Positions 1 to 64,000 of a stretch of 64,000 nt of DNA are shown here, in pieces (within the stretch, counting starts at the first letter, position 1; every line of letters begins with the position of its first letter). Below the pieces are notes generated by a model that was not told where the DNA came from, ran no database searches, and saw nothing but the letters and a program-made list of their open reading frames with translations. The translations under genes and the position numbers were made by a program. The DNA is from Halobellus rarus (lineage in GTDB: Archaea > Halobacteriota > Halobacteria > Halobacteriales > Haloferacaceae), in contig NZ_JANHDI010000001.1 of the NCBI RefSeq assembly GCF_024494595.1, positions 1-64,000 of the forward strand, given 5' to 3'.

Positions 1-69
1 AGAACGGGACTTTCGAGGTCACGAGAACGGGACTTTCGAGGTCACGAGAACGGGACTTTCGAGGTCACG
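1..69. repeat. 23-bp tandem repeat, three perfect copies
   Basis: Three identical 23-bp units (1-23, 24-46, 47-69), each with the core GGGACTTTCGAGGTCACG. The array may extend beyond the left edge of the window. It lies about 70 bp downstream of the stop codon of the leftward gene at 139-822. No spacers separate the units, so it is a minisatellite and not CRISPR. Confidence 0.95.
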
Positions 70-138
70 AGAGTCAGCGCGGAGACTCGCGGGACCTCAA
101 AAAATCCGTACGAGGGCGACGGAAACCGAAGATCGGAT

Positions 139-822
139 TCAGTTCGTCGTCGACCGGGAGCGATCGTCCGACTCGGGTGGTTCGACCCCCTCGACCGCCT
201 CGACTGTCTCCGTCTCTTTTTCGGTGTCGACGTGCCAGCGCGTCACCTCGTCGTCGAACTCGCCGAGGCGCTCGCTCACCTGCTGTTTCAACTCGTCGTC
301 GTTGACGTTGACCTCGAAGATGAACGAGACGTCGTCCCCGCGCGTGGATTTCTGGATGTTGGCGCTGACGAGTTCGTTGTCGAAGTAGTACGGCGCCAGT
401 TGCGTCATCACCCGCTGGTAGACAGTGTTCTCGACGCGGCGGAGCGCCCGACGTCCGGCGGAATCTGCCGCGCGCGCGACGTAGCCGAGCGATTCCGACC
501 AGCGCTCGACGGCCTCGTCGTTGTCGCCGTTCTCGACGTGTTCGTAGGATTCCGAGAGCCGCTCGCCGGCGGTCTGGAGGTCCTCGTCGGGGGCCTTCCC
601 GGCCTTCTCACCCTCGCCCTCCGCGACGCTCGCCTGCGCTGCGGTCTTTTCGCTCACGTCCTCGCCGAGTCGTTCGTGGGACTTCGGCCGCCACTCGTCC
701 CACTCCTCGAAGGCGTCGCTGTCGACGCCCGCGTCTCGGAGTGCGCGTGTGATGCGTTCGCCGTGTTCGACGACGTCGCCCCAGGTACCCCGGACTTTGA
801 ATCCGGAGACACTCTCTTCCAT
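139..822 (-). CDS. conserved haloarchaeal protein (DUF5828-like)
   Basis: A 227-residue, strongly acidic soluble protein with no signal peptide or membrane segment. Residues 1-60 form a conserved-looking N-terminal segment (GTWGDVVEHGERIT). Residues about 60-85 are a low-complexity Ala/Glu linker, and residues 85-200 look helical with a terminal alpha/beta part. I recall this family as DUF5828, known only from haloarchaea, but I cannot run a search. No catalytic motif is visible and no function can be assigned. It is divergent from the cupin-upp pair across a 230-bp spacer that carries a 22-bp repeat array. The ATG at 822 is the only early start. Coding is supported by acidic bias and G/C third positions. 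Confidence 0.8.
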   Translation of the reverse strand: MEESVSGFKVRGTWGDVVEHGERITRALRDAGVDSDAFEEWDEWRPKSHERLGEDVSEKTAAQASVAEGEGEKAGKAPDEDLQTAGERLSESYEHVENGDNDEAVERWSESLGYVARAADSAGRRALRRVENTVYQRVMTQLAPYYFDNELVSANIQKSTRGDDVSFIFEVNVNDDELKQQVSERLGEFDDEVTRWHVDTEKETETVEAVEGVEPPESDDRSRSTTN

Positions 823-898
823 CGTCTCGCAAAAGGTACGTTCGTCTAGGTATAAAACTCTACTCCGAGCGTTGCGAGCGCGTCACACGCGAGTCTCG

Positions 899-986
899 TT
901 TCTCGACGGGATGTGCGGATTTCGCGAACGGAAGAGGTGGATTTCTCGAACGGAATGGGTAGATTTCGCGAACGGAACGAGCGGGT
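899..986. repeat. degenerate 21-22 bp direct-repeat array in divergent promoter region
   Basis: Copies of a GGATTTCGCGAACGGA-like unit start their TTTC core at 899, 920, 942 and 964, with a weaker copy near 986. Spacing is therefore 21, 22, 22 and 22 bp, close to two helical turns. The array fills the space between two divergent genes (DUF5828-like protein and cupin), so a role as a phased protein-binding array is possible. This is an inference from spacing only. Confidence 0.7.
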
Positions 987-1055
987 TCGTGACGAACTGG
1001 GAGCTACCCTGCGTCGACCCGAGAGGCTTTTGTGCCGAACCGAAATGTATCGCGT

Positions 1056-1493
1056 ATGGGATACACCGTAGTGAGCCAGGGGGAGGTGAGTCCGGCCGAG
1101 GGGCGGCCGTGTGAACTGCGCCGACTCTCCGAGGCCGCGGAGATGTCGAACCTCGCGATCAACCGATTCCGCGCGGAGCCGGGCGAACAGATCCCGCTCG
1201 CGTATCACTACCACGACGAGCAGGAGGAGGCGTTCTACGTCCTCTCGGGGACGATGCACGTCGAGACGCCGGAGGAGACGTATCAGATCGAGACTGGATC
1301 CCTGTTCACTGTGACGCCGGGATCGCCGCATAGGGCGTACAATCCGGAGGACGCCGAGGCGCCCGTCGAGGTGCTGGCTGTCGGTGCGCCGGCGGTCGAG
1401 GGGGACGCCAACGAGTACGATCCGTCGGAAGAGGACTCCGACGCCGAATCCGGATCCGGAACCGACGCCGAATCCGAAACGGGAGGGATCTGA
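1056..1493 (+). CDS. cupin-domain protein
   Basis: A 145-residue single-domain cupin. The cupin core shows metal-ligand His residues in [16 protein letters not shown] and a second motif with [16 protein letters not shown], the usual two-motif layout of small cupins. The last 30 residues are a disordered, acidic tail. The ATG at 1056 is preferred over the GTG at 1032, because a TTTTG-rich promoter-like stretch sits at 1027-1032 and the protein then begins MGYTVVS. It ends one base before the upp start, so the two are surely cotranscribed. The substrate is unknown. Haloarchaeal cupins of this type are often annotated as mannose-6-phosphate isomerase-like, which the sequence does not prove. Confidence 0.85.
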
Positions 1494-1494
1494 G

Positions 1495-2175
1495 ATGACG
1501 ATCGAAGACCGCGACGACGCCTACCTGATCACGCACGCGCTCGCGAAGGACACCCTCTCGCGACTCCGCGACGTCGAGACCGAGCAGGTCGCGTTCCGCA
1601 AGGGCCTGGTCAAACTCGGGCGGATCTGCGGCTACGAGATCATCGACGGCGCGATGGAGACCGAGTACGTCTCCGTCCAGACGCCGCTGACGGAGACGAC
1701 CGGCGAGCGGGTCAAGGGGCTCGACGACGTCGTGATCGTCAACGTCCTCCGGGCGGCGACCCCGTTCGTCGAAGGGCTGCTGAAGGCGTTCCCGCGGGCC
1801 AAGCAGGGCGTCATCAGCGCCGGACGAGACGAGACCGCCGGGATGGACGACGAGGGTGGGTTCCCGATCACCATCGACTACGTGAAGCTCCCGGAGATCA
1901 CCGAGGACGACACCGTCATCGTCGCCGATCCGATGCTCGCGACCGGGTCGACGATGTGCGCCGTCCTCGATCACGTCCTCGAATCGGCGGCGGTCGAACC
2001 GGCCGACCTGTTCGTCCTCTCGGCGGTCTCCGCGCCCGACGGACTCCTCCGCGTCGGCGAGGAGTTCCCCCGAGCCGACCTCCTGACAGTCGCTATCGAC
2101 GACTACCTCGACGACGACGGGTACATCGTTCCCGGCCTCGGCGACGCCGGCGACCGCGCGTTCAGGACGACGTAG
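1495..2175 (+). CDS. upp: uracil phosphoribosyltransferase
   Basis: Makes UMP from uracil and PRPP in pyrimidine salvage. The 226-residue length is slightly longer than the usual ~210. The PRPP-binding loop appears as [14 protein letters not shown], with the [19 protein letters not shown] signature typical of UPRTase. The [19 protein letters not shown] segment is the conserved dimer and GTP-sensing region. The C-terminal uracil-binding segment appears as [18 protein letters not shown]. The start ATG lies one base after the cupin stop, so translation is coupled. The longer in-frame extension upstream lies entirely inside the cupin gene and is discounted. Confidence 0.97.
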
Positions 2176-2245
2176 GTCCACGAGCGGTCTCAGAGACGCA
2201 CCAGCGACGTGAACAACTTTACCGACGCGCCGCTCAGAGGCACGT

Positions 2246-2458
2246 ATGACCGGAAGCGAACCCTGCGATGCCTGCGGCGATCCGATCGAAGAGGCGCTGG
2301 CTCGGACGGTTCAGTTGAACGTCGATCGCTCGGAAGTCGATAGGCAGCGGCTCTGCCCCGCTTGCTTCGCCGATTGGATCGAGCGCTACCGAACCGAGAT
2401 GCAACCGCGGGCGGCCGAGAACACCGTCGACAGCGACGCCGACATCATCGTCGATTGA
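2246..2458 (+). CDS. small zinc-finger protein (two CxxC pairs)
   Basis: A 70-residue protein with two Cys pairs, CDACGD near residue 7 and LCPACF near residue 37. Together they could bind one zinc as in the many small CPxCG-type zinc-finger proteins of haloarchaea. There is no membrane segment, and the acidic tail ends DADIIVD. The final codons and the stop are part of a 25-bp repeat that continues downstream. It sits alone between upp and the leftward membrane protein gene. Function unknown. Confidence 0.8.
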   Translation: MTGSEPCDACGDPIEEALARTVQLNVDRSEVDRQRLCPACFADWIERYRTEMQPRAAENTVDSDADIIVD

Positions 2459-2520
2459 GCCGCGAGCAGTCATCGTCGATTGAGCCGCGAGCAGTCATCG
2501 CCGACTGAACCGCAGGCCGC
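2446..2520. repeat. 25-bp tandem repeat that includes a gene's stop codon
   Basis: Two perfect 25-bp units (2446-2470, 2471-2495) with core CGTCGATTGAGCCGCGAGC, and a degenerate third (2496-2520). The first unit contains the last codons and TGA of the zinc-finger gene, so the array looks like duplication of that gene's 3' end. Each copy repeats the in-frame stop. Confidence 0.93.
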
Positions 2521-2551
2521 CACCGTGGATTGAGGTCGGAGGGAGCGGGAC

Positions 2552-3403
2552 TTAGACCGCGTAGCGGCGGGGGTCGTTCGATTCGCCCTCGAAGATGGCG
2601 ATGTACGGGTCGCCCGTCTCGTCGTCCGGGCAGGCGGTAGTTCGCTCGATCGGGAACGTCTCGCCGGTCGTGTTCGCGGCGTCGAGATACAGCGTCACCG
2701 GGAACGTCTTCGAGCCGAAACTCATCACGTGCTCGTTGTAGCCGTCCTGAACGTTCAGGTGGGCGCGGACCGGCGGCCGCTCCTCGCGTTCGGGTTCGCT
2801 CGGATGTCTGTACTCGCTCCAGTCGCCGGCGGCGCACACGCCGTAGTTTGGCGTCTCGACGCGCTCCGGCAGGGGCGTGGGGTTGTTCGCGACGACCGAT
2901 GCGACCTGGACGTCGCCGCGGGGCGACTCGGTGATCTCGATCCGGTTCTCGACCTGGAGTTCGTACGCGAGACCGCCGGTAACCACGTCGACGACGAGCA
3001 CGAGCGCGACGACCGCGGCGACGGCTCCGAAGAGGTACGTCGCCTGCGCCCCGCTCAGGAGTCGATTCCCGCCGTCGAAGCGCGTTCGGACCGCGAACAG
3101 CGCGGCCGCGAGCAGCAGGAGCCCCAGGACCGTCGCCTCGTTTCCGAGGTCGAACGTGTTCACGAAGTCGAAGAAGATTCCGACCACCGAAACGACGACG
3201 ACGCCGTATCCGAGGAGCGTCAGCTGTCGGTCCGTCGTTCGCTGGGAGATGGCGAAGACGCCGGTGAGAAAGGCAAGGGCGATCAGGGTCTTCGAGACGG
3301 GTGAGACCCCGAGTTCGACGCTGAAGACGAAAAAGAGGACCGCAATCGTCGTGAGCGCTGCCGCCGCGCCGTTGAACAGCGTCTCGGAGTCGATAGCGAC
3401 CAT
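2552..3403 (-). CDS. conserved membrane protein of unknown function
   Basis: About 283 residues. Five or so hydrophobic stretches occupy the first ~160 residues (for example AAAALTTIAVLFFVFSV and YGVVVVSVVGIFFDFV). They are followed by a ~120-residue soluble C-terminal domain that is probably extracellular, with two Cys (VCAAGDW and ACPDDE). The ATG at 3403 (MVAIDSETLF) is chosen over one nine codons upstream, because it puts the first membrane helix close to the N-terminus. No motif gives a function. It stands alone, convergent with the zinc-finger gene. Confidence 0.75.
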   Translation of the reverse strand: MVAIDSETLFNGAAAALTTIAVLFFVFSVELGVSPVSKTLIALAFLTGVFAISQRTTDRQLTLLGYGVVVVSVVGIFFDFVNTFDLGNEATVLGLLLLAAALFAVRTRFDGGNRLLSGAQATYLFGAVAAVVALVLVVDVVTGGLAYELQVENRIEITESPRGDVQVASVVANNPTPLPERVETPNYGVCAAGDWSEYRHPSEPEREERPPVRAHLNVQDGYNEHVMSFGSKTFPVTLYLDAANTTGETFPIERTTACPDDETGDPYIAIFEGESNDPRRYAV

Positions 3404-3710
3404 ACAGATCGCTTCGAGACGGGACACCAATATCTCACCGGTGGGACAAACGGCTCTTTCAGTCTCACAGCGGATCGATCGGAGAGAGATACCGTCGAGA
3501 GTTCGTTTCCGGAACGGGAGAATCTCGGGATGGAACCCCCTTCTTTCGTCTCGAACCTCGACGCAGTGATGCGGTGCAACTTCGAAAGGAAGCGGAAGAA
3601 ATACACCCTCGTACTCTCCGGAGCGATACGGAGAAGAGGCCTCACGCGAGTCGGCGACTTCTATCGTCTCTCCCGGTCCGAACGGCGTCGGTGCTCGGTG
3701 ATTTGATCGT
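3404..3710. other. non-coding spacer
   Basis: No convincing gene on either strand. The reading frames here lack the acidic codon bias of the neighbours. It holds the promoter side of the leftward membrane protein gene and ends in the 30-bp repeat array. Confidence 0.6.
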
Positions 3711-3818
3711 CGTTCGACGTCGGAGCGGGCTGTGAGTTATCGTTCGACGTCGGGGCGGGCTGTGAGTTATCGTTCGACGTCGGGCCGAGCTGAAATCACC
3801 GTTCGATGTCGGCGCGGC
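3711..3818. repeat. 30-bp tandem repeat overlapping the end of the IMPACT-family gene
   Basis: Units with core CGTTCGACGTCGGGGCGGGC start at 3711, 3741 and 3771, with a fourth partial copy from 3800. The rightmost copies contain the last codons and stop of the leftward gene at 3796-4488. The array therefore grew from that gene's 3' end, as at 2446-2520. Confidence 0.9.
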
Positions 3819-4488
3819 CGCTCGTCGCGCTACGGATTCGGTCGCGGAGCGTCGCGCCCTCGTCGACTGGAGCGCGGACTTCGAACGCGACGTCGGCCTC
3901 GTAGGTCCCCTCGAACTCCGCGTCCGAACTTTCGAGGAGTCCGCGGACCGTTCCGGAATCGTCGTACTCGACGGTCACGACGAAGCGCTCGTGCGGGACG
4001 GTTTCGACGACACCCGCGTCGTCCACGGCGTCTTTGACCGCACGCGAGTACGCTCGGGCCAGGCCGCCGACGCCGAGGTTCGTTCCGCCGTAGTATCGCG
4101 TGACGACCGCTGCGACGTTTCGGATTTCGCGCTGGACGAGGACGTTCAGCGCCGGCTTCCCCGACGATCCCGACGGTTCGCCGTCGTCGGACTGGTACTC
4201 TCTGAGCATCGTTCCAGTGGCTCGGTTCGTGCCCGTTACCGCCGACTCGGCGTCCGCGGGAACCCGGTACGCCGGGACGTTGTGCGTCGCGTCCGGATGT
4301 CGCTCCCGGATCTGATCGACGAACGATTCGGCCTCTTGAACCGTGTTCGCGGGTGAAACGTAGCCGATGAACTCCGAGCCCTTCACCTCGAAACGGGACT
4401 CACCGGGGCCGGCTACCGTTCGGAACGACGCCGGGTGAGCCTCTGTGCCATCGGATCGGTCCGTCACGGCCGAGAGTAGCGCCGGCAT
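3796..4488 (-). CDS. IMPACT/YigZ family protein (UPF0029)
   Basis: A 230-residue protein with the IMPACT signature: the SDDGEPSGSSGKP segment near residue 107 and the RYYGGTNLGVGGLARAY motif near residue 133. The N-terminal UPF0029 alpha/beta domain spans about 20-150. A C-terminal ferredoxin-like domain follows (about 165-225). In eukaryotes IMPACT modulates the Gcn2 translation-control pathway. The archaeal and bacterial role is not settled, so only the family call is firm. The start MPALLSAVT at 4488 is the only early ATG. Its 3' end lies inside the 30-bp repeat array. It runs in the same direction as the ACT-domain gene with a 74-bp gap. Confidence 0.9.
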   Translation of the reverse strand: MPALLSAVTDRSDGTEAHPASFRTVAGPGESRFEVKGSEFIGYVSPANTVQEAESFVDQIRERHPDATHNVPAYRVPADAESAVTGTNRATGTMLREYQSDDGEPSGSSGKPALNVLVQREIRNVAAVVTRYYGGTNLGVGGLARAYSRAVKDAVDDAGVVETVPHERFVVTVEYDDSGTVRGLLESSDAEFEGTYEADVAFEVRAPVDEGATLRDRIRSATSGRADIER

Positions 4489-4562
4489 CTATCAAAAGGG
4501 TTCGCGTCGGGCGTCGACAGGGCGGACCTCGTCTTACGCGCGTCGACTGGACGGTGTCCGAT

Positions 4563-5066
4563 CTACGCGATGCTGATCCGGTGGACGAAATCGAGTTCCG
4601 AGAGTTCGTTCAGGAGGTCGCCGGGAATCCGTTCGTCGGTGACGAGGTAGAGTTTTGGATCGTCGGTGAACTCCGGGTCTTCACTGATCGTCTGTCGGAT
4701 GGAGATGTCGCGGTCGGCGAGGCGCGACGTGATTTCCGCGACGATTCCGGACCGTTCGGCGTCGTTGACCTCGACAGTCAACACCGATAGATCCAGGACC
4801 GGAGCGAGGTCCATCAGACTGGGGATCGACGAGATGTTCTGGAAGATCCGTCTGAGTTCCTCGTCGTCGAGGATGGCCGTCGTCGTCGAATCGACGACCC
4901 GACGGTCGACGTCGATCTCGCGGGCGATACCCGTGTTGGGAATCTCGATACCGCCGGAGACGACCCGCCCGTCGTCGTTCACCGAGAACCCGCGTTCGAG
5001 GAGGAGGCGGATGACCGCCTGCTGGCTCGGACTCCCCTCGAACTTCTGCATAATCTCGTCGAACAT
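4563..5066 (-). CDS. ACT-domain regulator of amino-acid metabolism (COG2150-like)
   Basis: A 167-residue protein. Residues 1-60 look like a winged-helix-type DNA-binding region (SQQAVIRLLLERGFSV, then IAREIDVDRRVVDSTTTAIL). Residues about 85-165 form an ACT ligand-binding domain (VLTVEVNDAERSGIVAEITSRL). This layout matches an archaeal family described as a predicted regulator of amino-acid metabolism. The ligand is not known. It lies head-to-tail with orc1, about 107 bp away. The start ATG at 5066 gives MFDEIMQKFEG, consistent with family length. Confidence 0.85.
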   Translation of the reverse strand: MFDEIMQKFEGSPSQQAVIRLLLERGFSVNDDGRVVSGGIEIPNTGIAREIDVDRRVVDSTTTAILDDEELRRIFQNISSIPSLMDLAPVLDLSVLTVEVNDAERSGIVAEITSRLADRDISIRQTISEDPEFTDDPKLYLVTDERIPGDLLNELSELDFVHRISIA

Positions 5067-5172
5067 CCGTCAGCACCGTGTATGGCCAGCGCTATTATAG
5101 TAGCGTTTGGGAGCCCCGATCAGACCCGTACCGCTCATCCGATCCGTATTCCATACTCGACGACGACGCCCG

Positions 5173-7020
5173 TCAGTTGTCGAATCGGGCCTGGACGAAC
5201 GGCTGGGCGTTCTCGATGTCGCCGAGTCGGGAATCGGAGAGAAGCACCGCCTCGGTTTCGTCGATCGGGACCGACAGCGAAATCTCCTTCGTGCGGCCGT
5301 ATCGTCCCTTAGAGACGACGACGGCGTTGACGATACCGAGCATATCGAGTTCGGAGATGAGGTCCGTCACGCGGCGCTGGGTGAGGACGTCGGCGTCGAT
5401 CTCCTCACAGAGGCGCTTGTAGATGTTGAACACCTCGCCGGTGTTGACGTTTCGGACGCCGTTCTTCTCGAGGAGGATGGTCGCGAAGAGGACGATCTTC
5501 GACTGCGTCGGGAGCGTCCGAACGACCTCGACGACGCGGTCCAGTTCGATCTTGTCCTGGGCCTGCCGGACGTGGGCCTCCTCGACGGTGTCGGCCTGCC
5601 CCCGTTCGGCGAGTTCGCCGGCGGTGCGGAGGAGATCCAGCGCCCGCCGGGCGTCGCCGTGCTCCTGCGCGGCGAACGCGGCGCACAGTGGGATGACGTC
5701 GTCGGTGAGCGCGTCGTCCTTGAACGCGACGTTGGCGCGGTGTTGCAGGATGTCCCGGAGTTGATTCGCATCGTACGGGGGAAAGACGATCTCCTCCTCG
5801 CCGAGACTGGATTTGACCCGGGGATCCAGGAAGTCGGTGAACTTCAGGTCGTTCGAGATCCCCATAATGGAGATCCGCGAGTTGTCGAGCTCGGAGTTCA
5901 TCCGCGAGAGGTTATAGAGCGTGTCGTCGCCGGACTTCTCGACGAGTTTGTCGATCTCGTCGAGCATTATGACGACGACCCGCTCCCGGTAGTCGACCGC
6001 GTCGAAGAACGTCGAGTACACGCGGTCCGTGGGCCATCCCGTCATCGGAACGGGCTCCATCTCGTCGCGGTCGGACTCGAGCTCCTCGATGCGGGACTGC
6101 ACCTCGGCGGCCGACTCGTACGCCGAGCCGGTAAGCGCCGTCGCGTCGTCGACGGCCTGTGGGTGGAGTTCGTTCAGTTCGTCGAGCTCCGTCTCGATCA
6201 CTTCCTGGTTCTTTTCGATGAATTTGTTCGCGAGTTGAGCGAGCACCCGGTACTGCGTGTCCGTCACCTCGCAGTTGATGTACTCGACTTCGCAAGGGAC
6301 ATCGTACTTCTTCGATGTCGATTCGAGTTCCTGGCTGACGAACTTCGCACTCGCAGTCTTTCCCGTCCCCGTCTTCCCGTATATCAGGATGTTAGAGGGT
6401 GTTTCTCCGCGAAGTGCGGACACGAGGATCGTCGCCATCTGGTTGATCTGTTCGGTCCGATGGGGGAGTTCTCGCGGCGTGTACGAGGGCCGAAGGACCT
6501 CTTTGTTCTCGAAGATTGGTTCGCCGGAGAGCAAGTCGTCGAAGAGCCCCTGACTGTCGCCGTCGTCGTCTAGGACGACCTCGTCGAGGCTCACGTCTGT
6601 CGTTCCGGCCGTCGAGTCACCGACTCGGATCGAGTCGGGATCGTCCGGCCCGATGCTTTCTTCGATGTCGATGTCCTCGGCCGTCACGGGTTCTGTGCTC
6701 TCCGATTGCGGAGAACTGCCGTCGGACGTTCCCGAGCTCGTGGAATTTGGGGTGTCGGTCTCGGGCGCGTCGTCCGCCGCGGATTCCCCACCGTCGTCGG
6801 AGTGATCACGGGGCGGATCGTCGATGCCCCGAGGTCGTTCACCGGAGTCGAACTGCTCGTCAGAACCGGATCGACCCGTCGGTCCCGATGGATTCGCATT
6901 CTCGTTCCCGTCTGTCGTGTCGGCGGCGGTGGAATCGGATTCGACTACGTCACCGTCATCGACGGCCTCGTCTGAGCCCGCGCGCCCGTTCTTGTCGTCG
7001 GATTGTGTTCTTTCGTCCAT
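5173..7020 (-). CDS. orc1/cdc6: Orc1/Cdc6 replication initiator
   Basis: Origin-binding AAA+ ATPase that recognises origin boxes and loads the MCM helicase. Walker A is GKTGTGKTA (about residues 215-223). Walker B with VVVIMLDEIDKL follows, then a sensor region (SIMGISNDLKF), and a C-terminal winged helix covers roughly the last 100 residues. Residues 1-160 are an unusual, highly acidic, Ser/Asp-rich extension that makes the protein 615 residues against about 400 for most archaeal Orc1. An ATG five codons upstream (7035) is possible. A TATA-like GTTATAGC at 7055-7062 on this strand puts transcription start near 7033, which favours 7020. It is adjacent to and transcribed away from the ORB-flanked origin, like the main oriC1 initiator of other haloarchaea. 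Confidence 0.96.
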   Translation of the reverse strand: MDERTQSDDKNGRAGSDEAVDDGDVVESDSTAADTTDGNENANPSGPTGRSGSDEQFDSGERPRGIDDPPRDHSDDGGESAADDAPETDTPNSTSSGTSDGSSPQSESTEPVTAEDIDIEESIGPDDPDSIRVGDSTAGTTDVSLDEVVLDDDGDSQGLFDDLLSGEPIFENKEVLRPSYTPRELPHRTEQINQMATILVSALRGETPSNILIYGKTGTGKTASAKFVSQELESTSKKYDVPCEVEYINCEVTDTQYRVLAQLANKFIEKNQEVIETELDELNELHPQAVDDATALTGSAYESAAEVQSRIEELESDRDEMEPVPMTGWPTDRVYSTFFDAVDYRERVVVIMLDEIDKLVEKSGDDTLYNLSRMNSELDNSRISIMGISNDLKFTDFLDPRVKSSLGEEEIVFPPYDANQLRDILQHRANVAFKDDALTDDVIPLCAAFAAQEHGDARRALDLLRTAGELAERGQADTVEEAHVRQAQDKIELDRVVEVVRTLPTQSKIVLFATILLEKNGVRNVNTGEVFNIYKRLCEEIDADVLTQRRVTDLISELDMLGIVNAVVVSKGRYGRTKEISLSVPIDETEAVLLSDSRLGDIENAQPFVQARFDN

Positions 7021-7026
7021 CCGTGT

Positions 7027-7050
7027 ACCCCCCAATTTCGACTGGAAATT
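7027..7050 (-). repeat. short ORB-like sequence at the orc1 start
   Basis: ACCCCCCAATTTCGACTGG followed by AAATT. Read on the minus strand it has TTTCCAGTCGAAATTGGGGG, resembling the ORB core (CCAGT-GAAA-GGGG). It also contains the short palindrome AATTTC-GACTG-GAAATT. Its position at the orc1 start codon suggests possible autoregulation by Orc1. Confidence 0.6.
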
Positions 7051-7443
7051 CCGCCGTTATAGCCGGTAGATCGTACAACCCGTCGGAGAGAACCGATCCA
7101 GTGGCCGCTTCTCCGTCGGAGACGTGTCCAGTTGATGCAGGCGAAGCAGAGGAACACGTGCTACAAAAAGCTTGTCTCTTGCAGAGTTTCACGGGAGAAC
7201 GTTCCGATACCAGCCGTCGATTGACGTTGGCCAGTCAGATCTCGGTCGGTGCTAGTATGGGTTCACTCTGGGGACGACGGGGATTCCTGTACGGACGATG
7301 GGGGGATTTTCCTGTAAGATAGTTAATTATTCGTGGCTGGTTGGTCGTGATTCCACGCCGTGCCGCTTCACTCCAGGTCTATACTGCCAGGATTCGTGTT
7401 TTTCCACAGTACATTTGTTGTTGTATTTTGGTCGGAGCCGACA

Positions 7444-7471
7444 CCCCCACCCCTTCGTTTCAACTGGAAAC
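7444..7471 (-). repeat. origin recognition box, left arm of inverted pair
   Basis: On the minus strand it reads TTTCCAGTTGAAACGAAGGG, followed by GTGGGGG. The dyad half plus the G-string are the two parts of archaeal ORBs contacted by Orc1/Cdc6. It is inverted relative to 7645-7672 across about 173 bp of AT-rich DNA. Confidence 0.9.
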
Positions 7472-7644
7472 GGAGACGGAGCCGTTCCCCAGTGGCTGGA
7501 TTACGTCTCCAATTACTAAATTCAAATATCGAAAAGTTATAAATTAATTCTACTACTGTAATACGGGTACTATTCAAAGGACTAGGATATAAATCCACCG
7601 TCCTCTAAGTAGCCGTCATCACCCCCCACGGGTCTGTTTTTGCG

Positions 7645-7672
7645 TCTCCACCTGAAACGAAGGGGTGGGGGG
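7645..7672 (+). repeat. origin recognition box, right arm of inverted pair
   Basis: The plus strand reads CTCCACCTGAAACGAAGGGG then TGGGGGG. It matches the left arm at nearly every position from CCA through the G-string, in opposite orientation. Confidence 0.9.
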
Positions 7673-7882
7673 CGCCGATCCGAGCCCCAAGCCGTGTCGT
7701 CGGCGACCCGAGATACAACGAATCTGACGAAGAACGCACCTGACGAAGAATATCCGACCTGAGCCCGTCCCTCTCGCGTCGGATATCGGGGGTCCGTCTG
7801 ACGCAGTGTTTAAGTGAACACGGAAATGTGGTTCCTCCATACGCCCCTCCACGACACGCATCGGGAGGCGCGGGAGGCCAGG

Positions 7883-8524
7883 ATGGGACTGTTCACAGAC
7901 CTCAGAGACAGCATCTCACGGGCCGTCGACCGGATGTTCTCGGACTCCGAGCCGAAACGGATCGGCATTTACGGACCCCCGAACGCCGGAAAGACGACCC
8001 TCGCAAACCGAATCGCACGTGACTGGACGGGTGACGCCGTCGGCCCGGAGAGCCACATCCCGCACGAGACACGCCGCGCACGCAGAAAAGAGAACGTCGA
8101 GATCGAGCGCAACGGGAAGACCGTCAACATCGACATCGTCGACACGCCCGGCGTCACGACGAAAGTCGACTACAAGGAGTTCCTCGAACACGATATGGAG
8201 AAAGACGACGCCGTCCGGCGCTCTCGGGAGGCGACCGAGGGCGTCGCGGAGGCGATGCACTGGCTCCGCGAGGACGTCGACGGCGTCATCTACGTCCTCG
8301 ACAGCACCGAGGACCCGTTCACGCAGGTCAACACGATGCTCATCGGTATCATCGAGAGCCAGGACCTGCCCGTACTCATCTTCGCGAACAAGACCGACCT
8401 CGACGATTCGAACGTCCAGCGCATCGCGAACGCGTTCCCGCAGCACGAGACGGTCCCGCTGTCGGCGCTCGAGGGGAACAATATGGACGAAGTCTACGGG
8501 AAGATCGCGGAGTACTTCGGGTGA
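7883..8524 (+). CDS. oapA: origin-associated Era-like GTPase OapA
   Basis: A 213-residue small GTPase. G1 is IYGPPNAGKTT (about residue 27), G3 is DIVDTPGV, G4 is FANKTDLDD and the G5-like motif is VPLSALEG, as in Era/Obg-type proteins. The ATG at 7883 is preceded by GGGAGG, a good Shine-Dalgarno. The in-frame upstream GTG at 7814 overlaps a TTTAAG promoter-like element and is less likely. It is the first gene after the origin and overlaps oapB by four bases. oapA, oapB and oapC are known as conserved neighbours of the major haloarchaeal origin. A role in replication control is suggested by that linkage, but the biochemical function is not established. Confidence 0.92.
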   Translation: MGLFTDLRDSISRAVDRMFSDSEPKRIGIYGPPNAGKTTLANRIARDWTGDAVGPESHIPHETRRARRKENVEIERNGKTVNIDIVDTPGVTTKVDYKEFLEHDMEKDDAVRRSREATEGVAEAMHWLREDVDGVIYVLDSTEDPFTQVNTMLIGIIESQDLPVLIFANKTDLDDSNVQRIANAFPQHETVPLSALEGNNMDEVYGKIAEYFG

Positions 8525-8919
8525 CCACGATGCCGGAAGTCACACCAGGCGAAACCGGAAACGGCGTCCAGATCGACCTCATCAGCGGAGCCCGTATGGA
8601 AGGGTTGACGAGTATGGAGAAGATCCGACTCATCCTCGACGGCGTCCGGGACGGCAACATCGTCGTCCTCGAGGAGGGGCTCTCGCCCGACGAGGAGTCG
8701 AAGCTCATCGAGGTCACGATGACCGAGATCAGCCCTGACGAGTTCAACGGGATCGAGATCGAAACCTACCCCCAGACCGGCGGCGGGAACAAAGGCTTCC
8801 TCGGCCGGTTGATGGGCAAGGAATCGAACAAGAAACTCACCGTCATCGGTCCGGCGAATCAGATCGAGACGCTCCACAAAGACGAGAACCTCATCAGCGC
8901 GCTCGTCTCTCGGAAGTGA
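8521..8919 (+). CDS. oapB: origin-associated DUF2073 protein OapB
   Basis: A 132-residue protein of the DUF2073 family (core LISGARMEGLTSMEKIRLIL; later KKLTVIGPANQIETLHKDEN). The GTG at 8521 overlaps the oapA stop as GTGA, the usual sign of coupled translation in this genome. An ATG at 8530 (MPEVTPGE) is an alternative start. There is no membrane segment. Biochemical role unknown. The family is always found beside the GTPase gene in haloarchaea as far as I recall. Confidence 0.9.
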   Translation: MTTMPEVTPGETGNGVQIDLISGARMEGLTSMEKIRLILDGVRDGNIVVLEEGLSPDEESKLIEVTMTEISPDEFNGIEIETYPQTGGGNKGFLGRLMGKESNKKLTVIGPANQIETLHKDENLISALVSRK

Positions 8920-8990
8920 TGACGCGCCGCTCACTCGCTCGCCAGCGCTCACCCGACGCCGCGCGCGCGGTGGTCGACCGATTCCAGGGC

Positions 8991-9012
8991 CTCCATACGA
9001 AACGAAGGGCTG
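8991..9012 (+). repeat. isolated ORB-like sequence downstream of oapB
   Basis: CTCCATACGAAACGAAGGGC plus TG matches the right-hand origin box (CTCCACCTGAAACGAAGGGG then TG) at about 18 of 22 positions but lacks the G-string. A second partial box, CCACTGGAAACGGGGG, follows at 9020-9035 and leads straight into an 18-bp tandem repeat. Confidence 0.5.
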
Positions 9013-9032
9013 ACTCGAACCACTGGAAACGG

Positions 9033-9086
9033 GGGAACCACCCGAAACAGGGGAACCACCCGAAACAGGGGAACCACCCGAAACAG
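9033..9086. repeat. 18-bp tandem repeat, three perfect copies
   Basis: Unit GGGAACCACCCGAAACAG at 9033-9050, 9051-9068 and 9069-9086, in the 245-bp spacer between oapB and oapC. The first unit is continuous with the ORB-like CCACTGGAAACGGGGG at 9020, so the array may have grown from it. Confidence 0.95.
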
Positions 9087-9164
9087 GCGCGAGAGACAGA
9101 GCGCCCGCGACACACGAACCTCCCACTGCACACGAAACGGACGCCCTCCCGCTAACTCAACACG

Positions 9165-10103
9165 ATGCCTCACGAATGCACAAACTGCGGACGAGTGTTC
9201 GACGACGGGTCGAAAGAGATGCTGTCGGGGTGTCCGAACTGCGGCGGAAACAAATTCCAGTTCCGGCCGTCGTCAGCGACCGATTCGACCGACTCGACCG
9301 AATCACCGTCGAAACGCTCGGAGCCGGCTGGTGAAACGGAACCCGATCCCCGGTCGCGTCCCTCGGAGGGGGCGGAACCGACGTCGAGTTCGACGGCGTG
9401 GAGCGATGCTGCAGAGCGCGCCGTCGGGGACGAAGGAGAGTCGGAGCCGACTCCGGTATCGGATCCGAGTCCAGATTCGGACCCGACGTCAACGCGGATT
9501 TCCGCGTCCTCGCGGGAGTGGCCGAATCAACGTGAGGGGTCCGGAGAAGCGACGCCTTCGACTCCGGAGGATCCCCGAGACTCGGCTGGAGACGACAAGA
9601 GCCGGACGGAATCGCGAGAGTCTGATTCGGAGTCCCGAGCGTCGGACTCGGACGACAGCGTCGATGTCGACGACGGACCCGCGACGTCGACGGACGACGA
9701 CTCCATCGAAGACACCGCGCAGGCGAGCGCTCGGAGCGAAGTCGTCTCCCCCGACGAGCTCGCCGCCGCGAGCCGGACAGAGGCGGAGGAAGACGGTCCA
9801 ACCGATCCAGACGCGCCTTCAGCCAACGCCCCAGATCGGGAGGCGGCCGCTCGCCCGAGCGACGCGGACGGTCGAGTCATCGAACCGTCGAGCGACGACC
9901 GCCCCGATCTCGAGGATCTCCGGGCCGAACTCAACGAACAGTTCGAGAGCATCCGCATCGTCGCGCCCGGCGAGTACGAACTGAACCTTATGGAACTGTA
10001 CGACCGGACCGAGTACATCATCTCGCTGCAGGAGGACGGCCGGTACGTCATCGAAGTCCCCGACACGTGGGATACGACACCTGGCGGAGCGGAAGACACG
10101 TAG
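9165..10103 (+). CDS. oapC: origin-associated zinc-ribbon protein OapC
   Basis: A 312-residue protein in three parts. The N-terminal zinc ribbon (residues 1-32) has CTNCGRVF and GCPNCGG. A long, disordered Ser/Asp/Glu-rich linker spans about 38-245. A compact C-terminal domain (about 250-305) contains EQFESIRIVAPGEYELNLM. It matches the zinc-ribbon family found third in the haloarchaeal origin cluster (COG3364-like). The ATG at 9165 gives MPHECTNCG. Function is unknown; nucleic-acid binding through the ribbon is inference. The linker length is likely variable between species. Confidence 0.88.
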   Translation: MPHECTNCGRVFDDGSKEMLSGCPNCGGNKFQFRPSSATDSTDSTESPSKRSEPAGETEPDPRSRPSEGAEPTSSSTAWSDAAERAVGDEGESEPTPVSDPSPDSDPTSTRISASSREWPNQREGSGEATPSTPEDPRDSAGDDKSRTESRESDSESRASDSDDSVDVDDGPATSTDDDSIEDTAQASARSEVVSPDELAAASRTEAEEDGPTDPDAPSANAPDREAAARPSDADGRVIEPSSDDRPDLEDLRAELNEQFESIRIVAPGEYELNLMELYDRTEYIISLQEDGRYVIEVPDTWDTTPGGAEDT

Positions 10104-10171
10104 TCCCACGTCACGATCGGCCGTCGATTCCCCATTTCGTCTCCCGGACGACTCACAGCGCCGAATTGAAG

Positions 10172-10179
10172 CTTTTATG
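10172..10179 (+). promoter_or_regulatory. TATA box for the 29-residue membrane protein
   Basis: CTTTTATG lies 25-32 bp before the ATG at 10204, the spacing expected for a leaderless haloarchaeal transcript. Confidence 0.7.
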
Positions 10180-10203
10180 CGCTCCGGTCGAGAGAGTCTC
10201 AGT

Positions 10204-10293
10204 ATGAGCCAAGCGACCAAGATCGTCCTCGGTACCGTGGGTGTGTCGGCCGTCCTCGCCATCGCGATCATCTTCGCGCTCGCCTTCGGGTGA
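10204..10293 (+). CDS. 29-residue single-span membrane microprotein
   Basis: ATG at 10204 to TGA at 10291-10293. The peptide is MSQATKIVLG followed by a hydrophobic stretch (VSAVLAIAIIFALAF) ending in Gly, so nearly the whole protein is one membrane helix with a short charged N-terminus. A well-placed TATA box, an in-frame G/C-ending codon pattern and isolation between oapC and the next gene support it as real. It is too short for routine gene calling. I do not recognise the family. It may be a small subunit or regulator of a membrane complex, which is a guess. Confidence 0.65.
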   Translation: MSQATKIVLGTVGVSAVLAIAIIFALAFG

Positions 10294-10356
10294 GCCGAAC
10301 TCGGGGCTGAGCCGATCGGATCGATCTAACACCGACCGTCCTCCCCCGATCGAGGG

Positions 10357-10424
10357 GCCGATCGCACTTCTGAACCGGGACGCCGATCGCACTTCTGAAC
10401 CGGGACGCCGATCGCACTTCTGAA
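10357..10424. repeat. 25-bp tandem repeat, about 2.7 copies
   Basis: Core GATCGCACTTCTGAACCGGG, with units at 10357-10381, 10382-10406 and 10407-10424 (partial). It lies just before the promoter region of the gene at 10449 and about 65 bp after the microprotein stop. Confidence 0.93.
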
Positions 10425-10448
10425 ACCCGTGCACCTCCAACCGACGGT

Positions 10449-11243
10449 ATGTTCGATCGACGCGAGCTCTCCGACGACGTCGCCGCCGTGGGCGACGCCC
10501 ACGCGCCCGACGCGCTCGTATTCGACGTCGCGGCCGACTTCGAGACGATACCGCCCGCCGCGGCCGAGGACCTCGGCCTCCTCGTCGACGCGCTCGATCC
10601 CGCGACGTACCCCGCCGAGTGGCTCCCCGAGGACGCCCCGAGCGCGCTCGTCGCCTACGCGAGTTCTGATTTCACTGTCGGGATGCCCGGCGACGGAACC
10701 GTCGCGTGGACGCGCCAGACGTCGCCGCCGACGGTCCTCGTGAAGAAGCGCGCCGAGGGAACGCCCACGGACTTCCTCGACTATCTCCTCGCGGAGGCGT
10801 TCGTCCAGATCGGGACCGACGCCCCGGAGCACTTTCTGCCGTTCTTCGCCGAGCGGTATCGCGACCTCGACGCCGCCGTCCCGCTCGGCCCCGCCGACGT
10901 CTACCAGATCGCGGCCGCGCTCTACGACGCCTGGCTCGGCCTACAGACAAGAGACGTCTTCGCCGACTGGGATGAGACCCGGCCTCGACTGTTCGACGCG
11001 TGGGAAGACGCCGGGAGCCGGCTCGAAGGGCGACTCTCGCGGCTCCCCCGAGCGGTCGCGCGGGGGGAGACCTCCTTCGCGGAGGCGACCGAGTACGCCT
11101 GTTCGGCAGTCAAACACGACTTGGACCTCCCCGCGCCCTTCGCTGCGCTCGACACGCAGGCGTTCGTCCAGTACGGGTCCGAATACGGCGTCAGGTGGGC
11201 GAGAAAGACGTTCGAGAAGCTCGAGAACGACGGAGAGGCCTGA
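10449..11243 (+). CDS. conserved haloarchaeal protein of unknown function
   Basis: A 264-residue acidic soluble protein with no signal peptide. Clear segments are FTVGMPGDGTVAWTRQ near residue 75, a helical stretch around EHFLPFFAERYRDLD, and a C-terminal WARKTFEKLENDGEA. No cofactor or catalytic motif is visible. I believe it belongs to a haloarchaea-only DUF (possibly DUF7089), unverified. It is convergent with the 11333-11911 gene. A 10-bp inverted repeat lies between their 3' ends. Confidence 0.8.
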   Translation: MFDRRELSDDVAAVGDAHAPDALVFDVAADFETIPPAAAEDLGLLVDALDPATYPAEWLPEDAPSALVAYASSDFTVGMPGDGTVAWTRQTSPPTVLVKKRAEGTPTDFLDYLLAEAFVQIGTDAPEHFLPFFAERYRDLDAAVPLGPADVYQIAAALYDAWLGLQTRDVFADWDETRPRLFDAWEDAGSRLEGRLSRLPRAVARGETSFAEATEYACSAVKHDLDLPAPFAALDTQAFVQYGSEYGVRWARKTFEKLENDGEA

Positions 11244-11252
11244 GTTATCGTC

Positions 11253-11319
11253 GCGTTTGCAATTGATTGCTCATCGGCCCGTACGAGGTGCGATCGAGTG
11301 AGTAGAGACTTGCAAACGC
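11253..11319. repeat. dispersed element copy A with 10-bp terminal inverted repeats
   Basis: GCGTTTGCAA (11253-11262) is the exact inverse of TTGCAAACGC (11310-11319). Between them is GTGCGATCGAGTGAG. Related copies lie at 26355-26401 and 54729-54776. It sits between two convergent genes, so it could also fold as a terminator. Confidence 0.75.
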
Positions 11320-11332
11320 TACTGTACGAGAC

Positions 11333-11911
11333 TCAGAATTCGGTGGCGACGTCGCCGTCGACGTCGAGTTCGACGACGGCGTCGAAGAGGTCGCGGAACC
11401 GTCCGATCGTCTCCGCGCCGTGGACCTCGTTCGAGAGGTGGAACAGACCGACCGCGTCGTGTTCGTCGAGGAGTTCGAGCAGTCGTTCGGTCGCGTCGTA
11501 CGCGCCGTCCACGTCGGCGTAGTACGCCATCTCGGTCACCGAGTCGACGCTGATTCGGACTTTCCCGTCGTGGGACTCCAGGAACTCTCGGGTCTTTTCG
11601 ACGATGCCGTCGAGGTCGTCCGGCGCTGAGACGTAATGGACGTGATCCGTTCTGCGTCGAGAGTAGCCGCGCTCGACCGAGAGCGTGTCGAGGATCTCCG
11701 CTTTCGATTCGTCTACGTCGTAATGTTCGAGTTTCTGTTCGACCTCGCGGGCGGTGGTCCGCGTGGAGATGACGAGGAAGTGGTCGGTGTCGGTCTTCAG
11801 AAAGTCCGTGTCGATTCGATCTGTCGCCCCAATGCTCGGATGCAGAAGCAGGATGCCCGTTCCGCCCGGGATCGAATCCGGTGCGTTGTCGATGGCGAGG
11901 GTGTAATCCAT
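11333..11911 (-). CDS. degenerate RecA/KaiC-like protein of unknown function
   Basis: 192 residues. It begins with a beta strand and a GGTGILLLHPS segment placed where a RecA-type P-loop would be, but the GKT/GKS residues are absent, so ATP binding is unlikely. The alternation of strands and helices (FLVISTRTTAREVEQKLE, then KVRISVDSVTEMAYYAD, then AVGLFHLSNEVHG) fits the RecA/KaiC core seen in many haloarchaeal sensor-associated proteins. I believe a haloarchaeal DUF covers it (possibly DUF7090). It faces the preceding gene tail-to-tail. The ATG at 11911 gives MDYTLAIDNA. Confidence 0.75.
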   Translation of the reverse strand: MDYTLAIDNAPDSIPGGTGILLLHPSIGATDRIDTDFLKTDTDHFLVISTRTTAREVEQKLEHYDVDESKAEILDTLSVERGYSRRRTDHVHYVSAPDDLDGIVEKTREFLESHDGKVRISVDSVTEMAYYADVDGAYDATERLLELLDEHDAVGLFHLSNEVHGAETIGRFRDLFDAVVELDVDGDVATEF

Positions 11912-11981
11912 ACCCGTAGGTGCGCCCCCGGTGACTTAACCGTGCGGGAGTTTCCCTCCCGACCGTCACCCGTCGAACGCC

Positions 11982-12434
11982 TCAGTACAGCGAGTCGGCG
12001 GTCGCCGCACCGATGACACTGAACACCGCACCGATGCTGATCGCCTTGAGGGTCGATCCGATGACCGGCCAGTCGAGCGTCACGCCCAGGACGTCCGTTC
12101 CCGTCCCCGACGCGCCGAGGAACGTCCCCGGCGCGTCGAACGCGAGCGCGAGGATGAGCACCGAGAGGTACGAGACGGAGACGAGTGAAATGAACCGAAG
12201 CGGAATCCCGCCCACCTCGCTCTCTCGGTCGGGGTTTCGATCGTCTGCCTTATAGAGCGCACCGTAGCCGATGGCGAGGACGATGACCACCGTAAAAAGC
12301 GCCTGAATCGGGTTCATACTTCCCGCCAGCACCCACACCTCCTCGGTGACGACGAACGGGCCGGCCAGCAGGAACCCGCCGACGATCTGCTGGACGGTGT
12401 CCGAGAGGGCGAATCGGCGACGACGTCCGACCAT
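11982..12434 (-). CDS. DUF2391 family integral membrane protein
   Basis: About 150 residues with four or five membrane spans (QQIVGGFLLAGPFVV, QALFTVVIVLAIGYG, ISLVSVSYLSVLILALAF, LKAISIGAVFSVIGAA). Segment order and the N-terminal SDTVQQIVGGFLLAGPF agree with the DUF2391 family (TIGR02587-like). The ATG at 12434 is chosen, since the 39-codon upstream extension runs into the region facing the methyltransferase promoter and lacks a plausible signal. Function unknown. Confidence 0.8.
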   Translation of the reverse strand: MVGRRRRFALSDTVQQIVGGFLLAGPFVVTEEVWVLAGSMNPIQALFTVVIVLAIGYGALYKADDRNPDRESEVGGIPLRFISLVSVSYLSVLILALAFDAPGTFLGASGTGTDVLGVTLDWPVIGSTLKAISIGAVFSVIGAATADSLY

Positions 12435-12559
12435 ACCGTCCGTTCGATTCCCGCGGCATATATACAATCGCATCTCTCGGATCACGTCGCTCGGCCCGAT
12501 CCCAAATTTCCCGCGACCCGATCCCAACAGTTCTTGTTCCGTCCGGTCCACGCACGCCT

Positions 12560-13240
12560 ATGAGCGTCAGAGCTGAGTTCGACGCCTGGGCGGCCGACGG
12601 CCGCGACAGGGGAATGGAGGAGCGCCACTGGCACACCGCGAAGCACGCGCTCGCGCGGATGCCCGTAGAGCCGGGAGATACGGTCCTGGATCTCGGGTGC
12701 GGAAGCGGGTACGCGGGCCGAGCGCTCCGGGACACCAAAGACGCCGGCCGCGTCTACGGTCTCGACGGGGCCCCCGCGATGGTTCGGAACGCGCAGGCGT
12801 ACACGGAGGACCCGAACGTCGGCTACGTCGTCGGCGACTTCGACGCGCTGCCGTTCGCCGACGACAGCGTCGACCACGTCTGGAGTATGGAGGCGTTCTA
12901 CTACGCGAGAGACCCGGTCCACACCCTCGAAGAGGTCGAGCGGATCCTCCGCCCCGGCGGCACGTTCTACTGCGCGGTGAACTACTACGAGGAGAACGTC
13001 CACTCCCACGAGTGGCAAGAGCGGATCGACGTCGAAATGACGCGGTGGTCCAAATCGGAGTACCGAGAGGCGTTCCGCGAGGCAAGTCTGGCCGTCGCCG
13101 AGCAGGATTCGATCCCCGACCGGGAGATCGACATCCCACCGGCGGAGTCGTTCCCGACCGACGACTGGGACTCCCGGGAGGAGATGTTCGAGCGGTACCG
13201 GACCCACGGAACACTTCTCACCGTCGGCGTCAGTCGTTGA
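12560..13240 (+). CDS. class I SAM-dependent methyltransferase
   Basis: A 226-residue Rossmann-fold methyltransferase. Motif I is VLDLGCGSGYAGRAL (about residues 41-55), an acidic loop is VYGLDGAPAMV, motif II-like is VVGDFDALPFADDSVDHVWS, and the post-II segment is EEVERILRPGGTFYCAVNYY. These are the marks of the Methyltransf_11 type that acts on small molecules. The substrate cannot be told from sequence. The ATG at 12560 gives MSVRAEFDAW. It is divergent from the DUF2391 gene. Confidence 0.92.
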   Translation: MSVRAEFDAWAADGRDRGMEERHWHTAKHALARMPVEPGDTVLDLGCGSGYAGRALRDTKDAGRVYGLDGAPAMVRNAQAYTEDPNVGYVVGDFDALPFADDSVDHVWSMEAFYYARDPVHTLEEVERILRPGGTFYCAVNYYEENVHSHEWQERIDVEMTRWSKSEYREAFREASLAVAEQDSIPDREIDIPPAESFPTDDWDSREEMFERYRTHGTLLTVGVSR

Positions 13241-13297
13241 ATCACGCCGGTCTCAGTCGCGAGCGCCCACGTCGATATCGGTCGTCGAGCCCCGTTG

Positions 13298-14641
13298 CTA
13301 TCGAACGTCGACCCGTTCGACGACGTGCGCTGCGGCGGCCGCGAACCCGACCCGGACGTCACCGACGGGCGGATCGATCGATCGAACGGTCAGCTCCCGC
13401 CCGTTCCAGCGGAGATACGCCCGGGTCGAATCGCCGAGGAACTCCGCTCCCGACACCGTCGCGTCGAGAACGTTGGTTTCGCCTTCGGACGTCGGCCCGT
13501 CCTTACCGACGCTTCGCGTCGCCTCGTCTGACTCCGCGTCACCGAGCAGACGCATCGCCTCGGGGCGAACGCAGAACACGATTTGATCTCCACAGGAAAG
13601 GGACGCCTCGGTCTCGATCGCGACTCGAACACCGCCGACGGCGACTTCGATTTTTCGGGATGCTGATCCAGCTTCGGCGGACGCCGGTCCGGTCGCCGTG
13701 GGTGTTGGTCGGGCCTCTGTCGTTCGATCGTCTCCGACCCGGTCCTCGCCGGTCCCGCCGCGGACCCCCTTCGTTTCAACTGGAGATTCTCCCGCCTCGG
13801 TGGCGGAGGAACGTCGTTTTTCGTCGTTTCGGCCTCGAACGGAGACGACCTCGCCCTCGAAGACGTTGTTGTCGCCGACGAACTCCGCGACGAACCGGGT
13901 CGCGGGGTGACGGTAGATCTCCTGCGGCGTCCCGACCTGTTCGACTGCACCGTCGTTCATCACGGCAACGCGGTCTGAGACGGCGAGCGCCTCCTCCTGA
14001 TCGTGCGTGACGTACAGCGTCGTGATCCCGAGCGTCGACTGGATCTCCTTGATCTGCATCCGAAGCCGTTCTCGGAGGCGTGCGTCGAGCGCGCTCATCG
14101 GTTCGTCGAGGAGCAATAGATCCGGGCCGGGCGCGAGCGCCCGTGCGAGCGCGACGCGCTGCTGCTGTCCGCCGGAGAGTTCGGTCGGATCCCGTTCAGC
14201 CATATCCGGCAGGTCGACCAGATCCAGTAGCGAGGCGACTCGCTCGTCCCGACTCGCTCCACCCGGCGGGTCGGAGAAGCGGAGCCCGTACGCGACGTTC
14301 TCGGCGACCGAGAGGTGCGGAAAGAGCGCGTAGTTCTGGAAGACGACGCCGACGCTCCGCTCCTCGGGCGGCACGCCGCGCATCTCCCGGTCGTCGAACC
14401 GGATCGATCCACTCGTCGGCGGTTCGAAACCGGCCACCAACCGGAGAGTCGTCGTCTTCCCGCAGCCCGATGGCCCGACGAGAGTGAAGAACTCTCCCTC
14501 GTCGACCTCGAAGCCGACGCCGCCCGTCGCCGTCGATTCGCCCTCCGTGGCCTGTTTCGGAACCGCTTCGCCGCTCCGCTCTCGGCCGAGCGCGACCGTC
14601 TCGCCGTACTCCTTTCGCACGTTTTCGAGCGTCAGTTTCAT
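13298..14641 (-). CDS. thiQ: ABC transporter ATPase, thiamine-type importer
   Basis: A 447-residue ATPase with Walker A GPSGCGKTTTL (about 54-64), Q-loop VVFQNYALFPHL, signature LSGGQQQRVALARAL, Walker B LLLLDEPMSALD and the switch THDQEEAL. Two features are unusual: a ~25-residue insertion between the first strand and Walker A (RERSGEAVPKQATEGESTAT), and a ~90-residue disordered insert that splits the C-terminal TOBE-like region (about 285-400). It starts three bases after the permease stop, in one operon with permease and binding protein. The substrate assignment rests on the binding protein. It could instead serve iron or polyamine, as the ATPases are alike. Confidence 0.88.
   Translation of the reverse strand: MKLTLENVRKEYGETVALGRERSGEAVPKQATEGESTATGGVGFEVDEGEFFTLVGPSGCGKTTTLRLVAGFEPPTSGSIRFDDREMRGVPPEERSVGVVFQNYALFPHLSVAENVAYGLRFSDPPGGASRDERVASLLDLVDLPDMAERDPTELSGGQQQRVALARALAPGPDLLLLDEPMSALDARLRERLRMQIKEIQSTLGITTLYVTHDQEEALAVSDRVAVMNDGAVEQVGTPQEIYRHPATRFVAEFVGDNNVFEGEVVSVRGRNDEKRRSSATEAGESPVETKGVRGGTGEDRVGDDRTTEARPTPTATGPASAEAGSASRKIEVAVGGVRVAIETEASLSCGDQIVFCVRPEAMRLLGDAESDEATRSVGKDGPTSEGETNVLDATVSGAEFLGDSTRAYLRWNGRELTVRSIDPPVGDVRVGFAAAAAHVVERVDVR
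13766..13784 (-). repeat. ORB-like 19-mer inside the ABC ATPase gene
   Basis: CCCCTTCGTTTCAACTGGA is identical to bases 7450-7468 in the left origin box. It lies in the part of the gene encoding the disordered linker. The box's second G-string (TGGGGG) is missing. Confidence 0.7.
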
Positions 14642-14643
14642 CG

Positions 14644-16575
14644 TTAAAACCCTCCCCGTCCGCCGTACCGACCGCCGAACCGTTCGATGATCACGAAGCT
14701 CAGACTCGTGACCGCGAGCAGGAGACAGCCCATCGCCGTCGCCGGGCCGAGCCGCCGTCCGAGATAGCGCTCGACGGCGACGGGCATCGTGTAACTGGTC
14801 GACCCCTCCGCGAGGACGACCGTCGAGTCGAATTCGCCGATCGAGATGGCAAAGGCGAACGCCGCGCCCGCGACGACGCCGGCGGCGACGAGCGGCAACT
14901 CGATATCCACGAGCGCTCGCACGCGGGTCGCACCGAGGCTCCGCGCGGACTCGACCAGTCGCGGATCGAGGTTACCCAGGAGCGGCGCGACGTTCCGCGT
15001 CACGAACGGGTACGCACCGACCGCGTGGGCGGCGACGACCGCGAGCGCGCCGGTCACCTGAATTCGCGTCCCGAACACCTCCGTTCCGAAGACGAGGCCG
15101 CGGAGGAGCCCGAGGCCGACGACGATCCCCGAGACGGCCAGCGGGGCCATCGCGAGCGCGTCGACGGCGGCGCGACCGGAGAAGTCTCTCGTCGTCAACA
15201 CCGCCACGGCGACCCCCATCGGTACCGCGACGAGGAGCGTCCCGAGCCCGAACCGCAGCGAGTTCGCGATCGCCGGGAGCGGCCGCACCTGATAGGACGC
15301 CCCCGTCTGCTGGCGTTCGAGGAGGAACAGGTAGTGTTCGAGCGTCAGCCCGCCTCCCGGTCCGGTCAGGCTCGCGAGCACCATCGACGCGATCGGCCCG
15401 ACGAACACCGCGAGCACGATGACGCCGTAGGCGGCGATACCCGCGCGGGTTCCGACCTCCCGCGCGGTCCACGTCTCGGGCCACAGCGTCCGTCGGGGTT
15501 GCGGCCGCGCGCCCTGTCCCGATCCCCGATTGCGACCCTCGTAGCGGAGGTACCAGTACGTCAGGCCGATCGATATCGCCGTCTCGACGACGGCGAGCGC
15601 GGCCGCCTCGGCGTACGCGAGGTTCTGGATCCGCGAGTAGATGAACACCTCGACGGTCGCCAGCTGGAAGCCCCCGAGCGCGAGCACGATCGGGAACGAT
15701 GCGAACGTGAAGACGAACGTCAGCGTCGCGCCGATCGCCACGGCCGGCAGTAACTGGGGCAGCACCACGTCGCGGAACGCCCGCGTCGGCGACGCGCCGA
15801 GGCTGCGGGCGGTCTCCACGGCGGAGGCGTCCACGCTCTCCCAGGCCGCCGTCGTCACCCGCGCCACGAGCGGCGCGTTGTAGAACGCGTGAGCGATCAC
15901 GATCGCCTCGAGCGTGAACAGCAACTCGACGGGCGGGAGTCCGACTGCGCCCAGCACCGCGTTCAGGGTTCCGTTCTGCCCGAACGTCGCGACGAACCCG
16001 ATCGCGACCATGATCGAGGGCATCACGAACGGGAGGATCGTCAGCGAGCGCAGCGTCTCCCGGCCGGGGAACTCGAACCTCGCGAGCACCCACGCGCCGG
16101 GGAGCCCCAGGAGGACCGACGCGACCGTCGACAGCAGGGCCTGATACGCGGTGAATCCGAAGATGTCGACGAGGTAGAACCGCGAGGAGAGCACCGAGAC
16201 GATCGGTTCGACCGTCGGACGGCCGTCGACGAAGACCGCGTCGACGAACACCGTCGCGACCGGATAGTAAAAAACGACCAGGAGGATCGCCGTCGTCGCG
16301 ACCGCGGCCAGCGCGAGCGCGCGTGCCTCGACGCGATGGCCGACGGAACGCGTCGACGCCCGAACGCCGGACAGGCGAGTCCACGCCGTCGCGGCGGCGT
16401 CGCGGAGGGCAGCCCTCACGGTCGCTGTATCGCCGCCGACGCTCGCTCCTTCGGATTCGTCGTCGCCAGCGTCGGCCCTGTCGTCGTCGCTGACGTTCGA
16501 CGTTTCCGACGCGTCGCTGCCCACGTCGCGGTCACTTGCTGGCGAACTGTCGCTCCCACGCCTGGGTCCACTCAC
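14644..16575 (-). CDS. thiP: fused ABC transporter permease (two permease halves)
   Basis: A 643-residue membrane protein with about 12 spans, formed by two fused permease domains. Each half has an EAA loop for ATPase contact: SAVETARSLGASPTRAFRDV near residue 255 and RLVESARSLGATRVRAL near residue 550. Double-length permeases of this kind are typical of thiamine (ThiP) and iron (FbpB) importers. The first ~75 residues are an acidic soluble tail, so a later start is possible. As drawn, the start overlaps the binding-protein gene by 44 bases. Substrate by association with the ThiB-like partner. Confidence 0.88.
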   Translation of the reverse strand: MSGPRRGSDSSPASDRDVGSDASETSNVSDDDRADAGDDESEGASVGGDTATVRAALRDAAATAWTRLSGVRASTRSVGHRVEARALALAAVATTAILLVVFYYPVATVFVDAVFVDGRPTVEPIVSVLSSRFYLVDIFGFTAYQALLSTVASVLLGLPGAWVLARFEFPGRETLRSLTILPFVMPSIMVAIGFVATFGQNGTLNAVLGAVGLPPVELLFTLEAIVIAHAFYNAPLVARVTTAAWESVDASAVETARSLGASPTRAFRDVVLPQLLPAVAIGATLTFVFTFASFPIVLALGGFQLATVEVFIYSRIQNLAYAEAAALAVVETAISIGLTYWYLRYEGRNRGSGQGARPQPRRTLWPETWTAREVGTRAGIAAYGVIVLAVFVGPIASMVLASLTGPGGGLTLEHYLFLLERQQTGASYQVRPLPAIANSLRFGLGTLLVAVPMGVAVAVLTTRDFSGRAAVDALAMAPLAVSGIVVGLGLLRGLVFGTEVFGTRIQVTGALAVVAAHAVGAYPFVTRNVAPLLGNLDPRLVESARSLGATRVRALVDIELPLVAAGVVAGAAFAFAISIGEFDSTVVLAEGSTSYTMPVAVERYLGRRLGPATAMGCLLLAVTSLSFVIIERFGGRYGGRGGF

Positions 16576-17683
16576 TCACGTTGTCTCGAAGTTCGTCGTA
16601 CGTGAAAGTGACTGCTTCCGGGGGGGCCTGCGCGTACTTCGCGAACTCCTCGGGGAGGTCCGCGGTCGTCGTCGCCGGGAAAGCGACGTTCCGCTGTGCG
16701 ATCTCGCCCTGGACGTCCGGCCGCAGCATGAATTCGAGGAACTCCCGGGCCAGTTCGGGTCGATCTGTGCCCTCGAAGATCGACATCCCCTCGGGGTAGG
16801 CGTAGCCCTCGTCGTTCAGGAATCTGATCCGATGTTTCGCGAGGTCCTGACCCTCCCGGTTGGCGTACACCTGATCGGTCGAATAGGAGACCACCATCGG
16901 AGCCTCCTCCTCTAAGAACGCGTTGTACGATGTCGACCAGTCCGAGAGGACGCGAACGTCGTTCGCCTGCAACTCCTCCCAGTAGTCGAGGTACCCCTCG
17001 GGACCCTTCGCGTCGATCGTGTGCAACAGGAACGACTTCCCGGTCGCGCTCCCGGTCGGGTTCTGCGTGAGGAGGTCGCCCTCGAAGGCCGGATCGAGCA
17101 GTTCGTCGAACGTCTCCGGCGCGACGTAATCGCCGTCCTCGGCCATCGTCTCGTTGTACACGACGCTGACGTAACTCGTGTCGTAGGGGACGATCCGCCC
17201 GTCCGGATCGAAATTCAGACCCTCTTTCACGTCCGTCTGCCCCGCGACGCCGTCGAGTGTCGTGAACAGGCCGTCGTCGAGTCGCTCGTCGATCCGGATG
17301 AGCATGTCCACGTTGAGACCGACGTAGACGTCGGCGTCGATGTCGACGCCCCGCATCGAGCGCTCGATGTAGTAATTGATCTCGCTGTCCGGGGTCGCGA
17401 AGGTGAGCGTCGCGTCGAACTCCGATTCGAAGGTCTCCTTGAGCCACGGCCCGGGGCTCGTCGACGGCGCGTCGACGAACGCGCCGTAGGTCGAGACGAC
17501 GAGTTCCGGGGGCTCCGACCCCGCCGTTCCCGCCGTCGTCGCCTCCGAGCCGGTGTCGGCTTCGGTGGCCGTATCGCCGTCCGAGCCGCCACTGCCATCG
17601 CTTCCGCCGTTTCCGCCGACACAGCCGGCGAGCCCTGCGACGCCGCCCGCGCCGACCGTTCGTACGAACGTTCTGCGCCTCAT
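16532..17683 (-). CDS. thiB: thiamine-type ABC substrate-binding lipoprotein
   Basis: A 383-residue extracellular binding protein. The Tat-type lipoprotein signal is MRRRTFVRTVGAGG, then LAGC, with Cys 21 as lipid anchor. A Gly/Ser/Asp-rich tether runs to about 55. The mature domain has ADVYVGLNVDMLIRID and VSVVYNETMAEDGDYVAPET, as in ThiB/TbpA proteins that bind thiamine or its phosphates. It is the first gene of a three-gene operon (binding protein, permease, ATPase). A TATA-like GGTTAAGTA on this strand, about 30 bp before the ATG, implies a leaderless message with no room for a TPP riboswitch. The ligand is a family-level inference. Confidence 0.88.
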   Translation of the reverse strand: MRRRTFVRTVGAGGVAGLAGCVGGNGGSDGSGGSDGDTATEADTGSEATTAGTAGSEPPELVVSTYGAFVDAPSTSPGPWLKETFESEFDATLTFATPDSEINYYIERSMRGVDIDADVYVGLNVDMLIRIDERLDDGLFTTLDGVAGQTDVKEGLNFDPDGRIVPYDTSYVSVVYNETMAEDGDYVAPETFDELLDPAFEGDLLTQNPTGSATGKSFLLHTIDAKGPEGYLDYWEELQANDVRVLSDWSTSYNAFLEEEAPMVVSYSTDQVYANREGQDLAKHRIRFLNDEGYAYPEGMSIFEGTDRPELAREFLEFMLRPDVQGEIAQRNVAFPATTTADLPEEFAKYAQAPPEAVTFTYDELRDNVSEWTQAWERQFASK

Positions 17684-17799
17684 TACTAGGTAGTTTCACC
17701 GAGTGGTACTTAACCGTGATGCATCCGTGGGGCCGGTCCGACGATTTCGGCGGTCGCCCCCGGAGCAACGCTCTTGGCGATCCGCCGTGAGTCGTATCC

Positions 17800-18858
17800 G
17801 TGACCCGGACTCGACGATACGCGCTCGGGGCGGTGTTCGTCCTCGTGGGCGCTGCGGCCGCGTACCTGCTGCAGTCGGTGCTGGGGACCGTGTTCTTCGC
17901 CGTCACCGTCGCGTACCTGCTGTGGCCGGTTCGGCTCGAACTCGTCTCCCGCGGACTCTCTCGTCGGGTCGCGAGCGGCCTCGCGACCTTCGGTGCGTTC
18001 CTGATGGCCGTACTGGTGTTCGTTCCGCTCGCGATCGTCGTCTACCTGCGTTTCGAATCCTTCGTGGCGCTGATCGGGTTGCTCCCGAACGAACTGAACC
18101 TCGACGTGTTCGGGTTCCAGTACGCGATGACGCTGGACGCCCTCACGTCCGTCGTCGTCGATATCGTCGAACGGAGCGCCCGACGCGCCGCCACCGCGGC
18201 ACCGGTTCTCCTCCTGAAGGCGACGCTCTTCGTCTTCCTGGTGTACTCGCTGCTCTCCTACGGCGAAGACGCCCAGAAAGCGGTGACCGCGCTCGTCCCA
18301 CCGGGGTATCACGACGCCGCGGCCGCGCTGAACCGGCGTACTCGGGAGACGCTCTTCGCCATCTACGTCCTCCAGGCGGCGACCGCGCTCGGGACCTTCG
18401 CCCTCGCGCTCCCCGTGTTCTACTTTCTCGGATACGATTCGGTCGTGACGCTCGCGACCGTCTCGGCGGTCCTCCAGTTCGTTCCCGTCGTCGGCCCGAG
18501 CGTCCTGCTCGCGGGACTCGCGGCGTACCACGTCGCCCTCGGCGAACTGCTCCGCGCGGCGCTCGTCTTTCTCGTCGGCGGCTTCGTCATCGCGTTGCTC
18601 CCCGACGTCCTCATCCGGCCGCGACTCGCCCGCGAAACGGCCGACATTCCGGGCAGTCTCTACTTCGTGGGATTCTTCGGCGGCGTGCTCACGCTCGGGC
18701 CGATCGGCGTCGTCGCCGGACCGCTCGTCGTCGGCCTGTTCGTCGAGTCGGCGGCGCTCCTCTCCTCGGAGTTGCACCCGGCGGGGAGCGGTCCAGGTCC
18801 AAGTGTGGGTGACGGCGAAGAGACTGGCAACGACGGCGAGGACGGCGAAGAGCCCTAA
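17800..18858 (+). CDS. AI-2E family membrane transporter
   Basis: A 352-residue polytopic membrane protein of the AI-2E/YdiK/TqsA family. It has two N-terminal spans (GAVFVLVGAAAAYLL and FFAVTVAYLLWPV), a soluble mid-segment, then about five more spans with the family-conserved YFLGYDSVVTLATVSAVLQFVPVVGP region near residue 205. A Gly/Glu-rich tail ends the protein. The GTG at 17800 starts MTRTRRYALG. Members export small molecules or act as Na+/H+ antiporters; the substrate here is unknown. It is divergent from the thiamine-type operon with about 115 bp between. Confidence 0.87.
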   Translation: MTRTRRYALGAVFVLVGAAAAYLLQSVLGTVFFAVTVAYLLWPVRLELVSRGLSRRVASGLATFGAFLMAVLVFVPLAIVVYLRFESFVALIGLLPNELNLDVFGFQYAMTLDALTSVVVDIVERSARRAATAAPVLLLKATLFVFLVYSLLSYGEDAQKAVTALVPPGYHDAAAALNRRTRETLFAIYVLQAATALGTFALALPVFYFLGYDSVVTLATVSAVLQFVPVVGPSVLLAGLAAYHVALGELLRAALVFLVGGFVIALLPDVLIRPRLARETADIPGSLYFVGFFGGVLTLGPIGVVAGPLVVGLFVESAALLSSELHPAGSGPGPSVGDGEETGNDGEDGEEP

Positions 18859-19006
18859 CGATGGCGACGGCAACGGCGACGACGATAGGCGCTCGGACGC
18901 CACTGAAGCGGACGGCGTCGGACCCGACGACGCCCCGGCGGCGTCCTCGCGGTCCCGATCGGACCACGACCGTCGATTATCGAATTCGATACTTTCGACG
19001 CCAGTC

Positions 19007-19012
19007 TTTATA
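19007..19012 (+). promoter_or_regulatory. TATA box for the HalOD1-like gene
   Basis: TTTATA sits 24-29 bp upstream of the ATG at 19036, consistent with a leaderless transcript. Confidence 0.7.
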
Positions 19013-19035
19013 CGATCCGATTGCAACGAGGCCGT

Positions 19036-19353
19036 ATGTCAAAAGCAGGTGACTTCCGGCGCGGTTCTCTCGACTCCTGGTCCGTCCTCACGCAGGAGAA
19101 CTGGGAAGACGAAGGCGAGTTTCTGATCCGGCTTGCGGACGCGCTCGACGGTCTCGACGGGACGGACGACGACGTCTCTCTCTACGACCACGTCGAGATC
19201 GAGGCGCTGACCCGTGCGTTGCTGCCCGAGACCGAATCCCGAGCCGTCTCGGAGGTCCGGTTCGAGTATCAAGGGTACGAGATCCGTGTCACGCACGAGG
19301 GCGTTATCGCGGCGAATCCGTTGCCCGGCGGCTCCCGGCCGTTCCCCGAATAG
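19036..19353 (+). CDS. HalOD1-like output-domain protein
   Basis: A 105-residue protein with the layout of the haloarchaeal HalOD1 output domain. An N-terminal helical segment (ENWEDEGEFLIRLADALDGL) is followed by VRFEYQGYEIRVTHEGVIAA, a beta-rich part with the FEYQGYEI pattern common to the family. Such domains appear alone or fused to sensors in haloarchaea, with no proven biochemistry. The ATG at 19036 is preferred over one five codons earlier, because the TATA box then gives leaderless spacing. It is convergent with hef. Confidence 0.8.
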   Translation: MSKAGDFRRGSLDSWSVLTQENWEDEGEFLIRLADALDGLDGTDDDVSLYDHVEIEALTRALLPETESRAVSEVRFEYQGYEIRVTHEGVIAANPLPGGSRPFPE

Positions 19354-19382
19354 GGTCGCCGTCTCGGACAAATCGCCGCTCG

Positions 19383-22070
19383 CTACTCGTAGTCGCTCCC
19401 GACGACTTCACGGATCCGCTCGGCGGTCACCTCGCCGATCCCACTGACCTCGCGAAGGTCGTCCTCGCGCGCGGTCATCACCTGCTCTACCGTTCCGAAC
19501 TCCTCCAAGAGCGACTGCGCCGTGACGGGGCCGATGTCACCGATCGAGGAGACGACGTACTCCTGCTGTTCGGCCAGCGTCTTCGCGCTCTTCTCGCCGT
19601 GGACGCTCACCGTCCGGTCCCGCTCGGTCTGCTCGCGTTCGGCGATAGTGAGGAGCAACTCCGCGGTGTCGTCCTCGTCGCGCGTCTGCAGGACGCTCAC
19701 GTCGAAATCGACCGCTAGCGACGCGAGCGCGCCACGGATCGCTCCCGGATGGACGTTCCGCTCCTCGTAGAGGCCGTCGCCCTCGACGATCAACACCGGG
19801 CGGGCGTACGCCCGCGAGAGGTCGCCGATCTGCTCGAAGATGGAGCGCTCGTCGCCGAGGAGCGTGTCCAGGAAGTCCGCGACCGACTTCCGCTCGACGG
19901 CGACCCGATCGGAAAGGACGTAGTCACCGACGGCCAGCGTCTCCAGGCGCGTGCGGACGCCCTCGCGCTTCGAGAGCTCCTTCGCGATCGACGCGTCGAG
20001 CTCCCGCTGGTCGACGACGAGCTCCGTCTCCTCGTCGTCGCCCTCGGCCGTCGCGACGATTCCCTCGTCGCCCTCGGCTCCGTCGCCCCCGGTGGTTGTC
20101 GATTCCTCCTCGGTAGCGACGCCCGCGTCTGTATCCGTTGCCGTCGACTCGCTCGCGTCCGTATTCGCCGCTTCCGACCCGTTCGTATCCGTATTCGCCG
20201 CTTTCGATCCGCTCTCGCTGTCGGTCTCTCCCGTCGACCCGTCCGGATCGTCTCGGGCCCGCTCGATCTCCTCGTCGGTCGGGCCGAAGTCCGTGAGCCC
20301 CGCCTGGCCGTTCTTCTGCGCTCGCGTCTCGGCGTCGACGGACGCGCTGTCGCTTTCTTCGGTGTCTTCGCTCTGTCCGCCGCCAGCGCTTTTCTCTCCC
20401 CCTCCGCTGCCGTCGCTCCCGTCGTTCTCGTCTTTGCTCTTTCCGCTCCGTTCGTCGCCCTTTCCGCTACCCGCGTCTTCGTACGCTTCTAACGCCTCCT
20501 GCGGCGGGTTCAGCTCCGACTCGATGTCGCCGGCGACGCTCTTCAGGTCGCGCAGTTCCGACTCCATCTCCTTCTCGCGGCGGCGAGAGATCCAGAAGTA
20601 CGCCTCGTCCCGAGTGTCCTCGGCGAGGAGGACGACGACGCGGCCCTCAGCCTGCCGGCCGGTCCGGCCCTTCCGCTGGATCGAGCGGATGGCCGTCGGC
20701 ACCGGTTCGAAAAAGAGCACCAGATCGACTTCGGGGACGTCGAGTCCCTCCTCGGCGACGGAGGTGGAAACGAGCACCTCGAACTCGCCGTTGCGGAAGT
20801 CGTCGAGCGTCTCCTGCTGCTCCTTTTGGGTCATCCCGTCGGAACTCTCCTTGTCGCCCTGCCCGACGAACCGGCGGACGTCGAACGACGCCGAGAGGAA
20901 CTCGGTCAACGCCTCGGCGGTGTCGCGCGACTCGGTGAAGACGATGACGCGCTCGCCCTCCTCGATGCCGAGCGTCTGCGCGAGCAGGATCCGCGCGCGG
21001 GAGAACTTCGGGTGCGTCCCGTCGTAGCTCTCGGCCAGGCGCATCGCCTCTCTGACCTTCGGCTCGGAGACGAGTCGCTGGCTCGCCTTCGACGCCCCCG
21101 AGGAGCGCGCGGCGTTGCGCTGGCGTTCGAAGTACCGGCGCACGGACTCGACGGACTGCGTCTCGACGAGTTCGACCGCCCGCCGGAGCTTCATCACTTC
21201 CGCGTGCGTCGACATCCCCTTGTACCCGTCCGACTTGTCGGCGTCCATCAGCTCCTGGAGCTTCCCCCGCATCCGGTTCAGTTGCTTCTGGGAGACGTCG
21301 GGCTGGGTCGTGTTCGTCACGCCGAGCGACTTCAGTTTCTGCAGACGGTCTTTGATCACCTCGTTGAGCGCGTCGCGGATCTGCAGGATCTCGTCGGGGA
21401 GCTGGATCCGCTCCCACTCGACGGAGGTGTCGTGGGTGTACTCGTCGACGTCGGCGTCCGCTTCGGTCATCACCTCGACCTCGCCGATCCCGAGGTTCTG
21501 GCACACGTCCAGGATCGCCTCCTTGTCGCCGCCGGGCGAGGCGCTCATCCCGGTCACGAGCGGGTCGGTCGCGTTCGCGTGATACCGCTCGGCGATGTAC
21601 ACGTAGGCGTAGTCGCCGCTCGCGCGGTGACACTCGTCGAACGTGAGATGCGTGACGTCGGCGAGCGAGATCCGACTCCCGACGAGGTCGTTCTCGACGA
21701 CCTGCGGCGTCGCGATCACGATCCGCGCGTCGTCCCAGGCGTTGGCTCTGTCCTCGGGTCGGATCTCGCCGGTGAAGACGACGATCTCCTCGTCGGGGAT
21801 CTCCAGCGCCTCCCGGTAGAAATCGGCGTGCTGCTGAACGAGCGGTTTCGTCGGCGCGAGAAAGAGCGCCTTCCCGCCCGTCTCGTGCAATCGATGCGCC
21901 GTCACGAGCAGGCTCACGGTCGTCTTCCCCAGACCCGTGGGGAGACACACCAGTGTGTGGCTCTCCCGTGCCGTGTTCGCGAGTTGGACCTGATAGTCCC
22001 GGCGCTCGATGAAGTCCGGGCTCAAGAGCGGATGATCCACGTAGCCGGGATCGTCGGTGGCCGCCATCAC
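19383..22070 (-). CDS. hef: Hef: fused DEAD-type helicase and XPF-family nuclease
   Basis: An 895-residue enzyme that processes stalled and branched replication forks. The N-terminal SF2 helicase has CLPTGLGKTT (residues 43-52), the DEAH-box variant DECH near 143 and motif VI QRKGRTGRQ near 460. A ~170-residue acidic, Ser/Thr-rich linker separates it from the nuclease. The nuclease carries the XPF/ERCC4 active site VAVERKSVADF and the upstream LVVDQREL. Two C-terminal helix-hairpin-helix motifs follow (SSIGDIGPVTAQSLLEEFG and VSGIGEVTAERIREV). All key residues are present, so it should be active. It is close to hel308, a second fork-remodelling helicase. ATG at 22070 or one codon later. Confidence 0.96.
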   Translation of the reverse strand: MMAATDDPGYVDHPLLSPDFIERRDYQVQLANTARESHTLVCLPTGLGKTTVSLLVTAHRLHETGGKALFLAPTKPLVQQHADFYREALEIPDEEIVVFTGEIRPEDRANAWDDARIVIATPQVVENDLVGSRISLADVTHLTFDECHRASGDYAYVYIAERYHANATDPLVTGMSASPGGDKEAILDVCQNLGIGEVEVMTEADADVDEYTHDTSVEWERIQLPDEILQIRDALNEVIKDRLQKLKSLGVTNTTQPDVSQKQLNRMRGKLQELMDADKSDGYKGMSTHAEVMKLRRAVELVETQSVESVRRYFERQRNAARSSGASKASQRLVSEPKVREAMRLAESYDGTHPKFSRARILLAQTLGIEEGERVIVFTESRDTAEALTEFLSASFDVRRFVGQGDKESSDGMTQKEQQETLDDFRNGEFEVLVSTSVAEEGLDVPEVDLVLFFEPVPTAIRSIQRKGRTGRQAEGRVVVLLAEDTRDEAYFWISRRREKEMESELRDLKSVAGDIESELNPPQEALEAYEDAGSGKGDERSGKSKDENDGSDGSGGGEKSAGGGQSEDTEESDSASVDAETRAQKNGQAGLTDFGPTDEEIERARDDPDGSTGETDSESGSKAANTDTNGSEAANTDASESTATDTDAGVATEEESTTTGGDGAEGDEGIVATAEGDDEETELVVDQRELDASIAKELSKREGVRTRLETLAVGDYVLSDRVAVERKSVADFLDTLLGDERSIFEQIGDLSRAYARPVLIVEGDGLYEERNVHPGAIRGALASLAVDFDVSVLQTRDEDDTAELLLTIAEREQTERDRTVSVHGEKSAKTLAEQQEYVVSSIGDIGPVTAQSLLEEFGTVEQVMTAREDDLREVSGIGEVTAERIREVVGSDYE

Positions 22071-22145
22071 GCTGGGTTGGGCGTCACCGCTGTTAAGGGT
22101 TCGCCGAGGACGGTGAAAGTGAAATCGGGGAAACCGGCGCCGGAT

Positions 22146-22325
22146 TCACCGATTTCTGTCCGAGTCGACGCCGAACTCCGAACCGAACCCGTCACGACGG
22201 TCCTCGCCCACGTAGGCGTCGGCCGGTGGGCCGGCATCCTCGCGGTCCTCGACGGAGTCCGGCAGCGACGCCCCGATCAGCTCTGCCCACTCCGAGAGGT
22301 TCTGCCTCTGGTTTCGGTGGCTCAT
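22146..22325 (-). CDS. 59-residue acidic protein of unknown function
   Basis: ATG at 22325 to TGA at 22146-22148, in the spacer between hef and the ferredoxin gene. The protein starts MSHRNQRQNLSEWAELIGAS and is then rich in Asp, Glu and Gly with no Cys or membrane span. A TATA-like GTATATAAC (22359-22367) lies about 35-40 bp upstream on this strand. It has few hydrophobic residues and may be disordered. It could be a small nucleic-acid or protein partner. Codon use agrees with real genes, but there is no homology evidence. Confidence 0.5.
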   Translation of the reverse strand: MSHRNQRQNLSEWAELIGASLPDSVEDREDAGPPADAYVGEDRRDGFGSEFGVDSDRNR

Positions 22326-22416
22326 ATTCGTCCCTCGGGCGTAAAAATCTCCAGCAACGTATATAACGGTTGTGCTGGTGCAGCGTTCAAGACCGTCGAC
22401 CGTCAGTCCGTCCGAC

Positions 22417-22659
22417 TCAGACGACCCGCTCGCCGTCGTCGTCGTACAGTTCGATGGCGTCGACGGGACAGGCGCGCGCGGCGAACTCCGCGTCCAGTTC
22501 TTCCCCGTCGGGGACGTCGAGTTCGAAGACGCCCTCCTCGACTTCCGTCGATCCCTCTAGGTCCGCTTTCCCAGCGTCCATGTTCTTCTGGAAGGCGTCC
22601 CACTCGTCGACGCACTGGAACATCCCGATGCAGGTCTCGCGGTCGTAGCGAATCTTCAT
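22417..22659 (-). CDS. small monocluster ferredoxin
   Basis: An 80-residue acidic ferredoxin. Cluster ligands visible are Cys10 and Cys16 in CIGMFQC and Cys64 in ACPVDAIE. The fourth ligand position, between Cys10 and Cys16, is Met13. The protein therefore resembles Thermotoga/Pyrococcus-type single-cluster ferredoxins but with CxxMxxC. A [3Fe-4S] cluster or a non-Cys fourth ligand is implied. A ~40-residue insert lies between the two Cys segments. It probably donates electrons to an unknown oxidoreductase. It is divergent from hel308, with promoters in the shared 105-bp spacer. Confidence 0.9.
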
Positions 22660-22733
22660 ACCCGCCGTTCGGCGAGGGGGAACATATCGGTGGCGGCGTC
22701 ATCCTCAGATTCCCCCGGTCTCGACTCCGACCG

Positions 22734-22740
22734 TTTAAAA
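22734..22740 (+). promoter_or_regulatory. TATA box for hel308
   Basis: TTTAAAA lies 25-31 bp upstream of the ATG at 22765. It decides the start codon: the in-frame ATG at 22690 lies upstream of this promoter. Confidence 0.75.
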
Positions 22741-22764
22741 CCGAGGACGGCGTACCTCGTCTCG

Positions 22765-25332
22765 ATGCAACCGGAGGAGGTGCCCGAACTGCCCGAGGGG
22801 GTCGCCGCCCACCTGCGCGGGGAGGGAATCGAGGAGCTCTATCCCCCGCAGGCCGCGGCCGTCGAGGCCGGCGTCACCCGCGGCGAGAGCGTGGTCGCGT
22901 CGGTGCCGACCGCCTCGGGGAAGACGCTCGTCGCCGAACTCGCGATGCTCTCGAGCGTCGCCCGGGGCGGAACGGCGCTCTACATCGTCCCGCTGCGGGC
23001 GCTCGCCTCCGAGAAGAAGACCGAGTTCGAACGCTGGGAGGAGTACGGCTTCGACGTCGGCGTCTCGACCGGCAACTACGAGTCCGACGGCGAGTGGCTG
23101 GCCTCCCGCGACATCGTCGTCGCCACCTCCGAGAAGGTCGACTCCCTCGTCCGCAACGGCGCGGCGTGGATCGACGACCTGACCTGCGTCGTCGCCGACG
23201 AGGTCCACTTAGTCGACGACTCCCACCGCGGGCCAACGCTCGAAGTCACGCTGGGGAAGTTGCGGACGCTCAACCCCGGCCTCCAGGTCGTCGCGCTCTC
23301 GGCGACGGTCGGCAACGCCGACGTCGTCGCCGAGTGGCTCGACGCCGAACTCGTCGAGTCCGACTGGCGGCCGATCGACCTCCGGATGGGCGTCCACTAC
23401 GGGAACGCGATCTCCTTCGACGACGGCAGCCAGCGCGAGGTCCCCGTCGGGTCCGGCGGGCGACCGACCGCCGCCCTCGTCGACGACGCGCTCGACGGTG
23501 ACCCTGACGAGGACGCAGATGGAGCGGACGACCAGGGCTCCTCGCTCGTCTTCGTCAACTCCCGGCGGAACGCCGAGGCGTCCGCGAAGCGTCTGCGAGA
23601 CGTGACCGACCCCCACCTCACCGACGACGAGCGCGGGCGACTCGCGGAACTGGCCTCGGAGATCAGAGACGTCTCCGACGCCGACACCAGCGATACGCTC
23701 GCGTCCTGCGTCGCGAAGGGCGCGGCGTTCCATCACGCCGGCCTCGCCTCGGAACACCGCTCGCTCGTCGAGGACGCCTTCCGCGATCGACTCGTCAAGT
23801 GCATCTCGGCGACACCGACTCTCGCGGCGGGCGTCAACACCCCGAGCCGCCGGGTGATCGTCCGCGACTGGCGGCGCTACGACGGCGAGTTCGGCGGGAT
23901 GAAGCCGCTCGACGTCCTCGAGGTCCACCAGATGATGGGCCGGGCCGGTCGTCCCGGCCTCGACCCCTACGGCGAGGCCGTCCTGCTCGCGAAGAACGCC
24001 GAGACGCGCGACGAACTGTTTGAACGATATATCTGGGCCGACCCCGAGCCCGTCCGCTCGAAGCTCGCGGCCGAACCGGCGCTGCGGACGCACGTCCTCG
24101 CGACGGTCGCCTCGGGGTTCGCGCACACCCGCGCTGAACTCCTGGAGTTCCTGGACCAGACGCTCTACGCAACCCAGACCGACGACTCCGGTCGGCTGGA
24201 ACACGTCACCGACGACGTGCTCGCGTACCTGGAGCGCAACGGCTTCCTCGAACGGGAGGACGACTCCCTGACCGCGACGAGCGTCGGACACACGGTCTCG
24301 CGGCTCTATCTGGATCCGATGACCGCCGCGGAGATCATCGACGGCTTGGAGTGGGCCGAGGCGAACCGCGGGGAGATGGTCCGCGCGCTCTCGGGGGAGG
24401 ACGCGGCGTCGGACGCCGCTTCGACACCGTCTTCGGACGCCGCTCCGACGCCAGCGTCCGGCGATCCGACGGAGGCGGGGTTCCAGCGTGCCAGCGAGTT
24501 GGCGTCGGGAGCGGGGGACGAAAACGGAACTGACGCCGATGAGACGGCCGACGAGGACGAAACCGACGCTGACGAGACGACCGACGAGAACCTCGACGGT
24601 CCCACCTACCCGACGGCGCTCGGGCTCTTCCACCTCGTCTCGCGGACGCCGGATATGTATCAGCTCTACCTCAAATCGGGAGACAGAGAGACCTACACCG
24701 AAATCTGCTACGAGCGCGAGGCCGAACTGCTCGGGCGCACGCCCTCGGAGTACGAGGACGTCCGCTTCGAGGAGTGGCTCTCGGCGCTGAAGACCGCGCG
24801 CCTCTTGGAGGACTGGGCCGACGAGGTCGACGAGGATCGAATCACCGAACGGTACGGCGTCGGCCCCGGCGACATCCGCGGGAAGGTCGAGACCGCCGAG
24901 TGGCTGCTCGGCGCGGCCGAACGGCTCGCCGGCGAACTCGACCTCTCGGTCGTCCCCGTCCGCGAGGCGAAAAAGCGCGTCGAGTACGGCGTCCGCGAGG
25001 AACTGCTGACGCTCGCCGGCATCCGCGGCGTCGGCCGCAAGCGCGCGAGACGGCTCTACGAGGCCGGGATCGAGACGCGCGCCGATCTCCGGGGGGCGGA
25101 CAAGTCCGTGGTCCTCCGGGCGCTTCGCGGACGGCGAAAGACCGCCGAGGGGATCCTCGAGAACGTGGGCCGGCAGGACCCGTCGATGGAGGACGTCGCG
25201 AAGGCCGATTCCGCGAACACGGAGCGGGCGGGCGGTCCGGCGGGGCAGGACGAGGGACCGTCGCAGCCGGCGTCGACCCGCGCCGGCGAGGACGACCCGG
25301 AGGAACAGGCCAGCCTGGGTGATTTCGGATGA
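22765..25332 (+). CDS. hel308: ATP-dependent DNA helicase Hel308
   Basis: An 855-residue SF2 helicase that unwinds lagging-strand forks. It has a Q-motif-like [12 protein letters not shown], Walker [12 protein letters not shown] (GKT at 52-54), Walker [11 protein letters not shown] and motif [13 protein letters not shown]-terminal winged helix and ratchet domains follow, with a helix-hairpin-helix ([22 protein letters not shown]). A ~65-residue acidic, Ala/Ser/Asp-rich insert (about residues 545-610) interrupts the ratchet region, a haloarchaeal-type expansion. The tail ends QASLGDFG, which resembles PCNA-interacting peptides at protein ends. The cgi121 gene follows after 43 bp. Confidence 0.96.
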
Positions 25333-25375
25333 GCGCCACGAGGACGCCGTCGGCGGACGACCGGGGGGGTTTGCG

Positions 25376-25900
25376 ATGAAACTGGTGGAGGGGACGGTCG
25401 ACGTCGACGACGTCGACGCGTTCGTCGCCGCCATCGACGAGATCGCCTCGTCGACCGACACGACGATCCAGGCCTTCGACGCGCGGTACGTCGTGAGCGA
25501 GCGTCACCTCGAACGCGCCGTCGAACTGGCGGACCGGGCGTTCGAGCGGGGCGAGAACGTCGCCCGCGAGCGCGCGGTCGAGATCCTCCTGTACGCCGCC
25601 GGTCGCCGGCAGATCACGAACGCGCTCGAACTCGGCGTCTCGCCGGGCGAAAACCGCGTCGTCGTCCTCGTCGACGCCGCTGACGCGGACCCGAGAGACG
25701 GGCCGCCTCCGAACGAACGCGCAGCGGCGGAGGCGATCCGTGACCGCGTCCTCGACGGCGTCGAAGCGACGCTCGGCGACTACGACCCCGAACGCGTGCG
25801 AGAGTTTTTCGACGTCTCAGACGCGGAACTCGACGTCGTCGACGGCGACCTCGAAGCGCTGGTACTCGAACGGGTGGCGCTGCTCGTCGTCGAGAAGTGA
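25376..25900 (+). CDS. cgi121: KEOPS complex subunit Cgi121
   Basis: A 174-residue protein with the Cgi121/TPRKB fold. An N-terminal beta-alpha segment (VEGTVDVDDVDAFVAAIDE) leads to RERAVEILLYAAGRRQITNALELGVSPGENRVVVLV, the conserved core that contacts Bud32 and tRNA. In archaea KEOPS makes the t6A modification at position 37 of ANN-decoding tRNAs. The ATG at 25376 is chosen because homologues start with MKLVEG-like strands. Linkage to hel308 is common in haloarchaea and suggests cotranscription. Confidence 0.92.
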   Translation: MKLVEGTVDVDDVDAFVAAIDEIASSTDTTIQAFDARYVVSERHLERAVELADRAFERGENVARERAVEILLYAAGRRQITNALELGVSPGENRVVVLVDAADADPRDGPPPNERAAAEAIRDRVLDGVEATLGDYDPERVREFFDVSDAELDVVDGDLEALVLERVALLVVEK

Positions 25901-26033
25901 GCCGCCGTGTTCGTGCCTGTTTCGCGCGAGCGCCCCAGGCTGTTCGAACGACCGCGTCGAACGGGACCATCGCGCCGAACGGCGGATCGGTAGGGCAGCC
26001 ATAGTTATCTCCGTTCCTGTCCTTCCCGGTGGT

Positions 26034-26267
26034 ATGGACATACTCCTACCGGCGTTTATCGGCATCCCAGGCGGTCCGGAACTGCTCGTCGTCCTCCTCC
26101 TCGTCGTCCTGCTGTTCGGCGCGGACAAACTCCCGAAACTCGCTCGCTCCTCCGGGCAGGCGATGGGCGAATTCAAGCGCGGACGTGACCAGATCGAAGA
26201 CGAACTCAGAGAGGCCGCCGAACCGACGTCGGCCCACACCGATGGGGAGGCGGTCGAACGTGTCTGA
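26034..26267 (+). CDS. tatA: twin-arginine translocase TatA/E protein
   Basis: A 77-residue protein with one N-terminal membrane span (ELLVVLLLVVLLFG), the hinge FGADKLPKLARSSGQAMGEFKRG and a short acidic tail, the classic TatA layout. It forms the pore for folded Tat substrates, which in haloarchaea include much of the secretome and the RR-signal surface proteins encoded at 29-36 kb. The ATG at 26034 gives MDILLPAFIGI; upstream in-frame codons overlap the cgi121 region in another frame. It appears monocistronic. Confidence 0.94.
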   Translation: MDILLPAFIGIPGGPELLVVLLLVVLLFGADKLPKLARSSGQAMGEFKRGRDQIEDELREAAEPTSAHTDGEAVERV

Positions 26268-26354
26268 TTCCAGATAGCGCGATCGAACGGCACCATTCGA
26301 TACCGAACGCGATTTTCTCCCGGACGTCGAGTCACGCTTCCGCGGTACAGTCTG

Positions 26355-26401
26355 GTTTGCAACTACTCACTCGCCGATCACACGCTGTCGTGCGATCGAG
26401 T
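26355..26401. repeat. dispersed element copy B
   Basis: GTTTGCAA at 26355-26362 and GTGCGATCGAGT at 26390-26401, with 27 bp between. The layout is the same as in copy A (25 bp between) and copy C (28 bp). It lies behind tatA and before the convergent end of the 26489-27115 gene. It lacks the clear right-end inverted repeat of copy A. Confidence 0.65.
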
Positions 26402-26488
26402 ACGTGACCAATTTCGAACGCGACTATCGCGGTCGCTCTCGGACGTGAGATCACGGCGGAGAGCGGCACAATCGACAGTCCCGGATGG

Positions 26489-27115
26489 TTACGCTTCCTC
26501 GGCGAGTTCTCGCGGGGGCTCGACCTCCGGCGGCGTCGCGGTGTTTCCGATGAGCGTCCGGCGGTCGCGGATCGTGTGGACGCAGCCGGCGACGGTGAAC
26601 GCGGCGGCGACGAACAGCGCGTACCCGAATCCGCCCACGTACGAGAACGGAGCGAATCCGAGCGCGGCGACCACGACCAGAGCCGACAGGACGCTTCCCA
26701 GTACGAGGTAGAACTGACTCCACGGGATGTCGTCTCGGGGCACCACGTCGAGGTAGATGTCGAACGCCCGGACGTGGTCCGTCATCGTGATCGTTCCCCG
26801 GTTCTTGTCGTACTCGACGACGCCGAGTCGATCCATCGTCGGGAGGTGGGTCTGGTGGAGCGCGGTGTATACCCGTTTTCGCTGTTTCGGCGTCACCGCC
26901 CGCCGCTCGATCCGGTTCTCCCAGGCCGCAATCTGCTCGGAGAGGTCGCGGACCGTCACCGAATCGTCCACCTGCGCCAGGTAATGGAGGGTGTACCGAC
27001 GACGCCGACTGCTCAGCGTCTCGAAGACCGTCTCCGTAGACAGTTCACGGTCCGTCGGGGTGTCCGAACTGCCGGCGTTCTCTTTGGTTTTTGATATCTG
27101 TGCCCCGCGTTTCAT
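26489..27115 (-). CDS. winged-helix (DUF7344-like) membrane protein
   Basis: A 208-residue protein. Residues 30-125 form a winged-helix DNA-binding domain (VFETLSSRRRRYTLHYLAQ; RKRVYTALHQTHLPTMDRLGVVEYD). Two C-terminal membrane spans follow (FYLVLGSVLSALVVVAALGF and GYALFVAAAFTVAGC). This one-component, membrane-tethered regulator type is abundant in haloarchaea (DUF7344, as I recall). The signal and targets are unknown. It is paralogous to the protein at 28521-29063, sharing ALHQTHLP. It is convergent with tatA. Confidence 0.87.
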   Translation of the reverse strand: MKRGAQISKTKENAGSSDTPTDRELSTETVFETLSSRRRRYTLHYLAQVDDSVTVRDLSEQIAAWENRIERRAVTPKQRKRVYTALHQTHLPTMDRLGVVEYDKNRGTITMTDHVRAFDIYLDVVPRDDIPWSQFYLVLGSVLSALVVVAALGFAPFSYVGGFGYALFVAAAFTVAGCVHTIRDRRTLIGNTATPPEVEPPRELAEEA

Positions 27116-27375
27116 ACCGATCTATTGACGGATACGAATATGAATCTATCTATCATGGAATACGGTGGCGTTAACCACGGTCACTCGTCGGGGTACTGGC
27201 GGAGTAACTGCCCGTTTGTGGGGACGTAGGGATTGCAACTGACCGCGATTCAGACGTGATCGGTAGATGTGAACTCGTAAACGCCCAGTAGCTCGCCCTC
27301 CACCGTACCGCCGGCCTCACGGCGGATATGCCGATCATACCTATGGGTTTCGATGGCCTTATCGGAAGGAGAGAG

Positions 27376-28191
27376 ATGAATCGACAACCATCTATATCGA
27401 TACTGACACGAATTCGCCGCCCGGAGTACACCGGTGCCAACCGGTGTCTCCCCTGCACCGTCGTCAACCTCGTTCTCGCGGCGGCGCTCACCGCTGCGGT
27501 GGCACTCGTCTCGCTCCCAGTCGCCGCCGCCGTCGCTGCCGGGTCGCTCGCGAGCATCTACGCTCGCGGCTACCTCGTCCCCGGAACGCCCGAACTCACG
27601 AAGCGATACCTCCCCGGCCGCGTGCTCGCGTGGTTCGGGAAGGGGGGCACCCCGATCCCCACCCACGATGCCGACTTCGACGTCGTGTCGTTTCTCGATC
27701 GGTCCGGGGTCGTCGTCGACGACGGCGACGACGTCGCGCTCGCACCGAGCTTCGAGCGTCGCTTCGAGACGGCCGCCTTCGACCTCGACACCGAGGCGGC
27801 GATGACAGCGGCCGCGGCCGATCTGCTCGCTGTCGCCCCAGATCGCGTGTCGTTCGTCGCCGGCGGTGCGTCGTGGCGCGTCCTGGTCGACGGTTCGATA
27901 CTCGGGCAGTGGGAGTCGCGGGCGGCGTTCGTCGCCGACCTCGCCGCCCACCGCACGCTCTCGGCGTGGACCGACGAGTGGGCGTCGGTGCCGGACGCCG
28001 CCCGCGGCCGGACGCTCTCTGCGGTCCGCGCCTGTCTCGAAACCTGCCCCGTCTGCGAGGGCGACATCCGACTCGGGACCGAGACGGTGAGCTCCTGCTG
28101 CCGCGAATACGAGGTCGTCGCGGCCACCTGTGCCGACTGCGACGCCCGGCTCTTCGAGACCGACGCGCGGGCCGTGGCCGCTGCGGCGTGA
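27376..28191 (+). CDS. membrane protein with C-terminal zinc ribbon
   Basis: About 271 residues. The N-terminus (MNRQPSISILTRIRRPEYTG) is followed by a CLPC motif and two close membrane spans (NLVLAAALTAAVALVSL and VAAAVAAGSLASIYA). A ~170-residue cytoplasmic domain follows, ending in a zinc ribbon with CPVC near residue 226, a CC pair near 241 and CADC near 255. The ATG at 27376 is favoured over 27328 because homologous-looking starts are compact. No enzymatic motif. It lies between two membrane-tethered winged-helix genes. Confidence 0.75.
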   Translation: MNRQPSISILTRIRRPEYTGANRCLPCTVVNLVLAAALTAAVALVSLPVAAAVAAGSLASIYARGYLVPGTPELTKRYLPGRVLAWFGKGGTPIPTHDADFDVVSFLDRSGVVVDDGDDVALAPSFERRFETAAFDLDTEAAMTAAAADLLAVAPDRVSFVAGGASWRVLVDGSILGQWESRAAFVADLAAHRTLSAWTDEWASVPDAARGRTLSAVRACLETCPVCEGDIRLGTETVSSCCREYEVVAATCADCDARLFETDARAVAAAA

Positions 28192-28520
28192 CGGCGCGAC
28201 GGTTCTTCGGCGGCACCGGATATCGACTTTTTCGGCGGCGGAACTGGGACTTTTGCGACGCTTCCGGACGCTCCGATAACACGTTCCGACTGGCCCCGCG
28301 GCCGTTCCGACTGGCGACTTGCGCGTGCATCCAGCGTCGCCTCCACAGTTGATCCCGGATCGCCTCCGAGCGGCGTACCCTCCGTCGTCTTCTCGAACGC
28401 TCCCGACACGCCCTCTCGACCGAACGATCGGGGGCAGAACCCGTGCCGTCAGACGTCCGTCTGTGCCGTCGTTCGTCTACCGGGCACCGAGAACTTTTCA
28501 GCGCAGGACGTCCGATAGAA
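28192..28520. other. non-coding spacer between convergent genes
   Basis: No supported gene. It contains two copies of GTTCCGACTGGC near 28285-28316 but no clear terminator hairpin. Confidence 0.6.
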
Positions 28521-29063
28521 TCAGAAGACGCGGGCCCGGAACCGCGCGAATCGACCGCGCGCGCCGAGTCGCGCGGCCGCCAGCTGGTAGGCTGTCGAAA
28601 GGGCGAAGCACACGAGGAACGCCGTCGACGGGACGAGCGGGTCGACGGCGGCGAAGCCGGGGACGGAGGCGAGCGACGCGACCGTCGTGAACAGTCCCAC
28701 GACGCCGAGCGCGCGGTAGTACTCGCCCCAGGTCACGCCCGCCCGCGTGGTGACGTCCATATACCGCCCGAGGTGTCCGGCCTGCGGACACACCGATACC
28801 AGCTTTCGGTCGGGATCGTACACGACGAGGCCGAGCTCGGCCATCTTCGGGAGGTGCGTCTGATGGAGCGCGTTGTAGACGCTCTCGCGGAGCGCCCGCG
28901 GCGCGGGGCTCTGACCGGACTCTGTCGCCGCGATCCGCTCGGAGAGCTCACGCAGCGAGAGCGCTTCCGGGTGGGCCCACAGCTCGGCGAGCGTCTCCCG
29001 CCGGCGCGCGTTACTCAGTACCTGGTACACCTCCACTTCCGGAAGCACGGACCGCTGGAACAT
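28521..29063 (-). CDS. winged-helix (DUF7344-like) membrane protein
   Basis: A 180-residue paralogue of the protein at 26489-27115. The winged helix covers residues about 10-100 (VYQVLSNARRRETLAEL; SVYNALHQTHLPKMAELGLVVYD), and two C-terminal spans follow (ALGVVGLFTTVASLA and STAFLVCFALSTAYQ). The ATG at 29063 (MFQRSVLPEVE) is chosen, since the 61-codon extension upstream is read through the repeat-rich spacer and has no plausible coding bias. It is divergent from the TasA-like locus. The shared spacer carries a phased repeat array, so it is a candidate regulator of that locus. This is inference. Confidence 0.85.
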   Translation of the reverse strand: MFQRSVLPEVEVYQVLSNARRRETLAELWAHPEALSLRELSERIAATESGQSPAPRALRESVYNALHQTHLPKMAELGLVVYDPDRKLVSVCPQAGHLGRYMDVTTRAGVTWGEYYRALGVVGLFTTVASLASVPGFAAVDPLVPSTAFLVCFALSTAYQLAAARLGARGRFARFRARVF

Positions 29064-29122
29064 CGAATTCTCAGAGGCAATCGCGGAGTATAGCCATGGA
29101 CGGACTATCGTTTCGCTCCGAT

Positions 29123-29278
29123 CGGCACGCTCACCGTACGGAACCGAGGTCTGATCCCTCCGCATCGGTACGTGTGCCGGACCGATCGGTATGCGCGGCG
29201 GACCCGGCCGGTATGCGTGGCGAAGCTGACCGGTACGCGTTCCCATCTCTCCCGGTACGGCCGCTATACGCGGCGGTA
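29123..29278. promoter_or_regulatory. phased array of CGGTAYG repeats every 21-22 bp
   Basis: CGGTA(C/T)G occurs at 29166, 29187, 29209, 29231, 29253 and 29274, with a weaker CGGCACG at 29123. Successive spacings are 21, 22, 22, 22 and 21 bp, i.e. two helical turns, so the sites face the same side of the DNA. Flanks vary (for example CCGGTATGCGTGGCG, CCGGTACGCGTTCCC), so this is an iterated binding-site array rather than a simple duplication. It lies between the winged-helix gene and the first TasA-like gene. Confidence 0.7.
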
Positions 29279-29443
29279 CGGCCCTCGTATCCGGCCGCCG
29301 AATCGCGTAACGTGACCCTGAAAACGGCCGTTTCGAGGTTCAAAACCGTTGAATCGGTGCATAGGTAATACCCCCCGAGCTGTGGGGTAATTCGTCCCGA
29401 AACGACCGGTGACGGTCTCACGGTCCGACGGGAGGACAAACCA

Positions 29444-30781
29444 ATGACGCAAGACAGCGAACCCCAACTGTACAGCCTCTCACGCCGTAAAATGCTCGCC
29501 GGTCTCGGTGCCGTCGGCCTCGCCTCCGCGGGTGCCGGTCTCGGTACCTCCGCGTACTTCAGCGACGAGGAGAGCTTCGAGAACAACACCCTGACGGCCG
29601 GGACGCTCGACCTGCGCGTCCGCTATGAGGCCTCCTACGACAGCGGCGACACGGTCGAGAATATGGCCGACGCCGCGATGGGAACCCAGGACGGGTCGCC
29701 CGCGGGAATGTTCTACGACCTCCAGGACGTGAAGCCGGGCGACTCCGGTCACGTCGAGTTCTGTTTCGACATCGTGGACAACCCCGCCTACATGTGGGCG
29801 TGCGGTGACCTCTCCCAGGCCGAAAACGGAATCACCGAGCCCGAGAGCGCGGTCGACGACACGCCCGAGCTCGGCGAGCTCGGCGACAGCATCGTCGCCC
29901 GGCTCTCCTACTGCGACATCGACGACGAGGAGCTCGTCGAGGGCGAGGAGATCGTCTCCGGATCGCTCGTCGACGTCTTCGCGGCCATCGCGAACGGCGC
30001 GGCCCTCGACGGCGACGGCGTCGCCGGTCTCGCCCCCGGCGAGCAGTCCCCGTACGACGAGGAGGTCGTCGGAGACGAAGAAGCATACATCACCGGCGCG
30101 TGCCTGTGCCTGTTCTGGGAGATCCCGTACGAGGTCGGCAACGAGATTCAGTCCGACTCGCTGACGATGGCGCTGGAGTTCCACGCGCTGCAGGCCCGCC
30201 ACAACGACGGCACGACGAACCCCTGCACGCCGACGGTCACCACCCGGACGGGCGAGGGCTTCGCCAAGCAACAGGAGTTCGCCACCGAGCAGGAGACCTC
30301 CTTCGCCCGCGGCCGATTCGGTAACAACGGCCCCTCGGGCTCGTGGGAAGTCGCCGTCGGCCCCGACGTCGGGAGCGCCGACACGGCCAACTACGTCTGG
30401 ACGCCCGGTGACACGGTGTCGTTCAGCTACGCCTACGACGGCAGCGGTACCGCCTCGTTCACCCTCGACGGCGTGAACGTCGGCAGCGGAATCCCCGCGC
30501 CGAGCGGCAAACTCGCGATCACGACGAAGGCCGACGAGGCCACCGTCAGCGTCGCGAACCTCGCGCTCGACCTCGACGGCGTCCCGGTCACCCTCAGCGG
30601 CCCCGACGCGATCTCGGCCAGCAACGACGGGTCCGGCCGCGAGGTCACCTACCTCGTCTTCGACACCGACGCCGCGGACGTCGCGAACGCGTTCGCGATC
30701 TCCGGCGACGTCACCGTCGACGTCCAGGGCGACTACTCTGGCAGCGAGGAAGGCGTCGCCTTCGACATCAGCGTCGAGTGA
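29444..30781 (+). CDS. TasA/camelysin-like surface protein with extra C-terminal domain
   Basis: 445 residues. The signal region has a twin-arginine motif (SLSRRKMLAGLG), and then the SipW-type junction GTSAYFSDEESFENNTLTAG at residues 34-53. Residues about 55-255 are the TasA-like beta domain (DVKPGDSGHVEFCF; VGNEIQSDSLTMALEF; ARHND). A separate beta-rich domain fills about 265-445 and resembles choice-of-anchor modules (SFARGRFGNNGPSGSWEV). It is probably exported folded and then trimmed by the peptidase at 36574. A GGAGG ribosome-binding site precedes the ATG, and the leader contains a hairpin at about 29371-29391. It is followed by an 18-bp repeat array, then the next paralogue. It is likely a filament or matrix subunit. 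Confidence 0.85.
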   Translation: MTQDSEPQLYSLSRRKMLAGLGAVGLASAGAGLGTSAYFSDEESFENNTLTAGTLDLRVRYEASYDSGDTVENMADAAMGTQDGSPAGMFYDLQDVKPGDSGHVEFCFDIVDNPAYMWACGDLSQAENGITEPESAVDDTPELGELGDSIVARLSYCDIDDEELVEGEEIVSGSLVDVFAAIANGAALDGDGVAGLAPGEQSPYDEEVVGDEEAYITGACLCLFWEIPYEVGNEIQSDSLTMALEFHALQARHNDGTTNPCTPTVTTRTGEGFAKQQEFATEQETSFARGRFGNNGPSGSWEVAVGPDVGSADTANYVWTPGDTVSFSYAYDGSGTASFTLDGVNVGSGIPAPSGKLAITTKADEATVSVANLALDLDGVPVTLSGPDAISASNDGSGREVTYLVFDTDAADVANAFAISGDVTVDVQGDYSGSEEGVAFDISVE

Positions 30782-30864
30782 GCGCCGCCGTCGACAGCAG
30801 CGCCGCCGTCGACAGCAGCGCCGCCGTCGACAGCAGCGCCGCCGTCGACAGCAGCGTCGAGTAA
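30781..30864. repeat. 18-bp tandem repeat ending in a duplicated stop region
   Basis: Four perfect AGCGCCGCCGTCGACAGC units (30781-30852), followed by AGCGTCGAGTAA. The preceding gene ends AGCGTCGAGTGA, so the gene end is present on both sides of the array. In the frame starting at 30781 the array reads SAAVDS repeats and ends with the same SVE-stop. Confidence 0.93.
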
Positions 30865-30959
30865 TCGACACCTGACACCCTCCGCGACCCTGACCGGCCC
30901 GCGGGGGTGAGACACCACCCCACCACACCAAACATTCCCGACCACACGGACCAAAACCA

Positions 30960-32672
30960 ATGACCAACGATCCCAAACAGTACACGTTATCGCGCCGCAA
31001 GATGCTCGCCGGAATCGGCGTCGTCGGCCTCGCCTCCGCGGGCACCGGCCTCGGCACGAGCGCGTTCTTCTCCGACGAGGAGGAGTTCGCGAACAACTCG
31101 CTCGTCGCGGGCGAGCTCGACCTGCTCGTCGACTGGCAGCAGACCTACGACTTCGGCGACGGCCACACCTTCGTCAGCGCCCACCCCGACCACGACGGCG
31201 ACGGCGAACAGTCCATCGCGGCCGACAACGACGCCGGGCAGCTCCGCTACAGCGACTTCCCGGACGAGGACGACGAGGACAGCAACGGCGCGAACATCCC
31301 GGTGCTGAACTGCGAGAACATCCCGCCGCTCTCCGAGGCGAACTTCGGCGTCGATCCCGTCACCGGCGAGGAGATGGACACGCTGGTGCAGTTCACCGAC
31401 GTGAAGCCCGGCGACTCCGGCGAGATCACCTTCTCGCTGCACCTCTGTGACAACCCCGGCTACCTCTGGATGCAGGCCGACAACGTCTCCGAGTCCGGCG
31501 GAATCCACGCCGAGCCCGAGATGGCGGTCGACCCCGACAACCTCCCGGACCTCGCCGGCGCGATCCAGGCGACGCTCTGGTACGACGAGGACTGCGACAA
31601 CGTCTACGACGGCGCCGATCCGGTCGACATTATGCTGACGCTGGACTTCTCCGGGTCGATGCTGTACGACCAGTACGGCGGCGTCGTCAGCGACGACGAG
31701 ATCCAGATCAACGGCACGACCCACCCGGAGACCACGAAGATCGACCTCGTCGAACTCGGGACCCGCCAGTTCGTCGACTACCTGCAGTCGCAGAACGCCG
31801 ACGCCAAGGTCGGCGTCGCGTACTTCGACGGCGAGGGAAGCGACGACTCCGAGCCCCGGACCGGTATCCTCCAGGCGATGACGACGGACCTCTCGGTCGT
31901 CGACGGCGCGCTGTCGGGACTCCGAGAGAAACTCGCCAACGTCGTCAGCGGCGGACCCGGCTCGACGCCCTTCGACGGCGACGGCGACCCGAACCCGTTC
32001 TCGAACGCGAACTCGATCGCGACGGGGACGTACATCGGCGAGGGCGTCGACGACGCGCAGGACGAACTCGCGGCCAACGGCCGCTCCGGCGCGGAGAAGC
32101 GTAACATCGTCCTCTCGGACGGCGAATCGTTCAACGGCGGCGGGAGCACGTCCTTCGCGTCCCCGCAGGACGCCGCGGACGACGCCCGAGCGGCCTCCCC
32201 GTCCCCGGAGACGGACGTCTACACCATCTCCGTCGGCAGTGCGAACGACGGCGTGCTCCAGGCGATGGCCGGCCCCGCCGGCGGGTCGGGCGGCGACCCG
32301 GCGTTCTTCAACGACGTCGACGATCCGCTCAACGTCCCGAGCGTGTTCGGGAACCTCGCCGCTCAGACGGTCGCAGAGAAGGTCATTATGCAGGACACCC
32401 TCGACAACGTCCTGGCCGCGCTGGCCGACGGAAACGGCGTCCCGCTCGACGGCAACCGCGCGACGATCTACGACGAGCTGAACGACGACCCGACGGACCC
32501 GGACCGCGAGGCGTTCCGCGGCGACGGCGTGATGCACTGCGTCGCGCTGTCGTGGGAGCTCCCGTTCGAGGTCGGCAACGAGATCCAGGGCGACACGCTC
32601 GGCTTCGATCTCGGCTTCTACACCGAGCAGGAGCGCCACAACGACGGCTCCGGCCCGGAGCTCGCCGCCTGA
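30960..32672 (+). CDS. TasA-like surface protein with nested von Willebrand A domain
   Basis: 570 residues. The signal region is TLSRRKMLAGIG, with the SipW-type junction GTSAFFSDEEEFANNSLVAG at residues 32-51. The TasA-like domain is split. Its first half runs to about 220 (DVKPGDSGEITFSLHLCDNPG; LWYDEDCDNVYDG), and its second half resumes near 480 (LDNVLAALADG; VGNEIQGDTLGFDLGF; QERHND). Between them lies a vWA domain (about 222-470) with a complete metal site: DFSGSM (D229, S231, S233), a Thr in SIATGTYIG, and LSDGES (D387). The paralogue at 29444 has the same flanks without the insert, so the vWA is nested. It may act as a metal-dependent adhesive subunit. Confidence 0.87.
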   Translation: MTNDPKQYTLSRRKMLAGIGVVGLASAGTGLGTSAFFSDEEEFANNSLVAGELDLLVDWQQTYDFGDGHTFVSAHPDHDGDGEQSIAADNDAGQLRYSDFPDEDDEDSNGANIPVLNCENIPPLSEANFGVDPVTGEEMDTLVQFTDVKPGDSGEITFSLHLCDNPGYLWMQADNVSESGGIHAEPEMAVDPDNLPDLAGAIQATLWYDEDCDNVYDGADPVDIMLTLDFSGSMLYDQYGGVVSDDEIQINGTTHPETTKIDLVELGTRQFVDYLQSQNADAKVGVAYFDGEGSDDSEPRTGILQAMTTDLSVVDGALSGLREKLANVVSGGPGSTPFDGDGDPNPFSNANSIATGTYIGEGVDDAQDELAANGRSGAEKRNIVLSDGESFNGGGSTSFASPQDAADDARAASPSPETDVYTISVGSANDGVLQAMAGPAGGSGGDPAFFNDVDDPLNVPSVFGNLAAQTVAEKVIMQDTLDNVLAALADGNGVPLDGNRATIYDELNDDPTDPDREAFRGDGVMHCVALSWELPFEVGNEIQGDTLGFDLGFYTEQERHNDGSGPELAA

Positions 32673-32684
32673 ACCGTGAGCACG

Positions 32685-32726
32685 ACCCACAGCGGCGGTA
32701 ACGGGGGTTCGACTCCCCCGGTGGGT
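32685..32726 (+). other. structured spacer resembling a tRNA acceptor/T-arm minihelix
   Basis: ACCCAC (32685-32690) can pair with GTGGGT (32721-32726). Inside it, GGGGG-TTCGACT-CCCCC (32703-32719) forms a 5-bp stem with a 7-base loop that matches the tRNA T-arm consensus TTCRANT. An 11-base connector replaces the D- and anticodon arms. It sits between two TasA-like genes. It may be a relic of a tRNA, a terminator, or a mimic in the 5' region of the next gene. Confidence 0.5.
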
Positions 32727-32797
32727 TCTCTCCCTCCATCTGGGAAGGGAGGACAGCACCGCGCACGGACCACGACACAGACGATCGAATCAAGACA

Positions 32798-34276
32798 ATG
32801 ACACCAGACGACGAACTACCGCTGTACAACCTCTCTCGGCGCCGCGTCCTCGCGGGCCTCGGAGCGGTCGGCATCGCCTCCGCCGGTACCGGTCTCGGTA
32901 CCAGCGCGTTCTTCTCCGACGAGGAGGAGTTCGCGGACAACACGCTGCAGGCCGGGACCCTCGACCTGAAACTCGACTACAAGGCGACGTACCTCGGCGG
33001 CCCGGGCCGGCTCGACGCCGTCAGGGCGATGGGCTACCCCGACGCCGAGGAGATTATCGAAGACGACGAATCGACGGGCCGGTACCTCCTCGCGCAGGCG
33101 CCCTCGCCCGCAGATATGCAGGAATGGGAGGATCTCGTCCAGGGGGAGCAGTTCGACTTCTGTAGCCCCGAGGCCGACGAGTACCTCGAGAACGGCGACG
33201 GGATCCCGATGTTCACCATCTCGGACGTCAAACCGGGCGACTCCGGCGAGGTGACGGTGAGCATCCACATCTGCGACAACCCCGGATACCTCCGGATGGT
33301 GGGCGAACTCACCGGCAACGACGAGAACGGCCAGACGGAACCCGAGATCGACGCCGAGGGCGAGGACGCCGACGGGATCGGCGAACTCGCCGACGCCATC
33401 GAGGTCTGCGTCTGGTACGACGAGGACTGCGACAACGTCTTCGAGCCGACCGGCACCGGTCAGCAGCAGGAACTGGAGGTCGCGCTCGTCTCCGACGTCT
33501 CCGGGTCGATGGGCGGATCGGCGCTCTCGTCGCTGAAGACGGCCGCGACGAGTTTCGTCGACAACCTCTCCTCGCCCGACGAGGCCGCCGCGATCTCGTT
33601 CAACAACGGCGCCACGACGGATCAGGAACTGACGACCGACTATCAGGCCGTCAAGGACGCGATCGACGACTACAGCGCCGGCGGCGGCACGTCCATCGCG
33701 GCCGGGATCGACGAGGGCGCGGACGAACTGCTCAACGGGACGAACGCCACCCCCGGCGCGTCGAAAGTGATGATCCTGCTGAGCGACGGCAACTCGACCG
33801 CGTCGGCTGCAATCTCGGCAGCGAACGCCGCCAAGGGAGCCGGAATTCGGCTTTTCACGATCGCGCTCGGGAGCGCGAACACGTCGCTCCTGCAATTCCT
33901 CGCGAGTTCCCCGGACGACGCGTTCGTCGCGCCGGACCCGGCGGACCTCGACACGGTGTACGCGGAGATCGCCCAGATCGTTCTCGGCGGCGAACAGAAG
34001 ATCGCCGAGGGGACGATGGCGGAGGTGTTCGCCCAGCTCTCGGACGGTATCATCCTCGACGGGAACAGACAGGAGGACGGTCTCCAGCCGTACCCGGGCG
34101 CGACGACCCAGTGCATCGGCTTCGAGTGGACGCTCCCCGCCGACGTCGGCAACGAGGTGCAGTCCGACTCGATCGGCTTCGACTTCGGCTTCGAGGTCGA
34201 GCAGTCGCGGCACAACGACACGCCGTTCGCGACGCCCGAGCCCGCGCCGGCGAACTCGACTGACACCGGAAACTGA
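32798..34276 (+). CDS. TasA-like surface protein with nested von Willebrand A domain
   Basis: 492 residues. The signal region is NLSRRRVLAGLG and the junction is GTSAFFSDEEEFADNTLQAG (residues 34-53). First TasA-like half: about 54-215 (DVKPGDSGEVTVSIHICDNPG; VWYDEDCDNVFEP). The vWA domain spans about 226-395 with all metal ligands: DVSGSM (D233, S235, S237), GGGTSI (T298) and LSDGNS (D330). The second TasA-like half resumes at about 405 (MAEVFAQLSDG; VGNEVQSDSIGFDFGF; QSRHND). It is more compact than the vWA of the preceding paralogue. It appears to have its own promoter region behind a tRNA-minihelix-like structure. The predicted role is a surface or filament adhesin subunit. Confidence 0.87.
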   Translation: MTPDDELPLYNLSRRRVLAGLGAVGIASAGTGLGTSAFFSDEEEFADNTLQAGTLDLKLDYKATYLGGPGRLDAVRAMGYPDAEEIIEDDESTGRYLLAQAPSPADMQEWEDLVQGEQFDFCSPEADEYLENGDGIPMFTISDVKPGDSGEVTVSIHICDNPGYLRMVGELTGNDENGQTEPEIDAEGEDADGIGELADAIEVCVWYDEDCDNVFEPTGTGQQQELEVALVSDVSGSMGGSALSSLKTAATSFVDNLSSPDEAAAISFNNGATTDQELTTDYQAVKDAIDDYSAGGGTSIAAGIDEGADELLNGTNATPGASKVMILLSDGNSTASAAISAANAAKGAGIRLFTIALGSANTSLLQFLASSPDDAFVAPDPADLDTVYAEIAQIVLGGEQKIAEGTMAEVFAQLSDGIILDGNRQEDGLQPYPGATTQCIGFEWTLPADVGNEVQSDSIGFDFGFEVEQSRHNDTPFATPEPAPANSTDTGN

Positions 34277-34511
34277 CACCGACGACGACCGACACCGGCT
34301 GTCGCTGTCGATGCTGCGGAACGTCCCCAGCACCGCAGTCGGCCGTTCGCTCCGAACGATCACCCCGGTAACGACGCCATGCCGCGGAGTACGGGCGCCG
34401 TATCGGTCGCGAAGCCGATCCATACCTATGACCGCCGCTGCCGTATCGCCCACAGAACACGGATCGGGTGCCGATCCACCGACCGACCCGGCGTATCCGG
34501 GACAACTGACA

Positions 34512-35321
34512 ATGACACTCACACGTCGGGAACTGTTGACGGGAATCGGCGGCGGCGCGCTCGCCGTCGGAGGGTTCTCCCTCCGCCGGGACGCGCCCCG
34601 CTTCTCCCAGTACACCTACGCCGCACCGGAGGACGACACGGACGACCGACGGCTCCGTATCGCCTGGTACGAGAAATACAACGGCGGCTTCGTCGCGAAC
34701 CACGCCGGAACGAACGACAGCCTCGAGGCGACGCTCGATCCCGATACCGGGCCCGCGTACGTCGACGAGGCGACCTTCGTGACCGACGCGAGCGGCCCGG
34801 TCCTCTCCGTGGGGAACGTGCTCCCCGGAGACACGGGCACGCTCGTCGTCGGCCTCGAAGTCGTCGACGGCAGCGGCGCGGAACCGCTCGACGTGTGGTT
34901 CCGCGCGTCGCTGACTGAAGACGGCGAAAACGGCGTGAACGGCCCCGAACGGGCCGCCGGGGATAACACGGAGGACGACGGTGAACTCGACGAGGACGCC
35001 GTCGTCGAGATGTGGCTCGACGGCTCGCCCCTGGGGAGCTGCAACGGCACGAAGGAGTTCGACGAGGCGCTCGAATCGCCGCTCGTCGCTCCGTCTCCCT
35101 TCGCGGAGGCGTTCGCACCGACGGCCGACGCCGGCGACGACGAGGGACTGCTCGCGATCGAATGCCTCGCTCCGGGATCGTTGCGGTGCGTCGCGCTCCG
35201 CTGGGAACTCCCGATCGAAACGGGGAACCGAGCGCAGGGGGACTCCCTCGGCTTCGACTTCTCCTTCGTCGGCGGCGCCTGCGACGGCGACAGCCCCTTC
35301 CTCGTCGGAGGTGCGCGATGA
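34512..35321 (+). CDS. short divergent TasA-like secreted protein
   Basis: 269 residues. It has an RR-type signal (LTRRELLTGIGGGALAVGG) and a mature N-terminus that has lost the usual YFSDEE junction (here FSQYTYAAPEDDT). The middle keeps NVLPGDTGTLVVGLEV, aligned to the DVKPGDSG strand of the paralogues, and the C-terminal VALRWELPIETGNRAQGDSLGFDFSF matches their conserved last strands. There is no vWA insert. It is the first of five genes linked by overlapping stop/start codons. The ATG at 34512 is supported by the RR signal; the in-frame upstream extension lacks a signal. It could be a minor or cap subunit. Confidence 0.82.
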   Translation: MTLTRRELLTGIGGGALAVGGFSLRRDAPRFSQYTYAAPEDDTDDRRLRIAWYEKYNGGFVANHAGTNDSLEATLDPDTGPAYVDEATFVTDASGPVLSVGNVLPGDTGTLVVGLEVVDGSGAEPLDVWFRASLTEDGENGVNGPERAAGDNTEDDGELDEDAVVEMWLDGSPLGSCNGTKEFDEALESPLVAPSPFAEAFAPTADAGDDEGLLAIECLAPGSLRCVALRWELPIETGNRAQGDSLGFDFSFVGGACDGDSPFLVGGAR

Positions 35322-36577
35322 TACTGAGTCGCCGCCGCGTGCTGACAGCGCTGGCCGCCGCCGGCGGTGCGGGCGCACTCACGGGGACCGGGACGGCAGC
35401 GATGTTCCGGGACGCCGAGCGGTTCGAGGCGTCGATCACGGCCGGCACCGTCGACCTGGTCGTCGAGTACGAACTGCTGAGCGGCCCCGGCGCGGACGCC
35501 CCCGACGGGAGTGGCACCGTCGACGGTCCGCGGGTTCGGCTCCCGATCGAGTCCCTCGGCGCGGACGGCGACGCGGGGAGTATGCTCCTCACGTTCGCGC
35601 TCCCCCAGCGGGGCGACGCGGTCAACAACCCCGCGGCGCTGTGGCTCGCGACGGACTGTCCCGTGCCCGCGTCGACGGCGCTCGGCGAGGCGATCCGGCT
35701 GACGCTGTCGTACGCCGACTGCGACTCCGGAACCCCGATCGAGCGGATCGCCCGCGGATCGCTCCGGGAGGTCGCCGACGGTCTCCGCGACGGATACCGC
35801 GTCGACGGCGACCCGACCACGACCGAGGCGGACTGCCTGACCGACGAGGTCTGCCTGCTCGCCGAGTACGAGCTCGCCGGCTACGTCGGCAGCGAGACGG
35901 TCGACGTGCCCCTGTGGTTCTCGGCGATCCAGTGTCGGAACACGACGCCGGAGAACCCCTTCGCGGGCCGGGACACGGCGCCGTGTCCGCCCGCGGACCC
36001 GTGTCCGTGCTGCCGAACGCTCGGGAAACTGGAGTTCGAGGACGACACGCAACCCGGACTCGGCGACAGCTACGTCGAGCCGGGAACGTACGCGTTCACC
36101 GAGGGAGACACCGACTACGGGCTGGAGATCTACGACACGGCGGACAAAGACGGCGAGCGCGAGACGCTCGGCGTCGCCTTCCGCCTCGTGAACCTCGCCG
36201 ATAGCGCCGCCGCCGTCCCCGGACTCTGCACGGTCGCCGTCAAGGGCGGCCCCGGCTTCGAGCAGTACGACCGCGACGACGACACCCTCGTTGATACCGC
36301 GGATCTCCCCGGCAGCGACGACGACGGGCTCGTCTACGCGCCCGACGGCAAAGGAATCAGCCACGTCACCGTCTGCATCTGCACCACCGAATCGGCGGCG
36401 GACTGCCCCGGATGCACCGACCCCTCGCTCACGAACGGCGGGGGCGGCGGTCGGGGCGGAACGATTGGCGGAAGCGGCGGCCCCGACGAAACGAGCGGTG
36501 ACACCGACGAAACGAACGGCGGAGGCGGTGGCCGCGGCGGGAAACCGGAGACGGATCCGGTCGGAGGTGACCGATGA
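35318..36577 (+). CDS. TasA-like secreted protein with Cys-rich and Gly-rich C-terminal parts
   Basis: 419 residues. The signal is MILSRRRVLTALAAAGG, then TGTAAMFRDAERFEASITAG, a recognisable SipW-type junction. The TasA-like domain spans about 42-215 (TLSYADCDSGTPIERI; LAEYELAGYVGSETVDVPLWF). A Cys-cluster (CPPADPCPCCRTLGKLEF) links to a second beta domain (about 235-375). The tail has GGGGGRGG runs and more Cys (CICTTES, CPGCTD). Many Cys are unusual for a halophile surface protein and suggest disulfide or metal crosslinking. It overlaps its neighbours by ATGA on both sides, so it is strictly cotranslated with the peptidase. Confidence 0.82.
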   Translation: MILSRRRVLTALAAAGGAGALTGTGTAAMFRDAERFEASITAGTVDLVVEYELLSGPGADAPDGSGTVDGPRVRLPIESLGADGDAGSMLLTFALPQRGDAVNNPAALWLATDCPVPASTALGEAIRLTLSYADCDSGTPIERIARGSLREVADGLRDGYRVDGDPTTTEADCLTDEVCLLAEYELAGYVGSETVDVPLWFSAIQCRNTTPENPFAGRDTAPCPPADPCPCCRTLGKLEFEDDTQPGLGDSYVEPGTYAFTEGDTDYGLEIYDTADKDGERETLGVAFRLVNLADSAAAVPGLCTVAVKGGPGFEQYDRDDDTLVDTADLPGSDDDGLVYAPDGKGISHVTVCICTTESAADCPGCTDPSLTNGGGGGRGGTIGGSGGPDETSGDTDETNGGGGGRGGKPETDPVGGDR

Positions 36578-37494
36578 CCCGCGTCCCGACGCCGTCGGTG
36601 CCGAGCGCCGGGAAGTTGCTCGCGACGCTCGTCCTGCTCGCGGCGGTCTCGCCGTTCGTCGTCTTCGCGGTCCCGCAGACCATCGGAGCCGACGAGGGGT
36701 TCGTCGTCCTCTCCGGGAGTATGGAACCGGCGCTGTCGCCCGGCGACGTCGTGATCGTCGATGCCTCCGCGCCCGTGCGGGTCGGCGACGTAATCACCTA
36801 CCGCACCGGCGGCGACAGCGTGCCGACGACCCACCGCGTCGTCGGCGAACGCGACGGCGGCTACGAGACGAAGGGCGACGCCAACGAGAACGTCGACGCG
36901 GGCCTGGTCGGCCCCGGGGCGATCATCGGGCGAACCGTCCTCGTGATCCCGGTCGTCGGCCACGTCATCCTGTGGGCGAACACGCCCGTGGGATACGTCT
37001 CCCTCGTCGTCGCCCCGCTGGTGCTGCTCGGCGTGAGCGAACTGTTCGCGTGGGCCCGCAGGGAGCCGGAGGCCGACGCGTCCGGGGAGACGGGACCCGA
37101 GGCCGACGCGTCGTCCGTGGCAGATGTCGATACGCCCGCCACCGACGCCGGCGGGGTCGCTTCGGACGCCGAAGTCACTTCCGGAGGCCTCAGCGAGGCC
37201 ACCGCGCCGCAATCGGGCGGGACCGTCGCGGTCGCCGCCGTCGACCTGAAGCTCACGCTCCTGGCGATGGCGGCGCTGTTCGCCTACGCGGGGTGGAACG
37301 TGTACCGCGAGTTCGCCGTCGCGGCGGCCCCGAACCCCGTTTCCGTCGGCGCGCTCACGGGCGGACTGCTCGGCCTGCTGTTCGCCGGATCGGTGACGGT
37401 GGCCGCGTGGCGAGCGGCCCGATCCGCCACGCGGAGTCCCCCGGCTCCTGCTCTCACGGACGGGAGCGGGAACGCGGAGGTGGGCGATGAGTAA
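36574..37494 (+). CDS. SipW-type signal peptidase I
   Basis: A 306-residue membrane peptidase. An N-terminal span (LLATLVLLAAVSPFVVFAV) is followed by the catalytic Ser49 in VLSGSMEPALSPGDVV. His87 in TTHRVV takes the place of the bacterial Lys, and Asp102 lies in KGDAN. This Ser/His/Asp set defines the SipW/eukaryote-archaeal class. Further spans occur near 125-160 and 250-295, separated by an acidic linker. SipW in Bacillus trims TasA. Here the gene is locked by overlapping codons between TasA-like genes, so those are its likely substrates. A second, general-type peptidase is at 45389. Confidence 0.93.
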   Translation: MTRVPTPSVPSAGKLLATLVLLAAVSPFVVFAVPQTIGADEGFVVLSGSMEPALSPGDVVIVDASAPVRVGDVITYRTGGDSVPTTHRVVGERDGGYETKGDANENVDAGLVGPGAIIGRTVLVIPVVGHVILWANTPVGYVSLVVAPLVLLGVSELFAWARREPEADASGETGPEADASSVADVDTPATDAGGVASDAEVTSGGLSEATAPQSGGTVAVAAVDLKLTLLAMAALFAYAGWNVYREFAVAAAPNPVSVGALTGGLLGLLFAGSVTVAAWRAARSATRSPPAPALTDGSGNAEVGDE

Positions 37495-38344
37495 GACGCT
37501 CGCGGTCGTCTGTGCGCTGCTCGTGCTGTTCGCCTCGGCGACTGCCGGCTTCGCCGGCGGACTGTCCGTCGCCCTGCTGTCGGACGAGGAGTCGGTTTCG
37601 GTCGGCTTCAGCGCCGACGTGCCGAGCCCCGACCCCGTCACGATCGGCCTCGGCAGTGGACCGGCGGAACCGGTCGGCCCCACCGCGTTCGGACTCGCGG
37701 ACGCCGGGAACGAAACTGCGCCAGACGAGGGGGACCTCGGCGACAACTCCACGGAGCGAAACGACACCCTCGTGGAACCCGTGTCTCCGACCGGGAACGA
37801 TTCGGCCGGTAGCGTCCTCTCGCCCGACGAAAACGGCACGGTCGGACACGGCGAGACGGCCTCTAGCGAGGGGGCGATGGGTGCACCGGCCTCTGAGACG
37901 GCTGACCCGCCGGAGGCGGATGCAGTTCAGACGCCGGAAGACGAGGCTCAGACGCTGGAAGACGAGACTGAGACGCCGGAAGACGAGGCTCAGACGCTGG
38001 AAGACGAGACTGAGACGCCGGAAGACGAGACTGAGACGCCGGAAGACGAGACTGAGGCGCCCGACGACGAGAGCGCGTCGCCGCCGGACGGTGAAACCCC
38101 GTCCGAGGAACCGGAATCGACCGAGTCGGTCGATGTCGACACCGAGCAATCACCCGATTCCGACGGGGAGACCGAATCCGGACCGGAACCGACCGCCGGC
38201 GAGGTAGCGGATTCGGAGGCGGATCCCGCGAGCGACGACGAGACGGACGCCCAGCAGTCTGCCGACACCGGCGACGACCCGGACAGCGATACCGGTGATG
38301 CCTCGTCGGATACGTCGACGCCGGACGATTCCGACGCCGCCTGA
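37487..38344 (+). CDS. secreted acidic heptad-repeat protein
   Basis: 285 residues. The signal peptide (TLAVVCALLVLFASATAGFAG) leads to LSVALLSDEESVSVGFSADV, which still resembles the SipW-type junction of the paralogues. No folded TasA domain follows. The rest is disordered and extremely acidic, with six or seven tandem heptads of the type ETPEDET/QTLEDET (residues about 148-196). NxS/T sites (GNETAP, DNSTER, ENGTVG) allow N-glycosylation. It overlaps the peptidase gene by eight bases and the next gene by one. It may be a stalk or spacer at the cell surface. Confidence 0.8.
   Translation: MSKTLAVVCALLVLFASATAGFAGGLSVALLSDEESVSVGFSADVPSPDPVTIGLGSGPAEPVGPTAFGLADAGNETAPDEGDLGDNSTERNDTLVEPVSPTGNDSAGSVLSPDENGTVGHGETASSEGAMGAPASETADPPEADAVQTPEDEAQTLEDETETPEDEAQTLEDETETPEDETETPEDETEAPDDESASPPDGETPSEEPESTESVDVDTEQSPDSDGETESGPEPTAGEVADSEADPASDDETDAQQSADTGDDPDSDTGDASSDTSTPDDSDAA
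37928..38074. repeat. 21-bp coding tandem repeat, six copies plus one degenerate
   Basis: Units of 21 bp from 37928 (for example GAGACGCCGGAAGACGAGAC, plus one base), partly organised as 42-bp pairs (QTLEDET-ETPEDEA). The reading frame is kept, so copy number changes would lengthen or shorten the acidic stalk. Confidence 0.93.
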
Positions 38345-38481
38345 TGACCGCGCGGGCCAAACGCGTCTCGATCCACCTCCCCGGGACGGCTCCCGGTGCG
38401 CCGCGGCGAAACACGCTCGTGGTTCTCGGCTACCTTCTGGGTCTGGTCGTGTTCGTCGGGGTTCTTTTCGCACTCTTTTGA
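38344..38481 (+). CDS. 45-residue single-span membrane protein ending the TasA-like operon
   Basis: ATG at 38344 shares its A with the TGA of the preceding gene. TGA lies at 38479-38481. The basic N-terminus (MTARAKRVSIHLPG) is followed by one membrane span (TLVVLGYLLGLVVFVGVLFALF) that runs to the last residue. The tight overlap, length and basic-then-hydrophobic layout support a real gene, although it is short. It could tether or chaperone the peptidase or the surface filament. No family recognised. Confidence 0.75.
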   Translation: MTARAKRVSIHLPGTAPGAPRRNTLVVLGYLLGLVVFVGVLFALF

Positions 38482-38599
38482 ACGCTCTGCCCCACCGGCT
38501 TCGTACCGTGTTTCTCCACAGAATCAGATAGCTACCCCGCCGGCATCACGAGTAACAGGGAGCGCTGCGTCGCTCACCGGCGAATCGATACGTGAGAAG

Positions 38600-38672
38600 T
38601 AGTCCCACCAGGATTCGAACCTGGGTCGAAGCCCCCAGAAGGCTTCAGGATTGGCCACTACCCCATGGGACT
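38600..38672 (-). tRNA. tRNA-Gln(CUG)
   Basis: 73 nt on the minus strand. The acceptor stem is AGTCCCA paired with TGGGACT, with discriminator A. The anticodon loop is TTCTGGG on stem AAGCC/GGCTT; the anticodon CTG is encoded by plus-strand 38636-38638 and reads CAG. The T-arm is CCAGG-TTCGAAT-CCTGG. There is no intron and no encoded CCA. Confidence 0.97.
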
Positions 38673-38830
38673 GCATCGACGCCGACGCCGTTCGTCGGCT
38701 GTGTACCCTCTCGTAACCCGTGGCTCCATATGAGTGTTGCGAAGTCTCCTCTTTTCGTATCGCGGTATTCGTCGGTCGCAGGCCCGGCTGGACTGGCCGC
38801 CACGCACTTCTCTCGTCGGTTGCACCCTCA

Positions 38831-40025
38831 TCACGTCTCGATCTCGTCCTCCTCACTCGCCTCGCTCTTCCTTGGGCGTCGGGTCTCACCGGTCAGTTCA
38901 GCGCGACTCAGCGACGGGGTCCCGACCGCGACGAGCGACGCAGTCGAGAGGACGAACGCGGCGATGCCAGCCAGTCCTACCGGATTCGCGACGAGCTCTC
39001 CGAGAACCGAGTCGGTCGCGTCGGTGTAGACCAGCAGCGTCCCGCCGGCGGCGTTGAACACGCCGTGGAAGAACCCCGCGGCGAGGACCGAGCGGGCCCG
39101 GAGGACGAAGTACGTGTACAGCGGCGAGAACGCCACCGTCGCGGCCGTCATCGCCGCGACGCCGACGAGCGGGAACGACGGGTAGTTGTAGCCGTCGAGG
39201 ATCACCGGCGCGTGCCAAACACCCCGCAGGAAGCCGATGGCCACGCTCGCGCGCCAGAACCCCAGCGGCGCGAGTTCCCACAGGAGGTACCCCCGCCACT
39301 CGAACTCCTCGCCGAGCGCGAAGACGGCGTTGACGGTCACGCCGGCACCGACCGTCAGAGCCACGAGCGCGAGGACGCCGAGCGCACCCGACGGGAGAGG
39401 GAGTCCCGGCGTCGGATCGGCGGTGCCGTCGAAAGAGATGCCGGGGCACCGCGAGCGCGATCACGAGCGCCACCGCGAGCGCGATCACGAGCGCCACCGC
39501 GACGAGGGCGAGGACAGTCACGACGGCGGCGACGTGCCAGCGGAGGCGGCTGATCCGAACGCCGACGTCCCCTACCGACACCGCCGCCGTGAACACCGTC
39601 ACTGCGGCGGCGACTGCGGGCGTGAACATATACAGCGGGGCCAGCGCGACCATCCGGACGTTCGTCAGCCGAGCGGCGACGACGAACCCGAGAACGAGCA
39701 GGAGTAACGCGCCGAGAAAGCGAATCAGCCGAGACCGGTCGACGTCACTGTCCCGATCAGTGCTCGTCGCGGACGGCCGTTCGGTCGATGCGGTATCCGA
39801 ATCCGCCGCTTCGCTGTCTCCAGTTGCGTCGAGGGCGTCGTTTGCGGGGACCGTCCCGAGCGATCCATCGTAATGTAGGAAAAAGAACGTTTCCACGCTT
39901 CCGCCGACGTCACCGAGATAGCCTCGCGAACGACGACTGAACGGTCTTCTCAGTGAACGACTGCCGCCGGTGTCGAGCGAATCGGCATCGGTCGGGTCGT
40001 CGCTGCCCGTTCGTGCACAATCCAC
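38831..40025 (-). pseudogene. CPBP-family intramembrane protease, frameshifted
   Basis: The N-terminal part (40025 to about 39447) has membrane spans ending in VALVIALAVALVIALAV. The C-terminal part (about 39443 to 38831) is in the next frame and carries the CPBP/Abi active-site motifs EEFEWRGYLLWEL, GVWHAP and GFFHGVFNAAGG. The frames join at a run of four G on the plus strand (39443-39446); three G would restore one protein of about 397 residues. The break is directly beside a perfect 24-bp duplication. Possible explanations are a real disruption, a phase-variable repeat, or a sequencing error. The GTG at 40025 is only a tentative start. Members cleave membrane proteins or act in immunity and maturation. 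Confidence 0.8.
39451..39498. repeat. 24-bp perfect duplication next to the frameshift
   Basis: GCGAGCGCGATCACGAGCGC plus CACC occurs at 39451-39474 and again at 39475-39498. On the minus strand it encodes two copies of an eight-residue membrane-helix segment (VALVIALA). Four bases away is the G-run where the reading frame is lost. Confidence 0.93.
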
Positions 40026-40030
40026 TACCT

Positions 40031-40038
40031 ATTTATCC
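40031..40038 (+). promoter_or_regulatory. TATA box for purO
   Basis: ATTTATCC, 22-29 bp upstream of the purO ATG at 40060, supporting that start over the in-frame ATG at 39970, which lies upstream of the promoter. Confidence 0.65.
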
Positions 40039-40059
40039 CGGTCTTGGCCACGTTCGCGT

Positions 40060-40638
40060 ATGTACATCGGACGGTTCGTGATCGTCGCGCCCGACTTCGG
40101 CGCGTACCGCGTCTCCTCCCGCTCGTTTCCCAACCGACAGGTCGTCGCCCGCGACGGGACGCTGACGGTCGCGCCGACGCCCGACGCGCCCGAGAACGAC
40201 AACCCGTACGTCTCCTACAACTGCGTCCGCGAGGGCGGCGACGGCGTCGTCGTCGGCAACGGATCCCACGTCGATCCGATCGCGGAGAAACTCGACCTCG
40301 GCTACCCGGCGCGGGACGCGCTCGCGTCGGCGCTCCTCGCGCTCGACTACGAGAAGGACGACTACGATACCCCCCGCGTCGCGGGCGTCGTCGGCGAGGA
40401 ATCGTACGTCGGTATCGTCCGCCGGGACGCCCTGCTCGTCGACTCCGTCGACGAGGCCACTCTCGTCGCCACCTACGAGGAGGACGCGCCGACGCCGATC
40501 GAGTTCTCGTCCGACGCCGCTGCCGACCCTGCCGACATCGCGCGGGACGCCTACGACCTCGACTACGAACACGCCGTCTGCGCGGCGGGCGTCACGTACG
40601 ACGACGGCGACGTCGACGTCGGCTTCTACAACGGATAG
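40060..40638 (+). CDS. purO: archaeal IMP cyclohydrolase
   Basis: A 192-residue protein of the archaeal PurO family, which closes FAICAR to IMP, the last step of purine synthesis. It replaces the bacterial PurH C-terminal activity. Family-typical segments are [26 protein letters not shown] at the N-terminus, the [10 protein letters not shown] block near residue 48 and a C-terminal [14 protein letters not shown]. Length agrees with known archaeal PurO. It starts 60 bp before the metallophosphoesterase gene with its own promoter. Confidence 0.94.
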
Positions 40639-40699
40639 ACGCGTCCGGCCCGTCTCTTCGGGACGGTGACTTTTGTCCGCCGCACGTGTACGTCCGCGT

Positions 40700-41374
40700 A
40701 TGCAGGTCGCCGTCCTCTCCGACATTCACTCGAACAAGGTCGCACTCGACGCCGTCCTCGACGATCTCGCCGGCGACAGCGGAGTGAAACCGGACGCGAT
40801 GGTCTGCGCCGGCGACGTCGTCGGCTACAACCCCTGGCCCGCGGAGTGCGTCGCCGCCGTCCGCGAGCGAGAGATTCCCACGGTGATGGGGAACCACGAC
40901 CGCGCGGTCGCCTCGGATACGACGTTCCGATTCAACTCGATGGCGGCCGCGGGCGTCGAACACGCCCGAGAAGCACTCGACGACGACGCGCTCGGGTGGC
41001 TCGCGGGCCTCCCCGATAGCCGGACCGTCCTCGACGGCCGACTGAAACTGGTCCACGGCCACCCCGACGACCCGGACCGGTACACCTACCCCGAGGAGTT
41101 CTCGGCGTCGATGCTCGGCGACGAGGACGTCCTCGTGACCGGCCATACGCACGTGCAGGGACACCGCCTCTTCGACGAGGGCGTCGTGATGAATCCCGGT
41201 AGCGTCGGGCAACCGCGCGACAGCGACCCGCGGGCCGCGTACGCGCTGGTGGACCTGGAGGATCTCACGGTGGACGAGCGACGTGTCGAGTACGACGTCG
41301 ACTCGGTCGTCGAGGCGGTTCAGGAGGCCGGGCTCCCCGAGCGGATCGGCTCGCGGCTCTACGAGGGTCGATAA
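40700..41374 (+). CDS. metallophosphoesterase (YfcE/MJ0936-type)
   Basis: A 224-residue calcineurin-like phosphoesterase. All five metal-binding motifs are present in order: LSDIHSN, GDVVGYNPWP, GNHDRAV, LVHGHPDD and VTGHTHVQGH. The fold and length agree with archaeal phosphodiesterases that hydrolyse cyclic or aryl phosphodiesters in vitro. The physiological substrate is unknown. The ATG at 40700 puts the first beta strand (MQVAVLSDIHSN) at the N-terminus as in relatives. It is convergent with the small membrane protein at 41406. Confidence 0.9.
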   Translation: MQVAVLSDIHSNKVALDAVLDDLAGDSGVKPDAMVCAGDVVGYNPWPAECVAAVREREIPTVMGNHDRAVASDTTFRFNSMAAAGVEHAREALDDDALGWLAGLPDSRTVLDGRLKLVHGHPDDPDRYTYPEEFSASMLGDEDVLVTGHTHVQGHRLFDEGVVMNPGSVGQPRDSDPRAAYALVDLEDLTVDERRVEYDVDSVVEAVQEAGLPERIGSRLYEGR

Positions 41375-41405
41375 ACAGTCGCTTTTCCGCCCGTTCGACG
41401 CTTCC

Positions 41406-41642
41406 TTACTCCGCAATTCCGCCGAGGCTCGACATCGGCGTCGCGCCCGCGACGATCGCGCCCGTCGCCAGTAGCGCCGCGGACAGCACCACGAAGTCCC
41501 CGCTCGGCGAGTACCCCGCTAACCCCGCGCCCACCTGCACGATGAACACGGTGACGAAGAAACTGAGGATGGCGAACACGAGCATCACGAGCGCCGCGAT
41601 GATACTACTGACTAACGCGCCGAAAGAGTCTAAGAATCCCAT
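41406..41642 (-). CDS. small two-span membrane protein
   Basis: 78 residues with two strong membrane stretches (ALVMLVFAILSFFVTVFIV and FVVLSAALLATGAIVAG) joined by a short GAGLAGYSPSG loop. No signal peptide, no Cys. The start MGFLDSFGALV at 41642 fits. It lies between the phosphoesterase and aspartate kinase genes, codirectional with the latter. I do not recognise a function. Confidence 0.75.
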   Translation of the reverse strand: MGFLDSFGALVSSIIAALVMLVFAILSFFVTVFIVQVGAGLAGYSPSGDFVVLSAALLATGAIVAGATPMSSLGGIAE

Positions 41643-41714
41643 TTGTACTCTGTATCCGACCTGATCCGGGAGACGGATCAGGCTTGGGATCGGGGAATGA
41701 CGCTCGAACTCGGC

Positions 41715-42893
41715 TCAGAACTCGTCTTGGACGATTTCGAGCGTCTCCTCGCGGTCGTCCCACGCGACGAAGATGGCCACGGACGTCGCGGAGGTGATGA
41801 CGTCGTGGATGTTGATGCCGGCCTCCGAGATCGGCTGGACGATGTCGAGGATGACGCCGGGTCGGTTCGGCAGTTCGCCCCCGGTGACGCGGATGACCGC
41901 GACGTCGTCGTCGACGGTGACCGAGGAGAGCGTCTGATCGTCGACGACCTTCGCGTGCAGCAGGTTCTCGGCCTCTTCGGCGCGGTCTTCGTTCACGTAG
42001 AACGTCACCGAGTCCATCCCGGAGGCGACTGCGTCGATGTTGATCTCCGCCTCGCGCAGCGCCTGGGAGAGGTCCGCGAGGATGCCCGGACTGTTGCGGA
42101 TCGAGCGCCCGGCGACGGTGATGCACGCCAGCGAGTCCTCCTGCATATCGATGAGGTTCTCGAACTCGCCCTCGATGAGCGTTCCACCGGTGAGTAAGTC
42201 CCCGTGCTGGTAGTGGACGACGCGAACGTCGAGGTCGTCGTCCTTGTACGAGAGCGCCGAGGGCGCGACCACCTCCGCGCCGCGGAAGGAGAGGTTCCGG
42301 AGTTCGTCGACGGTGATCCGCCCGACGTTGCGTGCGCCTTCGACGACGCGCGGATCGCCCGTCATCACTCCCTCGACGTCGGTGACGATGACGACTTCGT
42401 CGGCGTTCATGTACCGGCCGAGCATCACGGCCGTCGTGTCCGACCCGCCGCGGCCGAGCGTCGTGATCTCCCCGTCGAGGTTCTGCGCCAGGAAGCCGGT
42501 GATCACCGGGACGACGCCGTCGAGGTCGGCGGCGAGCGCGGCGGCGCGGCGCTTCGTCTCCTCGACGTCGACCTCGCCGAGGTCGTTCGCGATGATCGGC
42601 CAGTCCTCCCCGCCGGGTTCGACGAACATCGCGTCGACGCCGCGGGCTGCGAGCGCCGCTTTGAGCATCCGGACGCTCGTCCGCTCGCCCATCGAGACGA
42701 TCTCCGCGCGGTCGCGGTCTTCGGCCTCGAACTCGATCTCGTCTAAGAGTGCGTCCGTCGTGTTCCCCATCGCGCTCGCGACGACGGCGATCTCGTGACC
42801 CTCCTCGACGGCCGCGGCGATGGAGTCGGCGGCGCGATTGATCCGGTCGCCGCTACCCAGGGACGTCCCCCCGAACTTCGCGACTACGCGCAC
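41715..42893 (-). CDS. lysC: aspartate kinase
   Basis: 392 residues. It phosphorylates aspartate, the first step toward threonine, methionine, isoleucine and lysine. The kinase domain has the start motif VVAKFGGTSLG, GFLAQNLDGEITTLGRGGSDTTAV and VTDVEGVMTGDPR. Two tandem ACT domains (about residues 245-390, for example VAGRSIRNSPGILADLSQAL and TGGELPNRPGVILDIVQPI) are the usual site of amino-acid feedback. Translation begins at the GTG at 42893, giving MRVVAKFGG; the longer frame upstream is outside the family alignment. No pathway neighbours are next to it. Confidence 0.95.
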   Translation of the reverse strand: MRVVAKFGGTSLGSGDRINRAADSIAAAVEEGHEIAVVASAMGNTTDALLDEIEFEAEDRDRAEIVSMGERTSVRMLKAALAARGVDAMFVEPGGEDWPIIANDLGEVDVEETKRRAAALAADLDGVVPVITGFLAQNLDGEITTLGRGGSDTTAVMLGRYMNADEVVIVTDVEGVMTGDPRVVEGARNVGRITVDELRNLSFRGAEVVAPSALSYKDDDLDVRVVHYQHGDLLTGGTLIEGEFENLIDMQEDSLACITVAGRSIRNSPGILADLSQALREAEINIDAVASGMDSVTFYVNEDRAEEAENLLHAKVVDDQTLSSVTVDDDVAVIRVTGGELPNRPGVILDIVQPISEAGINIHDVITSATSVAIFVAWDDREETLEIVQDEF

Positions 42894-43097
42894 GGTCGGC
42901 CCTCCTGTCGACGAACGAGACGGAACTGCGAGTGGTGCTCTGACATAGGCGCTCTTTGCGGGGGGGAGTGTAAAATCTTGTCTCCCGGCCCAACGGTTGC
43001 CGAATTTCTCGCGCTGGTCGACCCCCGAGTCGTCCCACGCCTTCGCTCGAAGCACCGACCACCGACTGCCGACCGCCGACGCGACACCCGGCGTCAG

Positions 43098-43102
43098 TTT
43101 AA
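43098..43102 (+). promoter_or_regulatory. TATA box for the GNAT-like gene
   Basis: TTTAA at 43098-43102 in GCGTCAGTTTAACC, 26-30 bp before the ATG at 43128. Confidence 0.6.
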
Positions 43103-43127
43103 CCACCGCTCGGTCGAACAGGGACCT

Positions 43128-43589
43128 ATGGACCTAGACGTCCGCGACGCCGTCGAGGCGGACGCCGAGACCCTCGGAGCGATCGTCGATCTCCCCGCGG
43201 ACGCGCTGCGGAACGTCGTCCACGACCGGACGGTCCGACTCGCGGTCGAACCGGCGTCGGACCCGGGACCGAACGCCGACGTCGCGTCCGACGGGGACGA
43301 CGTCGCCGGCGCGGCAGACGAGTCAGTGCTCGGTTTCGTCGCGTTCGACGTCCGTGACGGGACGGTGCACGTGACGCAACTCGCCGGAGACGCCGACGTG
43401 GCCGAGCGACTCCTCGCGGAGCCAGTTCGATTCGCCGTCAACGAGGGGTTCGACGTCTCGTTCGTCGTTCCGGATTCGGACGCGGACGCGGCTGCGGCCG
43501 CGCGAGCGGCCGGTTTCGAGGCCGTCGGATCGGGACCGCGCTTCGACGGCGAGGCGACGACCCGGTATCGGTTCCGCCCCGGCGACTGA
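43128..43589 (+). CDS. GNAT-like acetyltransferase-fold protein
   Basis: 153 residues. The order of elements fits a divergent GNAT fold: MDLDVRDAVEADAETLGAIV, a central strand GFVAFDVRDGTVHVTQLAG, then a helix following AERLLAEPVRFAVNEG, and ARAAGFEAVG near the end. The acetyl-CoA loop (Q/RxxGxG/A) is not clear, so catalysis is uncertain. A ~25-residue acidic insert precedes the central strand. It is divergent from aspartate kinase and convergent with the PolD small-subunit gene. Confidence 0.75.
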   Translation: MDLDVRDAVEADAETLGAIVDLPADALRNVVHDRTVRLAVEPASDPGPNADVASDGDDVAGAADESVLGFVAFDVRDGTVHVTQLAGDADVAERLLAEPVRFAVNEGFDVSFVVPDSDADAAAAARAAGFEAVGSGPRFDGEATTRYRFRPGD

Positions 43590-43623
43590 TCGACGAGCGT
43601 TACGTTCCCCGGCCGACGGCCGA

Positions 43624-45276
43624 TCAGGCGAACTTCCGCACGGTCATGTCGAGCGTGTCGAGGTCGAGAATCGGTGCGTAGCCGACGTCGGGATCGATGT
43701 TGACCGACTTCTGGAAGTCGGTCTGGGCCTGCCAGCACCCCGAGTTGACCGCGAGCACCTCGTGGTACTTGCCCCAGCCGAGTTTGTGGACGTGGCCGGT
43801 GTGGAACACGTCCGGCACTTCCTCCATCACGAGGTAGTCCTTCTCCTCGGGCGCGAGACGCGTCTTCCCGCCGAACTGCGGCGCGACGTGGCGCTTCTTC
43901 AGCAGCTGGTACATCGCCTTGTGCGGGTCGTCGTAGCTGGCCTTCTCCTCGGGCAACTCGGCGATGACCTCGTCGAGTGAGACGCCGTGGTACATCAGCA
44001 CCCTCACGCCCTCGACGGTCACGAGCGACGGGTTGCCCGTGATGCGGGCGTCGTGCGCCGACATAATCTCCCTGAGGTTCTCGTCGAACCCCGGCTGCGG
44101 CTCGGCGAGGCGGACCGCGTCGTGGTTGCCCGGGATCATCAGGATCTCCATATCGCCGGGGACGTCCTTGAGATGCTCGGAGAACCGCTCGTACTGCTCG
44201 TAGATGTCGACGATGTCGAGTTCCTCGTCCTGATCGGGGTAGACGCCGACTCCCTCGACCATATCGCCCGCGATGAGGAGGTACTCCACGCGCTCGGCCT
44301 CCTCGGTGTGGAGCCAGTCGGCGAACCGGGTCCAGGCGTCGGCCTCGAACTCCTGGCTGCCGACGTGGATGTCCGAGACCAGCGCCGCCTGCACGTGTCT
44401 GTCCGCGGTGTTCGGCGAGTACGTCCGCGGCACGTCCGGGAAGTGCATCGAATCGACGAACATGATTCCCGCGTCGTCCGAGAGCGTCCCCTCGACGGCG
44501 ATGCACTCGTCGAGCAGCAGTTCGTCGACGAAGCCGGCGAACTCCCGGTCCTTCATCACCAGACACGGGAACGTTCCGGTCGTGTCCTCCAACTCCACGA
44601 GCCAGTGGCCGCTCTTCGTCGAGCGGATGTCGTTGACGAGGCCGACCATCGCCGCGTCGGTCCCGCCGCTCATCGACTGGATGGCCGTCGCCGGCCGGTG
44701 GTTCACCCGCCCGCGGAGCTGTTTCGAGAGCTTCTCGTAGCGGTCTCTGAACACCTTCACGAAGTCGCCGTACTCGCCCGTGCCGGTGCTCTGGCCGGTC
44801 ACGTCGCCGTCGACTTCCAGCGACCGGAGCGAGGGATCGGCGGTCCGCGACGCCGCTGGACTTCCGTGTTCCGGGCCGCCTCCAGCGGCCGTGCGACCCC
44901 CGCCCGCGACCGCCGACGTCGACGTGTCGACCCCGCCGTCGGTATCGTTCCGGGGCGAGCGCTCTCCGCCGACGCCCGAGGCCGTTTCCGACGTTTCTTC
45001 TGGAGACGTATCTCTTCGATCGTCATCCTCTGTCGTCCGGTTCGATGCCGGTTCTCCAGTAGAAACAGGGGGGTCTTCGACTGCCGGATCACCGAGTGCG
45101 CCGCGGACGTCTCCAGCCGTGATCCGAAGTGCGGCGTCGTCGACGTGTTCGACCACCCGTTCGAGCGTTCGCCCCGGTCGTTCGGTGCTCGCGATGAGCG
45201 TCACGGCCGCCTGCTCGGCGTTGTATCCCCGCGCTGCGAGTTCCCGCACGATGCGAACCGGCGTCTCCAGAGGCAC
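43624..45276 (-). CDS. polB (DP1): DNA polymerase D small subunit (DP1)
   Basis: 550 residues. It is the proofreading exonuclease subunit of archaeal PolD, the main replicative polymerase in Euryarchaeota. Residues 1-60 form the N-terminal helical domain that binds the large subunit region. A ~110-residue disordered Ser/Thr/Glu linker follows. Then come an OB-fold (about 200-290) and the calcineurin-like nuclease with SDIHVGS, IAGDMVEGVG, MIPGNHDAVR, MYHGVSLDE and HTGHVHKLGWGKY. All metal ligands are present. Start MPLETPVRIVREL at 45276. No large subunit gene lies in the window. Confidence 0.95.
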   Translation of the reverse strand: MPLETPVRIVRELAARGYNAEQAAVTLIASTERPGRTLERVVEHVDDAALRITAGDVRGALGDPAVEDPPVSTGEPASNRTTEDDDRRDTSPEETSETASGVGGERSPRNDTDGGVDTSTSAVAGGGRTAAGGGPEHGSPAASRTADPSLRSLEVDGDVTGQSTGTGEYGDFVKVFRDRYEKLSKQLRGRVNHRPATAIQSMSGGTDAAMVGLVNDIRSTKSGHWLVELEDTTGTFPCLVMKDREFAGFVDELLLDECIAVEGTLSDDAGIMFVDSMHFPDVPRTYSPNTADRHVQAALVSDIHVGSQEFEADAWTRFADWLHTEEAERVEYLLIAGDMVEGVGVYPDQDEELDIVDIYEQYERFSEHLKDVPGDMEILMIPGNHDAVRLAEPQPGFDENLREIMSAHDARITGNPSLVTVEGVRVLMYHGVSLDEVIAELPEEKASYDDPHKAMYQLLKKRHVAPQFGGKTRLAPEEKDYLVMEEVPDVFHTGHVHKLGWGKYHEVLAVNSGCWQAQTDFQKSVNIDPDVGYAPILDLDTLDMTVRKFA

Positions 45277-45388
45277 ACCGACCGAACGGGGCAGCGGAAG
45301 AAAAGCGTACTGAACGAGCCCGGGGCGTCGCGTCCGATCCCGGCACGGCCCAGAAGGTTGAAACGCGGCGGCGAAGAAAACGGGGTAG

Positions 45389-46279
45389 ATGACGGACGAC
45401 GAGGGAGATGCGAACGCGCCCGGTCGACCGGACCCGGTTCAGCGCGAGGACGGGCCTTCGGGCCAGGACGGACCTTCGGGCGAGACGGCGACGCCCCCGA
45501 CCGACGACGGGTCCGATCGGGGCGAACCGGGACCGACCGATCGCCCCGACGCCGTCGACGACGGCGAGGCGACCCGCCTCCCTCCAGGGACCGTCGACTC
45601 CCGCCGCGACTCCGACAGCCGCCCCCGGCCGCGACCCGGAACGCGGGCCGCCGACCGCGACGTGAGTTTCCTGACACGCTTTCGGACGGCACAGAGCGGT
45701 CCGCTGCTCTTCGTCCGCGAGACGCTCTACAGCGCGCTCGCCGTCGCCGCCGTCGGCTTCCTCCTCTTTGCGATCAGCGGCGTCTGGCCCCCGATGGTCG
45801 CCGTCGAGAGCGGCAGTATGGAACCCGAGATGTCCCGCGGCGACCTGATCTTCGTCACGGAGCCCGAGCGGTTCACCCCCGACTACGCCTACGGTGACAC
45901 CGGCGTCGTGACGGTCGAAATCGGTAGCGAGGAGGGGTATCGGAGCTTCGGCGGCAACGGCTCGGTGGTGATCTACGACCCGCCCGACCGGATCGGCTCG
46001 CCGATCATCCACCGGGCGCACTTCTACGTCGAGGAGGGTGAGAACTGGTACGACCGGGCGAACCCGGCGCATATGAACGCGAACGACTGCAGCCAGCTCT
46101 CGAACTGCCCCGCGCCGCACGACGGCTTCATCACGAAGGGCGACGCGAACGCGCGGTACGACCAGGCGAGCAACATCGCCGGCCCCGTCCGATCGGAGTG
46201 GATCCGCGGGACCGCCCGGATTCGGATCCCCTATCTGGGGTACGTCCGGCTCAAACTGGCCGGGGCACTCGCTGCTTGA
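45389..46279 (+). CDS. signal peptidase I (Sec11-type)
   Basis: 296 residues. A ~100-residue acidic, proline-rich cytoplasmic tail precedes the single membrane span (LYSALAVAAVGFLLFAIS). The catalytic set is Ser143 in VESGSMEPEMSRGD, His208 in GSPIIHRAHFY and Asp252 in ITKGDAN. It matches the general haloarchaeal Sec11 peptidases that clean Sec-dependent signals. A C-terminal basic strand-span (YLGYVRLKLAGALAA) ends the protein. It contrasts with the operon-bound SipW-type enzyme at 36574. It is divergent from the PolD gene. Confidence 0.93.
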   Translation: MTDDEGDANAPGRPDPVQREDGPSGQDGPSGETATPPTDDGSDRGEPGPTDRPDAVDDGEATRLPPGTVDSRRDSDSRPRPRPGTRAADRDVSFLTRFRTAQSGPLLFVRETLYSALAVAAVGFLLFAISGVWPPMVAVESGSMEPEMSRGDLIFVTEPERFTPDYAYGDTGVVTVEIGSEEGYRSFGGNGSVVIYDPPDRIGSPIIHRAHFYVEEGENWYDRANPAHMNANDCSQLSNCPAPHDGFITKGDANARYDQASNIAGPVRSEWIRGTARIRIPYLGYVRLKLAGALAA

Positions 46280-46296
46280 CGCCGGCGCTATCGCCT

Positions 46297-47001
46297 CTAT
46301 TCGAGTTCGTCGAGCGCTTCGGCGGCTTCTCTCGCGGCCGCCAGATGCGCTTTCGCCTGCCGCGGATCGTCCGTCCGCTCCGCTAACTGCGCGTGACGCG
46401 TCAGCGCCCGCAGCAGCGCGTCCCGCGCCGTCCGTTCGCTCGCCGCCGCCGACCCCTCGTCCGCGGCGCCCGGCGCCCTCCCGACGGCGGTCGACGGACC
46501 GCGCGGCGTTCCACCGCTGTCGGCCGATCGACCGCTCGTCGCAGCCGGTTTCGGGCTGACGCCCACCTCCGCGGCTGCCGCCGCGTTCGGCTCCGGTTCC
46601 GAATCCGACTCCGGATCGGGGGCGACGCTTCTGCCGCTCTCCGGGGCGTCGGTCTCGACCGAACCGACCGCCGGCGTCGAATCTCGCTCGACCGCGCCGT
46701 TCGATTCCGACCGGCTGGCGGCGTCAGCCTCCGACGATGGCGTCATTTCCGGCGACGACTCGGCGGCCTCGCTCTCCGACGCCGCCCCCTCTCCGCCGGT
46801 GACGCGCTGACAGCTCGGACAGAACGCCTGGCCCTGGTAGCGGAATATCGGCGATCCGCACTCGTCGCAGTGCCGGTTGGTCATCGTCGCGCCCTTCAGC
46901 AGGAGTTCGCTCATCTGCTGGGTCTCCTTGCGCCGCTCCTCGTCCTTCTCGTACTTTTCGCGCAGTCGCTGCCGCTCCGCTTCCTCGTCGAAGTCGCTCA
47001 C
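46297..47001 (-). CDS. Sjogren syndrome/scleroderma autoantigen 1 (ZNRD2)-type zinc protein
   Basis: 234 residues. The N-terminus (DFDEEAERQRLREKYEKDEE; TQQMSELLLKGATMTNRHCDECG) and zinc ribbon CDECGSPIFRYQGQAFCPSC are the signature of the archaeal/eukaryotic SSSCA1 family. A ~110-residue disordered acidic linker follows. A C-terminal helical hairpin (LTRHAQLAERTDDPRQAKAH) ends the protein. Translation starts at the GTG at 47001 (MSDFDEE). The role is unknown in archaea. Confidence 0.88.
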   Translation of the reverse strand: MSDFDEEAERQRLREKYEKDEERRKETQQMSELLLKGATMTNRHCDECGSPIFRYQGQAFCPSCQRVTGGEGAASESEAAESSPEMTPSSEADAASRSESNGAVERDSTPAVGSVETDAPESGRSVAPDPESDSEPEPNAAAAAEVGVSPKPAATSGRSADSGGTPRGPSTAVGRAPGAADEGSAAASERTARDALLRALTRHAQLAERTDDPRQAKAHLAAAREAAEALDELE

Positions 47002-47382
47002 GTGTGGCCCGAACGCGACGTAGCTCGAAAAGTCCTCCGGGGACGGGGCAGGCGAGCGTTCGCGGTAGCATCCGCCTGCGAGCCTCCCGCCGGTCGGCTC
47101 TTGATCCCCCGCCCTCGGCGAGTGAACCGGCGTCTTTGCGAGCGGTAGCGAGCAACGGCCGGGGGACGACCGAAGGGAGTCACCCGGCGACCGAGCGGCT
47201 CGCAGCGCCAGGCAGGTCGCCGGATACCGGTCTCTCGATTCACTCGATGCGTGACCCGCTGGGCCTCCGCGAGCGACCGCAGTGAGCGAGCGGTTCACAT
47301 CGACGAACGGCCGGAGGCCGTGAGCCGGCGTATTCTCGGTCCAGCTTTCGTTGCAAAAGGACCTCGCCAGTGTTCTGCCCGC
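47002..47382. other. gene-free spacer with haloarchaeal REP-like sequence
   Basis: No gene supported on either strand. It holds GAGCGACCGCAGTGAGCGAG near 47270-47289 and a related GCGAGCGGTAGCGAGCAACG near 47137-47156. These are typical haloarchaeal intergenic REP-like sequences. It acts as the upstream region of the zinc protein and the 3' side of the OB-fold gene. Confidence 0.6.
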
Positions 47383-47877
47383 TCACAGCAGCTCGAAGAC
47401 GTGGATCGGCCACTCCTCCTCGTAGGACAGGTCGAAATCCGGATCGATATCGACCGCCTCGGGATCACAGACTCGGAGTTCGACGCGGTCTCCGATGGCG
47501 ACGTCCTCGAGCGAAGCGGCGACTCGACCCGTAAGCCGAGCCGAAGAGTCGAGTTCGACCACTGCGACGGTGATCGGCGCCAACTGGTCGAACGCAGAGG
47601 GCGGTCGGTTGACCGACGTGTACGAGATCACCTCGCCGGTCCGGGGCTGCTCCGACAGCGTGACTGCCCGGCTGCCACAACCGTAACAGGCGGGACGAGG
47701 CGGCAGCAGGTGTGTATCACACTCCGTACAGCGGGCGGCCATCAACCGGCCCTCAGATAACGCGTCGAAGAAGCCGGGGAGCGTGAACGGCGAGTCGGCG
47801 GTGATGTCTTCCGGTACGAGCGGTCCCGTCGTCGTGGAATCGGTGTCTGTCATCGGTGAGTTACTCTCTTCGGTCAT
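47383..47877 (-). CDS. OB-fold/zinc-ribbon acyl-CoA-binding partner (DUF35)
   Basis: 164 residues. A zinc ribbon (CTECDTHLLPPRPACYGCG, residues about 50-70) is followed by an OB-fold (TGEVISYTSVNRPPSAFDQL; RVELRVCD). This pair of folds accompanies thiolases in archaea and channels acyl-CoA between enzymes. The ATG overlaps the thiolase stop by four bases (ATGA), so the two are a coupled pair, and a stable complex is likely. A second ATG eight codons in is possible. Confidence 0.9.
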   Translation of the reverse strand: MTEESNSPMTDTDSTTTGPLVPEDITADSPFTLPGFFDALSEGRLMAARCTECDTHLLPPRPACYGCGSRAVTLSEQPRTGEVISYTSVNRPPSAFDQLAPITVAVVELDSSARLTGRVAASLEDVAIGDRVELRVCDPEAVDIDPDFDLSYEEEWPIHVFELL

Positions 47878-49040
47878 TGTGCGGTCAGGACGTGGGCCAC
47901 GGTATGGGCGTCCGCGACGCCGCCTTCGTTGATGAGAAGCGCGGTGTCGGCGTCGGCTACCTGTCGTTTACCGGCCCGTCCGGTGAGCTGTTCGTAGGCT
48001 TCGACCGCCTGCAACAGCCCGGTCGCTCCGATCGGGTGCCCGCGGGCCTTCAGTCCGCCGCTGGTGTTGATCTGGACGTCAGTCCAGCCCGCCGACCGGT
48101 CCCCGGGATCCTCGACGGTCTCGATTCCGCGACCCTCGGGGGCGAACTCGGCGGCCTCGGCCAGCAGCGCCTCGCAGACGGTGAAGGCGTCGTGCACTTC
48201 CGCGACGTCGATATCCGCGGCGCCAACGCCGGCGTCCTCGTAGGCGGTCGAGGCAGCCACGTTCGCCCCCTCGACGAACGTCAGGTCGCGCTCCGCGACG
48301 GCGAGGTTGTTGGCCGCCGAGCCGACGCCGGCCACGCGGACCGCGTCGGGGCGGCTCTGCAGGTCGGCCGCCACCTCGTCGTTCGCGACGACGACGGCCG
48401 CGGCACCGTCGGTAACCGGCGCACAGTCGTACAGTTTCAGTGGGGGAGCGACGTCGGGAGCGTCCATGACTGTATCGATATCGACCGCTTGCTGGAACAT
48501 CGCTCGTGGGTTGTCCGCCGCGTTCCGATGGTTCTTCACGGCGATCCTGCCCAGGTCTCGTTCCGTCGCGTCGGTCTCGTGGAGGTATCGCCGCGCGAGC
48601 AGGGCGTACGTGGCGGGCGCGGTGATCCCGGACCGCTGTTCTAAGGCCCGCTCGAAGGCGGCACCGAGCGCGTTCGTGGCGCCTTCGGTCCCGCCGGCGG
48701 TCATCTTCTCGACGCCGCAGGCCAGCACTGCGTCGTGGACGCCCGCCCGAACGTCCCGGACTGCGTTCTTGAGCGCGAGCGCACCAGCGGCCGCACACGC
48801 CTCGACGCGCTCTGCGGGGACGTTCCGCAGGCCGGCCCACTCGGCCATGAGTGTTCCCTGCATGATCTGATTTTCGTACCGTTCGGACTGGGCGCCGACG
48901 TACAGGCCGTCGACGACGTCGGCCGGATCGGGCAACTCCTCGAACGCCTCGGCCAGTGCCCTCGAGAACAAGTCGCGGCCGGGCAGGTCTGTCTTACCCA
49001 GCGGAGAGGAACCGACCGCGATGAGATGAGCTGTTGACAT
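47874..49040 (-). CDS. thiolase-family acyltransferase (SCP2-thiolase type)
   Basis: 388 residues. The nucleophile Cys82 lies in RVEACAAAGALALKNA. The catalytic His motifs appear as VAEVHDAFTVCEALL and SGGLKARGHPIGATG. The usual C-terminal CxG cysteine is replaced, as in non-classical SCP2-type thiolases, so a simple biosynthetic acetoacetyl-CoA thiolase role is not certain. It is followed by the DUF35 partner gene. It is divergent from an acyl-CoA ligase at 49187, suggesting a fatty-acid or related acyl-CoA degradation module. Confidence 0.9.
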   Translation of the reverse strand: MSTAHLIAVGSSPLGKTDLPGRDLFSRALAEAFEELPDPADVVDGLYVGAQSERYENQIMQGTLMAEWAGLRNVPAERVEACAAAGALALKNAVRDVRAGVHDAVLACGVEKMTAGGTEGATNALGAAFERALEQRSGITAPATYALLARRYLHETDATERDLGRIAVKNHRNAADNPRAMFQQAVDIDTVMDAPDVAPPLKLYDCAPVTDGAAAVVVANDEVAADLQSRPDAVRVAGVGSAANNLAVAERDLTFVEGANVAASTAYEDAGVGAADIDVAEVHDAFTVCEALLAEAAEFAPEGRGIETVEDPGDRSAGWTDVQINTSGGLKARGHPIGATGLLQAVEAYEQLTGRAGKRQVADADTALLINEGGVADAHTVAHVLTAQ

Positions 49041-49186
49041 CCTCTATGGGTCGTAAACTATTGATATTAACAGTTTGGTCGCGAACCCGGCAGAAGTTGA
49101 CTCTTGTCGTCGCAACCGAGTGACACAGTGTGCACTTTTGCCGTTGAGAAAGAACTTTACGTGCCACAGTCACGTCTTGGCATAGC

Positions 49187-50767
49187 ATGCACAGACCGAT
49201 GACGACGCTCGACTTCCTCGACAGGGGGATCGACGTCTACGGCGACGCTGTCGGCGTGGTCGCTCACGACGGCACCGAGTACACCTACGCCGAGTTCGGC
49301 GAGCGGGTCGACCGCGCGGCGGCGACGCTCTCCGATCTCGGCATCGAGCAGGGCGACCGCGTGGCGCTGCTCTCACCGAACACACACTGGTTTCTGGAGA
49401 CGCTGTTCGCGATCAACGTCCTCGGGGCCGTCTCGGTCCCGCTCAACTACCGACTCATCGCCGAGGACTACGAGTACATCCTCGACGACTGCGGGGCCCG
49501 GGCGGTCGTCGCCGACCACGAGTACGCCGAGAAGGTCGAGGCGATCCGCGACCGGGTGCCCGCCGCGACGTTCGTCGCCAACCCGGCCGACCGCGTCGAC
49601 GGCGACTGGCGCGACTACGAGTCACTCCTGGAGGGGGCCGACCCCGACGCGGTCGAGCGCCCCGACATCTCCGAGGACGACCCCGCGACGATCAACTACA
49701 CGAGCGGGACGACCGGCGACCCGAAGGGCGTGGTCCGCACCCACCGCACCGAACACTGGCACGCGCTGATCACCACCCACCACACCGAGGTCAGCGACGA
49801 CGACGCCTACCTCTGGACGCTCCCGATGTTCCACGTCAACGGGTGGGGCTATCCCTACGTCATCACCGGCGTCGGCGGGACACACGTCTGCCAGCGCCAC
49901 TTCGATGCCGAGGGCGCTTTCGAGCGCATCCACGCCCACGACGTGACCTACCTCTGTGGCGCGCCGACGGTCCTCGACCGGATGATCGATCACTACCAGA
50001 CCCACGACGTCGCGGCGACCGGTGACAAGCCGGTCAGGATCGCGACCGCGGCCAGCCCGCCGCCAGAGTCCACTATCCGGACCGTCGAGGACGAACTCGG
50101 CTGGAACATTTTGCACGTCTACGGGCTGACCGAGACCGGCCCGCTGATCACGACGAGCAACTCGCCGCGCCGGATCGAGAGCGAGGGTCGCTTCGCGATC
50201 AAGACCCGCCAGGGCCACGCCATGCTCGGGACCGAAGTGCGCGTCGTCGACGAGGACGGCGAGGACGTCCCCCCCGACGACGAGACGATGGGCGAGATCG
50301 TCGTCCGCGGCAACCAGGTCATGGACCGCTACTGGAACAAGCCCGAGCGGACCCGGGAGGCCTTCGCCGGCCGGGTCGACGGGTGGTTCCACACCGGCGA
50401 CTTCGCCACTATCGACGAACGCGGGATGGTCGCGATCAAGGACCGCAAGAAGGACGTCATCATCAGCGGCGGCGAGAACATCTCCAGCGTCGAGGTCGAG
50501 GACGCCCTCTACGACCACCCCGACATCGAGCGCGTCGCCGTGATCGGCGTCCCCCACGAGAAGTGGGGCGAAACGCCCAAAGCAATCGTCGTGCCCGCCG
50601 TCGGCGCGGATCTCACCGAGGACGGGGTCATCGAGTTCGCCCGCGACAACCTCGCGCACTTCAAGTGCCCGACCGTCGTCGAGTTCGTCGGCGACCTCCC
50701 GGAAACCTCGACGGGCAAGATCCGCAAGGTCGAACTTCGGGAGTCCCACGGCGAGCCCGTCGAATGA
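49187..50767 (+). CDS. acyl-CoA ligase (AMP-binding, long-chain fatty acid type)
   Basis: A 526-residue adenylate-forming enzyme. The P-loop-like motif is NYTSGTTGDPKGVVR (near residue 164). The A5 core VYGLTETGPLIT, the A8 hinge GWFHTGDFATIDERGMV and the C-terminal catalytic Lys in TSTGKIRKVEL are all intact. The ligase activates a carboxylate with ATP and CoA. The fatty-acid chain preference cannot be read from sequence. The ATG at 49187 or 49199 is possible; a TTTACG element about 30 bp upstream of 49187 favours the first. Divergent from the thiolase pair. Confidence 0.92.
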   Translation: MHRPMTTLDFLDRGIDVYGDAVGVVAHDGTEYTYAEFGERVDRAAATLSDLGIEQGDRVALLSPNTHWFLETLFAINVLGAVSVPLNYRLIAEDYEYILDDCGARAVVADHEYAEKVEAIRDRVPAATFVANPADRVDGDWRDYESLLEGADPDAVERPDISEDDPATINYTSGTTGDPKGVVRTHRTEHWHALITTHHTEVSDDDAYLWTLPMFHVNGWGYPYVITGVGGTHVCQRHFDAEGAFERIHAHDVTYLCGAPTVLDRMIDHYQTHDVAATGDKPVRIATAASPPPESTIRTVEDELGWNILHVYGLTETGPLITTSNSPRRIESEGRFAIKTRQGHAMLGTEVRVVDEDGEDVPPDDETMGEIVVRGNQVMDRYWNKPERTREAFAGRVDGWFHTGDFATIDERGMVAIKDRKKDVIISGGENISSVEVEDALYDHPDIERVAVIGVPHEKWGETPKAIVVPAVGADLTEDGVIEFARDNLAHFKCPTVVEFVGDLPETSTGKIRKVELRESHGEPVE

Positions 50768-50848
50768 TTCCGACCGTGACCGCCGACACCGTTCGAGGTC
50801 ATCACGCCGATGGCGTTGCGGGCGTGTCCGAGTAATCCACGGAAAGGA

Positions 50849-50872
50849 GCCACGGGCCACCGCGCCCGTGGC
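50849..50872. terminator. GC-rich hairpin between convergent genes
   Basis: GCCACGGGC (50849-50857) pairs perfectly with GCCCGTGGC (50864-50872) across a six-base loop, between the ligase gene and the leftward DedA gene. It may act for both strands. Archaeal termination needs a T-run, which is absent, so its role is uncertain. Confidence 0.5.
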
Positions 50873-50892
50873 GGCCCCCGACTCTCTGTCTC

Positions 50893-51417
50893 CTACAGCA
50901 GCGTGCCGGCGTACAGGTACAATCCCGCCAGCGCGACCTCGAAGAGCAGCGTGCCCAGCGCCGACAGCGCGAGGAACTGCCGGTCGTCCATCTCGGCGAA
51001 CCCGGCGGGGACGGTGAGCATTCCCCGCGTAAACAGCAGCGCGTTGCTCACGGGAACGACGACCGGGCCCCACCGCTCGAACCAGCCGTCGAACCGGTCG
51101 AGTTTCGACTCGTCGATGCGGAACCACGACTTCGCGAGGAGGTACTCGCGGCCGCCGCGCTGAGCCACCTTGAACAGCGCGTACTGTCCGACCGTGGCAC
51201 CGAGAACCGCGACGGCGAGGATCGGAATCAGCGAATCACCGCCGAGCAGCAGCAGCGACCCGGGGACGATGAGTTCGCTCGGCATGAAGTACATCAGCAT
51301 CGCGCCTTCGAGCACGAAGACGCCGAAGAGCGCGACGTAGGCCCACTCGGACTCCAGAAGCGCCAGTAGGCGGGGGGGCATCGCGTCGAGCTGGAGGGCG
51401 ACCGCGAGCGACTGCAT
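50893..51417 (-). CDS. DedA/SNARE-associated-type membrane protein
   Basis: A 174-residue polytopic membrane protein with the DedA pattern: FLVLEGAML-like first spans (VFVLEGAMLMYFMPSELIVPGSLLLLGG), ATVGQYALFKVAQRGGREY, and a re-entrant/positive motif RWGPVVVPVSNALLFTRGMLTVPAG. DedA proteins move lipid carriers and maintain membrane potential in bacteria. Archaeal roles are not established. Start ATG at 51417. Convergent with the ligase, divergent from hemB. Confidence 0.87.
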   Translation of the reverse strand: MQSLAVALQLDAMPPRLLALLESEWAYVALFGVFVLEGAMLMYFMPSELIVPGSLLLLGGDSLIPILAVAVLGATVGQYALFKVAQRGGREYLLAKSWFRIDESKLDRFDGWFERWGPVVVPVSNALLFTRGMLTVPAGFAEMDDRQFLALSALGTLLFEVALAGLYLYAGTLL

Positions 51418-51544
51418 CGTCTTCCCTTACCCGGGAGCGGCACAAACACGTTTCGCTCCGGGTCTCATCACCGGTGGGTCGGACACCACTGTCCCTCCGC
51501 GCGCAGTCCGATGCGGTTTTTTCCCCCGATCACGAAGCCCGGCT

Positions 51545-52525
51545 ATGGACCTCACCGACCGTCCGCGACGGCTCCGACGCGACGGCATCAGACCGCTCGT
51601 CAGCGAGACCCGCCTGGACGCGCGGGACCTCGTCGCGCCGATATTCGTCGACGCGACGACCGACGAGCGCCTCCCGATCGAGTCGATGCCGAACCAGGAG
51701 CGCGTCCCCGTCGACGGCGCGGTCGACCGCGTCGAGGAGATACGCGAGACCGGCGTCGAGGCGGTGATGGTGTTCGGCATTCCCGAGTCGAAGGACGAGC
51801 GCGGCACGCGCGCCTGGGCTGAAGACGGCGTCGTCCAGGAGGCCGTCCGCCGGATCACCGCCGAGACGGACGCCTACGTGATCACCGACGTCTGCCTCTG
51901 TGAGTTCACCAGCCACGGTCACTGCGGCGTCCTCGAAGCCGACGCGGAGTCGGACCCCACCCTCACGGTCCGGAACGACCCGACGCTCGACCTGCTGGCG
52001 AAGACGGCCGTCTCTCACGCGGCGGCGGGCGCGGATATGGTCGCGCCGAGTTCGATGACCGACGGGATGGTGGGTGCCATCCGCGAGGGCCTCGACGAGG
52101 CGGGCCACGCGTCGGTGCCGATTATGTCATACGCCGCGAAGTACGAGAGCGCCTTCTACGGCCCCTTCCGCGACGCGGCCGACGGCGCGCCGGCGTTCGG
52201 CGATCGGCGGCACTACCAGATGGATCCCGCGAACGGCCGCGAAGCGCTCCGGGAAGTCGGTCTCGACGTCGAGCAGGGCGCGGACGTGCTGATGGTCAAA
52301 CCCGCGCTCGCGTACCTCGACGTCGTGCGTGCGATCCGCGACTCGTTCGACCATCCGGTGGCCGCGTACAACGTCTCCGGCGAGTACGCGATGGTGCACG
52401 CCGCCGCCGAGAAGGGATGGCTCGACCTCGAAGCGGCGGCCTACGAGTCCCTGCTCGCGATGAAGCGGGCGGGCGCGGATCTCATCGTCACGTACTTCGC
52501 CGAGACGCTCGCCGACCGGGTCTGA
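51545..52525 (+). CDS. hemB: porphobilinogen synthase (delta-aminolevulinate dehydratase)
   Basis: 326 residues. It joins two 5-aminolevulinates to porphobilinogen in heme/siroheme synthesis. The zinc-type metal motif is DVCLCEFTSHGHCG. The first Schiff-base lysine lies in MSYAAKYESAFYGPFR and the second in VLMVKPALAYLDVV. RPRRLR near the N-terminus is the usual arm. All catalytic residues are present. The rest of the pathway (hemL, hemC, SUMT, hemD) lies at 57.9-63.3 kb, so the genes are near but not in one operon. Confidence 0.96.
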   Translation: MDLTDRPRRLRRDGIRPLVSETRLDARDLVAPIFVDATTDERLPIESMPNQERVPVDGAVDRVEEIRETGVEAVMVFGIPESKDERGTRAWAEDGVVQEAVRRITAETDAYVITDVCLCEFTSHGHCGVLEADAESDPTLTVRNDPTLDLLAKTAVSHAAAGADMVAPSSMTDGMVGAIREGLDEAGHASVPIMSYAAKYESAFYGPFRDAADGAPAFGDRRHYQMDPANGREALREVGLDVEQGADVLMVKPALAYLDVVRAIRDSFDHPVAAYNVSGEYAMVHAAAEKGWLDLEAAAYESLLAMKRAGADLIVTYFAETLADRV

Positions 52526-52842
52526 AGATACCGTTCGAACGGTCGATATCACCACTACTATCGGGCGCGCACCCGCTGAAACGGACGCTTTGGCAGGATT
52601 TGCCTGAACGTACGTCCATCTAATCCGGAGATTGATGTCGATATCTACCCATCTCTCCACCTTATACTCATTATATTCTTATCCAAATCATACGAATGTC
52701 TGGATAGACATAGGTATTTTAGACATATTCAACTCCAAAATTTATATACTACCTTTGCTTGAGAATCTCCCGTGATACAAACCACGAATCACAGCGAATT
52801 TGGAGCACCACTGGACGAACGTTCGAAGCTGGAGGTGAAAGT
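52526..52842 (+). promoter_or_regulatory. AT-rich control region of the first amt-glnK pair
   Basis: No gene. A TATA element (TTTATATA, 52741-52748) and a GGAGGTGA ribosome-binding site (52831-52838) leave a ~70-nt leader. A 14-bp palindrome TGTCT-GGAT-AGACA lies at 52697-52710. Near the 3' end is GGACGAACGTTCGAAG (52813-52828), similar to the region before the second pair. Probably nitrogen-responsive, by analogy. Confidence 0.6.
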
Positions 52843-54255
52843 ATGGTAACGCCGTTACAGGTCGATCCGACCGCCGTCGCGAACGGGATCAACAACGTGT
52901 GGGTGCTGATGGTCACGTTCCTGATCTTCTTCATGCAGCCGGGCTTCGCGCTGCTGGAGTCGGGGCAGGTCCGCGCGAAGAACGTCGGGAACGTGCTGAT
53001 GAAGAACATGAGCGACTGGTTCCTCGGGACGATAATCTACTTCGTCGTCGGCGCGGGCGTCGTCGGAGTCGCCGGAGCGCTCACCTCTGGTGGCGGAATC
53101 TCCGGCGCGTTCGCACACATCAGCGATCCGAACGCGTGGATCGGCTGGCTCTTCGGCGCGGTGTTCGCGATGACGGCCGCGACGATCGTCTCCGGAGCCG
53201 TCGCCGAGCGGATGAACTTCGACGCGTACGTGCTGTTCACCATCGTGATGACGGCGATCATCTACCCCGTCGTCGTCGGCTTCACGTGGGGCGGCGGCCT
53301 CCTCTCCGCCGGCGGCTACATCGGCAGCGCGCTCGGTGCGGGTTACCTCGACTTCGCCGGTGCGACCGTCGTCCACATGTGCGGCGGGATCGCCGGCCTG
53401 GTCGCGGCCAAACTCGTCGGGGCGCGCAAGGGCCGCTACGACGCGAACGGCAACAGCCAGCCGATCCCGGGTCACTCGATGCTCTTGGCCGTCCTCGGGA
53501 CGTTCATCCTGGCGTTCGGCTGGTACGGCTTCAACGTCGGCACGCAGGCGACGATCCTAGCCGTCGGCGACGACGGGTCGCTCACGTTCATGGGCGCCGC
53601 GCTCGGTCGCGTCGCGCTCGTGACGACGCTCGGAATGAGCGCGGGCGGTGCGATGGCGATGCTCACCTCCGCGCGCTACCAGGGTAAGCCCGACCCACTC
53701 TGGACCGCTAACGGACTGCTGGCCGGCCTCGTGGCCGTCACGGGCGCGGTCCCGCACGTCACGTGGTGGGGCGGCGCACTCCTGGGCGGCCTCGGCGGCT
53801 TCCTGGTCCTGCCCGCGTTCCGCTTCACCGTCGACACGCTGAAAGTGGACGACGTCTGCGGCGTCTTCGCCGTCCACGGTGTCGCCGGCGCGGTCGGAAC
53901 GGCGCTGATTCCGATCTTCGCGGTCGGCGGCTTCGCGATCAATCAGTTCGCGCTGCAGGTCGTCGGCGTCGTCGTCATCGCCCTGTGGACGGTCGTCGCG
54001 TCGGCGATCGTGCTGTACGTGCTCGACGCGGCCGTCGGCCTCCGCGTGACCGAGGAAGAAGAGACCGAGGGCCTCGACGAGGGCGAACACGGCGTCTCGG
54101 TCTACCCCGAGTTCGTGCCGAACGAGCGCCGCGAGAGCACCGTCGCCACCGACGGCGGCGAACTCCGCACCGACGGCGGCGAACTCCGCACTGACGATGG
54201 CGCGGCTCTCGACGACCTCGCCGACGGGGGCACGGAGGTGAGTTCCGATGAGTGA
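52843..54255 (+). CDS. amt: ammonium transporter (Amt), copy 1
   Basis: A 470-residue channel with about 11 membrane spans. Family motifs are [49 protein letters not shown] and [17 protein letters not shown] (His of the conducting twin-His pair). The C-terminal ~80 residues are soluble and include two near-identical TDGGELR repeats. Start ATG at 52843 with a strong ribosome-binding site. glnK overlaps its last eight bases, so PII is coregulated and can block the channel. Confidence 0.96.
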
Positions 54256-54610
54256 CTCCGCCGACACGGACATCAAGATGGTGGTGGCGTACATCAGGCC
54301 CGACAAACTCGGCGACGTGAAGCAGTCGCTCGCGGAGGCGGGCGCGCCGTCGCTGACGGTGACGAACGTGTCCGGTCGGGGCTCCCAGCCGGCGAAGAAG
54401 GGGCAGTGGCGCGGCGAGGAGTACACGGTCGACCTCCACCAGAAGGTGAAGGTCGAGTGCGTCGTCGCCGACATCCCCGCACAGGACGTCGTCGACGCCA
54501 TCCAAGCCGGCGCGAACACCGGCGAACCCGGAGACGGGAAGATATTCGTCCTCCCCGTGGAGTCGGCCCACCAGATCCGCACCGGAACGACCGGGCCCGA
54601 CGCGGTGTAG
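54248..54610 (+). CDS. glnK: nitrogen regulatory protein PII, copy 1
   Basis: A 120-residue trimeric signal protein. [20 protein letters not shown] is followed by the T-loop [19 protein letters not shown] with the conserved Tyr, and the ATP/2-oxoglutarate-binding C-terminus [19 protein letters not shown]. It binds and closes the ammonium channel encoded just upstream when nitrogen is ample. Compared with copy 2, only the first residues and a few positions differ. Overlap with amt shows coupled translation. Confidence 0.96.
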
Positions 54611-55122
54611 TTCCCCCTGCAGACACTTTTTTCGAACGCTCAGTCGCTGTCCTGTGGCTTCGATCGACGGCAGATCCGATTTCGGTCTGTGACTGACCTG
54701 CTATCGTAGTGTTCGCAGGGTTTCGCTCACTCGATCGCACGCCAGCGTTCGGCCGGCTGCGTGATCGTTTGCAAATCGACCGCCGCTTCCGGCGGGACGC
54801 ACCCCTTTCCGTCGAACGCGCTCGACAGCCCCGCGCGTCGCTCGCTCCATATTTCTAGAGTGCTGACACTATGTCTGTAACAAAATACGGCAACATTTGT
54901 CCGCCTCCTCCCGACATTACGCCCTTATATTCCTTTTATTCCATAGTAATTTTGACATACGTGTGTATACCATCAGCAAATTTTACAATATAAACGATAA
55001 GTGTTTTAATACTCTATGTAGATAGGTCATACCGAGATTCGGAAAACGAATCCGACCAAAATTCACCAAATGATGTACGAACGTCCAAGCCAAATTGACG
55101 CACCATCCACGAGAGGTACCGT
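54611..55122 (+). promoter_or_regulatory. AT-rich control region between the two amt-glnK pairs
   Basis: About 510 bp without a gene. The last 250 bp are far more AT-rich than the genome, with a TATA element TTTTAATA at 55004-55011, a ~90-nt leader and GAGGT before the ATG. The palindrome GACA-CTA-TGTC is at 54865-54875. ACGAACGTCCAAG (55077-55089) resembles the pre-amt1 sequence. The 5' half carries the dispersed element copy C. Confidence 0.6.
54729..54776. repeat. dispersed element copy C (inverted)
   Basis: ACTCGATCGCAC (54729-54740) and TTGCAAAT (54769-54776). Read on the minus strand this is ATTTGCAA then GTGCGATCGAGTGAG, in the same order and spacing as copies A and B. It lies behind glnK copy 1. 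Confidence 0.65.
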
Positions 55123-56541
55123 ATGCTGAGCGCGACGCTGCAGTCCGATCTGTCCGCGGTCGTTCAGGGCGTGAACCTGATGTGGGTCCTGATGGTCACG
55201 TTCCTGATCTTCTTCATGCACGCCGGATTCGCGATGCTCGAAGCGGGGCAGGTTCGCTCGAAGAACGTCGCGAACCAGTTGACCAAGAACCTCCTGACCT
55301 GGAGCGTCGGGGTGATCGTCTTCTTCCTCGTCGGCGCGGGGGTCTCGACGATCGTCGGCGGCGCGACCGGCGGGGGATCCTACTCCGTCGTCGGCGCGTT
55401 CACCGACCTGTACGCGCCCGAGGCCGGCTCCGCGGGGGCCTGGGTCAACTGGCTCTTCGGCGCGGTGTTCGCGATGACGGCCGCGACGATCGTCTCCGGA
55501 GCCGTCGCCGGCCGCGCGAAGCTCCGCGCGTACGTGGGCTACACGATCCTCCTGGCCGGGGTCATCTACCCGGTGGTCACCGGCTTCACCTGGGGCGGCG
55601 GCTTCCTCGACGCGCTCGGGTTCTACGACTTCGCCGGCGGCGTGATCGTCCACGCGATGGGCGGCATCGCCGGTCTCACCGCCGCGTGGATCATCGGCCC
55701 GCGGATGAACCGCTTCAACGACGACGGCTCCGTGAACGTCATCCCGGGCCACTCGATGACGTTCGCGGTCCTCGGGACGCTCATCCTGGCGTTCGGCTGG
55801 TACGGCTTCAACGTCGGGACCTCGGCGTCGCCGCTGGCGCTCTCTGACTCGGGCGAGGTCGTCCTCGGCTCCTTCCAGACCGTCGGGCGCGTCGCGCTCG
55901 TGACGACGCTCGGGATGGCCGCCGGCGCGATCGGTGCCGCGGCGGTCGCGACGTACAAGACCGGCAAGGTCGACACGCTCTACGTGGCTAACGGTCTCCT
56001 GGCCGGCCTCGTCGGCGTCACTTCCGTCACCGACGTCATCGTCTGGCCGGGCGCGCTCGCCATCGGCCTGCTCGCCGGGGCGCAGCTGCCGATCGTCTTC
56101 GAGTTCGTCGAGAAGCGCCTCCAGATCGACGACGTCTGTGCGGTCTTCCCGGTTCACGGCTCCGCGGGCATCCTCGGGGCGCTCGCGTACCCCTTCGCCG
56201 CGACGGCGTTCTGGAACGGCAACGCGTCGTTCCTCTCGCTCGCGATCCCGCAGGTCGTCGGCGTCGTCGTCATCGCCGTGTGGACGTTCGCGGCGACCGC
56301 GCTGGTCTTCGGCGCGTTCCGCGCCGCGGGGCAGGCGCGCGTCTCTAACGAACACGAACTCGAAGGGCTCGACTCCTCCGAACACGGCGTCGACACCTAC
56401 CCCGAATTCGGCCGCCCGGACGAGTCCGGTGCTCGCGTCGACGGCGGGATGATCCGCCCCGACGGCGGGACCGTCCGCGCGCGCTCGGAGTCGACCAGCG
56501 CCGAAACCGTTTCGGACGACGAAACCGAGGCTGACCTATGA
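55123..56541 (+). CDS. amt: ammonium transporter (Amt), copy 2
   Basis: 472 residues, ~11 spans. Motifs are nearly those of copy 1: [49 protein letters not shown] and [17 protein letters not shown]. The Met-for-Cys and Ala-for-Met changes in the pore segment (HAMGGIAG versus HMCGGIAG) show the copies are diverged paralogues, not a recent duplication. A Ser/Asp-rich soluble tail ends the protein. Overlaps its glnK partner by four bases. It may have different affinity or expression from copy 1. Confidence 0.95.
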
Positions 56542-56930
56542 GCGACACGCAACCGACTGACGGCGGGCCGACGGGAAGCACCGACGCGGAGATCAAGATG
56601 GTGGTGGCGTACATCCGCCCCGACAAGCTCTCCGACGTCAAACAGGGGCTCGCGGAGGCGGGCGCGCCGTCGCTGACGGTGACGAACGTGTCCGGACGGG
56701 GCTCCCAGCCGGCGAAGAAGGGGCAGTGGCGCGGCGAGGAGTACACGGTCGACCTCCACCAGAAGGTGAAGATCGAGTGCGTCGTCGCCGACATCCCCGC
56801 ACAGGACGTCGTCGACGCTATCGCCGAATCCGCCCGTACGGGCGAGAAGGGCGACGGCAAGGTGTTCGTCCTCCCCGTCGAATCGGCGCGGCAGATCCGC
56901 ACGGGCAAGAGCGGACCCGAAGCAGTCTAA
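56538..56930 (+). CDS. glnK: nitrogen regulatory protein PII, copy 2
   Basis: A 130-residue PII protein. It is almost identical to copy 1 from [13 protein letters not shown] through [19 protein letters not shown], with the T-loop Tyr in [12 protein letters not shown]. The N-terminus has about ten extra residues ([13 protein letters not shown]). The near-identity of the two PII proteins compared with the more diverged channels suggests gene conversion or strong constraint, and mixed trimers are possible. Confidence 0.95.
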
Positions 56931-57033
56931 GACGACCTTCGAGACGGTCAGTTCCGTCTCGTCCCCGTGTTGGCGCTCGTCTTTTTTATCGCGGAGAGAA
57001 AGAGCAAAGACGGCCGGTCCTCGCAGTTCCGGT

Positions 57034-57858
57034 GTGCAGCCCACGCCGGTCACCGCGGTCGGACTGCTCGTCGCCCTCGTCGGGTTCGCGGCGCTCGATC
57101 GGGTCCGACGAGCCGTCAGTGCGGCCGAGGACTCAACGCCCACGGACGGGCCGCGGTCGATCGACCTCCGCGAACACGCCTGGAAGTGGGTGATTCCGGC
57201 CGTGCTGCTGCTCGTCGTCGCCGCCGAGGGCGACTCCCTCGCTTCGATCGGCTGGCGAGTCGAGTCCCCGTCGGTGCTCCTCGGGCAGGTGCTCGTCGGG
57301 TTCGGCGTCCTTGTCGGATCGCACGTTCTCACGGCACCGCTGTGGGCGCGCGTCGGCGACGGCGGTGACAGCCTCGCGGCCGGGATCGGCTCCTTCGCGT
57401 CGCTCTCGACGCCCGAGCGCCTGTTCGTCGCGTTCACCGCCGGGGCGACCGAGGAGACCGCCTTCCACGGCTACGCGCTCGAACGACTGCTCTCGCTCAC
57501 CGGGAGCGCCCCGCTGGCGGGCGGTCTCTCCGCCGCCGCCTTCGTGGTCGGGCACGCGGGCGACACCTGGGACCGCGACGCGATCCGCCGGATCGCACAG
57601 CCGGCGCTCGTGATGACGCTCCTGTACCTCTGGTTCCGGTCGTTGCCCGCGCTCATCGCGATCCACGCGCTGAACGACTCGCTCGCGCTCCTCCTCGCCG
57701 ATCGGTTCGACGACCTCGCGGGCGACAGCGACTCGGACGGAGAGAACCCGGACGCTTCCGAGGCCGCCGACTCGGACGCCGGGAACTCGGACCCGGACGT
57801 CGCCGACACCTCTGCGGACACCGACGCGTCGTCCCTGGCGTGGCTCCGCGGCGAGTGA
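57034..57858 (+). CDS. CPBP-family intramembrane metalloprotease
   Basis: A 274-residue membrane protein with about seven spans. Active-site motifs are EETAFHGYALERLL (near residue 146), AAFVVGHAGD and IAIHALNDSLALLL, giving the Glu-Glu and His set of the CPBP/Rce1-like family. The variation Phe-His for the usual Arg-Gly in EExxxRG is notable. A ~50-residue acidic tail follows. Start is the GTG at 57034. It may mature peptides or membrane proteins. Unlike the one at 38831-40025, it is intact. Confidence 0.87.
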   Translation: MQPTPVTAVGLLVALVGFAALDRVRRAVSAAEDSTPTDGPRSIDLREHAWKWVIPAVLLLVVAAEGDSLASIGWRVESPSVLLGQVLVGFGVLVGSHVLTAPLWARVGDGGDSLAAGIGSFASLSTPERLFVAFTAGATEETAFHGYALERLLSLTGSAPLAGGLSAAAFVVGHAGDTWDRDAIRRIAQPALVMTLLYLWFRSLPALIAIHALNDSLALLLADRFDDLAGDSDSDGENPDASEAADSDAGNSDPDVADTSADTDASSLAWLRGE

Positions 57859-57933
57859 CCGCACCTCGGTCCCGTCCCGGAGGCACGAGGGGAAGCGACA
57901 AGGATTTTGCACGCGCCGGTCGAAACGCTGTCT

Positions 57934-59295
57934 ATGAGACACGACGAGTCGCGGGCGCTGTACGACAGAGCGCTCTCCGTGATCCCCGGCGGCGTCAACT
58001 CCTCGGTTCGGGCGACGCGTCCGTACCCGTTCTTCATCGAGCGCGGGGACGGCGCGCACGTCGTCGATGCCGACGGCAACCGATACCTCGATTACGTGAT
58101 GGGTTACGGGCCGCTCTTGTACGGTCACGACATGCCGGAGCCGGTGCGTGCGGCGGTCCAGTCGCACGCCTCCGACGGCCCGATGTACGGCGCGCCGACG
58201 GAGGTCGAGGTCGAACTCGCCGAGTTCGTCGCGCGGCACGTCCCCTCCGTCGAGATGACCCGCTTCGTCAACTCCGGGACCGAGGCGACCGTCTCGGCGG
58301 TCCGGCTGGCTCGCGGCTACACCGGCCGCGACAAGATCGTCGTGATGCAGGGCGGGTACCACGGTGCGCAGGAGTCGACGCTCGTCGAAGGCGGCCCCGA
58401 CAGTTCCCGGCCGAGTTCGCCCGGTATCCCCGCGTCGTTCGCCGAACACACGATTCCCGTGCCGTTCAACGACGTCGAAGCCGCAGAGCGCGTCTTCGAG
58501 GAACGCGGCGACGAGATCGCGGCGGTACTGACCGAACCGATCCTCGCTAACACGGGAATCGTCCTCCCGGTCGACGGCTACCACGAACGGCTCCGCGAGC
58601 TGACCGAGGACCACGGCGCGCTGTTGATCTTCGACGAGGTCATCACGGGATTCCGCGTCGGCGGCCTCCAGTGCGCGCAGGGGAGATTCGGCGTCACGCC
58701 CGACGTGACGACGTTCGGCAAGATCGTCGGCGGCGGGTTCCCGGTCGGCGCGATCGGCGGGCGCGCGGAGATCTTAGAGGAGTTCACGCCTTCGGGCGAC
58801 GTCTTCCAGTCGGGCACCTTCTCCGGGCACCCGGTGACGATGGCCGCGGGCTACGAGTACCTGAAGTACGCCGCCGAGAACGACGTCTACGAGCACGTGA
58901 ACCGACTCGGCGAGCGGCTCCGAACGGGGATCGCCGACATCGTCGCGGACCAGGCCCCCTCCTACACGGTCGTCGGTACCGATTCGATGTTCAAGACGGT
59001 CTTCACGCGCGAGGGGCCCGATTCCGGCGACGTTGGCGGCGCTGGCGAGGACAGCCACGTGTGCGACGCCGGCTGCCGGCAGGACGAGTCGTGCGCGCGG
59101 TACGACTACTGCCCGAAGAACGGGGCCGACGTCGCGAACGCCGAGACCGAGCGCTGGGAGCGGATCTTCTGGCAGGAGATGAAAGAGAAGGGAATCTTCC
59201 TCACCGCGAACCAGTTCGAGTCGCAGTTCGTCTCCTATTCCCACACCGACGAGGACGTCGAGGAGACGCTCGAAGCGTACAAGGAAGCGCTCTAG
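57934..59295 (+). CDS. hemL: glutamate-1-semialdehyde 2,1-aminomutase
   Basis: 453 residues, PLP-dependent. It makes 5-aminolevulinate from glutamate-1-semialdehyde in the C5 pathway. The PLP lysine lies in [18 protein letters not shown]. Other signatures are [29 protein letters not shown] and [14 protein letters not shown] Cys-rich insert ([17 protein letters not shown], near residue 381-397) is not part of the bacterial enzyme. The ATG at 57934 ([14 protein letters not shown]) is preferred over 57907. It precedes hemC by 1.35 kb with two unrelated membrane genes between. Confidence 0.96.
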
Positions 59296-59375
59296 CGCGT
59301 CGAGCGCGGCGACGGCGGGGCCGCTTCGGCCCCCCCGCCCTCGACTTTTTGTAGGATAGCGGCGAAGAACGCCGT

Positions 59376-60065
59376 ATGGACAGCCCTCCACGCGACGATC
59401 CGACGACCGATGACGGTGATTCGGAGCCGGACGAGGCCGAGCGGGATCCGGAGGATTCGGGCCCCGATCCCGACGGACACGACACCGGTTCGGACGCGCC
59501 GACCGAGGAGTTCGATCCGCCGACAGGGCGGTCGGACACGTCCTCTGCAGAATCGAGGACGCCCGGACGGGAGTCCGCCACCCCGACGACGGGCGATCCG
59601 TCCGCGCGCGGAACCGACCCGACGTCGAGTGGAACCGACGCGAGGAGCGGGGACTTCGACGACCCGATCGGGGACCTCCTCCCCCGCGCGAGCGTCGACT
59701 CGCGGTGGTGGTACTGGATCGCGGCGATCCCGCTGTACGTCGTTCTCGGCGGCGTTCTCGGCGTTCTGTTCGTCGGTGCGTTGCTCTTCGATATCTTTCT
59801 CACCGGCGGGATCGTCACCATCTTCGGGGCCTTCGTCGTCATCCCCGTCCTGGGACTGCTCGGTCTCGTCCTCTCGGTGATGTACCCGATCGCGACGTAC
59901 GTCGACGCGCGAGCGATCGCCGAATCGGAGTCGTCGTGGACTCCCGACCCGCTCGTCTGGGGGCTGGCCGCGCTCGCGACGGAGGTGCTGAGCGCGTTCG
60001 TCCTCAGCGTCGTGCTGGCGCTGTTCTACCTGTACAAGCGGCACGTCGCGGTCGGGACGCCCTGA
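59376..60065 (+). CDS. membrane protein with long acidic N-terminal tail
   Basis: 229 residues. Residues 1-105 are disordered, rich in Asp, Pro, Ser, Thr. The rest has three to four membrane spans (YWIAAIPLYVVLGGVLGVLFVGAL, GGIVTIFGAFVVIPVLGLLG, GLAALATEVLSAFVLSVVLALF) ending YLYKRHVAVGTP. No enzyme motif. The spacing of hydrophobic spans resembles small DUF-type haloarchaeal membrane proteins. It follows hemL with its own start ATG at 59376. Function unknown. Confidence 0.78.
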   Translation: MDSPPRDDPTTDDGDSEPDEAERDPEDSGPDPDGHDTGSDAPTEEFDPPTGRSDTSSAESRTPGRESATPTTGDPSARGTDPTSSGTDARSGDFDDPIGDLLPRASVDSRWWYWIAAIPLYVVLGGVLGVLFVGALLFDIFLTGGIVTIFGAFVVIPVLGLLGLVLSVMYPIATYVDARAIAESESSWTPDPLVWGLAALATEVLSAFVLSVVLALFYLYKRHVAVGTP

Positions 60066-60102
60066 ACCGATCGTCTGGGGGAGGCCGATGCCGGCGCGGC
60101 CA

Positions 60103-60576
60103 TCACTCGACCCCGAAGTGCGTCCGGAACCGCCGCCACGTCCTCGGATGGGCGAGCGCGACGCCGACGGCGAGGCTGACGACCCAGAACGCGGTGACAG
60201 CGCCGAACGCGCGCCAGGACCCGCCCGCGCCGACGACGCGTTCGAGCCCCGAAAAGACGTACAGCGAGGTGAACGTCGCCGTCGTCGCGACGCCGACGAC
60301 GAATCCACGAACCAGGTCCCAAGAGGGGTCGTAGTAGCGGACCACGGCGACGCCGAGCGTCGACAGGACGGCGGCGTGCCAGAACTGTCGCTCCAGCGGA
60401 ACTGGCAGTGCCGAGACGACCACGTTCACGGGCGTGAACGCGGGATTGAGCAGAAGCCACAGCACGGCGACGTGGAGGAACCCGCCGACTCCGTCGAGGA
60501 GGCGGGAGGCGGGAGACACGTCGGCAGCGACGCGGCCGTTCCGTGAGTGCGTTTCGGTCGTCGCCAGGGCCGACAC
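60103..60576 (-). CDS. membrane protein of unknown function
   Basis: 157 residues with four membrane spans (GGFLHVAVLWLLLNPAF, FWHAAVLSTLGVAVVRYY, GFVVGVATTATFTSLYVFSG and GAVTAFWVVSLAVGVALAH). The N-terminal 30 residues are soluble, and a basic tail (RTWRRFRTHFGVE) ends it. It is convergent with the preceding membrane gene and divergent from hemC. No recognised family motif. Confidence 0.75.
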   Translation of the reverse strand: MSALATTETHSRNGRVAADVSPASRLLDGVGGFLHVAVLWLLLNPAFTPVNVVVSALPVPLERQFWHAAVLSTLGVAVVRYYDPSWDLVRGFVVGVATTATFTSLYVFSGLERVVGAGGSWRAFGAVTAFWVVSLAVGVALAHPRTWRRFRTHFGVE

Positions 60577-60645
60577 CGCCGCTGTCCGCTCCCGCTCGCG
60601 ACCGAAGTGGTGGCCTTTTCACCCGTGGCCGCCGAGGATGCGACA

Positions 60646-61761
60646 ATGACTACTCGCGGCACACTCCGATTGGCGACCCGGAGTTCGGATCTGGCGCTCC
60701 GGCAGGCGGCGAGCGTCCGGGAGACGCTCGAAGACCGTCGGTTCGACGTCGAACTCGTCGAGGTCGAGACCCGCGGCGATCAGATCAGAGACGAACTCAT
60801 CCACCGACTCGGGAAGACCGGCGCGTTCGTCCGCGCGCTCGACGAGAAAGTGCTCGACGGCGACGTCGACGCCGCCGTCCACTCGATGAAGGACATGCCG
60901 ACGGAGGGGCCGAGGGAACTCGTCGTCGCCGGCGTCCCGGTGCGCGAATCGGCCGCCGACCTGCTTCTCACCTCCGACGGGACCGAACTGGAAGACCTCC
61001 CGGCGGGCTCCGTCGTCGGCACCTCCTCGCTCCGCCGCAAGGCGCAGATCCTCGCCGAGCGCCCGGACCTGGAGGTCGAGCCCCTCCGCGGTAACGTCGA
61101 CACGCGGATCGAGAAGCTGCTGGCCCCCGAACTGCAGGCCGAGCACGAGCGCCGCGTCGACGCCGACCGCGACGAGAGCGCGGAGGCTCCGGAAGCCTCC
61201 GCACGGGATGAGGAGTACGAGGGGACGTTCGAGGAGTCGATCGAGGAGTGGTTCGACGGCCTCGCAGAGATCGAACGCCGCGCGCTCGAACGCGAACTCG
61301 ACGTCGAGTACGACGCCATCGTGCTGGCGGAGGCGGGCCTCCGCCGCGCGGGCCTGCTGCACCACGTCGAGTACGCGCGGCTCGATACCGCGACGTCCGT
61401 TCCCGCGCCCGGCCAGGGGGCCATCGCCGTCACCGCGCGCGCCGACGGCGACGCGACCGAGGAGATCCGATCGGTCGTCGATCACCCGCGGACGCGCGTC
61501 GAGACGACCGTCGAACGCACGGTGCTCGCGGAACTCGGCGGCGGGTGCATCGCGCCCATCGGCGTCCACGCGAAACTCCAGGGCGAGTACGTGCACACGG
61601 TCGCGCGCGTGCTCTCGGGCGACGGCGAGGCGGAAGTGGCCGCCAGCCGGGACCTCCCGGTCGACGATCACGCCAACGCGGCCGCGGCGTTCGCGGCCGA
61701 CCTCGCCGACCGCGGGGCCGACGACCTGATTGCGGCGGCGCGCGAAGCCGCGGAGGAGTGA
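60646..61761 (+). CDS. hemC: porphobilinogen deaminase (hydroxymethylbilane synthase)
   Basis: 371 residues. It polymerises four porphobilinogens. Start MTTRGTLRLATRSSDLAL. Motifs are KTGAFVRALDEKVLDG, VHSMKDMPTEG, GTSSLRRKAQIL and RGNVDTRIEKL. The cofactor-bearing Cys lies in AELGGGCIAPIGVHA. A ~50-residue acidic insert (about 170-225) lies after the second domain strand and lengthens the protein over the usual ~310. It is the first of three tightly packed genes with SUMT (2-bp gap) and hemD (overlap). Confidence 0.96.
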   Translation: MTTRGTLRLATRSSDLALRQAASVRETLEDRRFDVELVEVETRGDQIRDELIHRLGKTGAFVRALDEKVLDGDVDAAVHSMKDMPTEGPRELVVAGVPVRESAADLLLTSDGTELEDLPAGSVVGTSSLRRKAQILAERPDLEVEPLRGNVDTRIEKLLAPELQAEHERRVDADRDESAEAPEASARDEEYEGTFEESIEEWFDGLAEIERRALERELDVEYDAIVLAEAGLRRAGLLHHVEYARLDTATSVPAPGQGAIAVTARADGDATEEIRSVVDHPRTRVETTVERTVLAELGGGCIAPIGVHAKLQGEYVHTVARVLSGDGEAEVAASRDLPVDDHANAAAAFAADLADRGADDLIAAAREAAEE

Positions 61762-61763
61762 CG

Positions 61764-62567
61764 ATGAGCGACGACTCATCAGCCGCCGTCGGAACGGTCT
61801 TCCTCGTCGGCAGCGGCCCCGGCGACCCCGAACTGCTGACCGTGAAGGCGCGTCGCCTCCTCGACGAGGCCGACGTAGTCCTGCACGACAAACTCCCCGG
61901 GCCGGAGATTCTCGACACCGTCCCCGAAGAGAAACGCGAGGACGTCGGCAAGCGCGCCGGTGGCGAGTGGACCCCCCAGGAGTACACGAACCGGCGACTG
62001 GTCGAACTCGCGCGCGCGGGCAACGACGTCGTCCGGCTGAAAGGCGGCGACCCGTTCGTCTTCGGCCGCGGCGGCGAGGAGATGGAACACCTCGCCAGTG
62101 AGGAGATTCCGTTCGAGGTCGTGCCGGGAATCACCTCGGCGATCGCCGGCCCCGGCACGGCGGGGATCCCGGTCACCCACCGCGATCACGCCTCCTCGGT
62201 CTCGTTCGTCACGGGCCACGAGGACCCGACGAAGGAGGAGTCGGCGGTGGACTGGAACGCGCTCGCGGCGACCGGCGGGACGCTCGTCGTCCTGATGGGC
62301 GTCGGTAAACTCCCGGACTACACCGCGGCGCTGCGAGACGCCGGGATGGCTCCGGACACCCCCGTCGCGCTGGTCGAGCGGGCGACGTGGCCGGAGATGC
62401 GCGTGGCAAGCGGGACGCTCGACGACATCGTCGACGTCCGGGATTCCGAGGGGATCGAACCCCCTGCGATAACCGTGATCGGCGAGGTGGCCGCGACGCG
62501 AGCGCGCGTCGTCGAATTCCTGCGGAACCGAACCGGCGCGGCGTCGACGGAGGTGCCAGAGCAGTGA
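61764..62567 (+). CDS. cobA: uroporphyrinogen-III C-methyltransferase
   Basis: 267 residues. It methylates uroporphyrinogen III twice to precorrin-2, the branch to siroheme, cobalamin and (in archaea) alternative heme synthesis. Motifs are VFLVGSGPGDPELLTVKA, VVRLKGGDPFVFGRGGEE, VVPGITSAIAGPGTAGIPVTHR and LVVLMGVGKL. All family-specific regions are present. It lies between hemC and hemD. Precorrin-2 supports the archaeal heme d-type pathway, fitting the absence of a bacterial hemE/F/N in view. Confidence 0.96.
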   Translation: MSDDSSAAVGTVFLVGSGPGDPELLTVKARRLLDEADVVLHDKLPGPEILDTVPEEKREDVGKRAGGEWTPQEYTNRRLVELARAGNDVVRLKGGDPFVFGRGGEEMEHLASEEIPFEVVPGITSAIAGPGTAGIPVTHRDHASSVSFVTGHEDPTKEESAVDWNALAATGGTLVVLMGVGKLPDYTAALRDAGMAPDTPVALVERATWPEMRVASGTLDDIVDVRDSEGIEPPAITVIGEVAATRARVVEFLRNRTGAASTEVPEQ

Positions 62568-63349
62568 CCCGCGACGTCCGCGTGGCCGTCTTTCGGCCGG
62601 ACGACGAGCGGATGGTGCGAGCGGTCGAACTGCTCGACTCGCTCGGCGCGACTCCCGTCCCCGACCCGATGCTCGCCGTCGAACCCACGGGAGCGATTCC
62701 CGGTAGAGGGGACGGCGACGACCCCGACACGGACCGATCCGCGGCCGGCCCCGAGTTCGTCGTCCTGACGAGCAAGACGGGCGTCGAACTCCTCGCCGAG
62801 GCCGACTGGACCCCGGGCGAGGCCACTCTCGCCTGCATCGGGCCGCGAACGGCCGAGGCCGCCCGCGAGGCCGGATGGACGGTCGACGTCGTCCCCGAGG
62901 AGTACACCTCCGCGGGTCTCGTCGCCGCGCTCGAAGGCGACGTCGGCGGCACGGTCGTCGAGGTCGCGCGCAGCGACCACGGCAGCGACGTCCTCCTCGA
63001 CGGCCTCCGTGCGGCCGGTGCCGACGTCAACGAGACCGTCCTGTACCGACTCGTCCGCCCCGAGGGGTCCGGCCAGTCGACGGTGATGGCCGCCGGTGGC
63101 GAACTCGATGCGGTCTGTTTCACCTCCTCGCTCACCGTCGAGAACTTCCTCGCCGCGGCCGACGAGCGGGGGGTCCGCGAGGAGGCCGTCGCGGGGCTGA
63201 ACCGCGCCGTCGTCGGCGTCATCGGCGCACCGACCCGCGAGACGGCGGAAGGGTACGGAATTCGCGTCGACGTCGTCCCCGAGAACGCGACGTTCGAGGA
63301 GCTCGCGACGGCCGTCGTCGAGGAAGCGGCGCCGACGTATCACGGCTGA
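62564..63349 (+). CDS. hemD: uroporphyrinogen-III synthase
   Basis: 261 residues. It cyclises hydroxymethylbilane to uroporphyrinogen III. The two-lobed layout shows VAVFRPDDERMVRAVELLDSLG, FVVLTSKTGVELLAEA, the ACIGPRTAEAAREAGW cap, and AVCFTSSLTVENFLAAADE in the second lobe. HemD sequences are poorly conserved, so the operon position after hemC and SUMT adds weight. The GTG at 62564 overlaps the SUMT stop (GTGA), giving coupled translation. Confidence 0.92.
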   Translation: MTRDVRVAVFRPDDERMVRAVELLDSLGATPVPDPMLAVEPTGAIPGRGDGDDPDTDRSAAGPEFVVLTSKTGVELLAEADWTPGEATLACIGPRTAEAAREAGWTVDVVPEEYTSAGLVAALEGDVGGTVVEVARSDHGSDVLLDGLRAAGADVNETVLYRLVRPEGSGQSTVMAAGGELDAVCFTSSLTVENFLAAADERGVREEAVAGLNRAVVGVIGAPTRETAEGYGIRVDVVPENATFEELATAVVEEAAPTYHG

Positions 63350-63413
63350 GTCATCGGGGCTCCGCCGCCCCGCCTCTTTTCGCCCCTTCCTCCTCTTTCT
63401 CTCCCGAACGTGG

Positions 63414-63421
63414 ATTTAAAT
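63414..63421 (+). promoter_or_regulatory. TATA box for the DHH-family gene
   Basis: ATTTAAAT lies 24-31 bp upstream of the ATG at 63445, giving a leaderless transcript start. Confidence 0.7.
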
Positions 63422-63444
63422 CCGAGAGCGCCCCACGACCGGGT

Positions 63445-64000
63445 ATGAGCGCGGACACGACGACGAGCGACGACGGTCCGGTCCCCGCCCTCCGGGAGCG
63501 GGCCGTCGCCTGCGCGGACCGACTCCGGACGGCCGATCGCGTGCTGCTCGCGTCGCACATCGACGCCGACGGACTGACGAGCGCGGCCATCGCCGCCGCG
63601 GCGCTGGAGCGCGCGGAAATTCCGTTCGAGACCGTGTTCGCGAAGCAACTCGACGAGCGGGAGGTCGCCCGCATCGCCGCCACCGACTACGAGACGGTGC
63701 TCTTCACCGACTTCGGGAGCGGGCAGTTGGACGTCATCGCCCCCTACGCCGCCGAGGGCGCGTTCACGCCGGTCGTCGCCGATCACCACCAGCCCGCCGA
63801 CCTCCCGGACGGGGTCGACGAACCGGCCCACCACCTGAACCCGCTGCTGTTCGGCCTCGACGGCGCGTCGGAACTCTCCGGCGCCGGCGCGAGCTACGTC
63901 CTCTCGCGGGCGCTCGAACCGCCCGAGGGCGACAACCGCGACCTCGCCGGCCTCGCCGTCGTCGGCGCGGTCGGCGATATGCAGGGGACCGACGGCGGCC
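63445..64000 (+). CDS. DHH-family phosphoesterase/nuclease (RecJ-like), 5' part only
   Basis: The gene starts at 63445 (MSADTTTSDDG) and runs off the right edge; 185 codons are visible with no stop. DHH motif I is ASHIDADGLTSAAI (near residue 41) and motif III is VVADHHQPADLP (near residue 114), with TDFGSGQ between. These are the metal-binding signatures of the DHH superfamily, shared by RecJ-type exonucleases and archaeal GAN partners of the GINS complex. The C-terminal DHHA1 domain, which would decide between nuclease and other members, lies outside the window. Confidence 0.9.
   Translation, partial: MSADTTTSDDGPVPALRERAVACADRLRTADRVLLASHIDADGLTSAAIAAAALERAEIPFETVFAKQLDEREVARIAATDYETVLFTDFGSGQLDVIAPYAAEGAFTPVVADHHQPADLPDGVDEPAHHLNPLLFGLDGASELSGAGASYVLSRALEPPEGDNRDLAGLAVVGAVGDMQGTDGG

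Follow-up and report, generated by a model that had tools for sequence, protein, structure and literature searches.

A portable haloarchaeal gene module for a putative TasA-like adhesive filament

Introduction

TasA fibres hold bacterial biofilms together, and related fibres are known from hyperthermophilic archaea, including the archaeal bundling pili (AbpA of Pyrobaculum and AbpX). In the Bacillus subtilis tapA-sipW-tasA matrix operon, TasA assembles by donor-strand exchange (PMC9674648) and is thought to arrive unfolded through SecYEG, while the mature N-terminus of TapA resembles that of TasA, and residues 44-57 of TapA suffice for biofilm (PMC10151520). In the open-access literature that we searched we found no paper on such a system in haloarchaea, although SipW-type proteins occur in 110 of 293 haloarchaeal genomes sampled and are annotated only by domain name. 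Here we describe a locus of Halobellus rarus (GCF_024494595.1, contig NZ_JANHDI010000001.1), located in a 64,000-nucleotide stretch that we refer to as the window, that most likely encodes an adhesive filament of TasA type, with polymerisation inferred from sequence. If this is right, the module would link archaeal and bacterial biofilm fibres and would be a ready target for the question of how salt-loving archaea adhere and build multicellular layers.

Results

The initial annotation had proposed a candidate TasA/SipW surface-filament system of eight co-directional genes (29444-38481), and we confirmed this arrangement: all eight ORFs are open on the + strand with ATG starts, and the last five overlap by 4 bp (P4/P5), 4 bp (P5/peptidase), 8 bp (peptidase/P7) and 1 bp (P7/P8). 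However, the unit extends upstream to about 26034, and the initial annotation missed an extra tatA, two DUF7344 regulators, the twin-arginine signals and a lectin-like domain. The features of the extended module are as follows:

26034..26267 (+): module TatA (twin-arginine translocase TatA/E family; TIGR01411, 63 bits), an extra copy besides the housekeeping one
26489..27115 (-): REG2, DUF7344 winged-helix-type regulator with C-terminal TM segments (PF24035, 107.5 bits), conserved at this place
27328..28191 (+): N287, conserved membrane protein of unknown function with C-terminal Cys pairs
28521..29063 (-): REG, DUF7344 regulator (PF24035, 91 bits), divergent from the operon; the ORF runs to 29246 but relatives start at the Met at 29063
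29166..29281 (no strand assigned): six CGGTAYG direct repeats at 21/22-bp spacing (two helical turns), putative regulator operator
29358..29374 (+): conserved promoter element TGCATAGGTAATACCCC, same or similar in the upstream regions of five loci
29444..30781 (+): P1, subunit with Tat and SipW signal, TasA-like core and predicted C-terminal concanavalin-like lectin-fold domain (aa 271-442)
29555..29614 (+): P1 aa 38-57, predicted mature N-terminus and donor-strand region
30960..32672 (+): P2, subunit with VWA domain (MIDAS) inserted in the TasA-like core
32798..34276 (+): P3, subunit with VWA domain (aa 228-388; 33479-33961) inserted in the TasA-like core
34512..35321 (+): P4, TasA-like core with twin-arginine signal but no SipW/donor-tip motif; candidate cap
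35318..36577 (+): P5, SipW-type signal, TasA-like core and Cys/Gly-rich C-terminal domain
36574..37494 (+): ER-type signal peptidase I (archaeal/SipW type) with long C-terminal extension
37487..38344 (+): P7, no twin-arginine motif, degenerate SipW site with donor-strand-like tip (VALLSDEESV) and acidic heptad-repeat tail
38344..38481 (+): P8, 45-aa C-terminally membrane-anchored microprotein, motif PG(M/T)AxGAPRRN

To determine whether this clustering is due to chance, we examined 61 sequences (the window plus 60 retrieved loci) and found the same layout in 35, indicating that it is not. Among these 35 loci, a relative of REG was found in 33, a P4-like protein in 32, a P7-like protein in 34, a VWA domain in 26 and a homologue of N287 in 25. 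Relatives of P8 overlap the P7 stop in several loci, with dN<dS in nearly all pairs. No relative was found in a search of 2.9 million viral contigs for a viral origin.

Signal peptides and export

The SipW-type signal model TIGR04088 was over its cut-off of 19 bits in P1 (32.5), P2 (21.7), P3 (26.7) and P5 (21.4) but not in P4, and a search of the whole genome recovered exactly these four proteins and no others. The peptidase matched TIGR02228 at 79 bits, over the cut-off, and was the best of three such matches in the genome, although it did not reach the Bacillus SipW equivalog model (62.5 against 190 bits). In contrast to the Bacillus system, the signal peptides are twin-arginine as well as SipW-type: SRRKML/SRRRVL/TRRELL motifs are found in P1-P5, and twin-arginine is present in 225 of 242 related signal peptides, 214 of them with the full [STN]RRxPhiPhi motif. 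In six relatives outside the class, the only RR seen lies before the likely start. Most haloarchaeal secreted proteins appear to use Tat, and so the twin-arginine motif may be a lineage habit rather than a special mechanism.

The module tatA is one of two in the genome. Module tatA genes form one clade (support 95/93), an extra tatA was found in 8 of 8 module-TatA genomes against 1 of 14 others, and the whole layout, including tatA, is carried on two plasmids of other genera (Halorientalis and Haloarcula). However, TatA is present in only 8 of the 61 examined sequences and so is not essential to the system.

Relationship of the subunits to TasA

We next compared the cores of P1-P5 after removal of the signal peptides. 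The five cores are mutually homologous (hhalign 98.7-100%; P4 to the P1-P3 cores, 99.7-99.9%) and related to small haloarchaeal SipW-type proteins (92-99%), which in turn match TasA (hhalign 95%; profile against PDB 5of1 E=1.4e-9 and 8aur E=1.8e-9), with unrelated controls at 0.5% or less. This supports the TasA/camelysin kinship proposed in the initial annotation, although the link runs through intermediates and the direct comparison of the P1 core to TasA is weak (11.5%). A single-sequence search of P1 against the PDB gave no hit, and a profile of P1 relatives gave only weak sialoadhesin matches over about 40 residues, which we took as chance. The Pfam camelysin match covers mainly the signal region and is not the evidence to lean on.

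Three subunits, not two as initially proposed, carry an adhesion-type domain. P3 (AF2 model pLDDT 84) matched PF00092 (VWA) at 84.5 bits, and the VWA MIDAS residues D233, S235, S237, T298 and D330 are invariant. In the P1 model, the C-terminus has a lectin fold (Z about 14 over 153 residues). While the AF2 models show a beta-rich core, concanavalin-type lectins filled the lists from Foldseek and VIA searches for P1, from which TasA is absent, and VWA domains did the same for P3, so these searches make no statement on the core fold.

The predicted mature N-terminus corresponds to the donor strand of TasA and is strongly conserved, at 3.3 bits per column against 1.56 in the next 33 columns across 87 subunits. 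P4, judged also from the N-termini of its relatives, is a core without the canonical donor strand, while P7 is a donor-strand-like tip without a core, suggesting the two ends of a donor-strand fibre. The Halorubrum P7 proteins, however, have lost the D of the tip motif.

Promoter region

The promoter region contains six CGGTAYG sites in helical phase. The related pattern CSGTAYGS is not enriched in the window as a whole (21 found, 24 expected) but only clustered, and a search for a shared promoter 8-mer was not clearly above background.

Discussion

We favour, with moderate confidence, a portable operon for a Tat-exported, SipW-processed adhesive filament of TasA type. We infer that the subunits fold in the cytoplasm and leave through Tat, using the module TatA with the TatC of the cell; that the uncleaved signal peptide keeps the donor strand out of play; and that the linked peptidase frees it outside the membrane, after which the strand completes the next subunit. 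There is no direct evidence for polymerisation, and this step is inferred. P7, exported unfolded and probably by Sec, would start or end the chain as the N-terminus of TapA does, while P4 would cap the other end. The lectin and VWA/MIDAS domains would project from the fibre and bind glycans or proteins on other cells or surfaces, and the DUF7344 regulators would act through the phased array. A more specific version remains tentative, in which the co-inherited TatA is dedicated to these subunits, the signal peptide acts as a lock on polymerisation, P4 and P7 set the ends, and the VWA and lectin heads are exchangeable.

An alternative that we consider possible but unlikely is that the proteins are secreted, non-polymerising adhesins, in which TasA-fold domains serve only as a scaffold for VWA and lectin heads that sit in the S-layer or matrix as monomers, processed by the linked peptidase. 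The inserted domains are large and variable, which could hinder packing, and monomeric TasA is known to self-complement (PMC9674648). However, no C-terminal membrane anchor is visible in P1-P5, so monomers would be lost, and the donor-strand region is among the most conserved parts of the mature protein, to which the end-piece pattern of P4 and P7 can be added. More doubtful is a fibre assembled in the same way but serving cell-cell recognition, mating or DNA transfer: the module is carried on plasmids and is patchy within genera, but the plasmids are typed as non-mobilizable and no conjugation genes were seen in the annotated flanks. Camelysin-type metallopeptidases, as suggested by the Pfam name Peptidase_M73, are very unlikely, since the PF12389 match in P1 (25.4 bits, over cut-off) covers only aa 21-60, the signal and N-terminus, and no HExxH motif is found in P1-P5. 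The module also does not fit an archaeal type IV pilus, as the signal peptides are SipW-type rather than class III and no assembly ATPase was found among the module genes scanned.

Comparison with known systems

The locus shares with the B. subtilis tapA-sipW-tasA operon a SipW-type signal peptide with cleavage before an aromatic-acidic tip, a linked ER-type signal peptidase, a TasA-related core and a TapA-like protein encoded next to the peptidase with overlapping codons. It differs in the twin-arginine motif, in the inserted VWA or C-terminal lectin domains of many subunits, in having five or more subunit types and its own TatA, and in P7, which has no folded domain and resembles TapA only in position and N-terminal tip, its tail being of low complexity; TapA is not conserved even within Bacillus (PMC10151520).

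The archaeal bundling pili are TasA-related donor-strand fibres in archaea. AbpX (PDB 9sj2/9rhp) is a weak profile match (E=0.03) and AbpA itself was not matched; these pili come from hyperthermophiles and have small subunits, with no VWA or lectin heads or tatA linkage known to us. The haloarchaeal DUF1102 protein (PDB 9p0a), deposited as a pilin, has an RR-containing signal peptide in haloarchaeal members, and the same genome has DUF1102 genes, one near another signal peptidase, but a relation to the P1-P5 cores was not supported by hhalign (0.2-6.6%). Lastly, Gram-positive pilus tip adhesins such as SpaC, a Foldseek hit for P3, carry a VWA/MIDAS domain on a pilus subunit but have a different backbone fold and assembly.

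Gene content and signal peptide search

All eight ORFs named in the initial annotation are present on the + strand, with the last five overlapping by 4, 4, 8 and 1 bp. These encode five secreted proteins (P1–P5), an ER-type signal peptidase, an acidic heptad-repeat protein (P7) and a membrane microprotein (P8). The NCBIfam model of SipW-type signal peptides, TIGR04088, is over its cut-off in P1, P2, P3 and P5, and a search of the whole 3.66-Mb genome finds these four and no others. The linked peptidase is the strongest of three matches to the archaeal signal peptidase I model in the genome, the other two being on contig C16 and at 45389–46279 of the window; the latter, another ER-type signal peptidase relative, falls just below the archaeal cut-off and is probably housekeeping.

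Subunits are related to TasA through small haloarchaeal proteins

To avoid being misled by the shared signal peptide, we removed it before comparing the subunits. Cores of P1-, P2/P3-, P4- and P5-type families, each built from relatives in other haloarchaea, match each other with an hhalign probability of 98.7–100% and match small (170–260 aa) haloarchaeal SipW-type proteins at 92–99%. These small proteins in turn match TasA at 95%, while unrelated families from the same loci give 0.5% or less. The direct comparison of the P1 core with one TasA sequence is weak (11.5%) and so the link is transitive. Independently, a profile of the small proteins finds TasA in the PDB (5of1, E=1.4e-9; 8aur, E=1.8e-9) and, weakly, the archaeal bundling protein AbpX (E=0.03); while this profile contains the signal peptides, the match runs over profile positions 40–201, after the signal. 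In contrast, the Pfam camelysin match of P1 covers only aa 21–60.

Accessory domains

P2 and P3 carry a VWA domain inserted in the core, in the hairpin between the strands around P1 residues 157 and 170, and its MIDAS residues are invariant in 27 aligned sequences. The AF2 model of mature P3 (pLDDT 84) shows the VWA fold between two beta-rich parts. The AF2 model of mature P1 (pLDDT 80) has a C-terminal domain, known as choice-of-anchor W (NF041928, 73.8 bits), that aligns with concanavalin-type lectins at Z about 14 over 153 residues and at 6–10% identity, although a shared fold does not prove sugar binding. Among 87 large subunits, 36 match the VWA model and 6 choice-of-anchor W, and a few have beta-helix or other domains.

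Twin-arginine signals and a conserved predicted mature N-terminus

Of 242 SipW-type signals found in 60 haloarchaeal loci and the window, 225 have a twin-arginine pair and 214 the fuller motif, with most exceptions being P7-type proteins. In six relatives from other classes of the phylum only one RR was seen, before the likely start codon. Because haloarchaea are known to use Tat for much of their secretome, the twin-arginine is expected for the lineage, but it means that donor-strand subunits would be exported folded, unlike the Sec route proposed for TasA (PMC10151520). The 20 residues after the predicted cleavage site are nearly as conserved as the signal itself (3.3 against 3.6 bits per column) and twice as much as the following 33; in TasA this stretch is the donor strand (PMC9674648).

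An extended module with an additional tatA

The module extends beyond the eight ORFs initially annotated. Upstream lie a DUF7344 regulator divergent from the operon (REG), a conserved 287-aa membrane protein, a second DUF7344 regulator and a tatA. The membrane protein (27328–28191), located between the two regulators, has C-terminal Cys pairs and matches no family in Pfam or NCBIfam over cut-off. Of 61 sequences examined, which were chosen by TIGR04088 hits and are not a random sample, 35 have the full type of cluster with a long peptidase; in these, a REG relative is present in 33, the 287-aa protein in 25, P4-like in 32, P7-like right after the peptidase in 34 and VWA in 26. Two plasmids, of Halorientalis marina and Haloarcula halophila, carry the row in the same order, including tatA, although the 287-aa gene is not in the first and P8 is not annotated in the second. 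SipW-type proteins are patchy, occurring in 110 of 293 genomes and 51 of 87 genera in the order.

All 8 tested genomes with a module tatA have two tatA genes, while 13 of 14 others have one. The ten module TatA proteins, from two families and two plasmids, fall on one side of a branch with support 95/93, while the other TatA proteins largely group by taxonomy; the protein is short and so the tree is rough. The module TatA is missing from most examined sequences (present in 8 of 61), indicating a feature of a sub-lineage.

Candidate end pieces

P4 relatives have a twin-arginine signal, but none of those listed has the (A/Y)FSD tip, and many share a motif like YTxYTYAQ before the core. P7 relatives follow the peptidase with overlapping codons and usually lack a twin-arginine motif (4 of 35 have RR in the first 30 aa). 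Of the P7 relatives, 21 of 35 keep an [LFMI]xD tip after the hydrophobic stretch, followed by a low-complexity tail rich in Asp, Glu, Ser, Thr or Asn, while the Halorubrum group has lost the D. By analogy with TapA, whose mature N-terminus AFHDI resembles the AFNDI of TasA and whose residues 44–57 suffice for biofilm (PMC10151520), we infer that P7 offers a donor strand and P4 accepts one. Lastly, P8 is very probably a real gene: relatives with PGMAxGAPRRN follow P7 in other genera and dN is below dS in nearly all pairs.

Promoter region and repeats

Relatives of REG begin at the Met at 29063, which leaves 380 bp of intergenic DNA containing an array of direct repeats, and two tandem repeats were also observed within the operon:
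29166–29281: six CGGTAYG direct repeats in the divergent promoter region, spaced 21, 22, 22, 22 and 21 bp
30781–30856: perfect 18-bp tandem repeat (AGCGCCGCCGTCGACAGC, 4.2 copies) starting at the stop codon of P1
37929–38072: 21-bp tandem repeat, 6.9 copies, encoding the acidic heptads of P7

In relatives of the same sub-lineage, GTAY sites are mostly spaced 11, 21, 22, 32 or 64 bp, multiples of the helical turn. Binding by DUF7344 proteins is an inference.

Relationship to known systems

The signal, the peptidase and the core support placement of this locus with TasA/SipW systems, of which it represents a new variant, while filament formation, Tat dependence and the roles of P4, P7, TatA and the adhesion domains are inferred. 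The same genome also has two DUF1102 genes (loci on contig C16 at about 302–305 kb and on contig C21), one about 2.7 kb from another signal peptidase; DUF1102 matches a solved pilin (9p0a, E=4.5e-17), suggesting a second filament system. Other haloarchaeal loci display a second, simpler layout, in which one to four small SipW-type proteins occur with a short (about 180–210 aa) peptidase, and this is nearer to the classic TasA/SipW operon.
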